From: Pararhizobium gei
Lineage (GTDB): Bacteria; Pseudomonadota; Alphaproteobacteria; Rhizobiales; Rhizobiaceae
Assembly (NCBI RefSeq): GCF_029223885.1
Contig: NZ_CP119409.1
Span: forward strand, 2,754,001-2,818,000
Direction: 5' to 3'
Length of the DNA: 64,000 nt
Position 1 is the first letter of the stretch; the number at the start of each line of letters is the position of its first letter. Below the pieces are notes generated by a model. It had not been told where the DNA came from, ran no database searches, and worked only from the letters and a program-made list of their open reading frames with translations. Shown here piece after piece: positions 1-64,000 of the stretch. The position numbers and the translations under genes are program-made.

Positions 1-37
1 CATCGAACACAGCGAAATGATAGAAGAACGTAGACAT
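1..37 (-). CDS. 5' end of an unidentified gene, cut by the window edge
   Basis: Only twelve codons are visible, reading MSTFFYHFAVFD, with an ATG at 37-35 on the minus strand. A strong ribosome-binding site (TTAGGAGGATAC) lies just upstream, which is the main reason to believe this start. It follows ilvC in the same direction but is separated from it by a terminator-like hairpin, so it probably has its own promoter. Too little is visible to name a function. Confidence 0.55.
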   Translation of the reverse strand, partial: MSTFFYHFAVFD

Positions 38-99
38 GGCAGTATCCTCCTAAGGCGGATAATACTCCAAAATGCGTCATTTTCCAAATCTTGCTTTGA

Positions 100-137
100 A
101 AAAGGGGAAAGGCCGGAGAACAAAACTCCGGCCTTCC
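100..137 (-). terminator. rho-independent terminator after ilvC
   Basis: Read on the minus strand, an 8-bp GC-rich stem (GGCCGGAG paired with CTCCGGCC at 111-118 and 126-133) is followed by TTTCCCCTTTTT. It lies 41 bases past the ilvC stop codon. Confidence 0.75.
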
Positions 138-177
138 AGTACAATGCGATGCAACATTTCCATGTTGCTATGCAAAA

Positions 178-1907
<1,730 letters not shown>

Positions 1908-1911
1908 CAAA

Positions 1912-1925
1912 GTACCGTACGGTAC
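1912..1925. promoter_or_regulatory. candidate TetR operator palindrome
   Basis: GTACCGTACGGTAC is a perfect 14-bp palindrome 4 bases upstream of the TetR start codon. Palindromes with a TACCGTACGGTA-like core are typical of operators for this regulator family. Its position at the translation start fits autorepression. This is an inference from sequence symmetry and position. Confidence 0.6.
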
Positions 1926-2131
1926 GGTTCTGCTTATGTCGCAAAGATTTTGGCGGGTCAAGAGGCAAGTGCAGAATAATCAGGCAGAAATCCCACGGTC
2001 ACACGCTGAATGCGCGACCAGCCAAATACTCCGAAAATGTGCAGCCGCGGTGTATTCGATATCGCTTTTGTTCCGTGACATGCGCTCCTGCCCTCAGCTA
2101 TAGATGAGCTTCATTCTCCTGGGGAGGTTCC

Positions 2132-2578
2132 ATGTTCCGGCCTATCGCTACCACTGTCTTGTCCTGCTTCATGCTGCTTGCGCCCTTGACCGCCTCAGCC
2201 GAATCCGCGGACGACGTGCGCGGCCGCATCGAGGACCTGCACGGCAATGCGGACGGCTTCGACGAGGCTTTCAAGTTGGTGACGGAAGCAATGAAATTCG
2301 GCGATCCGGTCACGATCTCCGACCTCGGCAACTATCCGCTGACGGTGAACGCCAACGGCGAAACCTACGATATCCTGTCCGCCAAGGACATGCTCGACAA
2401 CTACGGCTCGCTGGTGATGCAGGAAACCCAGAATGCCGTTTCGGAACAGCAATATGGCGATCTGATCGTGAACAGCGACGGCGTCGGTCTCGCCAACGGC
2501 GCGCTCTGGATGAGCGCCATCTGCGATAATGATGACTGCACCCAGTCCCACTGGGCCATCATGAGCATCAATAATTAA
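2132..2578 (+). CDS. exported hypothetical protein
   Basis: 148 residues, with a clear Sec signal peptide at about 1-23 (MFRPIATTVLSCFMLLAPLTASA, cut before ES), so the mature protein of about 125 residues is periplasmic. A good ribosome-binding site (CTGGGGAGG) precedes the ATG. The mature part is acidic and has two cysteines close together near the C-terminus (ICDNDDC), which could form a disulfide. I do not recognise the family. The alternating pattern vaguely resembles small NTF2-like folds, but this is only a guess. It stands alone between divergent and convergent neighbours. Confidence 0.75.
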   Translation: MFRPIATTVLSCFMLLAPLTASAESADDVRGRIEDLHGNADGFDEAFKLVTEAMKFGDPVTISDLGNYPLTVNANGETYDILSAKDMLDNYGSLVMQETQNAVSEQQYGDLIVNSDGVGLANGALWMSAICDNDDCTQSHWAIMSINN

Positions 2579-2601
2579 GGCGAGGACCTGACCCGAGCCC
2601 G

Positions 2602-3855
2602 TCAGGCTATCCAGTGCAGCGGCTCGCAATCTCTCTGCCAGCGGCATTCGGAAAGGCCGGTCGATTCAAAAGGATCGATCAGCGTTCCGGCAACGATCGA
2701 GGCGAGCAGGCGCGGCATCGGCGGAACCTTGGCGATGCTGGAAACCAGCCGATCCCGGATCCAGGCAACGGCTGCCGAATCGGATTGATAAAAGGGCGTA
2801 AAGGCGAGCGACAGCATCTGGAAAAGCCTGACATGATCGCGGCGCGCGCGTGCATAGGCAGGAAGCGCCAAGGCCAGATCGTCATGTATTTCCAGTGCAT
2901 GGGAGAGCGCGGCCGCATCGAGCAGGGCCATGTTCGCCCCCTGCCCCAGTTGCGGGCTCGTGGAGTGGGCGCTGTCGCCGATGAAGGCGAGCCGATCGGC
3001 GAAAGGCGGAAGCGCCGTGCGATGGGCGTAGCGCGCCAGAACCAGTTGATCCCAGTCGAGAATCTGATCGAGAAACGGCGCACTGTCGGGCCAGTATCCA
3101 TAAACTCTGTTCTTCCAGGCATTGATTCCCGCGGCCCGGGTTGCCTCCACGTCGGCAAGTTTCAGGCTCCAGAAAAACGCGGTCTTGTCAGCCGCCCCAA
3201 CCCGAGCCCGACCCGCCGGCAGAACGCCGATCATGACCTTGGCCTTGTCGTAACGCTGCGTCAGGGCGCGTTTGTCGGAAACAGTGTCTTCGGCATCCAG
3301 CGTCGCCCAGAAAGCGCCATAGGCGAGTTCGCGGACGATCGGAGCCGAGGACGAGCCGGTGATCAGCGGCGAGCGCGCGCCGCTGGCATCGATCACCAGA
3401 TCGTAGCTGCCGATTTCTGCACCGTCTTTATCCATCAAACTCCGTTTACCGGCCCGCAGAACCGCGGCCGACAGGGACACGCCGCATCGGATGGGGATGC
3501 CTTGGGCAAGGATGGCGTCATGCAGCACCCCGAACAGGGCTGCCCGGTGCACGGCAAGACCGTATCTGCCGCCGGGAGCCGCATCGTAGCGCACGTCGAG
3601 TACGGTGCGGCCGCTCAGGGCATCGGCGCCATGGAGCCGATCTATTCTATTCCCCAGCGCCCGGATACTGTCGAAAAGACCAAGCGCATGAAGAACAGTC
3701 AAGCCGGTCGGTTGCATCAACAGTCCGGAGCCGACCGGCGCCGCCCTGTCGAATCGCTCAATGATCTCGACCCTGTGCCCCGCCCGCGACAGAAAGAGCG
3801 CCGCTGCAAGACCCGCCGGTCCGGCACCCGCTATACCGATTTCGAGCTTCCTCAT
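2602..3855 (-). CDS. FAD-dependent monooxygenase, UbiH/PHBH-like
   Basis: A 417-residue single-component flavoprotein hydroxylase, probably NAD(P)H-dependent. The dinucleotide-binding motif GAGPAG is at residues 10-15 followed by an acidic strand end (VEIIERF). The second signature, VIDASGARS, lies mid-protein. The FAD ribose-binding motif FIGDSAHSTSPQLGQGANMAL lies near residue 290. These three in order define the p-hydroxybenzoate hydroxylase fold. The substrate cannot be told; no dioxygenase or other ring-cleavage gene is next to it. It runs tail-to-tail with the exported protein gene, 23 bases apart. Confidence 0.88.
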   Translation of the reverse strand: MRKLEIGIAGAGPAGLAAALFLSRAGHRVEIIERFDRAAPVGSGLLMQPTGLTVLHALGLFDSIRALGNRIDRLHGADALSGRTVLDVRYDAAPGGRYGLAVHRAALFGVLHDAILAQGIPIRCGVSLSAAVLRAGKRSLMDKDGAEIGSYDLVIDASGARSPLITGSSSAPIVRELAYGAFWATLDAEDTVSDKRALTQRYDKAKVMIGVLPAGRARVGAADKTAFFWSLKLADVEATRAAGINAWKNRVYGYWPDSAPFLDQILDWDQLVLARYAHRTALPPFADRLAFIGDSAHSTSPQLGQGANMALLDAAALSHALEIHDDLALALPAYARARRDHVRLFQMLSLAFTPFYQSDSAAVAWIRDRLVSSIAKVPPMPRLLASIVAGTLIDPFESTGLSECRWQRDCEPLHWIA

Positions 3856-3942
3856 GCTGCCCCGCTGGTCCTGCCCTCGCGATCATCTGTAGAATGGCAT
3901 GACCCTGGCGTCCACAGAGCCTGACCGGCCTAATTGTCGCGC

Positions 3943-4350
3943 TTAGAGCGCAGCCGCATCATAGTCGGCGCGGGCGGCCCGGATCCGGTCGTGATTTGCG
4001 CTTGACCATTCGACAAGACCGCCGATCAGCACGAGGAAAGACTGACCGAGCGGAGTGAGGCTATATTCCACGCTTGGAGGCTGGGTCGGAAAGACCTTGC
4101 GGCCCAGATACCCGTCGCGCTGCAGGTCGCGCAATGTCTGGGTCAGCATGCGCTGGGAAATATCGGGAATGAGCCGGCGCAGCGCCGAAAACCGCATCGG
4201 ACCATCAGCGAGGGCCAGGATCATCAGCGTGTTCCATTTGCCGCCGATGTTGTCGATCACATCCCGCACCGGACAATTGGCTCTGGAAAACACCATGCCG
4301 TTGATGACGATCACCTGCTCGCCTTCGGTCTTGCCTGCCATCCTGTTCAT
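3943..4350 (-). CDS. HxlR-family winged-helix regulator (YtfH-like)
   Basis: 135 residues with the HxlR signature: CPVRDVIDNIGGKWNTLMILALADGPMRFSALRR, then ISQRMLTQTLRDLQRDGYL, the recognition helix and wing. The conserved cysteine is Cys26, placed like the redox-sensing cysteine known in HypR-type members. It is divergent from the QorB-like gene with a 158-base shared intergenic region. The same pairing of an HxlR regulator (ytfH) with qorB (ytfG) is known in Escherichia coli. It probably senses electrophile or oxidant stress and controls the neighbour; this is inferred from family and context. The start has a purine-rich site (GAAGGGAA) upstream. Confidence 0.9.
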   Translation of the reverse strand: MNRMAGKTEGEQVIVINGMVFSRANCPVRDVIDNIGGKWNTLMILALADGPMRFSALRRLIPDISQRMLTQTLRDLQRDGYLGRKVFPTQPPSVEYSLTPLGQSFLVLIGGLVEWSSANHDRIRAARADYDAAAL

Positions 4351-4508
4351 GAGCCGGTTCCCTTCACGTAACCACGATAGAAAAAACTGCCTCCTTTACA
4401 TCCGCCGGGCGATAGCGAAATAAGAGCAGGTCTCATTTCGGAACCATATCCCAAACCGGATGCGCCGGCAACGAACCGGCTGCCATCCTCATCAAAAAAG
4501 GATCTAAC

Positions 4509-5396
4509 ATGTCTGAAACCCTCCTCGTCACCGGCGCCGCCGGGCAGCTCGGCCGCCTCGTCCTCGACGGACTGCTTGCGTCCGGCAAGATCTCGCCGGC
4601 CAGTATCGTCGCAACCAGCCGCGACACCGCAAAGCTCGCTGACTACGCGGCCAAGGGTGTCCAGACCCGCCCGGCCGACTTCGATGATGCAGCGTCCCTC
4701 GAAGCCGCCTTTCTAGGCGCCAACCGTATCCTGATCATCTCGACGGATGCACTCGACGAGCCGGGCAAGCGCCTTCGCCAGCATAAGGCCGCTGTTGCCG
4801 CCGCAGAGAAGGCAGGCGCCAAGCACATTTTATACACCTCCATGCCAAGCCCGGAAACTTCGGCCGTCACCTTCGCGGGCGATCATCTCGGCACCGAAAA
4901 CGCCATCAAGGCGACAGGCATCCCCTACACCATTCTGCGCAATGGCTGGTACATGGAAAACCTCTTCATGGCCCTGCCGCATGCTCTGGCCTCGGGCCAA
5001 TGGTACAGCGCCGCCGGAAATGGAGAACTCGCGCATATCGCCCGCGCGGACATCGCCAAGGCCATCGTCGGCGCCCTTCTGTCTGACGCAACGGAAAGCG
5101 CGACATACACGCTGACCGGAGAAACGAAACACACGACGGACGAGGTGGCCGCGCTGGTCAGCCAAGCCACCGGCAAGCCGCTGGAGGTCGTGCATGTCAC
5201 GGACGAACAGCTCGCGGGCGGACTGAAGGCAGCGGGCCTGCCGGAAGGCTTCATTCCGGTGATCGTCTCCTTCGACACCAATACCCGCGAAGGTCATATC
5301 AGCATGGTCACTGCGGATGCTGCAAAACTTTCGGGCCAGACGCTGACCACCCTCGAAAGCTTCCTCGAAGCCAGCAAGCCCGTGTTGCTCGCATAA
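4509..5396 (+). CDS. NmrA-like NAD(P)-binding reductase (QorB-like)
   Basis: 295 residues of the atypical short-chain dehydrogenase group that includes E. coli quinone oxidoreductase 2. The N-terminal Rossmann motif GAAGQLGR is at residues 9-16. Later markers match QorB and NmrA relatives: ILYTSMP, the TILRNGWYMENL stretch around residue 140, and a C-terminal NAD(P)-fold tail. There is no classic YxxxK catalytic pair, as usual in this group. The likely role is reduction of quinones or reactive carbonyls under control of the divergent HxlR protein. AAAAGGATC lies upstream of the ATG. Confidence 0.85.
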   Translation: MSETLLVTGAAGQLGRLVLDGLLASGKISPASIVATSRDTAKLADYAAKGVQTRPADFDDAASLEAAFLGANRILIISTDALDEPGKRLRQHKAAVAAAEKAGAKHILYTSMPSPETSAVTFAGDHLGTENAIKATGIPYTILRNGWYMENLFMALPHALASGQWYSAAGNGELAHIARADIAKAIVGALLSDATESATYTLTGETKHTTDEVAALVSQATGKPLEVVHVTDEQLAGGLKAAGLPEGFIPVIVSFDTNTREGHISMVTADAAKLSGQTLTTLESFLEASKPVLLA

Positions 5397-5400
5397 TCCA

Positions 5401-5426
5401 AAAAGGGCTCCGTTTGCGCGGAGCCC
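5401..5426 (-). terminator. rho-independent terminator of pdxJ
   Basis: Stem GGGCTCCG/CGGAGCCC (5405-5412 with 5419-5426). On the minus strand it is followed by a T-run, so it ends pdxJ. It sits between two convergent genes and might also slow plus-strand transcripts. Confidence 0.75.
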
Positions 5427-5446
5427 TGACCTATCGCATCCTTCAG

Positions 5447-6199
5447 TCAGATGGTCTGTCCGCAGGCCCGGCAGAAACGCCGCACGGTTTCGTCCATGCC
5501 GTATTGAAGCGCATCTGCGGTCAGGCCATGGCCGATCGATACTTCCGCAAGGCCCGGTATGCGCGCGGCAAGCGGCGGCAGGTTGGCGACGGTCAGGTCG
5601 TGACCGGCATTGACACCGAGCCCGAGTTCCGCGGCCAGTTCGGCGGTCCAGCCGAGATCGTCCAGAATGGCAATGCTGCGCTCGGGATCGTCATAGCAGC
5701 CACCATAGGGACCGGTATAGAGTTCGATCCGGTCAGCGCCAGTCTCGCTCGCAATCTTCAATGCTTCGCCGTCCGGGTCGCCATCGGCAAACAGTGACAC
5801 CCGAAAGCCCTTTGTCTTCAACCGGCCGACGACAGTGCCAAGAAGAACGTGGTTCTTTCGGAAATCCCAGCCGTGGTCCGAGGTTGCCTGCGCCGGATCA
5901 TCCGGCACCAGCGTCACCTGATCTGGCTGGTGCTGATCGACAAGATCGAGAAACTCCGAGTTCGGATACCCCTCCATGTTGAATTCCGCCTGCGGGTAGA
6001 GATCGTCGATCAAGGCGCGAATCGGCGCCAGATCGGAGAAACGGATATGCCGCTGGTCGGGGCGCGGGTGCACCGTTAGGCCGCTCGCGCCTGCCGCAAG
6101 GGCGATTTCTCCAAGCCCTGTCACCGATGGCCAAGGGAGATCGCGGCGGTTTCTAAGCATGGCGATGGCGTTCAGATTTACCGAGAGTTTGGCAGGCAT
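5447..6199 (-). CDS. pdxJ: Pyridoxine 5'-phosphate synthase
   Basis: Closes the pyridoxine ring from 1-deoxyxylulose 5-phosphate and 3-amino-2-oxopropyl phosphate, the last de novo step of vitamin B6 synthesis before oxidation. The 250-residue TIM barrel shows the family blocks in order: [13 protein letters not shown] at the start, [55 protein letters not shown] and [13 protein letters not shown] (phosphate grip and catalytic His region). The frame is open further upstream, but MPAKLSVNL is where family similarity begins. It is monocistronic here and ends at a clear terminator. Confidence 0.96.
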
Positions 6200-6536
6200 T
6201 TCAGGACTTTCGACAAGAGAGGAGCCGTGCCCCTGTCTTAACGGCTCACTCCGCAGGCTGCAAGAAAACGGCCGGTTTAATCTTCGCCTGCAACAAAAAA
6301 TGCGGATGACGCATATTTCATGTACTATATGCGTGTAACAACCGGACGCCCGCCAAACCAGGAAAAGCCTGATCTGGTGGAGAGGGCGAGCAATCGTCTG
6401 AGACTTGCACCGCACCAACACCATGGAAAGACATCTACCGGACCGATGACACGTTGTTTGCCCACCAGCCTTTTGTTTCCAGCCGTCTCTTGCAGAAGAG
6501 CCACGTCCATGCCGCTCGCATCGGGGAGACAAGCCG

Positions 6537-7634
6537 ATGACTGAGACGGCGCGTCCCCAGGATGCCCTCATTCTCGAAGCGCTCGAACGGCTGCTGTCGA
6601 GCGCGGTCTTCGCCCGCTCGGAGCGGCTTCGGGCGTTCCTGAAATATGTGGTCGAGCGCGAAATGGAGGGCAACGGCCATCAATTGAAGGGCTACACGAT
6701 CGGGATCGACGTTTTCGATCGGCCGCAGGCCTTCAACGCCGATAGCGACCCTCTGGTGCGGGTCCATGCCGGAAAACTTCGCAAGCTTATGGCAGCTTAC
6801 TACGCCGGCGAAGGCGCAAAGGACGATTGGCGGATCGATATTCCCAAGGGAAGTTATGTGCCCATCTACAGCCGCCACAATCAACCGCCTGGCCCGGAGC
6901 CGGAACGCATTGTGGTCGCCGCGCCCAGGCGCCGTCCCGCCTGGCGGCCGGCGCCCTTCTCGTCGCCGCTCGCCCTCCTTTCCGTTCTGCCTCTGCTTAT
7001 TTTCGTGCCCCTGTCGTCGCCCGCCATGAGCGTCAGCATCCCCACACCCGCCCGGCTGCACGGAGCTGTCGTCGAACGCAAGTTCGCTGGCGCCCTGCCG
7101 CGGATCACCATCCGGACGGAGGGGCCGAAACGCGGCAAGGCTGCCCGTTTCGGCGATGCATTTGGAACGGCAGCGTCCCATTACCGCACCATCACGATAG
7201 CTCCGGCAAGATCAATGTCTGCCAATCCACGCCCGGATGCCGACCCGCTTGCCTTTACCGTCACGATCGCCGAAGAGAAACTGCAGGCCGGCCTGCGTGT
7301 CGTCATTGTCCAGGATGCGTCCTCGACGATCCTCCATGAGAGTTTGATCGATCAGGCTCATCTGGCTGCGGACGCCGATATTCTCTTCGAAAGCCTGGCG
7401 CTTGCAGAAAAAGCGCTGTCGGCGGACGGCGATCTGTACCGCTATGCGCGCAGGACATTGACCGCCAGTCCGTTGATGGCCTGCATGGCGCTGACCGATA
7501 CCTATGGAAAATTGCAGACCCGGGAGGCCTTTCACGAGGCCAGGTCCTGCCAGGAGGACTTGTCGAGCGAGCATCGCCGCAAGCTGCAGTTCGTGATCAG
7601 CGCAGGGGCGCTGCCTTTCACGCTGGCCCGGTAA
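6537..7634 (+). CDS. membrane protein with an adenylate-cyclase-associated N-terminal domain, function unknown
   Basis: 365 residues. The first ~110 residues match a domain often found at the N-terminus of rhizobial adenylate-cyclase-like and TPR regulatory proteins: [51 protein letters not shown], then [14 protein letters not shown]. This block resembles a winged-helix DNA-binding fold. A single membrane segment follows at about 140-163 ([19 protein letters not shown]), then a ~200-residue C-terminal region with no recognised cyclase or TPR domain. The layout suggests a cytoplasmic DNA- or partner-binding head tied to a periplasmic sensor, like ToxR/CadC in general plan only. GGGGAGAC precedes the ATG. 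Confidence 0.75.
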
Positions 7635-7664
7635 CCAGGACAGCCGCTACGGCTGCCCGAGCCG

Positions 7665-8795
7665 TCACCGGACGATCGTCAGCGTTTCCGCGGCGCGGGT
7701 GATCGCCGTGTAGAGCCAGCGTTCGCGGGTGTCGCGAAAGGCCCAGCTTTCATCGAACAGCACCACATCGTTCCACTGCGAGCCCTGGGCCTTGTGCACG
7801 GTCAGGGCATAGCCGTAGTCGAACTCATCGTACCGCTTGCGCGTCGACCAGGGGATTTCGCCCTCGACATCCTCGAAGGCGGTTTTCAAGAGCTTGATCT
7901 TGGCCGCGCCGCGATCCATGTCGTCGTCCTCAGGCCGGATCATCAGGTTGATACCCGGCTTCACCGTTTCCTTGGACGAGGTCATGACCTGCCAGAGCGA
8001 GCCGTTCAGCAGTCCCTTGGCGGGATCGTTGCGCAGGCAGACCAGCTTGTCGCCCGACTGCGGATAATCGGTGGTAAAGCCTTTCAACTCCCGCAGCCGC
8101 ATATTATAGCGGCGTCGCGTCTTGTTGGTTCCGACAAGCACCTGATCTGCGTCCAGCACGAGGCTTTGCGTCACCTCGTTCTTGGAAATGACTCTGGCCG
8201 TCGTGCCATAGTCTCCATGCATGATCTCCTTACCTTCGCGCACCTGCATGGCGAGCTTGATGATCGGATTGTCACGGGCCTGCCGGTGGATGTCCGTCAA
8301 GAGATAATCCGGTTCCTCGTTGGTAAAATAGCCGCCACCGGAGACCGGCGGCAGTTGGCCGGGATCGCCAAGCACGAGGATCGGTGTGCCGAAGCTCATC
8401 AGATCCCTGCCCAATGCCTCGTCCACCATCGAGCATTCGTCGACGATGATCAGTGCCGCCTTGGCGACCGGGCTCTGGCGGTTGATCGAAAACATCGGCG
8501 CGATGGACGTCTTGCCGGTTTCCTCGTTCGACACTTCCTCCTCGCCGCGCGGCCGGTAGATCAGCGAATGAATGGTCTTGGCGTTCGACGCGCCCTTTGA
8601 GCGCAGCACCTGTGCAGCCTTGCCGGTAAAGGCGGCGAACAGCACATCGCCATCGACATGTTCGGCAAAGTGGCGGGCAAGCGTGGTCTTTCCGGTTCCG
8701 GCATAACCGAAGAGGCGAAAGAGCGGCGATCGTCCCTCCTTCAGCCAGCGCGAAACGGCCTTCAGGGCTTCATCCTGTTGTGGTGCGAATTCCAT
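7665..8795 (-). CDS. RecD-like ATP-dependent DNA helicase
   Basis: 376-residue superfamily 1B helicase (AAA_30/UvrD_C_2 type). Motifs in order: Walker A GYAGTGKTTL near residue 30, LFAAFTGKAAQVLR, Walker B LIIVDECSMVD, motif III LVLGDPGQLPPV, and the C-terminal motifs DYGYALTVHKAQGSQW and LYTAITRA. It lacks the long N-terminal domain of true RecD, so it is a short stand-alone 5'-3' helicase rather than part of RecBCD. Homologues of this size are common in alphaproteobacteria. Start chosen at MEFAPQQDEALKAV, where similarity begins; the open frame upstream is not protein-like. It lies downstream of the nitrile hydratase operon after a 313-base gap. Confidence 0.92.
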   Translation of the reverse strand: MEFAPQQDEALKAVSRWLKEGRSPLFRLFGYAGTGKTTLARHFAEHVDGDVLFAAFTGKAAQVLRSKGASNAKTIHSLIYRPRGEEEVSNEETGKTSIAPMFSINRQSPVAKAALIIVDECSMVDEALGRDLMSFGTPILVLGDPGQLPPVSGGGYFTNEEPDYLLTDIHRQARDNPIIKLAMQVREGKEIMHGDYGTTARVISKNEVTQSLVLDADQVLVGTNKTRRRYNMRLRELKGFTTDYPQSGDKLVCLRNDPAKGLLNGSLWQVMTSSKETVKPGINLMIRPEDDDMDRGAAKIKLLKTAFEDVEGEIPWSTRKRYDEFDYGYALTVHKAQGSQWNDVVLFDESWAFRDTRERWLYTAITRAAETLTIVR

Positions 8796-9108
8796 GGCCG
8801 ATCTATTGCCCGATTCGCCGTCTTCTGTCGCCCGGCTTGAAGGGCAGGCTTGGCGCTGGCAATCGCATACGCGTCCGGCAACCTCGGGAAACCGCCACGC
8901 GGAAGGCATATCGGCACCCGTGTCGCATAATACATGATAGAAGCAAAAAGACCGTCCACCGCCGTGATTGGTGACTGTGAAAGCGTTGACGTCACGACAG
9001 CGCCTTTTGAAAACCCAAAGCTGCGACCGCCTCGGGAATCGGCAGCTGGGAAAAGCCGGTCCAATGGGGCTTTGTCGCGAAGTGCGCCGCGCGGAAGCGA
9101 TCGTGAGT
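8796..9108. other. intergenic region, no gene seen
   Basis: 313 bases between the helicase start and the stop of the nitrile hydratase activator. Several frames are open, but none has a plausible start, ribosome-binding site or family resemblance. It must hold the helicase promoter. No clear hairpin terminator was found for the nitrile hydratase operon. Confidence 0.5.
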
Positions 9109-9474
9109 TTACCGCAGCGGATCGTTGTCCAGCCGGATGGGCTTTCCATGGGGCGTCGCCGCGGCCGCACGCTGCCAGCTTTGCGAGAGTTGATCGAGAT
9201 CGGCCTTCGAGGTGATCGACAGTTCCGTGACGAGCCGTGACAATGCCGCGACCCAACAGTCGAAATAATCGGCCGCATCGGCGCGCCGGCCCGGGCGATA
9301 AAGCTCCTGCGACAGGACTTCCGCCCATTCGCTCCAGGAGAACACGCCCTTCTCGTAGAGGCTCACCGTCATCGCAAAGGCATCCGCCTGCCAGGGTTCG
9401 GCAAAGACCGGATCGCCCTCGGGCGACCTTGGAAGTTCGGGCGAGTTCGCCAGCAATGCAGCAGGCTTACGCAT
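9109..9474 (-). CDS. Nitrile hydratase accessory protein (activator, P14K-like)
   Basis: 121 residues. It belongs to the small activators that deliver cobalt to nitrile hydratase and are related in sequence to the beta subunit N-terminus: FAEPWQADAFAMTVSLYEKGVFSWSEWAEVLSQEL is the diagnostic block, then YFDCWVAALSRLV. The start ATG overlaps the end of the beta gene by a few bases (coordinates 9467-9474), the usual coupled layout. In known cobalt-type enzymes this protein swaps or helps load the alpha subunit so that the metal-site cysteines become oxidised. The role is inferred from the family and the gene order alpha-beta-activator. Confidence 0.88.
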   Translation of the reverse strand: MRKPAALLANSPELPRSPEGDPVFAEPWQADAFAMTVSLYEKGVFSWSEWAEVLSQELYRPGRRADAADYFDCWVAALSRLVTELSITSKADLDQLSQSWQRAAAATPHGKPIRLDNDPLR

Positions 9475-10126
9475 GTTCAAGATAGCTCTCCCAGGCATCG
9501 ATCGACACCGTCAGCGACGGATCCGCCCCCTCGCCCCATATTTCCTCTCCATCGAACACTACCGTATAAACCCATTGTGGATTTTCGCCTTTCCCATGGG
9601 CATTCTCGTCGGGAAAGACGAACGAGCCCTGCACGCTCTCGACGATGCCCGTCTTCGAACGGGCATAGCGCGGCAGGCGCGTATGGGTCAGAGGATTGAA
9701 ATTCCGGGTGCGCACCTGCTGGCCGGGGGTGAACAGCGGATCGGTCGTCGCGGGGCGGTCGCAGGGGGCGCCTTTGGCAAGAACGGACGGGACCATAGCG
9801 GCGGTCAATATGCGTTTCGGCTCACGGCTCTTTTCCAGCAACACGCCCGCAGCCAGTTCGTCGGCTGAAACGAAGCCGTGGCGCTGCAGGAGCACCTCCA
9901 GCGCTCGCGTCCAGATTTCATAGTAACTGGCCGACAGGTAGGTCGCCGGCGGCAGGCTTTCGCGGGCATGGCGGCTTTCATCGATGGTCCAGGCCCCGAA
10001 AGCACCGCAGGACAGGGTCAGCCCCAGCGCACGCTTCTCCCAATCGGCATGAAACAACGGTTCGTTGGTTTCAGGCGCGACCGGGCCGAACCCATGCTGC
10101 CCGCCAAGGTCCTGGGCGCCGTTCAT
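9467..10126 (-). CDS. nthB: Nitrile hydratase subunit beta
   Basis: 219 residues, close to the usual 210-230. The N-terminus [16 protein letters not shown] is a hallmark of the family. The C-terminal SH3-like half is recognisable from [44 protein letters not shown] and [14 protein letters not shown]. It forms the substrate pocket with the alpha subunit and hydrates nitriles to amides. The start overlaps the end of the alpha gene by 4 bases, so translation is coupled. No amidase is adjacent to carry the amide on to the acid. Confidence 0.95.
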
Positions 10127-10752
10127 GCCGCTTCTCCGACTGTTTTTGCCAGTCCGGTGCCGATCATCGAATCCCGTGTCACAAGATCGGCGAGCGCCTC
10201 CGGCGTGAACCCCTCCGTGCCCTCTGGCCGCTCGGGAATGACGATATAGCGAAGCTCGGCCGTCGAATCCCAGACGCGGATCTTCCTGGTCTCGGGCAAA
10301 ACAACTCCGAATTCACCCAGCACACCACGCGGATCGATCACCGCGCGCGAACGATAGGGCGGTGCCTTGTACCAGACGGGCGGCAGTCCGAGCACCGCCC
10401 ATGGGTAGCAGGAGCATAGGGTGCAGACCACGAGATTGTGGATATCAGGCGTATTGAAGACCGCGCGCATATGCTCGCCCTGGCGGCCGCTATAGCCGAG
10501 GCTGGCAATCGCAGCCGTGGCGTCGCGTCGCAACCAGTCGGCAAAGTCCGGTTCGCTCCATGCCTTTGCGACGACGCGGGCGCCGTTGCGCGGCCCGATC
10601 CTGGTCTCGTAGGTCTCGACGATGGCGTCGATCGCTGCCGGATCAATCAGGCCCTTCTGCGTCAGCACGGTTTCAAGCGCCTTCACCCGCGCTTCCATCG
10701 GCGAAAAATGGTTGTCATGATGGTCATGCTCATCGTGATGGGGGTGATGCAT
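10123..10752 (-). CDS. nthA: Nitrile hydratase subunit alpha, cobalt type, with His-rich N-terminus
   Basis: 209 residues. The metal site [10 protein letters not shown] places the ligand cysteines at 110, 113 and 115 and the serine at 114; Thr after the first Cys marks the cobalt type, as opposed to CSLCSC of iron enzymes. In known enzymes two of these cysteines are oxidised after translation. The first 15 residues carry eight histidines mixed with aspartates ([15 protein letters not shown]), a metal-binding-like tail outside the catalytic fold. First gene of the alpha-beta-activator operon. The DUF4239-like gene ends 14 bases upstream on the same strand and may be cotranscribed. Catalyses nitrile to amide in the cytoplasm. 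Confidence 0.96.
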
Positions 10753-10766
10753 TTTATCCTCGATGG

Positions 10767-11576
10767 CTATGGACTGGAAAACGGGTTGTCACCGGCAGGG
10801 AGGCTCTTGCCGAGATCTCCGCGCAACAGATTTTCGAAGGGTATAGGCTCAAGTTTCCCCGGCTGCTCGAAGGGATTGGAAAAGGCAAATATGAAGAAGA
10901 GGACGACACCCGAATAGGCGGCGAAAGTGGAGAGCAGAAAAACATGCGTCCGTGTCGGACGAAAGACATAGAATGGCACCGCAAGCAGCGCGAGGCCAGT
11001 CAGGGCCGGCGCCCAGAACAAGCCGCTGAAACTGCCCGCCGCGGTCTCTTCGCGGATCTGTCGAAACCGTGCGATAGCCGTTGCCCGATCGCGCATTCTG
11101 TTGCCCAGATAACGCTGCCGCTCCGTTTCCGCCGTCAGATCGAGCAACCGTTCATAGACATCGTTCCACTCCACCCACGCCTTTGGTGAGAGCCCTTGAC
11201 GATGGCCCAGCCTGCGCCATTCCTCACCGACCACGGCAAGAACGTATTTGGCCAATCCGGTCTGGATCAGCGCAACCGAAGGCCCGCCATAGCGCCCGAT
11301 GTCATTGTAGACGTCGGATATCGCCACGGCCTCCTCCATCAGATTGTTTCGGATGCCCTTGTAGTCGTCAAGTTCCTGAGCATAGACCAGGGCAAGGATC
11401 AGGCCGTGGAGTGCGGCAATCCGCACGGCAATCGTTGCCGCAGCGTCATGGGTACGATCACCGTCGGCGCCGGGCGCAAGCACTTTCCGCGCAAGAAAAT
11501 AACAGCCTAAAACGATCGCGAGCGCGCCCGCCACAAAGACAAAACCTGTGATGATTGAAACGACGAACCCGGGCAT
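10767..11576 (-). CDS. membrane protein, DUF4239/bestrophin-like
   Basis: 269 residues with four clear membrane segments: two near the N-terminus (about 3-30 and 50-65, the second in [20 protein letters not shown]) and two near 190-245 ([20 protein letters not shown] and [23 protein letters not shown]). The middle is a helical cytoplasmic or periplasmic domain. This layout and the short SGLFWAPAL motif match DUF4239 proteins found near nitrile-related and other accessory operons in rhizobia. The function is unknown. It lies 14 bases upstream of nthA, so it may lead the nitrile hydratase operon. The start at MPGFVVSI is chosen by the hydrophobic segment; the upstream open frame is not protein-like. 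Confidence 0.75.
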
Positions 11577-11637
11577 CGGCACATCTTCGTTCTGAAAAGG
11601 ACGGAATCGCAGCCCGCCACGGAGAAGCTGAACTACT

Positions 11638-12231
11638 CTAGCGCAGCATCGGCCAAAGACTGACGACGAGCAAGACCGCCATGATGATATTGAACCATTT
11701 GAGCCGAACAGGATCCGAAAGCCATTGCCGCAGAACTGAGCCAAAGCCGGCCCAGGTGGACACGCTCGGCACATTCACAAGCGCGAAAATCAGGCCGACA
11801 ACCATAACGCTGAACAGATAGCTCTGCTCGCTTGTATAGGTCGCCATGGCGGAAACGGCCATGACCCAGGCCTTCGGATTGACCCATTGGAAAGCGGCAG
11901 CCTGCAGGAAGGTCATCGGCACTGCGTTCGCCTTGCCCTCTGACAGCGTCCGCGACGTGCCGATCTTCCAGGCGATCCAGACCAGATAGGCGCCGCCGGC
12001 AAATTTCAGCACCGTGTAGAGCAGAGGCACAGAGTGAAGAAGCGCGCCGAGACCGAGGCCAACGGAGATGAGCAGGAACAGGAACCCCGTGCCAATACCG
12101 AACATATGCGGAATCGTCCGCATGAACCCGAAATTCACCCCGGATGCGAAAAGCATCATATTGTTCGGACCCGGCGTAATCGACGTCGTGAGCGCAAAGA
12201 GAAACAGCGCGACAAGCGTATCGGCCTGCAT
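11638..12231 (-). CDS. LysE/RhtB-family amino acid exporter
   Basis: 197 residues with six hydrophobic segments. The family signature ALTTSITPGPNNMMLFASG is at about residues 13-31, and the second marker AFQWVNPKAWVMAVSA near residue 115 is typical of RhtB-type exporters. CTGGAGTG lies upstream of the ATG. It exports small molecules, usually amino acids, across the inner membrane; the substrate is not predictable. Divergent from the aldo/keto reductase gene with 192 bases between starts, which should hold both promoters. An 11-base odd palindrome (CAACTTAGTTG, 12256-12266) there might be an operator. Confidence 0.9.
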   Translation of the reverse strand: MQADTLVALFLFALTTSITPGPNNMMLFASGVNFGFMRTIPHMFGIGTGFLFLLISVGLGLGALLHSVPLLYTVLKFAGGAYLVWIAWKIGTSRTLSEGKANAVPMTFLQAAAFQWVNPKAWVMAVSAMATYTSEQSYLFSVMVVGLIFALVNVPSVSTWAGFGSVLRQWLSDPVRLKWFNIIMAVLLVVSLWPMLR

Positions 12232-12423
12232 GAAATTCACTCCAGATATTTTCAGCAACTTAGTTGAGCTGTTTTCCCGGACCACCCGAAACTTGTCACC
12301 ATGACAAGAAGCAGACAACGCTGCCTTTTCTCTGGCGCCTGACCTTTGCACTGTCGCACTGCGCCATAAATGAAACATTGGCGGCGCCTAGAACGTTCGT
12401 CTTTGAAGGCCAGGAGGATATTC

Positions 12424-13269
12424 ATGCACCACCCCATTCCGACGACAGCGTTACCTTCGGGGCGAACCGTTCCCGTCATTGGCCAGGGCACCTGGCACAT
12501 GGGCGAGCGCAAGCAGGCTTTCGCAGAAGAAGTCAAAAGCTTGCGGCACGGCCTCGACCTCGGCATGACCCTCATCGACACCGCGGAAATGTACGCCGAC
12601 GGCGGTGCCGAGCGCGTCGTCGGTGAAGCGATCAAGGGGCGGCGCGACGATGCTTTCGTCGTCAGCAAGGTGTTGCCGACCAATGCCGGTGCTGAAGGTG
12701 CCAAAAGAGCCTGCGAAGCCAGCCTCCGGCGGCTGGGCACGGACTATATAGACCTCTATCTTCTGCATTGGCGCGGGCGCTATAAGCTGACTGAGACGAT
12801 CGACGCCTTCGAGGGGCTACGGCGGCAAGGCAAGATCGGCGCATGGGGTGTTTCGAATTTCGACACGGACGACATGGACGAGTTGCTCTCCCTGTCCAAT
12901 GGAACCGAGGTCGCGACCAATCAGGTGCTTTACAACCTCAACCGTCGCGGCATTGAGTATGACCTCTTGGGGGCAAGCCAGGCGCGGGGCATGCCGGTCA
13001 TGGCCTATTCTCCGCTCGACGAGGCCCGGCTTTTGCGCCACCCGGACTTGATCCACATCGCCAAGGCCCACCAGGCGACCGTCGCCCAGGTTGCGCTTGC
13101 TTTCCTGATCAGCAAACCGGGGGTCATCGTCATTCCCAAGACCGGCATGCAGGAACGTGTTCGGGAAAACCGCGGAAGCGTGGACGTCAAGCTGACCGGG
13201 GACGACCTGACGCTGCTCGACAAGGCCTTTCCTCCGCCCATGGCAAAAATGGCACTGGAAATGATCTGA
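12424..13269 (+). CDS. Aldo/keto reductase
   Basis: 281-residue TIM-barrel NADPH oxidoreductase. The catalytic tetrad is visible: Asp and Tyr in [12 protein letters not shown], Lys in VVSKVLP, and His in LYLLHWRG. The C-terminal cofactor-binding motif VIVIPKTG is also present. Closest in pattern to the 2,5-diketo-gluconate reductase/YeaE-like bacterial group. A very good ribosome-binding site (CCAGGAGGATATTC) fixes the start at MHHPIPTT; an upstream in-frame ATG is ignored. The likely job is detoxification of aldehydes such as methylglyoxal, by family only. Confidence 0.92.
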
Positions 13270-13293
13270 CGAAGACGCTGCATCGGTGAGACT

Positions 13294-13310
13294 GGGCGCC
13301 AGCGGCGCCC
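13294..13310 (+). terminator. hairpin after aldo/keto reductase
   Basis: GGGCGCC-AGC-GGCGCCC forms a 7-bp perfect stem between the convergent aldo/keto reductase and ilvN genes. No proper T-run follows on either strand, so termination may be weak. Confidence 0.4.
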
Positions 13311-13320
13311 ATTCCATTAT

Positions 13321-13893
13321 CTACATCCCCTGAGGGCCGCGGTTCATCGCTGCGATGCCGGTGCGGCAGACTTCGATGACCCCAAGCGGCTTCATGATAG
13401 CCACGAACTGGTCGATCTTGGAGGACTTGCCGGTGATCTCGAGGATGAAATGCTCGAGCGTCGCGTCGATCACCTTGGCGTGGAAGGCATCGGCGAGACG
13501 CAAGGTTTCGGCGCGGCTCTCGCCCTGACCATTGACCTTGACCAGCGCCACCTCCCGCTCGATCGGCCGGTCGTGACCGAGTTCAGCGGCGCGAACCGTC
13601 AGATCGACGACGCGGTGGACCGGGACGATGCGTTCCAGCTGCGCCTTGATCTGCTCCAGCACATGCGGCGTACCGCGTGTGACGATGGTGATGCGCGACA
13701 GGTGCGACTGATGTTCGGTCTCTGAAACCGTCAAGCTTTCGATGTTGTAGCCCCGGCCTGAAAACAGGCCGATGACGCGAGCGAGAACGCCCGGTTCGTT
13801 ATCGACCAGAACCGAGAGCGTATGGTTTTCCGCCTTCTCGGTTTCCTTGGCGATGAAATAGGCAGAGCCGGTGGGCTGAAGATGTGCGTTCAT
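13321..13893 (-). CDS. ilvN: Acetolactate synthase, small (regulatory) subunit
   Basis: 190 residues. It activates the large subunit and confers feedback inhibition by valine. The N-terminal ACT domain is at about 23-95 (HTLSVLVDNEPGVLARVIGLFSGRGYNIESLTV), followed by the C-terminal ALS_ss_C domain (REVALVKVNGQGESRAETLRLADAFHAKVID). It follows ilvI directly with a 22-base gap in the same operon, and is therefore under the same attenuator. Often called ilvH in rhizobia. Confidence 0.97.
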   Translation of the reverse strand: MNAHLQPTGSAYFIAKETEKAENHTLSVLVDNEPGVLARVIGLFSGRGYNIESLTVSETEHQSHLSRITIVTRGTPHVLEQIKAQLERIVPVHRVVDLTVRAAELGHDRPIEREVALVKVNGQGESRAETLRLADAFHAKVIDATLEHFILEITGKSSKIDQFVAIMKPLGVIEVCRTGIAAMNRGPQGM

Positions 13894-13915
13894 GATCTTG
13901 TCTCTCTCTATTCCA

Positions 13916-15709
13916 TCAAACCAGTGCGCGGCCCTTGGCGTCGATCGCCGTAGCGACCGCTTCGTCCGTGGCTTCGTCCGGCAACAGCATCTCGTTATGC
14001 GCCTTGCCCGATGGGATCATCGGGAAGCAGTTGGCGAGATTGGCGACGCGGCAGTCGAAGATGACGGGTGCCGGGCTGTCGATCATCTCCTGGATCGCAC
14101 CGTCGAGATCTCCGGGCTTTTCGCAGCGTATGCCAACGCCGCCATAGGCTTCGGCCAGTTTGACGAAATCGGGCATGGCCTCGGTATAGGAGTTGGAAAG
14201 GCGGTTGCCGTGCAGCAGCTGCTGCCACTGGCGTACCATGCCCATATACTGGTTGTTCAGGATGAAGATCTTGACCGGCAGGTTATGCTGCACGGCACAC
14301 GACATTTCTTGGATGCACATCTGGATCGAGGCATCGCCGGCAATATCGATGACGAGTGAGTCCGGATGCGCGACCTGAACGCCGATTGCCGCCGGGAAGC
14401 CATAGCCCATGGTGCCGAGGCCACCGGAGGTCATCCAGCGGTTCGGATGCTCGAAGCCGTAGAACTGGGCTGCCCACATCTGGTGCTGGCCAACTTCTGT
14501 GGTGATATAGGTGTCACGATGCTTGGTCAGCTCATAGAGCCGCTGGATCGCATATTGCGGCATGATGACGTCGTCGCTCATCTTGTAGGCGAGCGAGTTA
14601 CGGCCGCGCCAGCGAACGATACCGGTCCACCAGTCTTCCAGGCGGCTCTTGTCGATCTCGCTCGCCGACGCCCGCCACTGGCGAACCATGTCCTCCAAGA
14701 CATTGCCGACATCGCCGATGATCGGAACATCGACGCGAACGGTCTTGTTGATCGAGGACGGATCGATATCGATATGGATCTTCTTGGAGTTTGGGGAGAA
14801 CGCATTGAGCCGGCCGGTGATGCGGTCGTCGAAGCGCGCGCCGATGCAAACCATGACGTCGCAATCATGCATCGCCATATTGGCCTCGTAGGTGCCGTGC
14901 ATGCCGAGCATGCCAAGCCAGTTCTCGCCCGATGCGGGATAGGCGCCGAGCCCCATCAGCGTCGAGGTAATCGGAAAATTGGTCAATTCGACCAGTTCGC
15001 GCAGCAACTGCGAGGCTTCCGGGCCGGAGTTGACGACGCCGCCGCCGGAATAGATGACCGGACGACGCGCGGTCTTCATCAGCGCGATGGCCTCGGCAAT
15101 CCGCCGCGCGTCGCCCTGAAGCTTCGGCTGATAGCTTGCCTGGACGGGAGCGGCTGACGGCGGGGTATAGGTGCCGGTCGCGAACTGGACGTCCTTCGGG
15201 ATATCCACGACGACAGGGCCCGGGCGGCCGGACTGCGCGATGCGGAACGCCTCATGGATGATCCGGGCGAGATCGTTGACGTCCTTGACCAGCCAGTTGT
15301 GCTTGGTGCAGGGACGCGTGATGCCGACCGTGTCGCACTCCTGGAATGCGTCCGAACCGATCAGAGAGGTCGGAACCTGGCCCGTCAGGCAGACCAGCGG
15401 GATCGAGTCCATCAGCGCATCCTGCAGCGGCGTCACGGCGTTCGTGGCGCCCGGCCCGGATGTTACCAGCATGACGCCGACCTTGCCCGTAGAGCGCGCA
15501 TAACCTTCAGCCATATGGCCGGCGCCCTGCTCGTGGCGGACGAGGATGTGCTTGATATCTTCCTGCTGGAAAATTTCATCATAGATTGGCAGGACGGCGC
15601 CGCCCGGATAGCCGAAAATATGCTCGACGCCGTTGTCCTTCAGCGCGCGAAGAACGATTTCCGCGCCTGTCATCTGGTTGCCTGCCGTCTGGGTATCTGT
15701 CCCGCTCAT
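13916..15709 (-). CDS. ilvI: Acetolactate synthase, large (catalytic) subunit
   Basis: First common step of Val, Leu and Ile synthesis: ThDP- and FAD-dependent condensation of pyruvate with pyruvate or 2-ketobutyrate. 597 residues from the chosen ATG; an in-frame ATG at 15727 would add six residues. Domains in order: ThDP-binding PYR domain with catalytic Glu in VRHEQGAGHMAEGYAR, central FAD domain, and C-terminal ThDP/Mg domain with the GDASIQMCIQEM...NNQYMGMV signature. Large subunit of the pair with ilvN just downstream. Transcription starts far upstream and passes through a leader peptide and attenuator. Sometimes annotated ilvB. Confidence 0.97.
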   Translation of the reverse strand: MSGTDTQTAGNQMTGAEIVLRALKDNGVEHIFGYPGGAVLPIYDEIFQQEDIKHILVRHEQGAGHMAEGYARSTGKVGVMLVTSGPGATNAVTPLQDALMDSIPLVCLTGQVPTSLIGSDAFQECDTVGITRPCTKHNWLVKDVNDLARIIHEAFRIAQSGRPGPVVVDIPKDVQFATGTYTPPSAAPVQASYQPKLQGDARRIAEAIALMKTARRPVIYSGGGVVNSGPEASQLLRELVELTNFPITSTLMGLGAYPASGENWLGMLGMHGTYEANMAMHDCDVMVCIGARFDDRITGRLNAFSPNSKKIHIDIDPSSINKTVRVDVPIIGDVGNVLEDMVRQWRASASEIDKSRLEDWWTGIVRWRGRNSLAYKMSDDVIMPQYAIQRLYELTKHRDTYITTEVGQHQMWAAQFYGFEHPNRWMTSGGLGTMGYGFPAAIGVQVAHPDSLVIDIAGDASIQMCIQEMSCAVQHNLPVKIFILNNQYMGMVRQWQQLLHGNRLSNSYTEAMPDFVKLAEAYGGVGIRCEKPGDLDGAIQEMIDSPAPVIFDCRVANLANCFPMIPSGKAHNEMLLPDEATDEAVATAIDAKGRALV

Positions 15710-15766
15710 TGGCCTGTTTCCGTCCATGTTAGCGTGTTTTATTGGGGATTAGCTGGTTTCAGGGCA

Positions 15767-15793
15767 TAAAAAAAGGCCCCGTCAGGAGCCTCG
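15767..15793 (-). terminator. attenuator (regulated terminator) of the ilvI-ilvN operon
   Basis: On the minus strand, GGCTCC-TGAC-GGGGCC folds into a 6-bp stem followed directly by a run of seven T. It lies between the leader peptide gene and ilvI, at the position expected of a transcription attenuator: fast translation of the leader favours this terminator, while stalling at Val/Ile/Leu codons would free the alternative fold. Confidence 0.82.
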
Positions 15794-15823
15794 TATCGCG
15801 CATGGGTGGCTATCGCCGGATGG

Positions 15824-15880
15824 TTACACCATCCTGCCCATGCGCCGTCCCACCACAAGAATAACAACAGAGTTTTTCAT
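15824..15880 (-). CDS. branched-chain leader peptide of the ilvI-ilvN operon
   Basis: An 18-residue peptide MKNSVVILVVGRRMGRMV, too short for usual gene finding. Six consecutive regulatory codons (Val-Val-Ile-Leu-Val-Val) identify it as a ribosome-sensing leader for branched-chain amino acids. It ends about 30 bases before the attenuator hairpin. A strong promoter-like pair places the transcription start within a few bases of its ATG, so there is little or no room for a ribosome-binding site and the message may begin at or near the AUG. A leaderless start of this kind is known for the trpL leader of Sinorhizobium meliloti. Confidence 0.85.
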   Translation of the reverse strand: MKNSVVILVVGRRMGRMV

Positions 15881-15888
15881 GGCGGCAG

Positions 15889-15916
15889 TGATAGCCACAA
15901 AAGCGGACGGCGTCAA
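15889..15916 (-). promoter_or_regulatory. promoter of the ilv leader and ilvI-ilvN
   Basis: On the minus strand TTGACG (15916-15911) and CTATCA (15894-15889) are separated by 16 bases, a good match to the alphaproteobacterial housekeeping pattern CTTGAC-N17-CTATAT. The predicted start is near 15882, only a couple of bases before the leader ATG at 15880. Confidence 0.6.
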
Positions 15917-16033
15917 CGACAATTCGGGAAAATGAAATCAACTGCACCCTATCGGCAAAGTGGCAGCAAGTGGCGGAAACATCTTGTTAAATTCCTTCCC
16001 GTAATACTGTCCGATCATGGCAGAGGCATCCCA

Positions 16034-18073
16034 TTGCTGAACAGCGACCTTCATACATCCGTCAGCGCCGGCGAACAGGAGCGGCGCGATACCCTGAAAC
16101 GCGGCAATCGCTTTCTCGGCCGGGTCGTCGCGTGCAACGGGTCGCGCGCGACCATCTCCGCCCTTGCCGAAAACGGCGAGACTGCGCTCAGTGAGCTCTG
16201 GTCCGTCGGCCGGCTGATCTCGATCAGTGTCGGCGACAACCGCGTTGTCGCCCTCGTCTACTCCATGCAGACCGCTACCAACGACTGGGGCGAGGAACTC
16301 GACAACACATTCCGCATCGAGGTGGAATTGATGGGCGAAGTGAATGTCGCCCCCTCCGGCCGCGAGGAGTTTTCAGCCGGCATCAGCCAATATCCCTATC
16401 TCGGAGCCATCGCCCACAGGATCCGTTCCGCGGACCTGGCCCGTATCTACGATGCCGGCAAGAATGAAAACTGCATCATCGGCACACTCACCCAGGATGA
16501 GAGCCTGGATGCCACCATCAATGTGCCCTCGATGCTTTCGAAGCATTTTGCCATCGTCGGCACCACCGGCGTCGGCAAGTCGACGGCCGTCAGTCTACTT
16601 CTGCGCAAAGCCATCGCGGCCGATCCGAAGCTCAGGGTGCTGATCCTCGATCCGCACAATGAATTCGCCGCCGCCTTTCCTGATCTTGCCGTTGTCATCG
16701 ATACCGACAATCTGGACATGCCCTTCTGGCTGATGCGGCTCGAGGAATTTGCCGAGGTCGTCTTTCGCGGGCGGCCGGCCGTTCCAGAAGAGCTCGACAT
16801 TCTCCGCGACGTCATTCCCGAGGCAAAACGGGCATTCAAGGGATCTATGGAATCAGGCCTCGCGCGCCGCGCCAGCGAGAAAAGCTCCCTTACCGCCGAC
16901 ACGCCGGTGCCCTACCGCATCGCCGATCTTCTATCGCTGATCGACGAACGAATTGGCCGGCTCGAAGGCCGCAGCGACAAGCCGCACCTGCGGTCGTTGA
17001 AGGTAAGGATCATGAGCGCGATCAATGATCCGCGCTACAATTTCATGTTTTCGTCCAACACGATCACCGACACGATCCTCGAAACGATTGCGAAAATCTT
17101 CCGCATCCCCGGTGACGGCAAGCCCGTGACGACCTTTCAACTTGCCGGAATTCCGTCCGAAGTGGTCAATTCCGTCGCCTCCGTACTCTGCCGCATGGCT
17201 TTCGAAATCGGGCTCTGGAGCAATGGCGGCGTCCATATGCTTGTCGTCTGCGAGGAGGCCCACCGCTACGTGCCTGCAGATCCGAGCCTCGGCTTTATTC
17301 CGACACGGCAGGCGATTGCCCGTATCGCAAAGGAAGGCCGCAAATACGGGGTATCGCTGGGGATTATCACCCAGCGGCCAGGGGAACTCGATCCGACCAT
17401 CCTGTCGCAGTGTTCGACGGTCTTTGCCATGCGGTTGTCCAACGACCGCGATCAGGAGATCATTCGTTCCGCCATTCCCAATTCGTCGATTTCGACAACG
17501 AGCTTCATTTCCTCCATCGGCAATGGCGAAGCAATTGCTTTTGGCGAGGCCGTTGCGGTTCCGATGCGCATGCGCTTTACCCGCGTTGGCGAAAACAACC
17601 TTCCGAAAGCCAATGGAATCGCCGCGAAAACGACGGACGAAACGCCATCGACGATCGATCTGCGCGCTGTTGTCGCCCGCATGCGTGCCCTGAACGGACC
17701 CGATATTTCAAACTTGCAGCAGTCTTACGCAGCAAATGTCGATCCTGCCTACGCTCCGGTCCCGGAGAGCGCGGTCCCTGCGTCCAGCGCCGATGACAGA
17801 CCATCTGTCTCGACCGAAATCGCCTTTAACGAACCCTACAATCCGGGGATGCTGCCGCGCAACGAACCGGCCAGTCCGCATCTTGACCGCTTCAACCAGA
17901 TCCGTAGCCAGTTACTCGGCGGCGAGACGCCTTCTCCACAAACATCGGAACCCTATCGCCCGGCTGCGCGCACCACGTCGGGCTTTGCTCAACAGCCCGC
18001 TCCAGACCTGCCAAGGCCATCTCTGCGCGAAAGCCTTCTGAAGAAACCGCTGAGCGGCATCATCCGCAAATAG
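16034..18073 (+). CDS. HerA-like ATPase (DUF87)
   Basis: About 679 residues from a TTG start preceded by GCAGAGGC; ATGs upstream in frame (for example 15932) would lengthen it but overlap the ilv promoter region. An N-terminal beta-barrel-like part (GNRFLGRVVACNGSRATISAL) matches the HAS-barrel of HerA. Walker A GTTGVGKST lies near residue 176 and the Walker B-like MLVVCEEAHRYVP near residue 400, with ITQRPGELDPTILSQCST afterwards as sensor/arginine-finger region. The last ~130 residues are low-complexity and proline-rich. HerA proteins are hexameric DNA translocases; no nurA-type nuclease gene is adjacent. Ends 5 bases from the convergent miaA stop. Confidence 0.87.
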   Translation: MLNSDLHTSVSAGEQERRDTLKRGNRFLGRVVACNGSRATISALAENGETALSELWSVGRLISISVGDNRVVALVYSMQTATNDWGEELDNTFRIEVELMGEVNVAPSGREEFSAGISQYPYLGAIAHRIRSADLARIYDAGKNENCIIGTLTQDESLDATINVPSMLSKHFAIVGTTGVGKSTAVSLLLRKAIAADPKLRVLILDPHNEFAAAFPDLAVVIDTDNLDMPFWLMRLEEFAEVVFRGRPAVPEELDILRDVIPEAKRAFKGSMESGLARRASEKSSLTADTPVPYRIADLLSLIDERIGRLEGRSDKPHLRSLKVRIMSAINDPRYNFMFSSNTITDTILETIAKIFRIPGDGKPVTTFQLAGIPSEVVNSVASVLCRMAFEIGLWSNGGVHMLVVCEEAHRYVPADPSLGFIPTRQAIARIAKEGRKYGVSLGIITQRPGELDPTILSQCSTVFAMRLSNDRDQEIIRSAIPNSSISTTSFISSIGNGEAIAFGEAVAVPMRMRFTRVGENNLPKANGIAAKTTDETPSTIDLRAVVARMRALNGPDISNLQQSYAANVDPAYAPVPESAVPASSADDRPSVSTEIAFNEPYNPGMLPRNEPASPHLDRFNQIRSQLLGGETPSPQTSEPYRPAARTTSGFAQQPAPDLPRPSLRESLLKKPLSGIIRK

Positions 18074-18078
18074 CACCT

Positions 18079-18981
18079 TCAGACACTGGCCGGGTCGAGA
18101 CGGTGCCAGCTTTCATCCAGCTGGTTCCGGAACCAGGTCATCTGCCGCTTTGCATATTGCCGTGTTGCCGCCGACGCGGTTTCGACGACCTTCGCCTCGG
18201 TCATCGTTCCCCCCAGCATGGCTGTTATCTGCGGCACGCCGATCGCTTTCATGGCCGGCATGTCCGGGTGAAGGCCGAGGGAGAGCAGCTTTTCAACCTC
18301 CTCTACCGCACCTTGTTTTAGCATCTGCGCGAATCGCCTGTCGATGCGCTGGCGCAGAAGCTGGCGCTCCGGCAGGACGACGAGTTTCAGGGCGCGATCA
18401 GCAGCGATGGTCATAGGGCCTTGCTGCGCTTGAAAAACGCGAATCGATTGTCCGGTCGTGGCAAAAACCTCAAGCGCGCGGGCGATCCTCTGGCCGTCTC
18501 CCGGTCGCAAGCTGGCCGCCGTTGCGGGATCGATTGCCGCAAGCACGGCATGCAAGGCCTCCGGCCCTTCGTCGTGCAAACGCCCCCTTACTGTGTCACG
18601 AACGGCCGGTGGGATTGCCGGCATATCCGAAAGCCCGCCGGTGAGCGCCTTGAAGTACAATCCGGTCCCCCCGACGAAAACCGGAATTCGCCCGGCGCCA
18701 CGCACGGCGCCAAGGAGCGCGCCCACATCACGGAGCCATTCGCCGGTGGAATAAAGCTGCGAAGCCGGAACATGACCATAGAGATGATGCGGGATATCCT
18801 GCATATCGTCGTCGGACGGGCGCGCGGTCAGCACATGCAGCGTGTCGTAGACCTGCATGCTGTCGGCATTGATGACGACACCGCCGTGCCGTTTCGCCAT
18901 CTCGACTGCAAGAGCGGACTTGCCGCTGGCAGTCGGCCCGGTTATCAGGATCGCATCCTGTCCCGTTTCAAGGTTTTTCAT
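18079..18981 (-). CDS. miaA: tRNA dimethylallyltransferase
   Basis: Adds the isopentenyl group to N6 of A37 in tRNAs reading UNN codons, stabilising codon pairing. 300 residues. P-loop ILITGPTASGKSALAVEMAK near the N-terminus, then INADSMQVYD (the DSxQ catalytic Asp and tRNA contact), VGGTGLYFKAL, and the C-terminal FAQMLKQGAVEEVEKLL...TRQYAKRQMTWFRNQ. Two adjacent ATGs (18984 and 18981) compete; the second has better spacing from GAAGG. The start overlaps the divergent serB start, so the promoter must lie inside serB. Confidence 0.96.
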   Translation of the reverse strand: MKNLETGQDAILITGPTASGKSALAVEMAKRHGGVVINADSMQVYDTLHVLTARPSDDDMQDIPHHLYGHVPASQLYSTGEWLRDVGALLGAVRGAGRIPVFVGGTGLYFKALTGGLSDMPAIPPAVRDTVRGRLHDEGPEALHAVLAAIDPATAASLRPGDGQRIARALEVFATTGQSIRVFQAQQGPMTIAADRALKLVVLPERQLLRQRIDRRFAQMLKQGAVEEVEKLLSLGLHPDMPAMKAIGVPQITAMLGGTMTEAKVVETASAATRQYAKRQMTWFRNQLDESWHRLDPASV

Positions 18982-18982
18982 C

Positions 18983-19870
18983 ATGGCCTTCGTTGCCACG
19001 CTTGTTGCCAATCCGTCAAATCCCGTTCTGACGCCGGCGATCGCCGAGGAAGCCGCCGCTGCCGTCAATGCGTCCGGCCTGTACTGGCTGGCCGACGGGG
19101 TTGCCTGCGATATCGCGCTCAGGGACGGCAGCAATCCGGACTGGCAGGAAGCGCTGCTGCGCGGCGTCGTCGGCGACCTGCCGATCGACGTCGTGGTGCA
19201 GACGGCTGAAACGCGGCGCAAGAAGCTGCTGATCGCCGATATGGACTCGACCATGATCGGCCAGGAGTGCATCGACGAACTGGCGGCGGAAGTCGGACTG
19301 AAGGACAAGGTCTCGGCAATCACCGCGCGTGCCATGAATGGCGAGATCGCCTTCGAGCCGGCGCTGATCGAGCGCGTCGCCCTGCTCAAAGGTTTGCCCG
19401 TTACGGTCGTCGGCGATGTCATCGACCGGCGGATCACGCTGACACCGGGTGGCAGGGAACTCATCGCGACGATGAAGGCCAAAGGCTATTACACCGCTCT
19501 CGTCTCGGGCGGCTTCACTGTCTTTACCGGCCCGATCGGCGAAATGCTGGGTTTCGATGAAAACCGCGCCAATATCCTTCTCGAGGAAGGCGGATACCTG
19601 ACCGGCGCGGTAGCGGAGCCAATCCTTGGGAAACAAGCCAAAGTCGATGCTCTGGTGGACATCACGACCAGGCTCGGCATCTCGACGGCCGAGGCCCTTG
19701 CTGTCGGCGATGGCGCCAACGATCTTGGCATGCTGCATCTGGCCGGATCGGGCGTCGCCCTGCATGCGAAGCCCATCGTTTCCTCGCAGGTAAACATCCG
19801 CATCGATCATGCCGACCTGACCGCCCTTCTCTACATTCAGGGCTACCGGAAGACGGATTTCGCGGCCTGA
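18983..19870 (+). CDS. serB: Phosphoserine phosphatase
   Basis: Last step of serine synthesis: hydrolysis of O-phosphoserine. 295-residue HAD-family enzyme with all motifs: nucleophile DMDSTMIGQECIDELA (motif I DxDST), VSGGFTVFTG (motif II Ser), GKQAKVDAL Lys, and AVGDGANDLGML (motif III). The first ~75 residues form an N-terminal extension often seen in this group. The start codon abuts miaA on the other strand (shared bases at 18981-18984), so the serB promoter has to lie within miaA. Confidence 0.96.
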   Translation: MAFVATLVANPSNPVLTPAIAEEAAAAVNASGLYWLADGVACDIALRDGSNPDWQEALLRGVVGDLPIDVVVQTAETRRKKLLIADMDSTMIGQECIDELAAEVGLKDKVSAITARAMNGEIAFEPALIERVALLKGLPVTVVGDVIDRRITLTPGGRELIATMKAKGYYTALVSGGFTVFTGPIGEMLGFDENRANILLEEGGYLTGAVAEPILGKQAKVDALVDITTRLGISTAEALAVGDGANDLGMLHLAGSGVALHAKPIVSSQVNIRIDHADLTALLYIQGYRKTDFAA

Positions 19871-19961
19871 CCGCGATCACGGCGCGCAGAGGACATTGTC
19901 TCGTCAAGCGTCCTGACGGCGCACTTCGTTTGCGTACCTGACAAAGGCTCCGTCGCCTTGC

Positions 19962-21494
19962 CTATTCCATCCGCACCGTCACGAACCGCAGTTCGCCGGT
20001 GGTGTTGGCGATCATCAGCAAAGCGTTGCGGCGACCATCCCCCTTCAGCTTGTCGATCCTGGCCGAGACATCCTGCGGCGTCTTCATCGCTTCCTGGCCG
20101 ATTTCGACAATCACGTCCCCGACTGCAATCCGTCGCTCCGCCGCAACCGACTGGGGCGCGACCTCCGACACCACGACCCCTTCGACTGTCTCGACGATAC
20201 CATAGCTCTTGCGGGCAGCCGCATCCAGCGGCACAAGCTTCATGCCCAGAACCGAATCGGAGACAGGCAGGGCTGTTGCCGGCGGCGCGACCTCGTCGCC
20301 TCCTTCCGGCGATGGCGTCGTCGGCGCGGCATCTGCCTGCGCCAGTTCCTCGCCGTCCTCGAGCCGGCCGAGCGTCACCTTGACCGTCATCTCCTTGCCA
20401 TCGCGGATGATCACGACATCGACGGCCTTGCCAACCGGGCTTTCGGCAACGGCGCGCGGCAGATCGCGCATCTCCACCACGTCCCGGCCATCGAACCTGA
20501 CGATCACGTCGCCGGTCAGAATTGCTCCGCCATCGACAGGCCCGCCTTTGATAATGCCGGCGATCAGGGCACCTTTCGGTGTCTCCATCTTCAGGCTTTC
20601 GGCGATATCGTCCGTGACGGGCTGTATTCTCACGCCGAGCCAGCCGCGATGCGTCTCGCCGAATTCCCGCAATTGGCCGATGACATTCTGCGCCAGTTCC
20701 GTCGGCACCGAAAAGCCGATGCCGATCGATCCCCCTGTTGGCGAAATGATCGCCGTGTTGATGCCGATGACCTCGCCTTTCATGTTGAAGAGAGGCCCGC
20801 CGGAATTGCCCTTGTTGATGGCCGCATCCGTCTGGATGAAATTGTCATAGGGACCGGCATTGATATTGCGCCCGCGCGCCGAAATGATCCCGACCGTCAC
20901 GGTGCCGCCAAGTCCGAAAGGATTGCCGATTGCCATCACCCAGTCGCCGATCCGCATCTGGCGGGAATCGCCGAAAGGAACCGCCGTCAGCGGGCGTTTC
21001 GGCTCGACCTTGAGCAGCGCAAGATCGGTCTTGGTGTCAGTGCCGATCAGCTTGGCCTTAAGCTTGCTGCCATTGGCAAAATTGACCTCGATATCATCAG
21101 CACCTTCGATGACATGATTGTTCGTGACGATGAAGCCAGTGGGATCGATGACGAAGCCGGATCCCAGTGAATCGACTGTCCGCGGTCGTCCTCCGCCCTC
21201 CCCGGTCTGCCCCTTGAAGAATTCATCGAAGAAATCCTGGAAGGGCGACCCTTCCGGCACCTGCGGCGCCGGCGCCTGGTCGTCGTTTTTCACGTTCTGG
21301 GATGTGGAAATATTGACCACGGCGTCGAGCAAGCCGGCTGCCAGATCGGCTACGGAATCAGGGCCTTGCTGGATCCTTGCCGGTGCCGTCGTCTGGGCGC
21401 GGGCGATGGAAACCATCGGCACGGAATTGACCAGCAAGGCTGCGCCCGTTGTCAGAGCGATGGATCGAAGGAGGAAAGCGCAGTTGAAACCCAT
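19962..21494 (-). CDS. degP: DegP/HtrA-type periplasmic serine protease
   Basis: 510 residues. Signal peptide at about 1-33 ending ...SIARAQ. The trypsin-like domain shows the triad: His in IVTNNHVIEGAD, Asp in DTKTDLALLKVE, Ser in INKGNSGGPLFN. Two PDZ domains follow: the first begins GWLGVRIQPVTDDIAE and the second at SVLGMKLVPLD. A Pro/Glu-rich linker sits between them. It degrades or refolds damaged envelope proteins. CGAGAGGACC upstream supports the start. The hflK-hflC operon lies upstream in the same direction, a frequent order in rhizobia, here interrupted by an ACT-domain gene. Several Deg paralogues exist in rhizobia; which one this is cannot be settled. Confidence 0.94.
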   Translation of the reverse strand: MGFNCAFLLRSIALTTGAALLVNSVPMVSIARAQTTAPARIQQGPDSVADLAAGLLDAVVNISTSQNVKNDDQAPAPQVPEGSPFQDFFDEFFKGQTGEGGGRPRTVDSLGSGFVIDPTGFIVTNNHVIEGADDIEVNFANGSKLKAKLIGTDTKTDLALLKVEPKRPLTAVPFGDSRQMRIGDWVMAIGNPFGLGGTVTVGIISARGRNINAGPYDNFIQTDAAINKGNSGGPLFNMKGEVIGINTAIISPTGGSIGIGFSVPTELAQNVIGQLREFGETHRGWLGVRIQPVTDDIAESLKMETPKGALIAGIIKGGPVDGGAILTGDVIVRFDGRDVVEMRDLPRAVAESPVGKAVDVVIIRDGKEMTVKVTLGRLEDGEELAQADAAPTTPSPEGGDEVAPPATALPVSDSVLGMKLVPLDAAARKSYGIVETVEGVVVSEVAPQSVAAERRIAVGDVIVEIGQEAMKTPQDVSARIDKLKGDGRRNALLMIANTTGELRFVTVRME

Positions 21495-21683
21495 AGGGTC
21501 CTCTCGATTTGGATGGCTCGCCGACAGTGACCAAGTTCGGATCAGCCGAAGCTCTCGCCCCGTCCGCGTCAGGCAGCATCAAGACGCCGACGCAGCTGAC
21601 CTCTCGACAAGATAAGGCGGATTCGGGAGGCGTCCAGTCATCTTTTCCTCAGCAGGTTGTCGATACCCGATCATGCGCCAGGA

Positions 21684-22070
21684 TCAGACCATGATCTCGT
21701 GGCCATGGGCCTTCAGCGCCGCGACGGCCTTGTCGAGGTCCGAGCCTATGATGAAGATATAGTCCGTGCTGAACGTCGAATTAGCAAAAATTCCGACACC
21801 GGCATCCGACAGCGGGTTGAGAACGGAGGCGAGCACGCCTGGCACGTCGAACTTGAAATGCTGTTCGATCCGGAAGCAACGCCATCCGCCGGAGGATTGG
21901 ATCGTGGATGGGATGCGCGCTGCACGGCAGACCAGCGTCATCTCCTCGCGGGAACTGGATACCGCCCAGAAACCGGCGCCGACGAGCCATTCCGGCAGCG
22001 GTGTCCCGATATTGAGCCTGGTAATCGCATATTCTGCGTCCACGAGGCGGATCAGCAATTTATGTGTCAT
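21684..22070 (-). CDS. ACT-domain protein, CASTOR-like
   Basis: 128 residues forming what look like two tandem ACT folds, without an attached enzyme. Recognisable pieces are WAVSSSREEMTLVCRAARIP and the glycine-containing DVPGVLASVLNPLSDAGVGIFANSTFSTDYIFI, followed by ALKAHGHEI. These match the DUF/ACT_7 group related to the regulatory domain of aspartate kinase. Such stand-alone proteins are thought to bind amino acids; the ligand and partner here are unknown. It lies between hflC and degP on the same strand. Confidence 0.82.
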   Translation of the reverse strand: MTHKLLIRLVDAEYAITRLNIGTPLPEWLVGAGFWAVSSSREEMTLVCRAARIPSTIQSSGGWRCFRIEQHFKFDVPGVLASVLNPLSDAGVGIFANSTFSTDYIFIIGSDLDKAVAALKAHGHEIMV

Positions 22071-22184
22071 TGTCTATCCTCAAGCCAGCCAGACACTTGC
22101 CACGCCGGGTGCGATGGACACAAGCCCGGAAAGCCGCAACGGTCAAACCGGAATATGGGGCAAGCATTTTACCAATTCCACCAA

Positions 22185-22214
22185 AACCAAAAGGGCCAGT
22201 GCATGCACCGGCCC
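22185..22214 (-). terminator. terminator after hflC
   Basis: On the minus strand GGGCC-GGTGCATGCACT-GGCCC, with an inner palindrome GTGCATGCAC, is followed by TTTTGGTTTT. It separates hflC from the ACT-domain gene. Confidence 0.65.
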
Positions 22215-22250
22215 CTCGATCACAGGAAATATACATTCCCGTATCACCGC

Positions 22251-23180
22251 TTACTGCGCAGCCGGTATTCCAGCCGTGGGCTGCACGGATGGCGACTTCG
22301 CGGTGCCGTCGGAGCTGTTGAAGTAGCGGAAGAACTCCGAATCTGGCGATAGAACCAGCGTTGTGTCCGGGCTGGCGATTGCCGCGCCATAGGCGGCCAT
22401 CGAGCGGTAGAATTCGAAGAACTGCGGATCACGGGCAAAAGCATCCGCAAACACCTTGGTCCGCTCCGCTTCGCCCTCGCCTCGCAGGATTTCCGAATCA
22501 CGCTGTGCCTCGGCGACGAACTCGACCACCTGGCGATCGGCGATCGCTCGACGACGCTGGCCCTGTTCGTTGCCGCGGGCACGGATCAGTTCGGCTTCCG
22601 CCAAACGCTCGGCCTTCATCCGGTCAAACGTCTGCTGCGACACTTCCTGCGTCAGATCGGTGCGGCGAATCCGGACGTCCTCGATCTGCAGGCCGAGCGA
22701 CTCGGCGTCGGTCTTGAGGTCGGCACGGACTTCCCGCATCATGGACGCACGTTCGTCGGACAATGCCGATTCAAAGCCGCGCAGACCATAAACCCGGCGT
22801 AGCGACGCATCGAGACGGGTGCGCAGGCGCGATTCTGCCGATTCCCGATCCCCGGAAACGGTTTCGCGGAAACGGCGGGCGTCGAAGATCTTGTAGACGA
22901 CGAAGGCGTCAACTTCATAGAATTTGCCGCCAGAAACCTGGACGCGGATATTGTCGAGGTCAAAGCGCAGGGCCTGCTTTTCGACATACTGGACGCGGTC
23001 CGCATCCATGAAACCGAAGGGAAGCTTGAAATAAAGGCCGGGCTCTGTCTTCACGTCGCGGATTTCACCGAAGCGAACCACGACGGCCTGCTGCCGCTGA
23101 TTGACGATGAAGACCGACGAATAGACGACCATCAGCACAAGCGCGAGGCCGATCAGGATGTAAGGAAGACGGTTGTTCAT
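22251..23180 (-). CDS. hflC: HflC, SPFH-domain regulator of FtsH
   Basis: 309 residues. One N-terminal membrane anchor at about 5-25 (ILIGLALVLMVVYSSVFIVNQ) and then a periplasmic SPFH/band 7 domain (QRQQAVVVRFGEIRDVKTEPGLYFKLPF). The helical part, around EVSQQTFDRMKAERLAEAELIRARGNEQGQRRRAIADR, is the coiled-coil that builds the HflKC cage around the FtsH protease. The start codon overlaps the hflK stop by one base (TAATG), so translation is coupled. Confidence 0.95.
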   Translation of the reverse strand: MNNRLPYILIGLALVLMVVYSSVFIVNQRQQAVVVRFGEIRDVKTEPGLYFKLPFGFMDADRVQYVEKQALRFDLDNIRVQVSGGKFYEVDAFVVYKIFDARRFRETVSGDRESAESRLRTRLDASLRRVYGLRGFESALSDERASMMREVRADLKTDAESLGLQIEDVRIRRTDLTQEVSQQTFDRMKAERLAEAELIRARGNEQGQRRRAIADRQVVEFVAEAQRDSEILRGEGEAERTKVFADAFARDPQFFEFYRSMAAYGAAIASPDTTLVLSPDSEFFRYFNSSDGTAKSPSVQPTAGIPAAQ

Positions 23181-24310
23181 TACTGGGCCCCTCCCGACTG
23201 CGCGGGCTTGCCGATTTCATTGAGCGGGAGATAGGGAAGCACGCCCTGACCGTTCTGCTCGTCGAGAATGACCTTCTTCGATTTACCCATCACGTTCTGC
23301 ATGGTTTCCAGATAGAGCCGCTTGCGCGTCACATCCGGCGCCTGGGCATAAGCGTCATAGACGGAGATGAACCGCTGCGCTTCACCCTGTGCTTCCTTGA
23401 CGACCCGGCCCTTGTAGGCGGCGGCCTCTTCGCGGATCTGGGCGGCCTGGCCGCGCGCACGGCCGAGAACCTGGTTCGAGTACTGGTTGGATTCTTCGAC
23501 GAACCGGTCTTCGTCCTGTTCGGCGCGCTGCACCTCGTCGAACGCGTCAGCCACTTCGCGCGGCGGAGCTGCGTCCTCGATCGCCACGGTGTTGACCGAA
23601 ATGCCGGCACCATAAGTGTCCATGGTCGCCTGGATGGTTGTTTTCACATCGGCTGCGATCGCCTGACGGTTGTCGCGGAAAATATCCTGCGCCGGACGAC
23701 GTCCGACAACCTCGCGCATGGCGCTTTCAGCGACCTGCTGCAGCGTCTGGGCCGGGTTCTCGACATTGAACAGATAGGCTTTCGGGTCGGTCACGGAAAA
23801 CAGCACGGAAAACTGGACATTGACGATGTTCTGGTCGCCGGACAGCATCAGGCCTGCCGCCGCCTGGTTGCCGAGACCCGATTTGCTGCCGATATTCTGC
23901 TGCTGCTCAGTGATCTTGACCATCTCGACGGTCTCGAGCGGCCAGAAATGGTAGTGAAGGCCCGGCATGGAAACTTCTTCCTTGGGCTTGCCGAAGCGCA
24001 TCTCCACACCGCGTTCATCCGGCTGGACGGTGTAGATCGAATTGATCAGCACGAAACCGACGAGCAAGAGCCCGATAATCGCAACGACACCGCCGTTGAA
24101 GCCGCCGGGAACGACGCTTTTCAGCTGGTCCTGCCCGCGTCGGAAGATCTCTTCCAGATCCGGCGGCCCGCCATTGCCCCTGCCACCGCCGCCGCCACGC
24201 GGACGGTTCGGCCCCTGGCCCCAGGGACCCTTGTTTCCACCGCCACCGCTGCCACCGCCGCCGCCGCCCCAAGGACCACCACCGCCGCCGTTCTGATTGC
24301 TCCAGGGCAT
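23180..24310 (-). CDS. hflK: HflK, SPFH-domain regulator of FtsH
   Basis: 376 residues. A glycine-rich, cytoplasmic N-terminal tail (residues ~8-50, largely Gly with Pro, Trp and Arg) is typical of HflK. One membrane segment (GVVAIIGLLLVGFVLINSIYTV) is followed by a band 7 domain starting QPDERGVEMRFGKP and a coiled-coil rich in Gln/Ala/Glu (QVLGRARGQAAQIREEAAAYKGRV). With HflC it forms the cage that controls access of substrates to FtsH. The folA-like gene lies upstream in the same direction. Confidence 0.95.
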   Translation of the reverse strand: MPWSNQNGGGGGPWGGGGGGSGGGGNKGPWGQGPNRPRGGGGGRGNGGPPDLEEIFRRGQDQLKSVVPGGFNGGVVAIIGLLLVGFVLINSIYTVQPDERGVEMRFGKPKEEVSMPGLHYHFWPLETVEMVKITEQQQNIGSKSGLGNQAAAGLMLSGDQNIVNVQFSVLFSVTDPKAYLFNVENPAQTLQQVAESAMREVVGRRPAQDIFRDNRQAIAADVKTTIQATMDTYGAGISVNTVAIEDAAPPREVADAFDEVQRAEQDEDRFVEESNQYSNQVLGRARGQAAQIREEAAAYKGRVVKEAQGEAQRFISVYDAYAQAPDVTRKRLYLETMQNVMGKSKKVILDEQNGQGVLPYLPLNEIGKPAQSGGAQ

Positions 24311-24503
24311 TCAAACCTCTTCCACTCAAAAAATTCAGGATCGCCGGCCGCAAAAATCGGCATGCCGCGATGTGTTCCCGTTATAGGTATCTGCAGAACC
24401 GCTTTCAACGCGGCGTATGGAACTTCACCGTAAATCCGCTAAAATAGTTAGCCTTCGTCAGCTTTTGCGCCGGAAGCGCTTTGAGCTCAAGCTTTGAGCA
24501 GGC

Positions 24504-25184
24504 TCAATTTAAGTCAGTGAAAAATTTTAGCTGATTTGGATTCTGGCTATCCAACGCGTCGATTTTCTTTTCATACAACTCAAAGTATTTAAAGAAATCA
24601 GGCTGCCGTCCCATAAACTCCTCTTTCGATTTGTACCGATGGGCCGGTTTACGTCTTTCGTAGCGGGTAACTCGAAACGGATATTGATCGACCTCTGATT
24701 TTGGGTATTCGTCTTCGGTCCCTCGTTTCCATTCAGATTTAGGGCCAACCGCGTCTTTCTCGAAATCAGTTTCAAATTTTGCGTCACCATTAATGTGGCC
24801 ACAAAAAACTTCCGTAAGAAAAACCTGATTTATAAATCGTTCAAAAATTTTATAAATCTGCTCCCCCCCGATGATAAAAAACTCTACGTTTCCAGAAAAA
24901 ATTGAGTCTACATCCGCAAAAAGCAGTGCAGTCTCCGGATCTTTCGCCCATTTTAAGTTGCTGAAATCCGATTTGATCTCAGTTCTGGACAAGACAATAT
25001 TTGTCCTGTTAGGCAACGGTTTACCTATAGACTCCAGCGTCTTACGCCCCATGATTACAGCGTGGCCCTGCGTGCGTTTTTTAAACATTTGCAAATCAGT
25101 ACGCAGATGCCACGGCAATCTGTTCTCAATACCGATTATATTATCCGGATAACTGCGGGCGACAATTGAAGTCGCCGATGGCAT
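24504..25184 (-). CDS. folA: Dihydrofolate reductase, AT-rich, extended and probably acquired
   Basis: Reduces dihydrofolate to tetrahydrofolate, refilling the pool used by ThyA. The DHFR core is complete: SIVARSYPDNIIGIENRLPWHLRTDLQMFKK (Trp and active-site Asp), GRKTLESIGKPLPNRTNIVLSR, FFIIGGEQIYKIF, VFLTEV. It is 226 residues instead of about 165-180; the extra length is a Lys/Asp/Glu-rich stretch before the last strand and a C-terminal tail of about 40 residues. The codon use is plainly AT-rich (one 60-base row, 24841-24900, has only 20 G/C) in a GC-rich neighbourhood, and the flanks are AT-rich too. It occupies the normal folA place upstream of hflK, which suggests replacement of the native gene. 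The start at ATG 25184 fits the family; ATG 25211 is possible. Confidence 0.9.
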   Translation of the reverse strand: MPSATSIVARSYPDNIIGIENRLPWHLRTDLQMFKKRTQGHAVIMGRKTLESIGKPLPNRTNIVLSRTEIKSDFSNLKWAKDPETALLFADVDSIFSGNVEFFIIGGEQIYKIFERFINQVFLTEVFCGHINGDAKFETDFEKDAVGPKSEWKRGTEDEYPKSEVDQYPFRVTRYERRKPAHRYKSKEEFMGRQPDFFKYFELYEKKIDALDSQNPNQLKFFTDLN

Positions 25185-25335
25185 TCTAACCCTGCTCCGC
25201 TTATCATTCATATTTAGATTGCAATCATAGGTTACATTTCACTAGCATTGTCAGTTGGTTATACGCACTGGGACTGACATACAAGTACGATCTCCGTTAT
25301 CTGCATACGTCTACTCAACCTCGCCGGCCCCCCGT

Positions 25336-25941
25336 TCAGTCATGAAAACCATCGGGACGGCTGTCGATTTCGCGGGCGCGGGCAAGCGCCGGGCGCGCGG
25401 TGAGTTCGTGGACATAGCGATCGACACTGACGCTTTCGGGCAGCAGCCTGCGCATCCAGGCAAGCGCGCCGCCAAGCATCACGTCCGCGCCGCTGACCTT
25501 GTCGCCCAGCAGGAAAGGATGACGGTCGAGCGTTGCAACGACATGCGCGCACATGTCCTCATATCCCCTGGCCAGATTGGCATTGTTTTGCGCAAGACCG
25601 CTGAGGAAGGCCGTTCCCATGGGTTCGATCACGCCGGCATAATAGGCGAGCCACGAAAGATAGGCGCCGCGCTCGGGATGACCCAAGGGCCGGCCCATCC
25701 CCGAGTCTGGAAAGAGTTCGGTCAGATACTGAGTGATGGCGGTCGATTCCGTCACCAGTTCGCCGTCGTGCAGCAACGCCGGAACCTGCTTGTGCGGATG
25801 CGGATTGGTCTCGTCCGGCCCACCGGACCCGTCAAACCGGCGGATGGAGACATAGCGCACATTATATTCGGCACCGAGTTCCTCGAGAAGCCAGAGAATT
25901 CGGCCCGACCGCGACTGCGGCGCGTGAAACAATGTCAGCAT
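25336..25941 (-). CDS. Glutathione S-transferase family protein
   Basis: 201 residues. N-terminal thioredoxin-like domain starts MLTLFHAPQSRSGRILWLLEELG, with the Ser-rich glutathione-contact region and the cis-Pro block HKQVPALLHDGELVTESTAITQYL. The all-helical C-terminal domain ends in LLGDKVSGADVMLGGALAWMRR. A strong ribosome-binding site (CGGGAGGATCTG) fixes the start. The electrophile it handles is unknown. It sits between thyA and folA on the same strand; composition is normal, unlike its folA neighbour. Confidence 0.92.
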   Translation of the reverse strand: MLTLFHAPQSRSGRILWLLEELGAEYNVRYVSIRRFDGSGGPDETNPHPHKQVPALLHDGELVTESTAITQYLTELFPDSGMGRPLGHPERGAYLSWLAYYAGVIEPMGTAFLSGLAQNNANLARGYEDMCAHVVATLDRHPFLLGDKVSGADVMLGGALAWMRRLLPESVSVDRYVHELTARPALARAREIDSRPDGFHD

Positions 25942-25989
25942 CAGATCCTCCCGACCGTGAGCCACAGAGGGCCCGAAATGCTCGGCTCG

Positions 25990-26784
25990 CTAGACGGCGA
26001 CCGGAGCCTTGATATGGGCGTCCGCGTCGTAGCCCAACAGTTCGAAATCCTCGAAACGGAAGGAAAATAGATCCTTTACCTCAGGGTTCAAGCGCATTTT
26101 CGGCAGGATTTTCGGCGCCCGCGTCAATTGTTCGCGCACCTGCTCGAAATGATTGCGGTAAATATGCGCGTCTCCGAACGTATGCACGAAATCACCGGGC
26201 TCCAGCCCGCAAACCTGTGCCACCATCAGCGTCAACAAGGCATAGGACGCGATATTGAAGGGTACGCCCAAAAACAGATCGCCGGAGCGCTGGTAAAGCT
26301 GGCACGACAGCTTGCCGTCGGAGACGTAGAATTGAAACAGGCAGTGGCAGGGCGGCAGGGCCATCTCGTTCACCAGCGCCGGATTCCAGGCGGACACGAT
26401 GTGGCGGCGCGAATTTGGGTTGTTTTTAAGTTCCGCCAGCAGGCCGGAGATTTGATCGATATGACGGCCGTCCGGTGCCGGCCAGGAGCGCCACTGGTAA
26501 CCATAAACCGGACCGAGATCGCCGTTCTCGTCGGCCCACTCGTTCCAGATATTGACGCCGTTTTCGCGGAGATAGGCGATGTTGGTATCGCCCTTCAGGA
26601 ACCAGAGCAGTTCGTAAATAATCGATTTCAGATGCAGCTTCTTGGTCGTCAGCACCGGGAAGCCCTCCGACAGATCGAAGCGCATCTGGTATCCGAAGAC
26701 AGAGCGCGTACCCGTGCCCGTGCGGTCGCCGCGGTCGGAACCCGTTTCCATCACATGCGAGAGAAAGTCGAGATACTGTTTCAT
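25990..26784 (-). CDS. thyA: Thymidylate synthase
   Basis: Methylates dUMP to dTMP with methylene-tetrahydrofolate, producing dihydrofolate that the downstream DHFR recycles. 264 residues, exactly the length of E. coli ThyA. Markers: [33 protein letters not shown], the nucleophile cysteine in [13 protein letters not shown], the dUMP-binding [22 protein letters not shown], and THFGD-like [12 protein letters not shown]. Start at MKQYLDFL, preceded by GGCGGATCC. Confidence 0.97.
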
Positions 26785-26944
26785 GGATCCGCCGCCGATT
26801 CGTTTGCAAGGTAAAATAAGAGCTTCGACGCTCCACACCAGCGTCAATTGCACGCAATCCCCAACCGGCGAACGCCGCGCCGCGATGTTCCGCCGGATTT
26901 TTTACCGCGGCCCTTTCCTTGGCCTCATTTAACACTTATATGAC

Positions 26945-27285
26945 TGCTGCTGTCTTCGGGCAGCTATGGCGATAAACAGGCGGTGAAATAAGCCTATTGG
27001 ACCCGGGGGCGGTACCCGGCGCCTCCACCAAAAACCGGCCGGTCGAAATTTGACAGACCGGCTTTTGATGGGGGCGAAATAGGATCGACAAGGGTGTAAA
27101 GATCGACTTTTCGCTCGGCATTGTACCACCGTTATCGGGCTAAAATTGTAGTTGCAAATGACAACTATGCGGAAGCTCGTCTCGCTGCTTAATCGCGGTG
27201 TGACACTTCAAATCAAGTCCTAAGGGGTCGCACTCTTAGGCGGGGTTCGGAGGTACCTGGCAACAGAAACCTCCACTTCTTCCCT
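26945..27285 (+). ncRNA. ssrA: tmRNA, circularly permuted two-piece form
   Basis: The acceptor piece comes first and ends in CCA at 27028-27030, after a T-arm CCGGG-GGCGGTA-CCCGG. The coding piece follows and starts with GGGGGCG at 27070-27076, which pairs all seven positions of the acceptor strand CGCCTCC at 27020-27026. About 40 bases between the two pieces are presumably removed. The tag frame GCA...TAA at 27154-27192 encodes ANDNYAEARLAA, ending in the Leu-Ala-Ala degron. A 3' hairpin (GGAGGT/ACCTCC, 27249-27274) and pseudoknot-like repeats close the coding piece. It rescues stalled ribosomes and tags nascent chains for ClpXP. Outer ends are approximate. Confidence 0.93.
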
Positions 27286-27391
27286 GCCTTGAAATGGTCT
27301 ATACAGGATGAGATTGACTCGTCTGGTGAACATCCGCACGACGAACAGATGCTATTGAAGAGTTGAGTTTCAGAAGAAAGACGGGGATCTT

Positions 27392-27916
27392 ATGGGCCAA
27401 GACCATATCCGCTACGACATTCTCGCGCAGGATGCGCTTCGCAGCGTCATTCGCAAGGTCCTGACCGAAGTCGCAGCAACAGGGTCCCTGCCCGGTGATC
27501 ATCATTTTTTCATTACCTTCCTCACCGGGGCTCCCGGCGTGCGCATTTCCCAGCATCTCAAGGCAAAATATGCCGAACAGATGACGATTGTCGTGCAGCA
27601 CCAGTTCTGGGAACTGAAAGTGACCGAGGCACAGTTCGAAATCGGGCTGTCCTTTTCCGATACGCCGGAAAAGCTCGTTATTCCATTCAACGCGATCCGC
27701 GGATTCTATGATCCCTCCGTCAATTTCGAGCTTGAATTCGATGTGGCGGCGGTGGGCGAGGAAGAAGAGGAAAGCGCAGAGATTACAGCATATCCCATGT
27801 CGCCGGCGGAGCGACCTGTGGAGACAGATATCGACGGTACGGCCAAGCCTGCTGATGAGATCAAGAAGGAAGGCGGCTCGGTGATTTCGCTCGATTCCTT
27901 CCGTAAGAAGAACTGA
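27392..27916 (+). CDS. sspB: ClpXP adaptor protein SspB (alphaproteobacterial type)
   Basis: Binds the tmRNA degradation tag and hands tagged proteins to ClpXP. 174 residues. The folded peptide-binding domain covers about 1-115 (GQDHIRYDILAQDALRSVIRKVL, HHFFITFLTGAPGVRIS, LVIPFNAIRGFYDPSVNFELEF). It is followed by a charged, variable linker, and the last ~15 residues (GSVISLDSFRKKN) form the ClpX-docking tail. It is encoded about 100 bases downstream of tmRNA on the same strand, so substrate tag and adaptor sit together. AGACGGGG precedes the ATG. Confidence 0.94.
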   Translation: MGQDHIRYDILAQDALRSVIRKVLTEVAATGSLPGDHHFFITFLTGAPGVRISQHLKAKYAEQMTIVVQHQFWELKVTEAQFEIGLSFSDTPEKLVIPFNAIRGFYDPSVNFELEFDVAAVGEEEEESAEITAYPMSPAERPVETDIDGTAKPADEIKKEGGSVISLDSFRKKN

Positions 27917-27941
27917 AACGCGTTTCTGGAAGGACGGCAAA

Positions 27942-28148
27942 ATGTCCGGCGACATTGTCAATCTGCGTCAATTCCGCAAGCGGAAGGCCCGCATCGACAA
28001 GGACAAGGCCGCAGACCAGAACCGCATCACTTTCGGCCGGACAAAGGCGGAGAAAACTCTGACCAGCGTGCTGAATGAAAAAGCCTGCAGACTGCACGAG
28101 CAGGGCCGGCGCGAAACATTATCCGGAACGGGCGACGATCAGTCCTGA
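27942..28148 (+). CDS. DUF4169 family protein
   Basis: 68 residues, highly charged. It starts MSGDIVNLRQFRKRKAR, the signature of this short family, and continues with KAADQNRITFGRTKAEKTL. The family occurs next to sspB in many Rhizobiales, with unknown function. Basic residues cluster at the N-terminus, and no membrane or signal segment is present. GGAAGGAC precedes the ATG. It follows sspB by 25 bases, so the two are likely cotranscribed. Confidence 0.85.
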   Translation: MSGDIVNLRQFRKRKARIDKDKAADQNRITFGRTKAEKTLTSVLNEKACRLHEQGRRETLSGTGDDQS

Positions 28149-28250
28149 AGCGAAAAATGGCGATTTTTTTACCTCGCTTTTTCAATGACTTGAGCTGGCC
28201 GGCCGAATCAATTTGGAAACTGTTTGAATCGCTTTCTCAAGGTGCGCCGT

Positions 28251-28466
28251 TTGATCCGAAAGCATTCCGCCACACTGCATGGCCATCGCACCAGTTTCTC
28301 GCTCGAGGAGCCGTTCTGGCTGGAGCTGAAGGCAATTTCACAAAGCCGCGCCATTGCGCTGGCGCAATTGATTGTCGAGATCGACGATGCGCGACCGCCG
28401 GACAGCAATCTGTCGTCGGCCTTGAGGGTGTATGTTCTCGACTGGATAAAGGCTCATCGAGATTGA
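28251..28466 (+). CDS. ribbon-helix-helix domain protein
   Basis: About 71 residues from a TTG start (MIRKHSATL...); TTG 28224 would add nine residues. The basic N-terminal strand KHSATLHGHRTSFSLEEPFWLELKAIS followed by LAQLIVEIDDARPPDSNLSSALRVYVLDWI matches a small RHH group found beside sspB in Rhizobiales. RHH proteins bind DNA as dimers through the beta-strand; the target is unknown. It may belong to the sspB transcript, about 100 bases downstream of the DUF4169 gene. The start codon is uncertain. Confidence 0.8.
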   Translation: MIRKHSATLHGHRTSFSLEEPFWLELKAISQSRAIALAQLIVEIDDARPPDSNLSSALRVYVLDWIKAHRD

Positions 28467-28491
28467 AGGCCTGAGCGGAAGGGGTGGCCCC

Positions 28492-31400
28492 TTATTGCGG
28501 CGTTACGCCGGGCAAGGCATTGAAGTCCAGGCCCCGTTGCGGTGTGGTGTCACCCGGTAAGGTTTCAAGGGGCCTCTGCAAGGTATCGCCGTTCTGCGGT
28601 GTGGTCAGATCCCCGCCCGTCGCATCGAATGGCTTGAGGCTGAGGACGCGCTGCTGCTCTTCGCGTCGCGCCTTTTCGGCCGCTACGGCAGCCTCTTCGG
28701 CTGCCTTCCTCTGCGCGGCGGCCTTCGCCTCAGCCAGCGCCTTCAGCCGTGCAGCCTCGTCAGCCGCTGCCTTCCGACGGCGATCCTCTTCGATTCCCCT
28801 CAGACGCACCGCCTCGCGCTCGGCTGCTGCAGCCCTGTAGAGTGCTACTTCCCGCCGCAGTCGCTGCTTTTCGAGCACGTTCGCCTGCAGCGTTTCGACC
28901 CGGCGACGTTCGCGCTCGAAAGCCCTGAGAGACAGGTAGTTTGCGAGGTCAGCAACGTCGAGGCTGAAGCCGGGCATCGCGAGAAGCCCGGCATAATCCA
29001 GCGTCACCTGCGGCTCGGCACCCGAAAGCGCCTCTTCGGCATGTTTGAAGCCAACAGTCACGTCGGCCCGCAGACGCTCGTCCGGAAAGCTGATCTCGGC
29101 ACTGGCCGAAAACGACGCTGCGGCATCTCCCGCGGTGACGTTTTGCGCCCTGAGCGTACCACCGGCAATCGTGAAGGGAACCGTCACCGTGCCGAGCGCA
29201 GACTGTCCCTCCAGCAAGTGCTTTGCCGCAACCGTCGCAACGGCGTCCGGCGCGATTTCACCTTCACGGCCATCGATTTCCGCCATGACCGGTGCGAGAG
29301 CGCTGGTATTGAGACCGTTGATAACGATGCCCTGCACGGTCGCTGTTCCCGAACCACTGGCAGACTCGGCCATCGCGCTGATGGTTTTTCCCGATGCTTC
29401 CGCAGTCAGCATCAGATCGACCTTGCCTTCCGCCACGGGTGTGGCACCGGTCGACCAACCCGCCGACGCAAGATCCGCGTCCTTCAGCTCCAACCGGGTT
29501 TGAAAAAAGCCGGTGCCGTCCCCGTTACCCAGAAGGAGATTGCCGGTAAGCTTTCCGCCGAGCCAGTTGCCGGATGCTTTTGCAAACTCGATCTGGTCGC
29601 CCTTCCAGATCAAGGTACCGGTCATATCCGAAACAGGCCCGTAAACACCGGGCCAGAAATGCTTGGCGGATATATCCAGCGTCACGTCAAGTCCGCTGAC
29701 CGAAGGCCGGACAAGCGGCGATTTTGCAAGCTCTCCCGTCACCGCCTCCCGAATCGGGCCAACCACGCCCTCGCCGACAAAGGCAAGATCGACCATGTCG
29801 ATGGCGATCTGCCCGCGCGCCTTGCCCGGCAGCTTGCGGTCTATTGCAACCGTTCCTGAAAAAGCATTGTTATCCGCCCTGCCGTCGATTGCCGAGAGAG
29901 TGACCGCCTCCGTCGTCGTTGCGATATCGGCCTTGATCTGGATGGGAAGACCCGTTCCCATCTGCGGCAATCCAATACCCTGCAACAGCAGAAGCGGCTC
30001 GAAATCACGACTTTCCAGGGACAACTTCGTCTGGCCCGATAGAAAATCATCGCGCGCCAGATCGATCTCGCCGTTGAGGGACAGGGCCGTTTGCGCGGTG
30101 GTGAAACTCAGTTCCGCATTGGCCTTCTGATCGTCGGTGCCCTGAAGCTTGACCGACATGATGGCATTCTCGTCTGCATCGAATGGCAGCGGCTCGAAGC
30201 CGAGCTGTCCAAGCAGGATCGGCGTCGATGGATTTTCCATCGTGGCTTCGACCATGATCCCGGCACCCTGGATGGCCTGGGCAAGGCTTGGCGCCTGATA
30301 ATTCGCAGCGATCTTCGTGCCGTTGGCGGCACCGATCACCCCGAAAGTGAAGGGCGCCTTCCCATCCTGGCCGCCAGACGTCAACGTCACGTCCAGCGTG
30401 GCGTCGGAATAGTAGGAGCCGCTTTTCACAAGACGGGCGAGAGCCGGATGAGCAGGCGCGTGCCGCTCGATCACCTCAAGGAAAGGCGTCATGTCCTTCG
30501 ACGCAAGCTTCATCTTTGCGGAGATGGTGGGCGCTTCCAGCGTGCCACTCATCCGGCCCGACAGCGCAAGCTGTGTTCCAGCGAGATTACCGATCAAAAC
30601 TCGCTCCGCCTGCAACTGCCCGTTCTTCAATGTTGCAACGATCTGCACGCCATCCGCCGCCTCGCCGAACGCCGAAAAATTCTCGGCAGAGAGGTCGGCA
30701 GCGATCGTGTGGGATAGCACCGTCTCGCTGGAGGCGTCACCTGCGACAAGGCCCGCCAGCGCCTGCAGGGCCTCGAGATCGATGCGGTTCCCTTTCAGTT
30801 GCAGCGTCAGGCTCGGCGGCACGCCGTTCAGCGCCTGCCGTTCAATGCGACCACGCAACTCGGCCGGACCAGCGGCAAGTTCCAGACGTTCGAACTGCTG
30901 CAGCGTATCGGTCAGATTGACCGTTGCGGAAAACCCTGCCGTCCGCAGCTTGCGGATTGCCGGATCGACCGAGCCGGCGATCCAGGAGGCCAGTCCCGAA
31001 GGCTGATTGGATGCGACCAGCATTTCGCCGCGGAAGGCCCTCTGGCCCGTCAGCTGCAGCCTTCCCTTGGCCTCGAACTGTGTCCGTCCGGGCAACTGGG
31101 CCACGACATTGTCCACCATCCATCCCGCGCCGTCCGGCCTCAGGTCAAGCCTAACATCGCGCAGGGTGGTATCGCCGATGACAATCGCCGGCAGTTTGAG
31201 GCTCGCCCGCCCCGGCACTTGCGGGATGGGAATGTCGGCGGCGATGGCAAGCATGGCGCTGAGCCTCTGACGCACGGAGATTGCAGGATCACGGCCGGTC
31301 TTGCCTGCCTCGCCTGCATTTCCGATGCGGCTGACGTCGATCTGCTGGCCATCGGCCAGAAGCAGGAATTCCTGCTCCTTCCCCGTGTCCAGCGTCGCTT

Positions 31401-32283
31401 CGCCGGTGACCAGATAAGGATCATCCTTCGGACCGATCTCAAGCCGGTATTCCGGAACGCGGATACGCTCATTGGTCAGCTCGAAGTCGCCGGTCACCCG
31501 CAATGCGCCGCTCTCGTCCTCGACAGGCTGCGCCTCGGCGCGCCTGTTTTCCGTCATCGTAAAACTGCCCTGATAGACCGGCTTGAGATCGACGATTTTC
31601 AGATTGCCGTCGAGCTCGACGCCGAAAGGGCGTTTGTCCGGGGTCAGCCGGGCCTTCAGGCCGATGGCAGCCGCCGTGTCATCGAGTTCGTTGCTGGAAA
31701 ATGCAAAACTGCCAGCTTCTCCGTCCAGCGCGCCACGGCCCTCGATCCGCCAGGGGCCGGCCAGCGACCGGGCGGAAAGATCGGCATCGAGACCGGTGAC
31801 ATGCCGCGTGCGACCCGTCTGCTCGTCGATGAAATCGATCTGCCCGCCGGTGATCTCGACATTTTCGAGGATGACCGTTTTTGCCGGTATCGACGCCCGC
31901 CGTCCCCGCGCCCAATCCAGCGTACCATCCGGCAAAAGCCGAATGCGGGCTTTCGGCTGCTCCAGCCGCATATCGAAAATCAGAGCTTCGCCGCTTAGAA
32001 ACGGCGCCAGTTCCGCATCCATGGAGAAATGCGCCACCTGGATAAGCGGTTCGCCGCCTTCTCCCTGCCCGACCCTGACATCGTTGAGCGTGACAGAGGG
32101 AAAGGGGATCAGGCGGGCATCGACGCGGCCATGCACAACGACAGGCTTGCCCATGATCCGGCTTGCTTCGCGCTCGAAGTCGGTTCGGAAATTGGTCCAG
32201 TTCACAAAGAGCGGCGCAATCAGCGCAGCGAAAAGTGCCGCGACGAGCAGGCCACCGATGAAAACCAGAATTCGCGAAAGCAC
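28492..32283 (-). CDS. AsmA-family outer-membrane biogenesis protein
   Basis: 1263 residues, a long member of the AsmA/TamB-related lipid-transfer group. The N-terminal membrane anchor spans about 4-27 (ILVFIGGLLVAALFAALIAPLFVNW) and is followed by the AsmA N-terminal block (DFEREASRIMGKPVVVHGRVDARLIPFPSVTLNDVRVG). A long beta-rich periplasmic part includes the AsmA C-terminal domain around residues 850-1100 (VQGIVINGLNTSALAPVMAEIDG). The last ~150 residues are an Ala/Arg/Glu-rich coiled-coil and then a Pro/Thr-rich tail, an unusual addition. It probably takes part in phospholipid transport or envelope integrity. Convergent with the RHH gene, 25 bases apart. Confidence 0.9.
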   Translation of the reverse strand: MLSRILVFIGGLLVAALFAALIAPLFVNWTNFRTDFEREASRIMGKPVVVHGRVDARLIPFPSVTLNDVRVGQGEGGEPLIQVAHFSMDAELAPFLSGEALIFDMRLEQPKARIRLLPDGTLDWARGRRASIPAKTVILENVEITGGQIDFIDEQTGRTRHVTGLDADLSARSLAGPWRIEGRGALDGEAGSFAFSSNELDDTAAAIGLKARLTPDKRPFGVELDGNLKIVDLKPVYQGSFTMTENRRAEAQPVEDESGALRVTGDFELTNERIRVPEYRLEIGPKDDPYLVTGEATLDTGKEQEFLLLADGQQIDVSRIGNAGEAGKTGRDPAISVRQRLSAMLAIAADIPIPQVPGRASLKLPAIVIGDTTLRDVRLDLRPDGAGWMVDNVVAQLPGRTQFEAKGRLQLTGQRAFRGEMLVASNQPSGLASWIAGSVDPAIRKLRTAGFSATVNLTDTLQQFERLELAAGPAELRGRIERQALNGVPPSLTLQLKGNRIDLEALQALAGLVAGDASSETVLSHTIAADLSAENFSAFGEAADGVQIVATLKNGQLQAERVLIGNLAGTQLALSGRMSGTLEAPTISAKMKLASKDMTPFLEVIERHAPAHPALARLVKSGSYYSDATLDVTLTSGGQDGKAPFTFGVIGAANGTKIAANYQAPSLAQAIQGAGIMVEATMENPSTPILLGQLGFEPLPFDADENAIMSVKLQGTDDQKANAELSFTTAQTALSLNGEIDLARDDFLSGQTKLSLESRDFEPLLLLQGIGLPQMGTGLPIQIKADIATTTEAVTLSAIDGRADNNAFSGTVAIDRKLPGKARGQIAIDMVDLAFVGEGVVGPIREAVTGELAKSPLVRPSVSGLDVTLDISAKHFWPGVYGPVSDMTGTLIWKGDQIEFAKASGNWLGGKLTGNLLLGNGDGTGFFQTRLELKDADLASAGWSTGATPVAEGKVDLMLTAEASGKTISAMAESASGSGTATVQGIVINGLNTSALAPVMAEIDGREGEIAPDAVATVAAKHLLEGQSALGTVTVPFTIAGGTLRAQNVTAGDAAASFSASAEISFPDERLRADVTVGFKHAEEALSGAEPQVTLDYAGLLAMPGFSLDVADLANYLSLRAFERERRRVETLQANVLEKQRLRREVALYRAAAAEREAVRLRGIEEDRRRKAAADEAARLKALAEAKAAAQRKAAEEAAVAAEKARREEQQRVLSLKPFDATGGDLTTPQNGDTLQRPLETLPGDTTPQRGLDFNALPGVTPQ

Positions 32284-32365
32284 CCGTCGACAATCCTATT
32301 CCGTAACATGTGGCAGACAAGGGCCGTTGCCGGCCGCCACCCTCCTTAACACCCGTTCGCGCATT

Positions 32366-33775
32366 TCACATGGCAAAAATCTTGCCTGGATTGAAGATAT
32401 TGTCCGGATCCAGCGCCCGTTTCACCTGCCGCATCAGATCCAGCGCATCCCCCATCTCGGCTTCGAGAAACGGCATCTTGCCCTGACCTATTCCATGCTC
32501 GCCCGTACAGGTGCCGTCCATGGCGAGCGCCCGCGCATTCAGCCTTTCGACAAATGCCTCCGCCTTCGAAATATCGGCCGCATCTTTGTCGTCAAACAAC
32601 AGACCGACGTGAAAGTTCCCGTCGCCCGCATGGCCGACGATGGGCGCAATCAATCCATGTTCGAGAATGTCCACCTGCGTCGCCTCCACGCAGTCGGCAA
32701 GCCGCGAGATCGGCACGCAGACATCCGTCGACAGGATCGCCAGCGCCGGCGCCAGGCTCTTCTGAGCCCAATAGGCATTGTGACGTGCCTTCCACAGTGC
32801 GTTACGCTGCTCGGTGTTGGATGTCGATATGAATACGGAACTTCCGAAGTCCGCGGCGATCTCGGCAAACTGGCGCGATTGAAGATCAACGCTTTCGGGA
32901 CTGCCGTGGAATTCGACGAACAGAGCCGGGCTCTCCGGATAGCTCAGACCCGAATATGCGTTGGAGGCGCGCATCTGCACCGCGTCGAGAAGTTCGATGC
33001 GGGCAACGGGAATGCCGGACTGGATCGTCAGAATGACCGCATTGCAGGCGGCACCGATTGTTGGAAACGAACAGACGCCGCCGGCGATCATCTCTGGAAT
33101 TCCCTGAAGCCGCAGGGTGACGGACGTGATGATCCCCAGCGTTCCCTCGGCCCCGACGAACAGTCGCGTCAGGTCGTAGCCAGCGGACGATTTTTTCGCC
33201 CTGTGCGCCGTGCGGATTTCCTTGGCCCCGGCAGTTACCGCCGTCACAGCCAGCACATTGTCTTTCATCGTGCCGTAGCGCACCGCGTTGGTGCCGGACG
33301 CACGCGTCGAGGCCATCCCGCCGATCGAGGCGTTGGCACCCGGATCGATCGGAAAAAACAAACCGGTATCCCGCAGATAGACATTCAGAGCCTCGCGCGT
33401 AATGCCCGGCTGCACGGTGCAGTCGAAATCGGCGGCATTCACCTCCAGCACTTTGTCCATGCGGCTCATGTCGATGCTGATGCCGCCATAGGGCGCATTG
33501 ATATGTCCCTCGAGCGAGGACCCGGTACCAAAGGCGATCAACGGAACGCGATGTTGCGCGGCAATGGCGACGATCGTCTCGACCTCGCGGGCATTATCCG
33601 GAAACACGACCCCGTCGGGAAGTTGTGCGGGAATGTACGTGGTGGTGTGGGCATGCTGTGCCCGGATCGCTTCACCCGTCTGGAAACGGTCGCCGAAACG
33701 CTCACGCATCCGTTGCATGGCAGCATCCATACCAGCTTCGTTGCGAAGGCCGGGCTTGATCGCCTTCAATGCCAT
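32366..33775 (-). CDS. FAD-linked oxidase, D-lactate/2-hydroxyacid dehydrogenase type
   Basis: 469 residues. N-terminal FAD-binding PCMH domain: LIAFGTGSSLEGHINAPYGGISIDMSRM, VQPGITREALNVYLRDTGLFFPIDPGANASIGGMASTRASGTNAVRYG. C-terminal FAD-oxidase C domain: VGHAGDGNFHVGLLFD and the final CTGEHGIGQGK...ALDPDNIFNPGKIF. This order is that of cytochrome-linked D-lactate dehydrogenases and GlcD. Electrons probably go to the respiratory chain; the exact 2-hydroxyacid is not predictable. It stands alone between the AsmA gene and the RND operon. Confidence 0.92.
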   Translation of the reverse strand: MALKAIKPGLRNEAGMDAAMQRMRERFGDRFQTGEAIRAQHAHTTTYIPAQLPDGVVFPDNAREVETIVAIAAQHRVPLIAFGTGSSLEGHINAPYGGISIDMSRMDKVLEVNAADFDCTVQPGITREALNVYLRDTGLFFPIDPGANASIGGMASTRASGTNAVRYGTMKDNVLAVTAVTAGAKEIRTAHRAKKSSAGYDLTRLFVGAEGTLGIITSVTLRLQGIPEMIAGGVCSFPTIGAACNAVILTIQSGIPVARIELLDAVQMRASNAYSGLSYPESPALFVEFHGSPESVDLQSRQFAEIAADFGSSVFISTSNTEQRNALWKARHNAYWAQKSLAPALAILSTDVCVPISRLADCVEATQVDILEHGLIAPIVGHAGDGNFHVGLLFDDKDAADISKAEAFVERLNARALAMDGTCTGEHGIGQGKMPFLEAEMGDALDLMRQVKRALDPDNIFNPGKIFAM

Positions 33776-33979
33776 GTCATGTTCCCTTGCACCGCCACTC
33801 CAGCAGAAATTCTCAAGTTTTCAACAGGCTACTGTGCAAATCGGAATCACTTTGTCCAGAACCTCATCCGATACAAGCACCATTTGGCAAAGAATTATCG
33901 GAGAGTGAGCCGGCCGGGACACAGCGCTAAAACCCGCGCCGGGCTACATCCGAGCGAAACCGTGCCGGGACATTACAAA

Positions 33980-33998
33980 GCCGCCGCTATTCGGCGGC
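33980..33998 (-). terminator. hairpin at the end of the RND pump gene
   Basis: GCCGCCG-AATAG-CGGCGGC on the minus strand overlaps the last codons and stop of the pump gene and is followed by TTTG. The stem is strong but the T-run is short. Confidence 0.45.
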
Positions 33999-36900
33999 CT
34001 GCGCAAGCTGCATGGCCTGAGCCTGCTCCATTTCTGTATGCAAGCGCCGTTCCTCGTCCACATGCGGTTTGGTAAAGCGGCCAATTACCAGATAGGCCAC
34101 CGGCGTCAGATAGAGCGTAACGACGGTCGCCAGTCCCAGCCCGCCGACAAGCACCCAGCCGAGCGCAATCCGCGCCTCAGCCCCCGCGCCGCTGGCAAGC
34201 ACCAGTGGCACCGCACCGACGATGGTCGCGATCATCGTCATCATAACCGGTCGAAGCCGGATATTGGCGGCGTTCTCGATCGCGGAGCGCAGATCCTCGC
34301 CACGATCGCGCAGCTGATTGGCGAATTCCACGATCAGGATGCCGTTCTTGGCCATGATGCCGACAAGCAGCACCAGCCCGATCTGGCTATAGATATTGAG
34401 CGTATTGCCGGTCATCAGCATGGCGAAGACAGCGCAGGCAAGCCCGAGCGGCACCGTCGACATGATGATCAGCCCACTGATCAGACTTTCGAACTGGGCG
34501 GCAAGAACCAGAAAAATGATGATGAGCGCAAAACCGAAGGTTACGATCAGTCCGCCCGAATTTTCGTTTAGGGAAGCGGCTTCGGCAAGGGGCACGACGC
34601 GTGACCCTGCGGGCAACAGCGGCTCGGCCATGGTTTCCACCATCGACAGCGCATCGCCAAGCGCAAGGTCGGACGCAAGGCCTGCGGACAGCGACACCGA
34701 CCGCAGTTGCGATTCGCGCGACAGCTGCGGGGCGACGGCTTGCTCCTTGACGCTTGCAATGGTCGACATCGGCACGATCTTGCCATCACCGGTCTTCAGG
34801 AAGATGTTCTGCAGGTCTGTCGGATCGTTGACAGGGTTCGTGGTCGATAGCAGCTTCACTGGATAGGCTTCCCCTTCGACATAGACGTCGAGGACGCTGT
34901 TGCCGTCGAGCATGGCCTGCAAAGCCGCCGACAGGCCGGTGATGTCGATACCGAGATCGGATGCTCTTTCGCGGTCGATGGTCACGGAAAGCTGCGCCTG
35001 ATTTTCCTCATAGTTCAGGCGAACATTCTCGAAGCGGCCGCTGTCTTCCATCTGCCGCACGAGTTTCGCGGCGGCCTCGCCAAGATCGCCGTAGTTATTG
35101 CCGACAAGCGCTATCTGGAGACCGTTGCCGGCACCCCGGATTCCGAGACTGTTCGGCTGGATCGGGAAAGCGCGGATCGATGGAATGGCCGCCGTCATCT
35201 TGGCGATATCAGCCGAGATCTGCTGCTGACTGCGGTTGCGATCGCTCCACGGCGCCAGCGTCAGCACCATGAAGCCGGTGTTGACGGAACCACCCTGCCC
35301 CGAAATCGAGAAGACATTGGCGATCTCGCCATTGTCGAGCATCGGCTTCAAACCATCTTCCACCCTGCGCATCTGAGCCTGCGTGTACTCCAGCGAAACA
35401 CCTTGCGGCGCCTGCATGCGCAACAGGATGCGCGAGCGATCCTCCGTCGGCGTCAGCTCCGATTTCAGCAGAGTAAAGGTTCCCGCCCCGGCGGCCGTTA
35501 CCATAATCGCGACAATGAAAACAATGAGCGGCGCATTGAGACAGGCGCGCAGCGTGCGCCGGTAGAAGCCGGAGGCATAATCGCCGATCCGCGCCATCAC
35601 GCCGGTATGCGCACGCGTTTCGTCATGCGCCTTCAGCATGCGCGACGCCAGCATCGGGCAAAGCGTCAAAGAAATAAAAGAAGAAAGCAGAATGGCGAAG
35701 GCGAGAACGAAGCCGAATTCACGGAACAGCCCGCCGGTCTGTCCGGGCAGGAAGGACAGCGGAACGAAGACTGCAGCGAGGGTCGCGGTCGTTGCGATGA
35801 CGGCAAAGAACACTTCAAGCGTTCCGAGTACCGCAGCAGCGCGCGGCCCCATCCCCTCGCTTCTGCGGCGCACGATGTTTTCCAGCACGACAATGGCGTC
35901 ATCGACGACAAGCCCGGTTGCAAGCACGATCGCCAGCAGCGTCAGGATGTTGATCGAGAAACCGGCGAGATAGATTGCGGCGCAGGTACCGATCAGGGCG
36001 ATCGGCATGGTCAGCGTCGGGATCAGCGTCGCACGCCAGTCGAGCAGGAAGAGATAGATGACGAGCGTGACGATAATCACTGAGGCGCCGAGGGCGATCT
36101 CGACCTCATGGATTGCGCCCTCGATGAAAACAGCGTCGTCGCTGGTGATCGTCAGCTGCGTACCCTTGGGCAGGATCTCGCCGATGGTTTTCACTGCGTC
36201 TTTCACACCCTCCGAAATGTCAAGCGTGTTGGACTGCGCCTGCCGGATAACACCAAGGCCTATGCCCTGCCGGCCGTTGGAGCGCAGGGACGACGTGCCG
36301 ATATCCGGCCCGAGCGTGACGGTGGCGACATCGCCCAACCGGATATTGTCGCTCAGAAGCAGATTCTCGAACTCTTCCGGTGTCTGCAGCCCGGCGGTCG
36401 CCCGCACGGAGATATCCTGATTGACGCTGGTCAGCGACCCGGCGGGAACATCGAGAGACGCCGTCGCCAGCGCCGTGCGCAGGGTGGCGATGGTCAACCC
36501 GCGAGACGCGAGCTTTGACTGATTGACGTCGATGCGGAAAATCTTCTCCTGGTCGCCGTTGATCTGCACATCCGCGACGCCCTCGACTGCCGCAAGCCGA
36601 TCCGTGACCTCGTTTTCGGCAAGCAGCGTCAGGTCTTCCATCGATAAGGTGTCGGAGGTCAGCGCCAGCCGCACGATCGGCTGGCTGTCGGCATCCGCCT
36701 TGACGATCTGCGGCTCGTCCGCATCGTCGGGCAACTGGTTCGCCACCCGGCCGAGCGCGTCGCGGATGTCGTTGGAGGCCTGGCCGATGTCGGTGGTGTC
36801 GGAAAATTGCAGTGTCACGCGGCTTTGCGCATACTGCGAGGTCGAGGAGATATCCTTGATCCCCTGAACGCGCGACACGGCGCCTTCGATGACCGATGTC

Positions 36901-37124
36901 AGTTCCCGGTCCACCGTTTCAGGAGAGGCCCCCTCGAACCGCGTGTTGACCGAAACGACGGGCTGGTCGACCTGCGGCAGTTCGCGCACTTCGATGCCGT
37001 TGAGGGCCGCAAGCCCAGCAACGATGATCAGCGTGTTCACCACCAGCGCCAGAATAGGCCGGCGGATGAAAAGCGCCGTAAAACCGGCCGTGCGTCCGGG
37101 CGAATGCTCGCCGCCGCCGCTCAC
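33987..37124 (-). CDS. RND efflux pump, inner-membrane permease (HAE1/AcrB-like)
   Basis: 1045 residues with the twelve-helix, two-fold repeat plan of RND pumps. The proton-relay aspartates are in TM4 (IVLATGLVVDDAIVVLENIVRRR). Other markers: NTLIIVAGLAALNGIEVRELPQVDQP after TM1, TSDDAVFIEGAIHEVEIAL before TM2, and the second-half PLGLACAVFAMLMTGNTLNIYSQIGLVLLVGIMAKNGILIVEFANQLR. Starts with GTG overlapping the adaptor stop (GTGA), so it is translationally coupled to it. It exports toxic compounds with the adaptor and an outer-membrane channel, but no TolC-type gene is adjacent. Confidence 0.95.
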   Translation of the reverse strand: MSGGGEHSPGRTAGFTALFIRRPILALVVNTLIIVAGLAALNGIEVRELPQVDQPVVSVNTRFEGASPETVDRELTSVIEGAVSRVQGIKDISSTSQYAQSRVTLQFSDTTDIGQASNDIRDALGRVANQLPDDADEPQIVKADADSQPIVRLALTSDTLSMEDLTLLAENEVTDRLAAVEGVADVQINGDQEKIFRIDVNQSKLASRGLTIATLRTALATASLDVPAGSLTSVNQDISVRATAGLQTPEEFENLLLSDNIRLGDVATVTLGPDIGTSSLRSNGRQGIGLGVIRQAQSNTLDISEGVKDAVKTIGEILPKGTQLTITSDDAVFIEGAIHEVEIALGASVIIVTLVIYLFLLDWRATLIPTLTMPIALIGTCAAIYLAGFSINILTLLAIVLATGLVVDDAIVVLENIVRRRSEGMGPRAAAVLGTLEVFFAVIATTATLAAVFVPLSFLPGQTGGLFREFGFVLAFAILLSSFISLTLCPMLASRMLKAHDETRAHTGVMARIGDYASGFYRRTLRACLNAPLIVFIVAIMVTAAGAGTFTLLKSELTPTEDRSRILLRMQAPQGVSLEYTQAQMRRVEDGLKPMLDNGEIANVFSISGQGGSVNTGFMVLTLAPWSDRNRSQQQISADIAKMTAAIPSIRAFPIQPNSLGIRGAGNGLQIALVGNNYGDLGEAAAKLVRQMEDSGRFENVRLNYEENQAQLSVTIDRERASDLGIDITGLSAALQAMLDGNSVLDVYVEGEAYPVKLLSTTNPVNDPTDLQNIFLKTGDGKIVPMSTIASVKEQAVAPQLSRESQLRSVSLSAGLASDLALGDALSMVETMAEPLLPAGSRVVPLAEAASLNENSGGLIVTFGFALIIIFLVLAAQFESLISGLIIMSTVPLGLACAVFAMLMTGNTLNIYSQIGLVLLVGIMAKNGILIVEFANQLRDRGEDLRSAIENAANIRLRPVMMTMIATIVGAVPLVLASGAGAEARIALGWVLVGGLGLATVVTLYLTPVAYLVIGRFTKPHVDEERRLHTEMEQAQAMQLAQAAE

Positions 37125-38353
37125 TTCGCCGCCTCGGCTGCGGAAATCTTCTGTTCCTCGGCACCGGCCGGCTTAGGCGCACGTTGCGGGTCGTCGTCAC
37201 CAGCCGAGCGTACCGTGCCGCCGTCGCGCAGGCGCTGCACGCCTTCCATCACGACCGTATCGCCCTTTGCGAGCTTCGCCTCGACGAGCACCTTGTCGGA
37301 ATTCCGCTGGATGATCGTTACCGGCACGCGCTCCGTCTTGTTGTCCTTGACACGCCAGACATAGGAGCCATCGGCGCTCCACTGGATTGCCAGCGGGTTG
37401 ACAGTCGGATACGCGTCGCCCGGAAAACGCACGGATACGGAAAAGGACATGCCCGCCCGCAGCGTATCGTCCGGATTGTCGATTCTTGCCCGGACCCGCA
37501 GGGTACGGCTTGCCTGATCGACACGGTTGTCGATCGCATGGATGGCGCCGGTGAATTCAGAGCCAGGCAACGCGATCGGCGACGCGGTCACCGGCTGGCC
37601 GACGGAGATCTTCGTTGAGAACCGTTCCGGTACCCAGAAGTCCACAAGAATCTGTGAACGGTCGTCGACGACCGCGACCGGCGTCGAGGTTGTGACATAA
37701 TCGCCCGGGTTGACCGTGATGATACCGACAATGCCGCCCGACGGTGCCAGAATATCGCGTCGCTTCAAATCGAGTTGCGCCGTCTGCAGAGCAAGTTCGG
37801 CCGCCTGCATGGCAAATTCCGCATCGCGCAGCACGGCAACGGACACGGCATTGCCGAGTTTGCGGTTGCGCTCGACTTTCTCACCGGCGCTGTCGAGCGC
37901 GACCTTCGCCTGGGCTGCGGCAATGCTCTGCTCATCGCTGTCGAGACGGGCGATAACCTGTCCCTTTTCGATACGGTCGCCCGATTTTACGACAATCTCC
38001 GTCAGGTTTCCGGTCGCCTGCGGGGTGACTGCAACCGAGACGATAGCTTCGCCATTTCCGATAGCGCTCAGCCGGTCGTTCACAAGCGCCGTATCGACAG
38101 GTTGCGTGACCACGAGAGGAGTCTGATTTCCGCCCCGCCCGCCTTGACCGCGACCCTGCGCCTGTCCCTGAACCTGCCCTGCGCCCTCCTGCCGGTCATC
38201 TGCCGATGGCGCAAGGAGCGCGATCACCGCCTGCGGCACGCCCACCTTCGCAAGCGCTACGCCTGCATTCGGCATGAACCGTATCCAGACCCCGGCCGCG
38301 ATGAGGCCGATGATGATACAGATCAACAGCTGCTTCCAAAGCCGCATTCGCAT
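37121..38353 (-). CDS. RND efflux pump, periplasmic adaptor (MFP)
   Basis: 410 residues. An N-terminal membrane anchor spans about 8-28. A Gln/Gly/Arg-rich linker (GQVQGQAQGRGQGGRGG) precedes the lipoyl/hairpin region (VSVAVTPQATGNLTEIVVKSGDRIEKGQVIARLDSDEQ). Then come the barrel domain (GIVGIITVNPGDYVTTSTPVAVVDD, FSTKISVGQPVTASPIALPGSEFTGAIHAIDNRVDQASRTLRVRARIDN) and the membrane-proximal domain. First gene of a two-gene pump operon. ATG 38353 or 38347, both behind CGGAGAG. No regulator gene is adjacent. Confidence 0.94.
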   Translation of the reverse strand: MRMRLWKQLLICIIIGLIAAGVWIRFMPNAGVALAKVGVPQAVIALLAPSADDRQEGAGQVQGQAQGRGQGGRGGNQTPLVVTQPVDTALVNDRLSAIGNGEAIVSVAVTPQATGNLTEIVVKSGDRIEKGQVIARLDSDEQSIAAAQAKVALDSAGEKVERNRKLGNAVSVAVLRDAEFAMQAAELALQTAQLDLKRRDILAPSGGIVGIITVNPGDYVTTSTPVAVVDDRSQILVDFWVPERFSTKISVGQPVTASPIALPGSEFTGAIHAIDNRVDQASRTLRVRARIDNPDDTLRAGMSFSVSVRFPGDAYPTVNPLAIQWSADGSYVWRVKDNKTERVPVTIIQRNSDKVLVEAKLAKGDTVVMEGVQRLRDGGTVRSAGDDDPQRAPKPAGAEEQKISAAEAAK

Positions 38354-38663
38354 TCTCTCCGATTGGTCGAAGCCTGTTGAGGATAGAGGGACAACTGGCT
38401 CGTCTTACCCTGGCACATAGGACAACTATCTCTTTTGGAAATGAAGCGGCAATGAATGAATCCGATCATTACGGAATTGTAAGATTGAGCGCCCCTTTCA
38501 TGACCGGAATGTCAGAAACAATGGAGAAATCTTCCCGTTCACCCGGCCCGCGGAGCATGGCCGCGACTGGACCTCCGCCATGCTTATGGTAATTTCCAAC
38601 AGGCCGTGCGAACGGGCAGAGTTCAGTATCTTTTCATCAACCGATATATCGATAGGGGAACCC
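38354..38663. other. intergenic region between divergent genes
   Basis: 310 bases between the efflux adaptor and the cyclase gene, which diverge. It is more AT-rich than its surroundings near 38400-38480, as expected of promoters. No convincing short gene or hairpin was found. Confidence 0.5.
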
Positions 38664-39485
38664 ATGTGTGACGCCTGCATCATAGACTCCGTGAAAAGCC
38701 GCATGCTCTCGCGCAGGAGCTTCTTCCGTGCGGCGGCCGTTGGCGCTGCCACGGTTACAGCTGCAAATTCCGGCGCACTGAGCCCGGCACTTGCCCAGGC
38801 GCCGAAGGGCGTCACCGACCTGACCCATGAGCTTTTCGAGGAGTTCCCGACCTTCTTCGGGCAACAGCAGTTTTTCCGCGAGCAAAAGTTCAACTACAAG
38901 GAACACAAGTTCAACCTCTTCGAACTGCGGGTGAACGAGCATACCGGAACGCATATCGACGCACCGCTGCACTTTTCCGAAGATGGAAAGTCGGTCGCGG
39001 AAATCCCGGTTACCGATCTGGTCGTACCGCTCGCCGTTATCGATATCCGCGAAAAAGCTGCCGCGAGCCCGGACGCGCAGTTGAACCCCGACGACATCAA
39101 GGCCTGGATCGCAGCGAACGGCGATTTGCCGGAAAAGGCCTGCGTCGCCTTGAATTCCGGCTGGGGCAAGCATCTCGGCACCGACAAGTTCCGCAATGCC
39201 GACGGCGACGGCAAAATGCATTTCCCCGGCTTCCATGTCGAAGCCGTTCAGTATCTCGCCGAGAATTCGAGCGCCGTCGGGATCGCCGTCGATACGCTTT
39301 CGCTCGACTACGGAATTTCGCCCGATTTCGCCACGCATTATGCCTGGCTTGCCACCGGCCACTGGGGCCTGGAAGCGGCTGCCAATCTCGACCAGCTCCC
39401 GGCCAAGGGCGCGACGCTGATCGTCGGTGCGCCAAAAATCCGCGGCGGCACGGGTGGCCCCTCCCGCGTTCTCGCACTGGTTTGA
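38664..39485 (+). CDS. Tat-exported cyclase-family hydrolase (kynurenine formamidase fold)
   Basis: 273 residues. A twin-arginine signal is plain: SRRSFFRAAAVGAATV at about residues 16-31, so the folded, metal-loaded enzyme is exported to the periplasm. The catalytic metal motif HTGTHIDAPLHF (HxGTHxDxPxHF) is the signature of the cyclase family (PF04199), with GFHVEAVQYLAENSSAVGIAVDTLSLDYG as a second conserved block. The substrate is unknown: family members hydrolyse formylkynurenine or act on other amides and cyclic compounds. AGGGGAAC precedes the ATG. It is followed 47 bases later by an AhpD-like gene, forming a small operon. Confidence 0.9.
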   Translation: MCDACIIDSVKSRMLSRRSFFRAAAVGAATVTAANSGALSPALAQAPKGVTDLTHELFEEFPTFFGQQQFFREQKFNYKEHKFNLFELRVNEHTGTHIDAPLHFSEDGKSVAEIPVTDLVVPLAVIDIREKAAASPDAQLNPDDIKAWIAANGDLPEKACVALNSGWGKHLGTDKFRNADGDGKMHFPGFHVEAVQYLAENSSAVGIAVDTLSLDYGISPDFATHYAWLATGHWGLEAAANLDQLPAKGATLIVGAPKIRGGTGGPSRVLALV

Positions 39486-39532
39486 ACCCTGTTGCCGGCG
39501 GCGCGTCCGCCGGCCCTTCCCAAGGAGATGCC

Positions 39533-39943
39533 ATGAGCACGATCCACCCGCCTCACGACCGCGAGGCCGACCCGCGCGTCAAGGCCGTTTTCGACGATAT
39601 CCGAAGCACCCGCAAAGCGGATTTCATCAACAATATGTGGCATTACCTCGCCTTCGATCCGGCCTTGCTCGAAAAGACATGGGCCGATGTCAAGGCGATC
39701 ATGGCAACGCCATCGGCGCTCGATCCCCTGACCAAGGAGATGCTCTATATCGCCGTCTCGGTCACCAATGGCTGCGGCTATTGCGCACATTCCCATACCG
39801 CGGCGGCCCGTGCGAAAGGCATGACGGACGCCCAGCATGCCGATCTTCTCAGTGTCATTTCGCTCGCCGCCCGGACCAACCAACTGGCAACGGGGTTGCA
39901 GGTGCCCGTCGATCCCGCTTTTGACGCCGACCGGCGCTCCTGA
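39533..39943 (+). CDS. carboxymuconolactone decarboxylase/AhpD-like protein
   Basis: 136 residues, all helical, with the redox motif CGYCAHSHTAAA (CxxCxxxH) of the AhpD branch: two cysteines and the downstream histidine act in peroxide reduction or related thiol chemistry. MLYIAVSVTNGCGYC leads into it. A strong ribosome-binding site (AAGGAGATGCC) fixes the start. It is second in an operon with the Tat-exported cyclase; a shared role is likely but unknown. No signal peptide, so it is cytoplasmic. Confidence 0.9.
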   Translation: MSTIHPPHDREADPRVKAVFDDIRSTRKADFINNMWHYLAFDPALLEKTWADVKAIMATPSALDPLTKEMLYIAVSVTNGCGYCAHSHTAAARAKGMTDAQHADLLSVISLAARTNQLATGLQVPVDPAFDADRRS

Positions 39944-40043
39944 GAGGCAAAACGCCCATCTTCGGCCTGAAGACGCTGGACAAGCAGAATAAAAGAGGAA
40001 CAGAATTCTGGCCTTTCGGCTCCGAATCACTACATTGAGCCGC

Positions 40044-42527
40044 ATGAGCAATGGTTTTGATGATATCCCCTTCTTCGACGAGGAACCGGCCCCGCGGCCA
40101 GCCCGCGGCACGACCCCGCAGGCGGTGCCTTCCGCGCCGGCTGGAGGCTCAGGCGGCGGCATCGCCGCCCGCGCCATGGCGGCGCGCGACCAGCATCGGG
40201 TGCCCGACTATCTGGGCGGTCTCAATCCGGAACAGCGCGAAGCGGTGGAAGCCCTCGACGGGCCGGTTCTGGTACTGGCAGGCGCCGGCACCGGCAAGAC
40301 CCGTGTCCTGACGACCCGCATCGCCCATATCCTCTCGACCGGCCGCGCCTTTCCCAGCCAGATCCTTGCCGTCACCTTCACCAACAAGGCCGCGCGCGAA
40401 ATGAAGGAACGCATCGGCGTGCTCGTCGGCAATGCCGTCGAGGGCATGCCGTGGATGGGTACCTTTCACTCGATCGGCGTCAAGCTCCTGCGCCGCCATG
40501 CCGAACTCGTCGGCCTGAAATCCTCATTCACCATCCTCGATACGGACGATGTGGTTCGTCTGATCAAGCAGATCATCCAGGCCGAGGGCATCGACGACAA
40601 GCGCTGGCCGGCAAAACAGTTCGCCCAGATGATCGACGGCTGGAAGAACAAGGGTTTTGGCCCTGCCGATATACCCGAAGGCGACGCCCGCGCCTTTGCC
40701 AATGGAAAAGGCCGCGAACTCTACGCCGCCTATCAGGCCCGGCTGATGACGCTGAACGCCTGCGATTTCGGCGATCTGCTGCTGCACCCGATCCGCATGT
40801 TCCGTGCCCATCCGGATGTGCTGAGGGAGTATCACGAGCGCTTTCGCTACATTCTGGTGGACGAGTATCAGGACACCAATACGGCCCAGTACATGTGGCT
40901 GCGGCTGCTCGCCCAGCGGCCGAAGGGCGTACCCCAGAATGTCTGCTGCGTCGGCGACGACGACCAGTCGATCTATGGCTGGCGCGGCGCCGAGGTCGAT
41001 AACATCCTGCGCTTCGAAAAGGATTTCCCGGGTGCCAAGGTGATCAAGCTTGAGCGCAACTACCGCTCCACCGAACACATCCTCGGTGCCGCCGCCCATC
41101 TCATCGCCCATAACGAGGGCCGCCTCGGCAAGACGCTGTTTACCGACCGCAGCAATCCCGATGATGACAAGGTGCAGGTGCATGCCGCCTGGGATTCGGA
41201 AGAAGAGGCCCGTGCCGTCGGCGAGGAGATCGAACAGCTCCAGCGGAACAAGCATCTCCTCAACGACATGGCGATTCTGGTGCGCGCCTCCTTCCAGATG
41301 CGCGAATTCGAAGACCGGTTCGTCACGCTTGGGCTCAACTACCGCGTCATCGGCGGCCCGCGCTTTTACGAGCGCATGGAAATTCGCGACGCGCTCGCCT
41401 ATTTCCGCCTCGTCTGCCAGCCGGCCGACGATCTCGCCTTCGAGCGAATCGTCAATACGCCCAAGCGCGGCCTTGGCGACACCTCTATCCGCCAGTTGCA
41501 CGACTATGCCCGCGCCCGCAACATCCCCATGCTTCAGGCGACCGCCGACATCATCGAAACCGACGAGATGAAGGCCAAGCCGCGCAAATCGCTGTTCGAC
41601 GTGGTCACCATGTTCAAGCGCTGGCAGGGCCTGCTCGAAACCACCCCGCATACCGCGCTTGCCGAAACCATCCTCGAAGAGTCCGGCTATACGGACATGT
41701 GGAAGAATGACAAGTCGGCCGAAGCGCCGGGCCGGCTCGAAAACCTGAAGGAACTCATCCGCTCGATGGAGCAGTTCGAGAGCATGCGCGGCTTCCTCGA
41801 ACATATCGCACTTGTCATGGACGCCGAGACCAACGAAAACCTCGATGCCGTCTCGATCATGACGCTGCACTCGGCCAAGGGCCTGGAATTCGAGACCGTC
41901 TTCCTGCCCGGCTGGGAGGAAGGCCTGTTTCCGCACCAGCGCGCGCTGGACGAGGGCGGCCGCTCGGGGCTTGAGGAAGAGCGACGTCTCGCCTATGTCG
42001 GCCTCACCCGCGCCAAGCGCCGCTGTCACATCTGGTTCGTCTCCAACCGCCGCATTCACGGCCTCTGGCAATCGACCCTGCCCTCGCGCTTCCTCGATGA
42101 GCTTCCGGTCACGCACTGCGATGTCGCCGAGCCCGAACAATCCTACGGCGGCTACAACCGCGGCGGCTACGGCCAGTCCCGCTTCGACAAGCAGGAGCCC
42201 TTCGCCAGCACCTACACCTCCCCCGGCTGGAAGCGCGCCCAGGCCAACAAGACCGACGCCACCCGCGACAACTGGGGCAACCGCTCCGGCGTCTCAATCG
42301 ACCGCATCGGCTACGGCGAATCCGGCCCCAAGGCCCGCACCATTGACGGCGAACTCGTTGCCAAGTCGAAAATCGACGAACCCTCGAAATTCGACATCGG
42401 CGACCGGGTTTTTCATATCAAGTTCGGGAATGGAAACATTGCGGGGATCGAGGGCAACAAGCTGACGATCAATTTCGACCGGGCCGGGCAGAAACGGGTG
42501 CTGGACGGGTTTGTGGAGCGGGTGTGA
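40044..42527 (+). CDS. uvrD: UvrD/PcrA-type DNA helicase
   Basis: 827-residue superfamily 1A helicase, 3'-5', used in nucleotide excision and mismatch repair and in clearing RecA. All motifs are in order: Walker A VLAGAGTGKTRVLTTRI, Ia TFTNKAAREMKER, II LVDEYQDTN, III VGDDDQSIYGWRGA, IV LERNYRST, V MTLHSAKGLEFETVF, VI LAYVGLTRAKRRC. The first ~55 residues are an extra Pro/Ala-rich tail, and the C-terminus has a Tudor-like RNA-polymerase-binding fold (FDIGDRVFHIKFGNGNIAGIEGNKLTINFD). Start at ATG 40044; a TTG lies 9 bases upstream. Confidence 0.95.
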   Translation: MSNGFDDIPFFDEEPAPRPARGTTPQAVPSAPAGGSGGGIAARAMAARDQHRVPDYLGGLNPEQREAVEALDGPVLVLAGAGTGKTRVLTTRIAHILSTGRAFPSQILAVTFTNKAAREMKERIGVLVGNAVEGMPWMGTFHSIGVKLLRRHAELVGLKSSFTILDTDDVVRLIKQIIQAEGIDDKRWPAKQFAQMIDGWKNKGFGPADIPEGDARAFANGKGRELYAAYQARLMTLNACDFGDLLLHPIRMFRAHPDVLREYHERFRYILVDEYQDTNTAQYMWLRLLAQRPKGVPQNVCCVGDDDQSIYGWRGAEVDNILRFEKDFPGAKVIKLERNYRSTEHILGAAAHLIAHNEGRLGKTLFTDRSNPDDDKVQVHAAWDSEEEARAVGEEIEQLQRNKHLLNDMAILVRASFQMREFEDRFVTLGLNYRVIGGPRFYERMEIRDALAYFRLVCQPADDLAFERIVNTPKRGLGDTSIRQLHDYARARNIPMLQATADIIETDEMKAKPRKSLFDVVTMFKRWQGLLETTPHTALAETILEESGYTDMWKNDKSAEAPGRLENLKELIRSMEQFESMRGFLEHIALVMDAETNENLDAVSIMTLHSAKGLEFETVFLPGWEEGLFPHQRALDEGGRSGLEEERRLAYVGLTRAKRRCHIWFVSNRRIHGLWQSTLPSRFLDELPVTHCDVAEPEQSYGGYNRGGYGQSRFDKQEPFASTYTSPGWKRAQANKTDATRDNWGNRSGVSIDRIGYGESGPKARTIDGELVAKSKIDEPSKFDIGDRVFHIKFGNGNIAGIEGNKLTINFDRAGQKRVLDGFVERV

Positions 42528-42755
42528 AGGGCTTACGCTAAAGCGGAAACAGTCTTGGATTGTAAGATCGAACGACTTCAGGCCGAATTCAGACTGTCTG
42601 CATTTGGGCGGAGGTGCACACCGGCAGCCGGCATTTTGAGTTGCGTGCGCGGATCGGTGTTACGGAATCGTTTGCCGCCCGGAGTCGTGAAGCAAAGCGC
42701 TTCCCACTCGGCAACAGTCAGCTAACGAAACAAATAGGAAGCACCCTTAGCGTGA

Positions 42756-43228
42756 CTACAAGGACATTCTAAAATTCATGTTTGCCGGTAGACGCATCCC
42801 GACCTTTATTGCATTCGGCAGTTGAACGTTGATCTTATCCCCCGGCTTCGCCTGCCGGATCGTCCTCATCGCGCGAACCAGTAAAGCCATGATTAGGACG
42901 GCTCCGTGATCATCCGCTGGATCACACGCCATCGCGCCGAACGTGACACTCGCAGATTTGGATTTTTTGTCTTCCTCCCAATGAAGCCAGCCGACGCCCG
43001 AAGATATTTCCAGTAAGGGATGCCATTCGTCTGCCTTTTCGTCCCGAACTTTAATTGTTGGCCATGACCGGCCGATGCGGCACCCATGCTTGAAAGCATT
43101 GTAGACTGTTTTTTGGCCGAATAACGCCGCTTGCACTGAGATGAACTTGATGACCTCATTGTCTAGCACATACTCATTTCCAATACGGCCCCAGAATTTA
43201 GCTGCGATCCATCTTTCAAAATCAGTAA
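42756..43228 (-). pseudogene. 3' part of a gene split by the IS630 element
   Basis: About 157 codons that read on from the fragment at 44390-44744 once the insertion and one copy of the flanking TAA are removed; the joined frame passes without a stop across ...GISDV-TDFERWIAAKFW... The residues FGQKTVYNAFKHGCRI and DKINVQLPNAIKVGM look like normal protein. I do not recognise the family. On its own it has only a GTG from the IS end as a possible start, so it is probably not expressed correctly. The sequence is somewhat less GC-rich than its neighbours. Confidence 0.7.
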
Positions 43229-44389
43229 TACCAACCGTCACTGATTAGAACCCTTGCGCCCATTTGCGTCGGCCGATTGACATGATCTTCCATGGTCGTT
43301 GCTGGAGGGTTCTCCAAGCGTAGCAGCAGTGGTCGACGATATCCTCGTAGGATTTGAAGACTCGGTTTGAGAGCCAGTTGTCCCTCATGAACTGCCAGAT
43401 GTTTTCGACCGGGTTCAACTCGGGCGATTTGGGCGGCAGTGGCAGGATGGTGATGTTTTCTGGAACGACGAGATTGTTGGACATGTGCCATCCGGCCTGA
43501 TCCATGATGAGGACGGCGTGTGCATGAACGGCGACGTTGCGGGATATCTCGATCAGGTGCTGGTTCATGGCATGGGTGTCGCACCACGGCATGACGAGAG
43601 CGGCGGCCTTGCCGTGCTTGGGACAGATGGCACCGAAGATATAGGCCGATCGGGTTCGCTGGTCGTGCGGCGCGGACGGCCTTGAGCCCCGCTTGGCCCA
43701 ACGACGCGTGATCTTGTTCTTCTGGCCTATCCGGGCTTCGTCCTGGAACCAGATTTCGATTACTTTGCCCTTGGCGGGACCTGCGGCGATTTCTGCCACA
43801 GCGGCGGGGAAGTTTTTTTAAATGCCTCGGCCGCCTCGGCATCCTGCGCATGATGTCTTGGGCGAGCCGAGAGCTTGCGATAGCCCATGGCACGCACTTC
43901 GCGGCCCAGGGTCTCCTCGCTCACCGAGATGCGGAACTCTTCCCAAATCCATTGCGCCAGATCACACAGACGCCAGCGAACGACTCCATCCAGATACGGG
44001 GTCGGTCCGCGCTCTATGGCTTGCGCCAAAGCCGTTCGCTGTTCATCGTTCAGGAGAGAAGGTTTGCCCGGGGCCTTGCCGTTGATAAGGCCGGCGGGAC
44101 CGCGTTCATTGAAGCGCACCACCCAGTCGCGCACGATCTGAACCGTCACACTGCCAAGCCGGGCGGCATCGGCGCGTGAGCCGCCATCATAGATCGATGC
44201 AAGTGCCAGAAGCCGCCGTGCCTGATCGGCATCGCGTGTCTGCCGAGCCAGAAGCCGCAACCTGGCTCCGTCGAAGTCCGATCGCAAAGAAATCGCTGAA
44301 CCCATCACAAACCTCCAGTTTGCATCACAGATTCAGATTCGTTGGCTGCTGGGAATCCCCTTCAGAGTCATGCTCACTGACGGTTGGTA
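43229..44389 (-). mobile_element. IS630-family insertion sequence
   Basis: 1161 bp. The ends are inverted repeats: TACCAACCGTCACTGA at 43229-43244 against the complement of TCAGTGACGGTTGGTA-like bases ending at 44389, 15 of 16 matching. TAA lies directly outside both ends (43226-43228 and 44390-44392), consistent with the TA duplication of this family. It holds one transposase gene in two frames. It interrupts an unknown gene. The intact repeats and single clear target duplication suggest a fairly recent insertion. Confidence 0.9.
43245..44305 (-). CDS. IS630-family transposase, joined by a -1 frameshift
   Basis: Two overlapping frames. The first (44305 to about 43806) is the DNA-binding half: ISLRSDFDGARLRLLARQTRDADQARRLLALASIYDGGSRADAARL (helix-turn-helix), then VSEETLGREVRAMGYRKLSARPRHHAQ. 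The second is the DDE domain: WFQDEARIGQ (Asp), LIMDQAGWH (Asp) and LPPKSPELNPVENIW (Glu). A run of seven A on the coding strand (43813-43819) is where a -1 shift reads FKK into NFPAAVAEIAAGP and makes one protein of about 350 residues. This may be programmed slippage, as in other members of the family, rather than decay, since both halves are otherwise intact. Confidence 0.85.
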
Positions 44390-44744
44390 TAACATCACTA
44401 ATCCCGAGCGCGGTGGGTATCTGCTTAAGAGCTACGGACTGCACGGCATCATTGAGCTTCGTGCCAAAAAATTTCTTAGCAAACCGAGGAACTGGGCCGT
44501 GCGGATGAGCGCCCAAAAGCACGGTGAGCAGCGTTTCGATGGCATGAAAACGTATAAACATGAGCGCTGATGCTCTCATTTCATCCATACCGTCGACCAA
44601 TTCGGCGCCGAAGTCGGTATCCTTGCTCGGCTGCTCGTCCAAGCAATAATGCTGATCGATGTCCCTTGTATACCGAATGCAACTTGCCTGCTTCAGATGG
44701 TAGAGCGGATCAATTTGCGCCCAAAATGCGTCTTCGATATTCAT
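44390..44744 (-). pseudogene. 5' part of a gene split by the IS630 element
   Basis: 118 codons from an ATG with an excellent ribosome-binding site (GGGAGGAGTCC). It begins MNIEDAFWAQIDPLYHLKQ, is Met/His-rich in the middle (DEMRASALMFIRFHAIETLLTVLLGAHPHGP) and runs into the IS end after ALGISDV. Without the IS the whole product would be about 274 residues. No signal or membrane segment is certain, and no family is recognised. A truncated protein ending with residues read from the IS could still be made. Confidence 0.72.
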
Positions 44745-44904
44745 GCCGGACTCCTCCCATAATTACCTTAAGTTTACGGCAACATATCGGAAAATGCACT
44801 CAGCCCTGTATAACGTACCTCGACGAGGTGCTTTGATATGCTGCGCGCACGTTGGGCTCCACCATCGCCGCGTCCAATCCCCATTCTACAATTCCCTCGC
44901 CGCG

Positions 44905-44944
44905 CCCATGGATACGCTGCCAGCTGTGAAAGCGTATCCATGGG
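44905..44944. repeat. 13-bp inverted repeat (hairpin)
   Basis: CCCATGGATACGC (44905-44917) and its exact complement GCGTATCCATGGG (44932-44944) flank a 14-base loop. No T-run follows, so it is not a simple terminator. It lies in the repeat field upstream of the GIY-YIG cassette. Confidence 0.8.
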
Positions 44945-44969
44945 CACGGGGCACGGGGCACGGGGCACG
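44942..44969 (+). repeat. four tandem copies of the heptamer GGGCACG
   Basis: GGGCACG is repeated four times in a row, directly after the hairpin arm (sharing its last GGG) and then runs into GGGGAAAGG. It is non-coding and of a type prone to copy-number change by slippage. Confidence 0.85.
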
Positions 44970-44975
44970 GGGAAA

Positions 44976-45082
44976 GGATGACAACCTTTTGGGATCAGCA
45001 AAGTCGAAAGACGCGCGGAAGCGAGCAGTATCTCATTCAGATCCTGCACCCTCTCTTCCGTCATCCTCGGGCTTGACCCGAG
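44976..45082 (+). repeat. ~107-bp dispersed repeat, copy 1
   Basis: Starts GGATGACAACCTTTTGGGAT and ends in the hairpin CCTCGGGCTTGACCCGAGG. It aligns along most of its length, imperfectly, with the copy at 45424-45530 in the same direction (shared blocks: CCTTTTGGG, TCAGCA, CGGAAGC, TCTCAT, CCGTCATC, GGCTTGACC). Confidence 0.7.
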
Positions 45083-45097
45083 GATCCACGCCCAAGC
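45061..45097 (+). repeat. REP-like 37-bp inverted repeat, left copy
   Basis: A 37-bp sequence identical, in reverse complement, to 45394-45430. It contains a 9-bp-stem hairpin ATCCTCGGG-CTTGA-CCCGAGGAT followed by CCACGCCCAAGC. It ends at 45097, the base next to the stop codon of the GIY-YIG gene. Confidence 0.92.
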
Positions 45098-45382
45098 CTA
45101 CCAAAGTTCATGATATAAATCCCGCCAATCCGGATTCATGGCCTCAATCAATTCAATCTTCCATTGCCGGTACCAGCGCTTCAGCGATTTCTCACGCTGA
45201 ATTGCCGTACCGATCTGCAGATGTTCCTCATACCAGACGAGTTGCGTGCATCCGTATTTGGCAGCAAAGCCTTCTGTCTTACCCTCACGGTGCTCGCAAA
45301 TGCGCCGCTTTATATCGGCGGTTACGCCGATATAAAGCGTTCCTCGTTTGTGGTTGGTGACGATATAGACATAGCCCGCCAT
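45098..45382 (-). CDS. GIY-YIG nuclease-superfamily protein bracketed by REP-like repeats
   Basis: 94 residues, almost nothing but one catalytic domain. The GIY-YIG strands are GYVYIVTNHKRGTLYIGVT, with the catalytic Arg in DIKRRICEHREGKTEGFAAKY and the metal-binding Glu in IQREKSLKRWYRQWKIELIE. It ends NPDWRDLYHELW, as in the UPF0213-like group common in alphaproteobacteria. Perfect 37-bp inverted repeats start 12 bases before the ATG and directly after the stop, making a 370-bp cassette. No ribosome-binding site is obvious, so expression is uncertain. Substrate unknown; a role with the repeats is an inference. Confidence 0.9.
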   Translation of the reverse strand: MAGYVYIVTNHKRGTLYIGVTADIKRRICEHREGKTEGFAAKYGCTQLVWYEEHLQIGTAIQREKSLKRWYRQWKIELIEAMNPDWRDLYHELW

Positions 45383-45393
45383 GATGTGATGAT

Positions 45394-45430
45394 GCTTGGG
45401 CGTGGATCCTCGGGTCAAGCCCGAGGATGA
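45394..45430 (-). repeat. REP-like 37-bp inverted repeat, right copy
   Basis: Exact reverse complement of 45061-45097, with the same 9-bp-stem hairpin. Both copies point inward to the GIY-YIG gene. Its outer end runs into the second ~107-bp repeat copy. Confidence 0.92.
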
Positions 45431-45530
45431 CACCTTTTGGGGTCAGCAGGTTTTAAGACACCCGGAAGCTAAGTCTCTCATACAAACCGCGCATCCCTCC
45501 CCTCCGTCATCATCAGGCTTGACCGGAACA
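45424..45530 (+). repeat. ~107-bp dispersed repeat, copy 2
   Basis: Starts GGATGACACCTTTTGGGGT and ends in a decayed hairpin (CATCAGGCTTGACCGG). Imperfect direct repeat of 44976-45082, so the GIY-YIG cassette lies between two direct copies. Confidence 0.7.
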
Positions 45531-45652
45531 TGATGGCGAGAACAAATTCGCCGCGACAATTCGCAGGGCTAGGAGGCGTAACTCCAGCGTGAGGATGATG
45601 GCTTTGGCCTGCCAAAATTTCATCTCAAAGCTGAATGTTCCGTTGGCCCTAC

Positions 45653-46792
45653 TCACCCCTTGCGCGAAAACAACGACGCCAGTGTCTTCTTCGCCGGTGA
45701 GAAGCCGCCCTTCATGCTTTCGACGATGACCATATGGGTGATTTCGCCGCGCTTGAAGGCTTTGAGGAATTTCGGGTAGTTGGCGAAGGCGACGCAGCCG
45801 TGGCTGTCGCCGGGTTTGCGCAACAGGTAGCTATGGGCAAGCAGGCCCGTGCGGCCAAGCGGTGCCACGCCGTTGGTTGGCGTCAGACGAACGGCCTCGA
45901 CACCGTGGAACAGAGATTCGCGCATGGTCACCTTGTAGGTGCCCGGTGGCGTTGGACCCTTCATCTTCACATGGGTGAAATCCGGATTGTCGCGCATCTT
46001 GCCGATGCCGGAATGGGCTTCGAGCCGCTCGCCGTTCGGCATATGGACCACGCCGGCGGAAATATCGTAATAGGCGACGCCCTTGCGGCCGCGCACGACC
46101 GGGCGAACCGTATCCTCGTCATCCATGACCATGCCCGGCTTGGCATAGGCGAGCTGTTTCAGGGGCTTGCGCTCGGACGGCATGTCCGTGACGCCGGCCA
46201 GGCTGCGCGGCTTTGTCAGCGGCAGCGGTCCGAGATCGGGGAGCGTTCCATTCAACGCTGAAGCCTCGGTCATGACGAGGCCGAACGGCTTTGCGACGCC
46301 CTGCTCTGCCAGGGAAACCTCCTCCACCAGCGCATTGGCAACGACCGGCACCGAGCCGGTGATCACACCCTCACTCCGTGATGCCGCAGCCTGGGCAAGC
46401 GCGGCAACCTGCGTCTTCTCGATGAATTCCGCAGCCGGCCTTGCAGCTGCAACCGCGACTGCAGCCTTGTGCGGCAAACCACGCGCAGCCAGATTGATCC
46501 GCGGCATGACCGTGATCCGGGAGAATTTGGGGAGACGAACGAGGCGTTGCTCCTTTGGCGCCTCGCGCATGATGCCGTTCAGCCCAAGCGATGCGCTGAA
46601 CCGGGCGTCCTTTGCCGGTGGCAATGACGACCCCATGCTGTGGATGACAGCAAAAGCCACCGTGACCCAGACGCCGGCTGCGGCGCCGATGCCGACAAGG
46701 GCGGGCGTTGAAAGAAAGCCCCGTCTGTCAAAAGGACGCCGCGCTTTTGCCTTCGAGGCGACGTGACTGATTTTTCCGACCGCAAACGCCAT
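45653..46792 (-). CDS. DUF2778 (Tlde1-like) L,D-transpeptidase-fold protein
   Basis: About 379 residues; ATG 46843 would add 17. A single membrane anchor lies at about 28-52 (LSTPALVGIGAAAGVWVTVAFAVIHSM), then a ~200-residue Ala/Pro-rich periplasmic stretch. The C-terminal DUF2778 domain begins GVAYYDISAGVVHMPNGERLEAHSGIG and has the catalytic SHGCVAF motif (His and Cys). The domain is that of Tlde1 peptidoglycan-targeting L,D-transpeptidases/carboxypeptidases. There is no type VI secretion gene or immunity gene nearby, so this is probably a housekeeping cell-wall enzyme, as in other rhizobia. Confidence 0.85.
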   Translation of the reverse strand: MAFAVGKISHVASKAKARRPFDRRGFLSTPALVGIGAAAGVWVTVAFAVIHSMGSSLPPAKDARFSASLGLNGIMREAPKEQRLVRLPKFSRITVMPRINLAARGLPHKAAVAVAAARPAAEFIEKTQVAALAQAAASRSEGVITGSVPVVANALVEEVSLAEQGVAKPFGLVMTEASALNGTLPDLGPLPLTKPRSLAGVTDMPSERKPLKQLAYAKPGMVMDDEDTVRPVVRGRKGVAYYDISAGVVHMPNGERLEAHSGIGKMRDNPDFTHVKMKGPTPPGTYKVTMRESLFHGVEAVRLTPTNGVAPLGRTGLLAHSYLLRKPGDSHGCVAFANYPKFLKAFKRGEITHMVIVESMKGGFSPAKKTLASLFSRKG

Positions 46793-47427
46793 GATACCCG
46801 CTACCCGAAACGCATTACCCAATCGCAAGGCAACGATACGCATTGCCGAGGAAGCCGGTCCCATGCCTGATGGGCGGATGGTCTCTCGCCTCGCCGTGCA
46901 TTCCGTCTGATCAGAAGAATGACAAAGTATGGTAACCAATTCCTTTACGTCGGCTCCGGCAATATCGCGGAGAAAAACTGCGAACAGTCGGCGCCATCAG
47001 TGGGACAATGCCAGGGAGCGAAGCCCTTTGCCTGAAACAGGCTCCAATGTCGGGTTCAATGCCGCTCGTTACTGGCTCAGACCCTTTATTTTTGGCGATA
47101 TTAAGGAGAGCGATTCGCGGACACTGTAAAATCCGGCCGTTTCGCACAGATAGGGATCGCAAGCCAAAGCATGTCCGGCACAACTTTAGTATTATACTCA
47201 AATAAATTTCGCGTCGCGCCAACCCCCTCGCTATAGCTAAACCTATGATAGAAAATCATCTTTACGGATGGCCTTGAGAAATGGTGATGGACTGTCTCCT
47301 TCACAGGCGATTTCGTTAAAATCGGATGGAATTTTCACCGAGAAAATTAAACCGGCAGTTTTACCAATTTGCGCGATCCGTGAGGCGCGGACCGACAATC
47401 CAGCACCGTCCGATGGGAATTCCGTCC
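46793..47427. other. long intergenic region, no gene seen
   Basis: 635 bases between divergent genes. Short open frames exist (for example minus-strand 46911-47222), but they lack ribosome-binding sites and family resemblance. The part from about 47060 to 47360 is clearly more AT-rich and should contain the promoters. No terminator or RNA gene was recognised. Confidence 0.45.
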
Positions 47428-48684
47428 ATGAGCTCTCCTGAAGCCATCGCATGCCTGTCCTTCGTCGTCCTGCTTCCAGTGCTGCTGTCCCTGCGCAAGA
47501 CGGGTGTCGCAGGCATTTCCAGCTTCTGCCTCGCCAGTCTCTTATCGGCGCTTGCCGCCCTTGCCCGCATTGCCGACGGGTCTGCGCATGGTGCGTTCCT
47601 CGAAACGGGCAGCACGGCACTGACCATCGCAGCCGGGCTGATAATATTGAATGGCCTCCAGGAGTTCCTCGGGCAGAAGCCTCTCGGTCTCCGATTGCTT
47701 CTGGCAATTCTGTCCGGCCTCCTGTTGCTTCTCGCAAGCCTGTTGCCCTATGCCGGACGGACGGCAGCCCTGGAAATCATCGACGCCAGCGTTGGCGCAT
47801 CGATCTATATGCTCGCCGGCTTCACCGTCCTGCACAGTTGCGCGAAGGAAAGGGCGATCGCACCTTATCTTCTGCTTTGCAGCTTCGCCGCCTTTGCCAC
47901 GACGGCCCTGAATATCATGCGGATCTTTTGGATCGACGGGCATCTCGGCATCCTGGGAGCCGTGGAACCGCGTCTGTGGGAGACATCCCTTCTCACGCTG
48001 CGGCTGTTGGCGATGCCGTTATTTTTCCTCTGCGTCGTCCTGATGCTCCATGGCCGCATCATTACCGGCTTGCGGCACTTGGTGGCCCATGATGATCTTA
48101 CAGGAGCGCTGTCCAGGCGCGCCTTCATGGCGGAATTCGAACGAATCATTGCGGCCAACGCCGCAGCCGGCCGGCAAACCGCCTTCATGCTTCTCGATCT
48201 CGACCGGTTCAAGCAGATCAACGACGCCTATGGACATGCCGGAGGAGACGTTGCACTTGCGCATTTTGCCCGCGTCGTGCGCTCGGGCCTGGCCGGACGG
48301 GGAACTTTGGGCCGCCTCGGCGGTGAGGAATTCGGGATCGTCATTGCGGGCATCAACCGGCTCGACGCAACGAAGGTCGCCGGTGAAATTTGCTCGATCG
48401 TCAGGACAATGCCCGCCCGGACAGACACGCATTTAGACATAGCGTTGACGGTCAGCATCGGTGTCGCCATGGCGGATCCGACGAACACGCCCGCGGAAAT
48501 CATGTTGCAGGCGGATGCCGCACTGTACGAGGCAAAGGCGCTTGGGCGCGACCGGGTCAGCATTGCCAGCAGTTTCCAGGCGCCTGTGACTGGCAGTGCG
48601 CGTGCGCTTGCCGGGGCGGCGGCACAAATGCGGGCGGCAGCCGGCACCGTTCTTCCGAATCGCCCGATATCGCGTGCGGGCTGA
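47428..48684 (+). CDS. membrane-bound diguanylate cyclase (GGDEF)
   Basis: 418 residues. About seven membrane segments in residues 1-215 form a sensor-like module. The GGDEF domain follows from HDDLTGALSRRAFMAEFERI, with DLDRFKQINDAYGHAGGD and the active-site loop LGRLGGEEFGIV. GGEEF is a competent variant, so cyclic-di-GMP synthesis from GTP is expected. No RxxD inhibitory site stands before the loop (the residues are GRGTLGRL). No EAL domain. The last ~40 residues are Ala-rich. Start at ATG 47428; ATG 47413 is possible. Confidence 0.92.
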   Translation: MSSPEAIACLSFVVLLPVLLSLRKTGVAGISSFCLASLLSALAALARIADGSAHGAFLETGSTALTIAAGLIILNGLQEFLGQKPLGLRLLLAILSGLLLLLASLLPYAGRTAALEIIDASVGASIYMLAGFTVLHSCAKERAIAPYLLLCSFAAFATTALNIMRIFWIDGHLGILGAVEPRLWETSLLTLRLLAMPLFFLCVVLMLHGRIITGLRHLVAHDDLTGALSRRAFMAEFERIIAANAAAGRQTAFMLLDLDRFKQINDAYGHAGGDVALAHFARVVRSGLAGRGTLGRLGGEEFGIVIAGINRLDATKVAGEICSIVRTMPARTDTHLDIALTVSIGVAMADPTNTPAEIMLQADAALYEAKALGRDRVSIASSFQAPVTGSARALAGAAAQMRAAAGTVLPNRPISRAG

Positions 48685-48758
48685 GGATCGGGAAAGATCC
48701 GCATCTTGTATAAACCGAAGCCCCTCCTATGTGGTATGAAACACCCTCGGAGATGCCG

Positions 48759-49256
48759 ATGCCCCGACTTACCTGCCTTCTCAGCGCCTGCGCGGTTTTC
48801 GCCGCGAGCTTTGCCGCCATGCCCGCAAAAGCGGAAACCGTTGGCGAGGTCGGCGTGGATTGGCTGGGCAACGATATTACGATCGACGCGGTGACCGATC
48901 CGAAGGTAACCGGCGTTACATGCCATGTCACCTATTTCGACCGTAGCGTCATCGATCGGCTGAAAAACGGCAACTGGTTCGAGGACCCATCGAACAACTC
49001 GATCGCCTGCCGCCAGACGGGGCCGGTGACCATCGGCGATATCGATCTTGGCCAGGAGGGCGAAGAGGTGTTTCGCGAGGGCCTCTCGTTGATCTGGAAG
49101 TCTCTGGTCGTCAACCGGATTTATGACAAGAAGAACAATACGCTGATCTACCTCGCCCACTCCCGCCAGGTAACGGAAGGTTCTGCCAAGATGTCGATCT
49201 CGACGATCCCGCTTTTCAACCAGCCCGTCACCTGGACCAACGGCCTACCGAAATAG
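48759..49256 (+). CDS. creA: CreA family periplasmic protein
   Basis: 165 residues with a Sec signal peptide (LTCLLSACAVFAASFAAMPAKA) and then the CreA domain: ETVGEVGVDWLGNDITIDAVTDPKVTGVTCHVTYFDRS, RQTGPVTIGDI and VVNRIYDKKNNTLIYLAHSRQVTEGSAKMSISTIPL. The family is widespread in Proteobacteria and still has no firm function. CGGAGATGCCG precedes the chosen ATG. Its stop abuts the stop of the convergent pncA gene with no base between. Confidence 0.92.
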   Translation: MPRLTCLLSACAVFAASFAAMPAKAETVGEVGVDWLGNDITIDAVTDPKVTGVTCHVTYFDRSVIDRLKNGNWFEDPSNNSIACRQTGPVTIGDIDLGQEGEEVFREGLSLIWKSLVVNRIYDKKNNTLIYLAHSRQVTEGSAKMSISTIPLFNQPVTWTNGLPK

Positions 49257-49895
49257 TCATTCGGCTCGAGCTTCGGCCAGCACGGTGTCTGAATTGGTGA
49301 TCGTCACCCCGGCGGCGGACATTTCCGCGATTGCCGCTGCCACGCCTGACGGATCGATGCCGCGGCTGGCGTCGGCGACGAAGCGCACAGCGACGGTGGG
49401 CATCATGTCCCGTGCATCGAGCGCCGTCGCCTTAACGCAATAATCCGTTGCCAGACCACAAATGTCGAGCCTGTCGACCCCTGCCCGCACGAGATAGTCC
49501 GACAGTCCGGTCAAGGCTGTCTGGTCATTGTCCCGGAAGGCGGAATAACTGTCGACCTCCGGGTTTTCCCCCTTGCGCTGCACATGGTCGATACCGGCAA
49601 GACTAAGCCCGGGATGAAACGCCGCATCATGCGTTCCCTGCACGCAGTGGTCTGGCCAGAGCATTTGCGGCTTGCCGCCGAGCATCCCCGTTTCGAACGG
49701 CTGCCGTCCCGGATGCTGGGAGGCGAAGCTCCCATGATCGGCCGGATGCCAGTCCTGCGAAGCGACGACCAGATCGTATTTGCCTTCGGCGATCAGCCTG
49801 TTGACGACCGGCACGATGTCTTCGCCCGCCGGGACCGCCAGATTGCCGCCGGAACAGAACCCGTTCTGAATATCGACAAGCAGAAGGCATTTCAT
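49257..49895 (-). CDS. pncA: Nicotinamidase/pyrazinamidase
   Basis: Deamidates nicotinamide to nicotinate in NAD salvage. 212 residues of the isochorismatase-like fold. Catalytic Asp in LLLVDIQNGFC, metal ligands in SQDWHPADHGSF (Asp, His, His), Lys in VQRKGENPEVDSYSAF, and the nucleophilic Cys in ICGLATDYCVKATALDA. A single-gene unit. ATTGGAGATGCCG precedes ATG 49895. Confidence 0.95.
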   Translation of the reverse strand: MKCLLLVDIQNGFCSGGNLAVPAGEDIVPVVNRLIAEGKYDLVVASQDWHPADHGSFASQHPGRQPFETGMLGGKPQMLWPDHCVQGTHDAAFHPGLSLAGIDHVQRKGENPEVDSYSAFRDNDQTALTGLSDYLVRAGVDRLDICGLATDYCVKATALDARDMMPTVAVRFVADASRGIDPSGVAAAIAEMSAAGVTITNSDTVLAEARAE

Positions 49896-50067
49896 CGGCA
49901 TCTCCAATCATCAAACGGAGGGCGCGGTTTGCAACGCCCCTCGCGCGCCATCATAGCGCCCCGGACGTCAGCAGCAAGAACGGATGACAAAACGCACACC
50001 TGAAGCCGAAAACACGAACACCGCGCCGTTGCCGGCACGGTGTGGATCTCTCTGTCGCCTGCCGATA

Positions 50068-50532
50068 TCAGGCGGCCTGCGCCAGTTCGTCGGCGATGAC
50101 CGTATCGAGGTTGAGGAAGCAGACCATGGTCTTTTCGAGGGCGACGATGCCGCGGCAGAAGGCGCGTTGCGCTTCCGGGATGATTTCCGGGGCCGGCTGC
50201 AAAGCCTCGCTCTTGATCGTCATCATATCCGAGACCTGCTCGACCAGAAGACCGACAAGCTTTCCGGCGATATCCGTGACGATGATGGCCGAACGCTCGG
50301 AAGGCTCGGTCATCTTCATGCCGAGGCGGCAGGCCATGTCGATGACCGGGATGACGGCGCCGCGCAGGTTGATAAGACCCAGAACATAGGGCGGCGTATG
50401 CGGCATCGGCGTCACCGGCGCCCAGCCACGGATTTCGCGGATTGCCATGATGTCGATGCAGTATTCCTGGTCGCCGAGATGAAACGAAACGATTTCCAGA
50501 TAGGCGCCGGATTGTTTGATTGCATTTGACAT
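50068..50532 (-). CDS. cheW: CheW chemotaxis coupling protein
   Basis: 154 residues. Links chemoreceptors to the CheA kinase. CheW domain blocks: YLEIVSFHLGDQEYCIDIMAIREIRGW, PPYVLGLINLRGAVIPVIDMACRLGM and AIIVTDIAGKLVGLLVEQVSDMMTI. GAAGGAATT precedes the ATG. It is isolated from any other che gene in this window, unlike the main chemotaxis operon of rhizobia, so it may serve receptors encoded elsewhere. Confidence 0.95.
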   Translation of the reverse strand: MSNAIKQSGAYLEIVSFHLGDQEYCIDIMAIREIRGWAPVTPMPHTPPYVLGLINLRGAVIPVIDMACRLGMKMTEPSERSAIIVTDIAGKLVGLLVEQVSDMMTIKSEALQPAPEIIPEAQRAFCRGIVALEKTMVCFLNLDTVIADELAQAA

Positions 50533-50754
50533 GATCAGAATTCCTTCCAGTTTGCTTTCGGACCCGATGCATTCGTCCGGTCCGGGATACCGGTGACGTC
50601 ATGTCAGTCTGGGAAAAATTTCCCACGCCACCAAACCATCGCAAAGATAAATTAACCATTTGCTAAAACGCCTGATGAATTTAGTCGCAGGACTGGCGGC
50701 AACTGCCGACGGCGGGGGCTTTCCCTGAAGCGGCGGAGACGGTATTGTCGTTTC

Positions 50755-50913
50755 ATGCAGGAAAATCCGAAAAAATTGGCAAAGATGCTGGCTGTCGCCG
50801 CCTTTTCCGGCCTGCTCCTTATCACGGCTGTGGCCGGAATTTTCGGCTGGATCCTGCAGGGGCCTGACATGTTTCTGACCCTTGCCGCAAACGGCCTTGC
50901 CTGGTGCCTTTGA
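50755..50913 (+). CDS. 52-residue membrane protein upstream of the SCO gene
   Basis: Small gene below usual size limits. MQENPKKLAKMLAVAAFSG then one membrane helix (LLLITAVAGIFGWILQ) and a short tail GPDMFLTLAANGLAWCL ending in a Cys. The amphipathic/basic N-terminus, single helix and good codon use suggest a real protein. It lies 93 bases upstream of the SCO gene on the same strand. I do not know its function; context suggests a link to cytochrome oxidase assembly. Confidence 0.6.
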   Translation: MQENPKKLAKMLAVAAFSGLLLITAVAGIFGWILQGPDMFLTLAANGLAWCL

Positions 50914-51006
50914 GGGTGCCGCATTTTGACGCTGTATGCGTGAATGTTTTGCATCGTGATGCTTGAAAGGCTATCTGGTCCGCAACAGCAACCGGATTGA
51001 CCCGTC

Positions 51007-51606
51007 ATGAAAACATTTCGCATCATTCTCTGGGCAGCGGTGGCGGTCGTCGCTGCCGTATTGGGCTGGTTGACCTTTCAGATGACGATGTCCAAGGGCG
51101 AGATTGCAGCCGGTCCCTTCGGCGTTCCCTTCGAACTTGTCTCGCAGACCGGCCAGCCGATCACCGAAAAGGCCTTCACGGGCAAGCCGACGGCGCTGTT
51201 CTTCGGCTTCACCCATTGCCCCGAGGTCTGCCCAACGACGCTTTTCGAACTGAACGGCTGGCTCGAAAAGGTCGATCCGGACCAGACGAAATTGCAGGCC
51301 TATTTCATCAGCGTCGATCCCGAACGCGATACGCCCGAAATTCTCGGTCAATATGTTTCCAACGTTTCCAAGCGCATCACCGGCATTTCCGGCCCGCCGG
51401 ATAAGGTCATGGACATGGTCAAGGGCTTCCGGGTCTATGCCAGGAAGGTGCCGCTGGACGAAAAGCAGCCGGACGGGGACTATACGATGGATCATACCGC
51501 GTCGGTCTTTCTTCTGGATTCCGAAGGGAAATTTACCGGAACGATCGCCTATGGCGAAAATCCTGATACTGCCGTCAAGAAGCTCGAGAACCTGATCAAA
51601 TCATGA
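51007..51606 (+). CDS. SCO1/SenC family copper chaperone
   Basis: 199 residues. N-terminal membrane anchor (about 5-27), then a periplasmic thioredoxin fold with the copper/redox motif GFTHCPEVCPTTL (CxxxC) and the conserved distant His in MDHTASVFLLD. It delivers copper to the CuA site of cytochrome c oxidase or keeps its cysteines reduced. The ATG follows closely on TTGACCCGTC; no strong ribosome-binding site is seen. It is followed by prmA on the same strand. Confidence 0.94.
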   Translation: MKTFRIILWAAVAVVAAVLGWLTFQMTMSKGEIAAGPFGVPFELVSQTGQPITEKAFTGKPTALFFGFTHCPEVCPTTLFELNGWLEKVDPDQTKLQAYFISVDPERDTPEILGQYVSNVSKRITGISGPPDKVMDMVKGFRVYARKVPLDEKQPDGDYTMDHTASVFLLDSEGKFTGTIAYGENPDTAVKKLENLIKS

Positions 51607-51700
51607 CGGAACACGCGTCTTTACCGTGACTTGGCAGGCATGCTAGAGCGTCGTCCCGACAGCAAGCCGCCACTTTCGGGACTGGCACGAGGACAAAGAC

Positions 51701-52579
51701 ATGAGCGACCTGCGTCTTTTCGTTACCACGACCGAAAAGCAATCGGAATTCATCATGCAGTTGATGACTGCTGCTTTCGAGGATGACGGCTACGCCATCG
51801 CGACGATGGAAATGGACGAGAAGAACGATATCTGGGAGGCATCCCTCTATATCGACTTCGACGAAGAAGAGGCCATGCGGGAAAAGCTGGACGAGGCCCT
51901 TTCGCCGCATATCCCGGATCTATCGATCCATCGCGAAGTCATTCCGGATGTCGATTGGATCGCCAAATCGCTGGAGGGTTTATCGCCGGTGCGTGCGGGC
52001 CGCTTCCTGGTCCACGGCTCGCATGATCGGGACAGGGTTCGCCCCCATGACATCGCGATCGAGATCGATGCCGGTCAGGCCTTCGGCACGGGGCATCATG
52101 GAACGACGGCAGGCTGCCTGGAGGTCATCGAGACCGTCATGCGCGCCCGCAAGGTGCGCAATGCGCTGGATCTTGGCACAGGCAGCGGCGTTCTCGCCAT
52201 CGCAGCCCGCAAGCTCAGGCCCGTGCCGGTGCTCGCCACCGACATCGATCCGATAGCAACGCGTGTCGCAGCCGGAAATATCCGTCGAAACGGCATTGCC
52301 AGTGGGATCACAACGGTCACCGCCCCCGGATTTCACTCGCCAGCCTTTGCCGAGCATGGCCCCTTCGACCTGATCATCGCTAATATTCTGGCGCGTCCGC
52401 TGATCCGGATGGCGCCGCAGCTTGCAAGCCATCTTGCGCCCGGCGGATCGGTGATCCTGTCGGGTATTCTCGCCACGCAGCGCTGGAAAGTTCTCTCAGC
52501 CTACAACGGCCAACACCTTCGCCATGTTCGCACGATCTGGCGCAATGGCTGGGTAACCATTCACCTCGACCGGCCTTGA
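51701..52579 (+). CDS. prmA: Ribosomal protein L11 methyltransferase
   Basis: 292 residues. Trimethylates ribosomal protein L11. An N-terminal substrate-recognition domain is followed by the class I methyltransferase: AFGTGHHGTTAGCLEVIE, the SAM motif LDLGTGSGVLAIAARKL, VLATDIDPIATRVAAGNIRRN, and FDLIIANILARPLIRMAPQ (post-I catalytic NxxxxP-like). GACGAGGACAAAGAC precedes the ATG. It ends before the sRNA/terminator region. Confidence 0.93.
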   Translation: MSDLRLFVTTTEKQSEFIMQLMTAAFEDDGYAIATMEMDEKNDIWEASLYIDFDEEEAMREKLDEALSPHIPDLSIHREVIPDVDWIAKSLEGLSPVRAGRFLVHGSHDRDRVRPHDIAIEIDAGQAFGTGHHGTTAGCLEVIETVMRARKVRNALDLGTGSGVLAIAARKLRPVPVLATDIDPIATRVAAGNIRRNGIASGITTVTAPGFHSPAFAEHGPFDLIIANILARPLIRMAPQLASHLAPGGSVILSGILATQRWKVLSAYNGQHLRHVRTIWRNGWVTIHLDRP

Positions 52580-52591
52580 GGCAAAATGATT

Positions 52592-52634
52592 AAAAACGAA
52601 AAGGCCGCCTGTCCGTCACGAACAAGCGGCCTTT
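52592..52634 (-). terminator. terminator of the candidate small RNA
   Basis: AAAGGCCGC/GCGGCCTTT (52600-52608 with 52626-52634) forms a 9-bp stem. On the minus strand it is followed by TTTTCGTTTTT. It could also end prmA transcripts on the plus strand, but the T-run is better on the minus strand. Confidence 0.78.
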
Positions 52635-52785
52635 CGAAACAAAGGCGATGCCGAAGCATCGCCCGCTGACCGGCAAGCCGGCCAATATCCGCGAGCTTGG
52701 GAGGAGGAGCGCTCAAGCGGACCTTCATGAACCGAAATCAGCCACCCGGAGGGAGGAGGAGAAGGTGACAGACCATTCTCGGATC
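52592..52785 (-). ncRNA. candidate trans-acting small RNA with two CCUCCUCCC loops
   Basis: No credible protein is encoded here. On the minus strand two hairpins each expose CCUCCUCCC in the loop: one closed by CACCU/GGGUG (52743-52767) and one by CCGC..GAGC/GCUC-GCGG (52689-52720). Two more short hairpins follow (GGCCGGC-TT-GCCGGTC and GATGC-TTC-GGCATC), then a rho-independent terminator. Paired anti-Shine-Dalgarno loops of this exact sequence are the hallmark of the alpha-r14 (NfeR1-like) and related CCUCCUCCC sRNAs of alphaproteobacteria, which block translation of many mRNAs. The 5' end is a guess and no promoter could be fixed; it is longer than typical members. Confidence 0.6.
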
Positions 52786-53065
52786 ATGCAGTTCTTGCCT
52801 TTCGGCATTCGTGCGAACAACAGATATTCCGCGTTCGTTGAGTGTCTTTATAGACGAAGCGGCAAAACGATCTAGGTGCGTTGCAGCATGGGTGCCATGC
52901 ACCCCGCGCATAAGTATGATAATTCAGTTTTGGTCTTGTTCACGACACGCTGCTGAGTGACCACGACCGGCTTTCGCCGTCGTGCCGGTTTCAGCTAAGG
53001 TGGCTGGCATTTGCCGGGAATCATTCACGCCGCATCCCAATTTCAACCCTACTCCAGGACATCCG

Positions 53066-54901
53066 ATGTTTCAGTCTTTCGACGTCACCTCTACTCCGCA
53101 ATTCGGCAAGGCGCGCGTCGAAGCGTTGCGGGCAGCCTTTGACGCCCTGGGTATCGATGGTTTTCTCGTTCCCCGGGCCGACGAGTTCCAGGGCGAATAT
53201 GTTCCGAAATCGGCCGAGCGCCTGGCCTGGCTGACGGGTTTTACAGGTTCGGCCGGCGTGGCGCTGATCCTGCGGCAACAGGCGGTTGTCTTTGTCGATG
53301 GCCGTTACGTCACCCAGCTCAAGGAACAGGTCGACGGCGACGTCTTTCAGGCCGGCGACCTGATCGGCGAGCCACCGCATCTCTGGCTGAAGCACAATGG
53401 CAAAAAGGGCTTTCGCCTCGGCATCGATCCCTGGCTGCACACCGGCGCAGAGGTCCGCAAACTGCAAAAGACGCTGGACGCCATCGATGGCAGTCTCGTC
53501 GTTCTCGATCACAACCCTCTGGACCGACAATGGACCGACAGGCCGGCGGAACCGCTTGGCCGGGTCAGGATCCAGCCTCTCGATCATGCCGGGACACGTG
53601 CCGCCGACAAACTCGCGGCCATGGCGGACGCCATCGGCAAGGCAGGTGCAAAGGCTGTTCTGCTGACCGACCCTTCGTCGATCGCCTGGACCTTCAACAT
53701 CCGCGGAAGCGACGTACCGCACACCCCGCATCCCCTCGCCCGGGCAATCATCTTTGCCGACGGAAAAGCCGAACTGTTCCTCGACAAGCGCAAGACAGGC
53801 ATCGAGGAGGAAGCCTATCTGACGCAAATCGCCAGTCTTGAAGCGCCTGGAAATTTCGATCAACGGGTGTCAGCGCTTGCCGCCGCCGACGCGACGATCA
53901 TGATCGATCCGGACCAGGCACCCTTTGCGATTGTCGAGGGCATTCGCCACAGCGGTGGCACGGTGCTGGAGGCGATTGATCCGGCCCGCTTGCCGCGTGC
54001 GCGCAAGAACAAGGCGGAAATCGAGGGTTCCACCCGCGCTCACCTGCAGGACGGTGTTGCCATGGTGGAATTCCTCTCCTGGCTCGATGGCACGCAGCCG
54101 GGCACAGTCACGGAGATTGCCGCCGTCGAAAAGCTCGAAGCCTGCCGGACGGCTGTCGGCGAGCGGATGCAGAATCCGCTGAAGGATATTTCCTTCGACA
54201 CGATCGCCGGCGCTGGCGACCATGCAGCCATCATGCATTACCGGGTGACGACGGACAGCGATGTCGCAATATCAGACGGTTCGATGTTCCTGATCGATTC
54301 CGGCGGCCAGTATGTCAACGGCACCACAGACATCACCCGCACGGTCGCAATCGGCGTCGTTCCGGACGAGCAGCGACGTTTCTTTACCCTCGTCCTGAAA
54401 GGCGTGATCGCCATCAGCGTGGCCCGCTTCCCAAGGGGCTCGCGCGGCGTCGATCTCGATCCGCTGGCGCGCATCGCGCTCTGGAAGGCAGGCGCGGACT
54501 TCGCCCATGGCACCGGCCACGGCGTTGGTTCCTATCTCTCGGTCCACGAGGGACCCCAGCGGATTTCCCGTGCGGCCATGCAGGAGATACTGCCGGGCAT
54601 GATGCTGTCGAACGAACCGGGATACTACCGCCCTGGTGCCTTCGGCATCCGCATCGAGAATCTGGTCCACGTGCTGGACGCAGAGCCGATCGAGGGCGGT
54701 GATTTGCCGATGCTCGCCTTTGCAACCCTGACCTTCTGCCCCATCGACCGCCGTCTGGTCCTGGTCAACCTGCTGACGGACGAGGAACTGGATTGGTTGA
54801 ACGCCTATCACGCAGAAACGCTTGAGAAGCTGACACCGCTGATTTCCGACGAAAAGGTTTTGGCTTGGCTTGCGGCAGCAACAGCTCCGCTCGAGCGGTA
54901 G
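53066..54901 (+). CDS. pepP: Aminopeptidase P family protein (M24B)
   Basis: 611 residues, the three-domain long form. Two creatinase-like N-terminal domains (FLVPRADEFQGEYVPKSAERLAWLTGFTGSAG and DPSSIAWTFNIRGSDVPHTP) precede the pita-bread catalytic domain. Metal ligands: Asp in FLIDSGGQYVNGTTDITRTV (two Asp), His in HGTGHGVGSYLSVHEGP, and Glu in MMLSNEPGYYRPGAFGIRIENL. It removes N-terminal residues before proline, with manganese. Start at MFQSFDVT; an in-frame upstream stretch of 28 codons is not protein-like. Confidence 0.93.
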   Translation: MFQSFDVTSTPQFGKARVEALRAAFDALGIDGFLVPRADEFQGEYVPKSAERLAWLTGFTGSAGVALILRQQAVVFVDGRYVTQLKEQVDGDVFQAGDLIGEPPHLWLKHNGKKGFRLGIDPWLHTGAEVRKLQKTLDAIDGSLVVLDHNPLDRQWTDRPAEPLGRVRIQPLDHAGTRAADKLAAMADAIGKAGAKAVLLTDPSSIAWTFNIRGSDVPHTPHPLARAIIFADGKAELFLDKRKTGIEEEAYLTQIASLEAPGNFDQRVSALAAADATIMIDPDQAPFAIVEGIRHSGGTVLEAIDPARLPRARKNKAEIEGSTRAHLQDGVAMVEFLSWLDGTQPGTVTEIAAVEKLEACRTAVGERMQNPLKDISFDTIAGAGDHAAIMHYRVTTDSDVAISDGSMFLIDSGGQYVNGTTDITRTVAIGVVPDEQRRFFTLVLKGVIAISVARFPRGSRGVDLDPLARIALWKAGADFAHGTGHGVGSYLSVHEGPQRISRAAMQEILPGMMLSNEPGYYRPGAFGIRIENLVHVLDAEPIEGGDLPMLAFATLTFCPIDRRLVLVNLLTDEELDWLNAYHAETLEKLTPLISDEKVLAWLAAATAPLER

Positions 54902-54907
54902 GCCTCG

Positions 54908-55219
54908 TCAGATAACGAAATGCCGGATAGCCATGACGGCAAGCCATCCGGCAAGCAACATCCACAGCGACGAAAAGCGCAGGCCGACCGCGAGCGCGAC
55001 AAGCATGGCGGCCGCCACGTCGAGATCTCCCGAGAAGAAAGCCGGAGCGACCAGCGTCGACAATACGGCGGCGGGAACCGCGTTCAGCGCCGCTTCCATG
55101 CGCGGCGGGATGCGCTTCATCTGCATGATCAGGACGTAGCCGCCGATCCGGGTGAGAAAGGTGGCGGCGGCGGCGGCCAGGATCACGTATATCAGTTGCA
55201 GATGCTCGGCACTGTCCAC
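54908..55219 (-). CDS. azlD: AzlD branched-chain amino acid exporter subunit
   Basis: 103 residues with three to four membrane helices. ATFLTRIGGYVLIM and ALNAVPAAVLSTLVAPAF are the AzlD signatures. It starts with GTG only 2 bases after the azlC stop, so translation is coupled. Together AzlC and AzlD form a branched-chain amino acid (valine) exporter. Confidence 0.92.
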   Translation of the reverse strand: MDSAEHLQLIYVILAAAAATFLTRIGGYVLIMQMKRIPPRMEAALNAVPAAVLSTLVAPAFFSGDLDVAAAMLVALAVGLRFSSLWMLLAGWLAVMAIRHFVI

Positions 55220-55221
55220 GA

Positions 55222-55938
55222 TCAGACCTCCTCTTCCCGGGCACCGGATTGCGCATCCTGCGCTTCGAGCGGCATACAGGCCGCAACCACGATACCGGCA
55301 ACGGCACCGATGCTCACATGCCAGGGTGATCCGACGAAATGGATCGCAGCGACCGAAGCCAGTGAGCTGACGGCGACGACGGAAAGCCAGTTGTTACGCT
55401 TGCGAAAACCGAGAACCAGACCCATGAAATAGATCGGCAACAGCACGTCGAGACCGATCGCATGGGGATCGCCGATCAGCTGGCCGAAAATCGCGCCCAG
55501 CAGGGTGGTCATCTGCCAGGGGATATAGATGATCATGGCGAAACCGAGATACCAGGCGAACGTCACCGGCTCGCCGCGCTCGGCCCGTTTTTCGGTTTCC
55601 GCATATTGCGGATCGACCAGCAGGAAAAAGGCGAAAAACTTCTGCAGTCCCGAAAAATGACGGATATGCTTGGCGATCGACGCCGAATACAGGATATGCC
55701 GGAAATTGACGGCAAAAACCGACAAAACGATCAGCCAGGGCTGAACCTTGTTGCCGAACAGCTCGATACCCACCATCTGGCTGGCGCCGGCGTAAAGCGT
55801 CATGCTCATGAACACGGCGTCGAAAACCGAAAAACCATTTTCAATGGCAAGGGCGCCGAACAGGGCACCGAAGGGAGAGGCGGAAAGCATGACGGGAAAA
55901 CCGCCGCGAACGCCCTGCCAGAAATCGTCCTTTGTCAT
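55222..55938 (-). CDS. azlC: AzlC branched-chain amino acid exporter subunit
   Basis: 238 residues with about five to six membrane helices. Family blocks: GGFPVMLSASPFGALFGALA, MTLYAGASQMVGIELFG, FAVNFRHILYSASI and LLVDPQYAETEKRAE. Start chosen at MTKDDFWQG behind GGAAAAGCGTGGC; ATG 55980 would add 14 residues. It is the large subunit of the AzlCD exporter, made with AzlD. A link to the window's valine genes is possible but unproven. Confidence 0.9.
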   Translation of the reverse strand: MTKDDFWQGVRGGFPVMLSASPFGALFGALAIENGFSVFDAVFMSMTLYAGASQMVGIELFGNKVQPWLIVLSVFAVNFRHILYSASIAKHIRHFSGLQKFFAFFLLVDPQYAETEKRAERGEPVTFAWYLGFAMIIYIPWQMTTLLGAIFGQLIGDPHAIGLDVLLPIYFMGLVLGFRKRNNWLSVVAVSSLASVAAIHFVGSPWHVSIGAVAGIVVAACMPLEAQDAQSGAREEEV

Positions 55939-56085
55939 GCCACGCTTTTCCGGGATACCGCGCGGTCGCTTCGCCGCCATTGAAAACAGACCGCACAGAT
56001 AGGCCGGGGTCATGCCCGGAACAATTCAATAAGATTGATGCAGCGATCCGATTTGCTGATCGGACATCAGACGCACCAACAGATT

Positions 56086-56907
56086 TCAGCGTTTGACCTG
56101 GAATGTATGCTCGATTCCGGGGAAAGTCCTCGCCTTCACCTCATTGGCATAAGCTTCGAAAGCAGCGGAAATCTGCGGTGCCAGTTCCGCGAAATGCTTG
56201 ACGAAACGCGGCTTGAAATCGCTGAAAATGCCCAGCATATCGTCCGAGACGAGGATCTGGCCGTCGCAGGCCGGCGAGGCGCCGATGCCGATCGTGGGCG
56301 CGCGCAACGTCTCGGTAATCTCGCGCGCCAAGGGCTCGATCGTCCCCTCGACGACGATGGCGAAGGCGCCCGCATCGTCGATAGCCTTGGCATCGCGGCG
56401 AATCTTTGCGGCTTCCTTGTCGCTGCGGCCAAGCGACCGGTAGCCGCCCATGGTGTTGACGAGCTGCGGCATCAGGCCGACATGTCCAAGCACCGGAATG
56501 CCGCGCTGGGTGAGAAAATCGACGGTCTCGGCCATCTCGGCCCCGCCCTCGAGCTTGACCGCGCTGCAGCCGGTCTCCTTCAGGATGCGGGCAGCACTGG
56601 AAAAGGCCTGCTCCTTGGATTCCTGATAGGAGCCGAACGGCAAGTCGACGACGACGCAGGCCTTCTCCGAGCCGCGCATAACCGCCTGCCCATGGGCGAT
56701 CATCATGTCGAGCGTCACGCCGACAGTCGAGTCCAGTCCGTAGAGAACCATGCCGAGGGAATCGCCGACCAGCATGAAATCGACATGCGGATCGAGCAGC
56801 CGGGCAATCGGCGTCGTGTAGGCCGTGAGGCTGACGATCGGCCGCTCACCCTTCAGCGCCTCGATATTGCCGGGGCTCAGGCGACGCTTCGATGCCTGTA
56901 CACTCAT
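56086..56907 (-). CDS. panB: 3-methyl-2-oxobutanoate hydroxymethyltransferase
   Basis: First step of pantothenate synthesis: transfers a one-carbon unit from methylene-tetrahydrofolate to 2-ketoisovalerate, giving ketopantoate. 273 residues. TIM-barrel markers: [33 protein letters not shown] (Mg-binding Asp), [27 protein letters not shown] and [21 protein letters not shown]. It lies 2 bases after panC in a panC-panB operon. Confidence 0.96.
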
Positions 56908-56909
56908 GC

Positions 56910-57785
56910 TTACGCCACCTTTGCAAATTGAGCGGTTTTCGGCGCGAAAACCCTGTTATCGAGCAGCTTCGTGCTCCCGAAACGAACGAAAAGCAACAAA
57001 AGAACCGGTTTTTCGCCGATCTCCGTGAGGGCATGCAATGTCTCGGGGTCACGGATTGCGACCACCTCCGGCTTTGCCAACGGCTCCGAGGCGATGAAAT
57101 CGGCGATTGCTTTTTCCAGGGTCGCCACGTCGCGCAGACCGTTTGCGACCAGTCTCTCAGCTTCATCCAGCGCTTTCGGAACGATCGCCGCTGCAGCACG
57201 CTCATCGACCGACAGGTAGACATTGCGCGATGAACAGGCAAGACCATCGGCCTCGCGCACCGTCGCCACGCCTACCACCTCGACAGGCTGTGCCAAATCC
57301 TCCACCATGCGCCGAATGATCTGCAGCTGCTGGAAATCCTTCTCCCCGAAATAGGCCCGGTCCGGCTGGACGATATTGAAGAGCTTGGTGACAACCGTGG
57401 CGACACCAGCGAAATGGCCGGGCCGAATCGATCCTTCGAGCTCACCGCCCAGCGACGGCACGTCGACCACGGTCTCCATCGGGCGCGGATACATGTCGAC
57501 AACACCCGGCGCAAAGAGAAAATCCGCGCCGCCTTCCGTCAGCATGGCCTGATCCCTGGCGAGATCTCGCGGATATCTGGCAAGATCCTCGCTCGGGCTG
57601 AACTGCAGCGGATTGACGAAGAGGCTGACGACGACAATGTCGTTTGCGGCGCGGGCGCGCGCCACAAGCTCCATGTGACCGACATGCAGAAAGCCCATTG
57701 TCGGCACCAGGCCGATGGTTTTTCCAGCGCGCCGGTATACGCTCAGACGCGCCCGCAGATCGTCAATGGCGGTGACCGTTTCCAT
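56910..57785 (-). CDS. panC: Pantothenate synthetase
   Basis: Joins pantoate and beta-alanine with ATP, the final step of vitamin B5 synthesis. 291 residues. HIGH-type nucleotidyltransferase motif [16 protein letters not shown] near residue 30, then [56 protein letters not shown], and CSSRNVYLS (the KMSKS-like SSRN). Strong ribosome-binding site GGAGGATCCCGGG at ATG 57785. Confidence 0.96.
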
Positions 57786-57944
57786 CCCGGGATCCTCCAA
57801 TCCGTCAAGGCCGCCGCCTTGAGACCGGCGGCTGGCTTTCGCCGGCTCATGAGCTTGTCCCAAAAACCGGCGCGCTTTCCCTAACGTGTGCAGTGCAAAA
57901 AGACAATTCAAGAATTGCCCGGCAATATCTGCGACGAAAGCTGC

Positions 57945-58685
57945 CTATGAACGAGTCTCGAGGGTCTGTTCGATCGCGCCGAAAACGGAATGGCCGGTTC
58001 TGTCGTTCATCTCGACGCGTACTGTGTCGCCGCTCGAAATCGCCGAGGATATCTTGCACAGACCCGTGGCGACGAGGCTGCCGGCCAGAAGCGCGCGCTT
58101 CGCTGCAACCTTCATGACGATGTCCGCCGCATCCTTCCGGCCGACCTCGGCACCATCGAGAGCCTGTCCGTTGCGGCGCATCGTGAGGGCAATGTCGCCG
58201 TTAGACCAGCCTTCCCCGAGTTCGTCGGGCGTGACGGCAACGGGTGAAAACGTGGTCGCGACCGTTTCGCCGGCAGCCGTGAAATCGCTTGCGAGCAGAA
58301 CCAGAAGAACGGCATCTTCGCCGGTTGGTTCAACGCCGACATCACCGGAAATAACTGCCACCTGGGCCGTGACGTTCAGTCCATCGCCAGAAGCGACGAA
58401 GACGGTATCGCGTGGACCGAGGAACCGGCCGGAGCCGTTGGTCCAGAAAAACGCCCGCGGCAGGGGCGAAGCCGCATCATGTTCGTGAAACCGCATGGTT
58501 GGCTGCGATCCAGTCTCTATGCCGATAGCGACCCTTGCCAGCCGGGGCGCGGCATGCGCCCAATCGTCGAGTGCCGCCTGCAGGGTACGGGCGATATGGC
58601 CGACCTCGGAGCAGCGTGTCAGATCTTTCGAGACGACGACGAGCTTTCCGTCGCGGGTCGAGTCCTTCAGGGTAGCGAGCTTCAT
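57945..58685 (-). CDS. shortened FAH-family protein that appears to lack its active-site segments
   Basis: 246 residues. Start MKLATLKDSTRDGKLVVVSKDLTR, SPLPRAF, FLGPRDTV, VATTFSPVAVTPDELGEGW and SGDTVRVEMNDRTGHSVFGAIEQ match, in order, the rhizobial fumarylacetoacetate hydrolase family. From memory of full-length relatives (about 330 residues), three stretches are missing: after the SPLPRA block (the YVNHVELVRKAR part), after the metal-ligand strand, and before the last strands (the SAGTIIGSGTVSN part). The metal-binding acidic strand reads VTAQVAVISGDV, with no Glu. No frameshift or stop is present, so it may be a folded, non-enzymatic relative. It lies alone between panC and ligA. Confidence 0.8.
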   Translation of the reverse strand: MKLATLKDSTRDGKLVVVSKDLTRCSEVGHIARTLQAALDDWAHAAPRLARVAIGIETGSQPTMRFHEHDAASPLPRAFFWTNGSGRFLGPRDTVFVASGDGLNVTAQVAVISGDVGVEPTGEDAVLLVLLASDFTAAGETVATTFSPVAVTPDELGEGWSNGDIALTMRRNGQALDGAEVGRKDAADIVMKVAAKRALLAGSLVATGLCKISSAISSGDTVRVEMNDRTGHSVFGAIEQTLETRS

Positions 58686-58848
58686 GAATGGATGTTCCTC
58701 GGGTTCCGGTTTCACCGGCAGTTCTGCGACCGCCTTCCCCCATAGGACACTATTTGACGCCAGGTGTCGCGCTAGAATTTCGGGCAATCTGCTTCGATGA
58801 GCAGACCGCAAAACCGGGGCACCGGCGGCAATGAAAGGCAGGCGCGGT

Positions 58849-61143
<2,295 letters not shown>

Positions 61144-61208
61144 TCAATGCGTTCGGCACTTCGTGCGGACGCGCCCGTGAAGGAGCCCCCCTTAAGGCTA
61201 GGGTAAAA

Positions 61209-62882
61209 CTACCCGTTCCCCGCCAGCAACCGCGCCGCCGCCGCCCTCGCCTCGTCCGTCACCGATGCACCGGCGAGCATGCGGGCGATCTCCTCGGTGC
61301 GGGCCTTGTCGTCCATGCGGGCGACGCGGGTGGTGATGGTTTCGGATTTTTCCGCAGACGGTCCCTTCGAGATCAGGAGATGCGTTGCCGCCCGTGCCGC
61401 CACTTGCGGCGCGTGGGTCACGGACAGGACCTGAACCGTTTCCGACAACCGTTTCAGCCGCTGGCCGATTGCATCCGCCACCGCACCGCCGACGCCGGTG
61501 TCGATCTCATCGAAGACGAGTGTCGGCGCGGAACCGCGATCGGCAAGCGCCACTTTCAGCGCCAGGAGAAAGCGGGAGAGTTCACCGCCCGAGGCGACTT
61601 TCATGATCGGGCCGGGCCGCGTGCCGGGATTGGTCTGAACGTGAAATTCCACCACGTCGATCCCCTCGGCTGTCGCCGCCTGCGGGTCCGAGGTGACCTC
61701 GACCATGAACCGCGCCCGCTCCAGCTTCAGTGCCGGAAGCTCGGCCATCACGGCATCAGACAAGGCCGTTGCCGTGTTGTGGCGCTTTGCGGAAAGCGAG
61801 GCCGCGGCGGCGTCGAAGGCGGCTTTGGTCAGGCCGAGCTGTGCATCCAGCTGCTTTAGCTTCTCCTCACCGGCGTCCAGATCGGCAAGATCGGAAATCA
61901 TCCTGACGGCGAGCGCCGGCAGCGCCGTGACAGGCACGGAATACTTGCGCGCGGCCGCCCTCAAGGCAAACAGCCGCTCTTCGGAGCGCTCCAGTTCCCT
62001 CGGATCATATTCGGTTCTGCGCAGCGCGGCTTCCACGGCCATCTGCGCGTCTGACAGCTGGTTCAAAGCGGCATCGAGAAGTTCGACAGTCTCCTCCAGC
62101 AAGCCGGGCGCCTCATGGCTCTTGCGCTCCAGCCGGCGCACCATCGACGCGATCAGCGGCACCGGCGACGCATTGCCGTTGAGGAATTCGCTGGCCTCGT
62201 TGATATCGACGGCGATCCGCTCGGCCTTCATCATCCGCGACCGGCGTTCGGCAAGATCCTCCTCCTCCCCGTCCTCCGGCGAAAGGGTCTCCAGTTCGTC
62301 GACGGAGGCGCGCAGATAATCGGCCTCGCGCGCCGCGGCCTCCACCTTGTCGCGGTGCTTTCGAAGCGTCCGCTCGGCATCCTTCCAAGTGCGATAAAGA
62401 CCGGCCACACGCTCGGCTTCTTCGGCAAGGCCGCCAAAGGCATCGAGCAGCGTGCGGTGTGCGTGGGTATCGACAAGCGCCCGGTCGTCATGCTGGCCGT
62501 GAATTTCGACAAGCAATTGTCCGGCCTGGCGCATCAGTTGAACGGAAACAGGCTGGTCATTGACATAGGCTCTGGTTCGGCCATCAGCCGACTGCACCCG
62601 CCGGAAGATCAGGTCGCCATCGTCATCGATGCCGTTTTCCCGTGCAAGGACGCGGGCGGGGTGATCCATGCCGACGTCGAACACCGCGGTGACCTGTCCC
62701 TTGTCGCCGCCATGGCGAACAAGCGAGCCATCGCCCCGCCCCCCGAGGGCGAGCGAAAGACTGTCGAGAAGAATGGATTTTCCCGCGCCCGTCTCGCCCG
62801 TAAGCACGGAAAGCCCGGCGTCGAAGGACAAATCAAGCCGTTCGATCAGGACGATATCGCGGATCGAAATCTGTGAAAGCAT
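61209..62882 (-). CDS. recN: DNA repair protein RecN
   Basis: 557-residue SMC-like ATPase for double-strand break repair. Walker A GETGAGKSILLDSLSLALGGRG near residue 30, a long coiled-coil middle (EELETLSPEDGEEEDLAERRSRMMKAERI...), and the C-terminal half with VASGGELSRFLLALKVAL (signature), LVFDEIDTGVGGAVADAIGQRL (Walker B) and VLSVTHAPQVAARA. It sits 46 bases downstream of bamD on the same strand and may be cotranscribed with it. Confidence 0.96.
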   Translation of the reverse strand: MLSQISIRDIVLIERLDLSFDAGLSVLTGETGAGKSILLDSLSLALGGRGDGSLVRHGGDKGQVTAVFDVGMDHPARVLARENGIDDDGDLIFRRVQSADGRTRAYVNDQPVSVQLMRQAGQLLVEIHGQHDDRALVDTHAHRTLLDAFGGLAEEAERVAGLYRTWKDAERTLRKHRDKVEAAAREADYLRASVDELETLSPEDGEEEDLAERRSRMMKAERIAVDINEASEFLNGNASPVPLIASMVRRLERKSHEAPGLLEETVELLDAALNQLSDAQMAVEAALRRTEYDPRELERSEERLFALRAAARKYSVPVTALPALAVRMISDLADLDAGEEKLKQLDAQLGLTKAAFDAAAASLSAKRHNTATALSDAVMAELPALKLERARFMVEVTSDPQAATAEGIDVVEFHVQTNPGTRPGPIMKVASGGELSRFLLALKVALADRGSAPTLVFDEIDTGVGGAVADAIGQRLKRLSETVQVLSVTHAPQVAARAATHLLISKGPSAEKSETITTRVARMDDKARTEEIARMLAGASVTDEARAAAARLLAGNG

Positions 62883-62927
62883 CCCGTCTCAAATCTCTTC
62901 GCACTCTGCCCTGCGACAAGCCGCAGC

Positions 62928-63794
62928 TCAGGCGCCGATCAGCTTCTTGCCAGCACGCGAAATCCAGGAATTGCCGGTCTCGCGCGGTTCCAGACCACCT
63001 GTCTGCAACAGCTTGTAACTGTCGGCATACCATTGGCTGTCGGGATAATTATGTCCAAGCACGGCGGCCGCCGTCTGGGCCTCGCCGGTGATGCCCATGG
63101 CGAAATAGGTCTCGACGAGACGCGCCAAGGCTTCCTCAACCTGATTTGTCGTCGGATATTGTTCGACCACGGTGCGGAAACGGGTGATCGCCGCGAGATA
63201 TTCCCGACGCTCGAGATAATAGCGGCCGACCTGCATTTCCTTGCCTGCCAACTGATCCTTCGCGAAACGGATCTTGGCTTGCGCGTCCTCGACATATTCC
63301 GAATCGGGATATTTCGTCACGACGGTCTGCATCGCTTCGATCGTCCGTGCCGCAGGCTTCTGGTCCTGCGTCACACCCGGAATTTGCTTCGAATAGGAAA
63401 GGCCGACAATATATTGGGCATAGGCGGCGTCCGGGGATTCCGGATAAAGATTGAGGTACCGGTTCGCACCGTTGATCGCGTCCTGGTACTGGCCGTTGCG
63501 GTAATTGACGAAGGCCTTCATGACCAGGGCCTTGCGGGCATATTCGGAGAAGGGATGCTGTTGGTCGAGAGCCTCGAACTTGCGCGCCGCTTCTGTCGTC
63601 TTGCCGGCATTGAGGTTGGCAAGGCCCTGATTGTAGAGCACTTCCGGCGGATCTGTCTCGGCCGTCAACTTGGTGATATCGATATCGGGATCGTTCTGGC
63701 AGGCACTGACCAGAACACCGGCTGCGGACGCAGCAAGCGAAATGACAGCAATCCGCGCCATCTTCTTCAATTCAACCTGGCCTGCAAATACCAT
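62928..63794 (-). CDS. bamD: Outer membrane protein assembly factor BamD
   Basis: 288 residues. Lipoprotein signal with lipobox VLVSAC near residue 32, so the mature protein is anchored to the outer membrane. Five TPR-like repeats follow ([68 protein letters not shown] is the first pair). Part of the BAM complex inserting beta-barrels. [12 protein letters not shown] is the chosen start; MARIAVIS, 11 residues later, is also possible. Formerly called ComL. Confidence 0.95.
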
Positions 63795-63920
63795 TCGTAA
63801 ATCCCAACTCGCACAGCGGTAAGAATACCGCCGCCTATGAACCGCGTTTTAGATCAAGATGCAACAAGACCGCAACGTCATGATGATGGATTAACGCAAT
63901 TTTATGGCGGCTTGACCATG

Positions 63921-63947
63921 AAAAAGCCGGTACAAAGACCGGCTTTT
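63921..63947 (-). terminator. rho-independent terminator upstream of bamD
   Basis: AAAAGCCGGT-(6)-ACCGGCTTTT is a 10-bp perfect stem with T-runs on both sides. On the minus strand it would end a gene lying beyond 64000; lpxC is common there in rhizobia. It could act in either direction. The 50 bases after it are too few to identify a gene. Confidence 0.7.
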
Positions 63948-64000
63948 AAAGAAGTGCAACGGCTTTTCCCACCTGGCGCGAAGCCAGGAAACGTCAGAGC

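Follow-up and report, generated by a model that had tools for sequence, protein, structure and literature searches.

A single-domain GIY-YIG nuclease gene between inverted CGTC-tagged hairpins, a probable minimal REP-nuclease cassette of Pararhizobium

The window, a stretch of 64,000 nucleotides from the Pararhizobium gei genome, contains a gene for a single-domain GIY-YIG nuclease placed between two inverted CGTC-tagged hairpin repeats, and the arrangement of the sequence suggests that this is a minimal REP-nuclease cassette in which the hairpins are probably the cognate substrate of the enzyme. The flanked arrangement is general in the nuclease family, each nuclease subfamily pairs with its own repeat type, the solitary repeats form inverted doublets and the cassette is patchily present among related genomes. 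By analogy, the best reading is a REPtron-like unit in which a GIY-YIG nuclease would take the place of the RAYT transposase.

The two arms listed in Table 1 are perfect inverted repeats over 38 nt with 296 nt between them, and each carries ATCCTCGGG-CTTGA-CCCGAGGAT, a 9-bp stem closed by a 5-nt loop. The CCA tails of both arms are directed toward the gene and the tags outward, CGTC on the left and TGTC on the right. The nuclease open reading frame is intact, with the TAG stop codon (45098-45100) abutting the left arm and the ATG separated from the right arm by 11 nt. The initial annotation had described perfect inverted repeats of 37 bp around the gene, with inward-facing hairpins of 9-bp stem and 5-base loop, a stop codon touching one arm and an ATG 12 bases from the other; all of this is borne out apart from the repeat length and the ATG spacing. 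Among 288 shuffled flank pairs the best inverted repeat scores 13, compared with 38 for the window arms. Degenerate remnants lie outside both arms, giving the order remnant-repeat-nuclease-repeat-remnant, and this alternating array resembles those found at G001:C7 and in G025, two further places within the genus.

Table 1. Positions in the window of the nuclease gene, its flanking repeats and the adjacent remnants
Feature	Position	Strand	Remarks
Left CGTC-type REP, 38-nt arm	45060..45097	+	Exact match to the reverse complement of the right arm
Parts of the left REP	stem 45063-45071 / 45077-45085; loop 45072-45076; CCA tail 45086-45088; CGTC tag 45059-45062	+	
Single-domain GIY-YIG nuclease gene, 94 aa + stop	45098..45382	-	PF01541 E 4.6e-16
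Right CGTC-type REP, 38 nt, TGTC tag variant at 45429-45432	45394..45431	-	Identical to the reverse complement of the left arm
Degenerate REP remnant, forming an outward pair with the right REP	45506..45531	+	Families D1/D2; inverted pair I2 (86%)
Remnant of a REP edge plus sequence downstream of it, 19 nt with 84% likeness to 45424-45442	44975..44993	-	Family D3

Residues Y6, Y17, R27, H31, E64 and N83 of the nuclease are invariant in 16/16 aligned homologues, and Y6, Y17, R27, E64 and N83 correspond to the catalytic Tyr, Tyr, Arg, Glu and Asn of the GIY-YIG fold. On this sequence basis the protein is assigned to the GIY-YIG nuclease superfamily, with a sound domain. The nearest solved structure in a PDB profile search is 1zg2 (UPF0213, E 6e-8), and the matches are limited to UPF0213, UvrC, SLX1 and I-TevI-type proteins together with two unrelated weak ones. 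The genome of the window carries one gene of this family. The best 80 of at least 585 matches include carriers in Rhizobium, Mesorhizobium, Caulobacter, Nitratireductor and a Pseudomonas, as well as metagenome-assembled genomes labelled Nitrospinae, Ignavibacteria and Parcubacteria. The I-TevI type of GIY-YIG homing endonuclease, as described in the available part of PMC1564403, has the nuclease fold in common with the window protein and a selfish-gene logic is possible for both; unlike that type, the 94-residue protein has no visible second DNA-binding domain, is associated with no intron or intein and is flanked by repeats.

The cassette stands between uvrD and a gene with a Tlde1 domain (45653-46939, PF10908 E 1.7e-26), which is found in 26/26 genus genomes at 69-85% DNA identity excluding the window's own match. 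The DNA behind uvrD (42528-45059) is hypervariable and differs in nearly every species of the genus. Within it, two overlapping open reading frames with HTH and DDE_3 domains (43245-44308) read like a frameshift-split IS630-type transposase, and a 19-nt inverted repeat of 95% identity with a 12-nt spacer (44900-44949) has a short tandem array of GGGCACGGGGCACGG after it, the two together spanning 44900-44970.

The repeats belong to a published class. CGTC REPs were defined by Di Nocera et al. in 2013 (PMC3733652, from the part of the article available here) by a CGTC or TGTC/CCTC tag, an AT-starting stem of 8-9 bp, a loop of 4-5 nt, a CCA tail and an occurrence as inverted dimers; they are found mostly in alphaproteobacteria, and the Neisseria repeat dRS3 is their CGTC-1. 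The window repeats have the CGTC tag on the left and TGTC on the right, an AT-starting 9-bp stem, a 5-nt loop and the CCA tail, and in the genus genomes they are likewise dispersed and often arranged as inverted dimers. In the same part of the article the class is apparently without a dedicated transposase (the association with a TPAse gene is "-" in its Table 1), no transposase gene with CGTC repeats on its flanks was found, extinction of the CGTC REPtrons is proposed and the enzyme that makes or moves the repeats, if any, is left open; the term GIY-YIG is absent from PMC3733652. Whereas that account, as far as available, gives the class no dedicated enzyme, a nuclease gene lies regularly between such repeats here, and the published description of CGTC REPs therefore changes while the repeats remain in the class.

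The generality of the arrangement was assessed on 154 nuclease loci. Nearly complete genes with flanks on both sides number 145, and exact de-duplication leaves 139; control windows were taken from the same loci shifted 900 nt to either side. Inverted repeats at the threshold score of at least 17 flank the gene at 98/139 loci and occur in 1/263 control windows. The arms contain a hairpin by a short-loop criterion at 69 of these 98 loci, and several others are compound palindromes of greater length. A generic GTC-hairpin-CCA-type motif is present on both sides within 300 nt at 101/139 loci compared with 10/263 controls, with the tags outward in 60 of the 101; on at least one side it is present at 132/139 loci, and since 95/263 control windows also have it, a one-sided match is weak evidence. 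A later set of loci was fetched after the tests were fixed because the motif had been shaped on the first set. Among its 34 loci 3 were already in the first set, and the 31 new ones have inverted repeats at 24/31 compared with 0/62 control windows, the motif on both sides at 20/31 compared with 2/62 and on any side at 26/31 compared with 24/62. A strong inverted pair is missing at 41/139 nuclease loci, which counts against the preferred reading of a nuclease with its cognate flanking hairpins.

Twenty other GIY-YIG paralogues (L305-L324) were planned as a negative control. The CGTC motif is on both sides of 0/20 of these and on one side of 3/20, while 9/20 have inverted repeats scoring at least 17 that are of another kind, CCTTCGA...CTCAGG. 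This motif, defined post hoc, is found on at least one side at 14/20 and on both sides at 9/20 of the paralogues and at 0/139 loci of the main family; in six later weak matches it is on one side of 3/6 and both sides of 0/6. The paralogues concerned are of the SYYTG...GWSRAKKEALI type (for example L313, gene 601-837), and by sequence this second GIY-YIG subfamily seems to have a similar partnership, with a palindromic repeat of an unrelated class. Proteins of the UPF0213/YhbQ type have a single GIY-YIG domain like the window nuclease, and the paralogues that resemble them most by sequence reading (L308, L318, L322 and L323) are flanked by neither kind of repeat.

Pairing of nuclease and repeat is specific to the subfamily. 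Four nuclease subfamilies, A, B, C and D, are distinguished in 26 Pararhizobium genomes, and all 21 full-length loci of the genus have the repeat of their own type within 300 nt, compared with 0/63 off-type cells. The correspondence extends to paralogues of different type inside one genome, as in G022 with A, B and D. Type A occupies about four places in the genus, type B about two and types C and D one each, and independent placements are far fewer than 21 because many of the loci are orthologous. Across 100 loci the distance between proteins correlates with the distance between repeats, in tests that ignore host phylogeny, with a Mantel rho of 0.318 (highest of 499 permutations, 0.117), and of 0.249 compared with 0.118 for pairs under 70% identity. 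On the nuclease tree the loop class (4 or 5 nt) switches 7 times compared with a shuffled mean of 23.4, again ignoring host phylogeny, and 0/500 shuffles are as low as 7. Compensatory stem changes number 2 for type A with 0.1 expected and 12 for type B with 3.1 expected, all of the latter at one pair, and are too few to carry weight.

These data bear directly on the simplest alternative, in which the gene is a passenger that merely occupies an intergenic region rich in repeats, or the hairpins serve only as terminators or 5' regulatory elements. The hypervariability of the region behind uvrD is consistent with this. So is a recurrent upstream hairpin that ends 18-20 nt ahead of the start codon; it occurs at 23 of the 88 loci whose upstream motif has its tag outward, and the spacing could reflect 5'-end autoregulation of the nuclease. 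The rarity of inverted pairs in both sets of control windows, the lack of a two-sided CGTC motif at the other GIY-YIG genes and the subfamily-specific pairing all argue against a passenger, making it very unlikely.

In the genome of the window there are four repeat copies at up to three mismatches, two of which are the window arms. A 19-nt palindrome pattern is uninformative in this genome, giving 249 forward and 330 reversed-control matches at up to three mismatches, with the window's own copies missing among the matches listed, and a 29-nt pattern is used instead. With the 29-nt pattern repeat A is present in 26/26 genus genomes at 1-41 copies each (333 in total) and the reversed-pattern control gives 0 in each. 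Nuclease matches, some of them fragments, are found in 16/26 genomes and in none of the other 10. Repeat B is present in 20/26 genomes with a median of 24 copies where nuclease B is present compared with 3.5 where it is absent (p=0.001), whereas for repeat A the excess in genomes with nuclease A falls short of significance (18 compared with 9, p=0.12); neither off-type comparison shows a difference (p=0.38 and 0.52). From these abundances either the repeats persist after the gene is lost or nuclease A and its repeat are loosely linked. Neighboring copies of repeat A within 600 bp (150 copies, 12 genomes) are inverted in 54/54 pairs and direct in none, 29 with the tags outward and 25 with the tags inward. 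Pair spacings of 343-344 and 401-403 bp correspond to nuclease cassettes, and the remaining pairs, spaced 41-111 and mostly 88-154 bp apart, are doublets that enclose no gene and resemble REPINs.

The place between uvrD and the Tlde1 gene holds a cassette in G001, G006, G007, G020, G022 and G025 and a decayed one in G021. Because several species share this site the window copy is taken to be mainly inherited there, a point against a recent jump of the window nuclease. As an empty-site test the uvrD site was dropped, since the DNA behind uvrD is wholly different between species and the junction cannot be read; G001:C7 was dropped as well because a different dispersed repeat, about 230 bp long, forms its right flank. 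This repeat (L024:1969-2202), lying beside one nuclease copy, has at least 10 copies in G001 and many in other genomes of the genus.

A second site was compared in 23 genomes, 22 of which have both flanks (G004, G008 and G023 are not included), and its contents are diverse. The cassette is present in 2/22, G022 and G002, and in these the nuclease genes look damaged by an N terminus in another frame or an in-frame stop. G020 has two copies of one internally deleted nuclease, G016 a REP pair without the nuclease gene and G003 a fused palindrome of two half-repeats. In G000, G006, G007, G009, G011 and G024 the interval is 58-81 bp with no repeat, and in 10/22 genomes it is other sequence of 199-1179 bp, which in G015 includes a REP pair. 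The left edge CCTCCGTC is kept in G025, so this site is read as a deletion scar and not as a never-occupied site. No target-site duplication is seen at the second site. In G001, the second cassette copy differs from the uvrD copy by 2 mismatches in 113 nt, compared with the 84-89% likeness of cassettes from other genomes; the near-identity of the copies fits copying or gene conversion and is not proof of a jump.

The site and abundance data together frame the main alternative, a homing parasite, in which the REP is the cut site of the nuclease, the gene inserts within one REP or between two, and the repeats arose and spread by other means without being moved by the enzyme. The presence of repeats in genomes free of the nuclease is in line with homing, as are the abundance of repeat A, which is not significantly tied to nuclease A, and the occupation of one orthologous site by a REP pair lacking the gene in G016 and by a gene between REPs in G022 and G002. 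In the opposite direction, the abundance of repeat B tracks nuclease B (abundance being compared for two types only), and an own repeat type for each subfamily would require repeated retargeting if repeat and gene evolved separately. On balance a homing parasite is considered doubtful, though with an appreciable chance of being correct.

A closer parallel to the cassette, and the one preferred here, is the REPtron, in which, according to the available parts of PMC3116915 and PMC8266576, a small gene for a RAYT (TnpA-REP) lies between inverted tagged palindromes. Dispersed inverted doublets and enzyme-repeat co-evolution are features of REPtrons and REPINs, in the same parts of these sources, that also occur here, and repeat A is organized in the genus as the REPIN is defined in the available part of PMC3116915, as inverted REP doublets forming a dispersed unit. 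The differences lie in the enzyme, a HUH/Y1 transposase in the REPtron and a GIY-YIG nuclease here, in the tag, GTAG compared with CGTC, and in function, the REPtron enzyme processing a mobile REP according to the available parts of those articles and the nuclease being a candidate for such a role. The initial annotation had proposed this analogy, and it has proved a good one, since further nuclease copies between inverted hairpin repeats, repeats in excess of nuclease genes within the genus and orthologous sites lacking the cassette (at the second site) have all been found. Equal frequency of the repeat in genomes with no nuclease, which it had named as counter-evidence, is seen in part: repeat A occurs in the 10 nuclease-free genomes and shows no significant excess alongside nuclease A, and repeat B opposes it.

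A further alternative is that these are ordinary REPs whose spread is due to a Y1 transposase, a RAYT or another, possibly an ancestral RAYT since lost, with the nuclease incidental. GTAG-tagged REPs are known to be flanked and processed in this way by RAYTs (available parts of PMC3116915 and PMC8266576). The Y1 transposase domain PF01797 is found in only 2/26 genus genomes (G003 and G004), compared with 5/14 control genomes, and is absent from the genome of the window, yet all 24 Y1-free genomes carry repeat A; the part of PMC3733652 available found no transposase gene between CGTC repeats. An origin of the repeats through such a transposase is thus regarded as extremely improbable. The five Y1 transposase matches on G003:C1 (L268, L270, L272, L273 and L274) each have one in-frame TAG, suggesting that a single IS200-like gene, damaged or recoded, is present in several copies.

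In the preferred reading of a nuclease acting on its own flanking repeats, the enzyme would bind and nick the tagged hairpin, which would probably be single-stranded at that moment, at a replication fork or in DNA taken up by the cell. Host repair or recombination between repeat-flanked copies would then convert, copy or delete repeat and gene together. GIY-YIG enzymes cut DNA by hydrolysis and are not known to have a strand-transfer step, and any spread would therefore be homing- or repair-like and not a HUH transposition. Spread of the repeat by the nuclease, which the initial annotation had also raised, is possible, with the balance standing about level, and is unproven.

A 2025 paper in Nature Communications reportedly describes Ssn, nucleases of the GIY-YIG superfamily that carry out site-specific cleavage of cognate single-stranded repeats. 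These proteins are said to have a single GIY-YIG domain, to act on the dispersed repeat NTS in Neisseria and to have many homologues with different specificities. A single GIY-YIG domain and a cognate dispersed repeat are what Ssn, as reported, and the window system would have in common. If this account of Ssn holds, nuclease-repeat pairing is partly known already, the biochemical step becomes plausible and the pairing itself is less new. The remark in the initial annotation that no system of exactly this kind has been described may accordingly be too strong, given Ssn and the publication of the repeat class in 2013. Literature searches covering few subscription papers found no report connecting GIY-YIG proteins with repetitive extragenic palindromic repeats or dRS3, and the only joint appearance of GIY-YIG and RAYT in the parts of the sources seen is a co-listing in a pangenome table.

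A wider proposal, which could equally well turn out right or wrong, is that the enzymes missing from the CGTC REPs are GIY-YIG nucleases. These would constitute a hydrolytic class of REPtron whose gene and repeat spread as one, with co-evolution between every subfamily and the hairpin belonging to it. Given the apparent pairing of the second subfamily with its unrelated repeat, the pairing of GIY-YIG enzymes with palindromes may be general, a principle used twice that lies behind much of the short repeat DNA of bacterial chromosomes. The enzyme question left by the 2013 survey of CGTC REPs now points to a specific small protein family, and the data account for repeat annotations that otherwise look odd in many alphaproteobacteria and, through the identity of dRS3 with CGTC-1, in Neisseria. 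With its four natural nuclease/repeat pairs the genus offers a ready set for mapping the sequence-specific recognition of hairpins, and if it is true that the nucleases spread the repeats, REP-type elements would have arisen with two unrelated enzyme chemistries.
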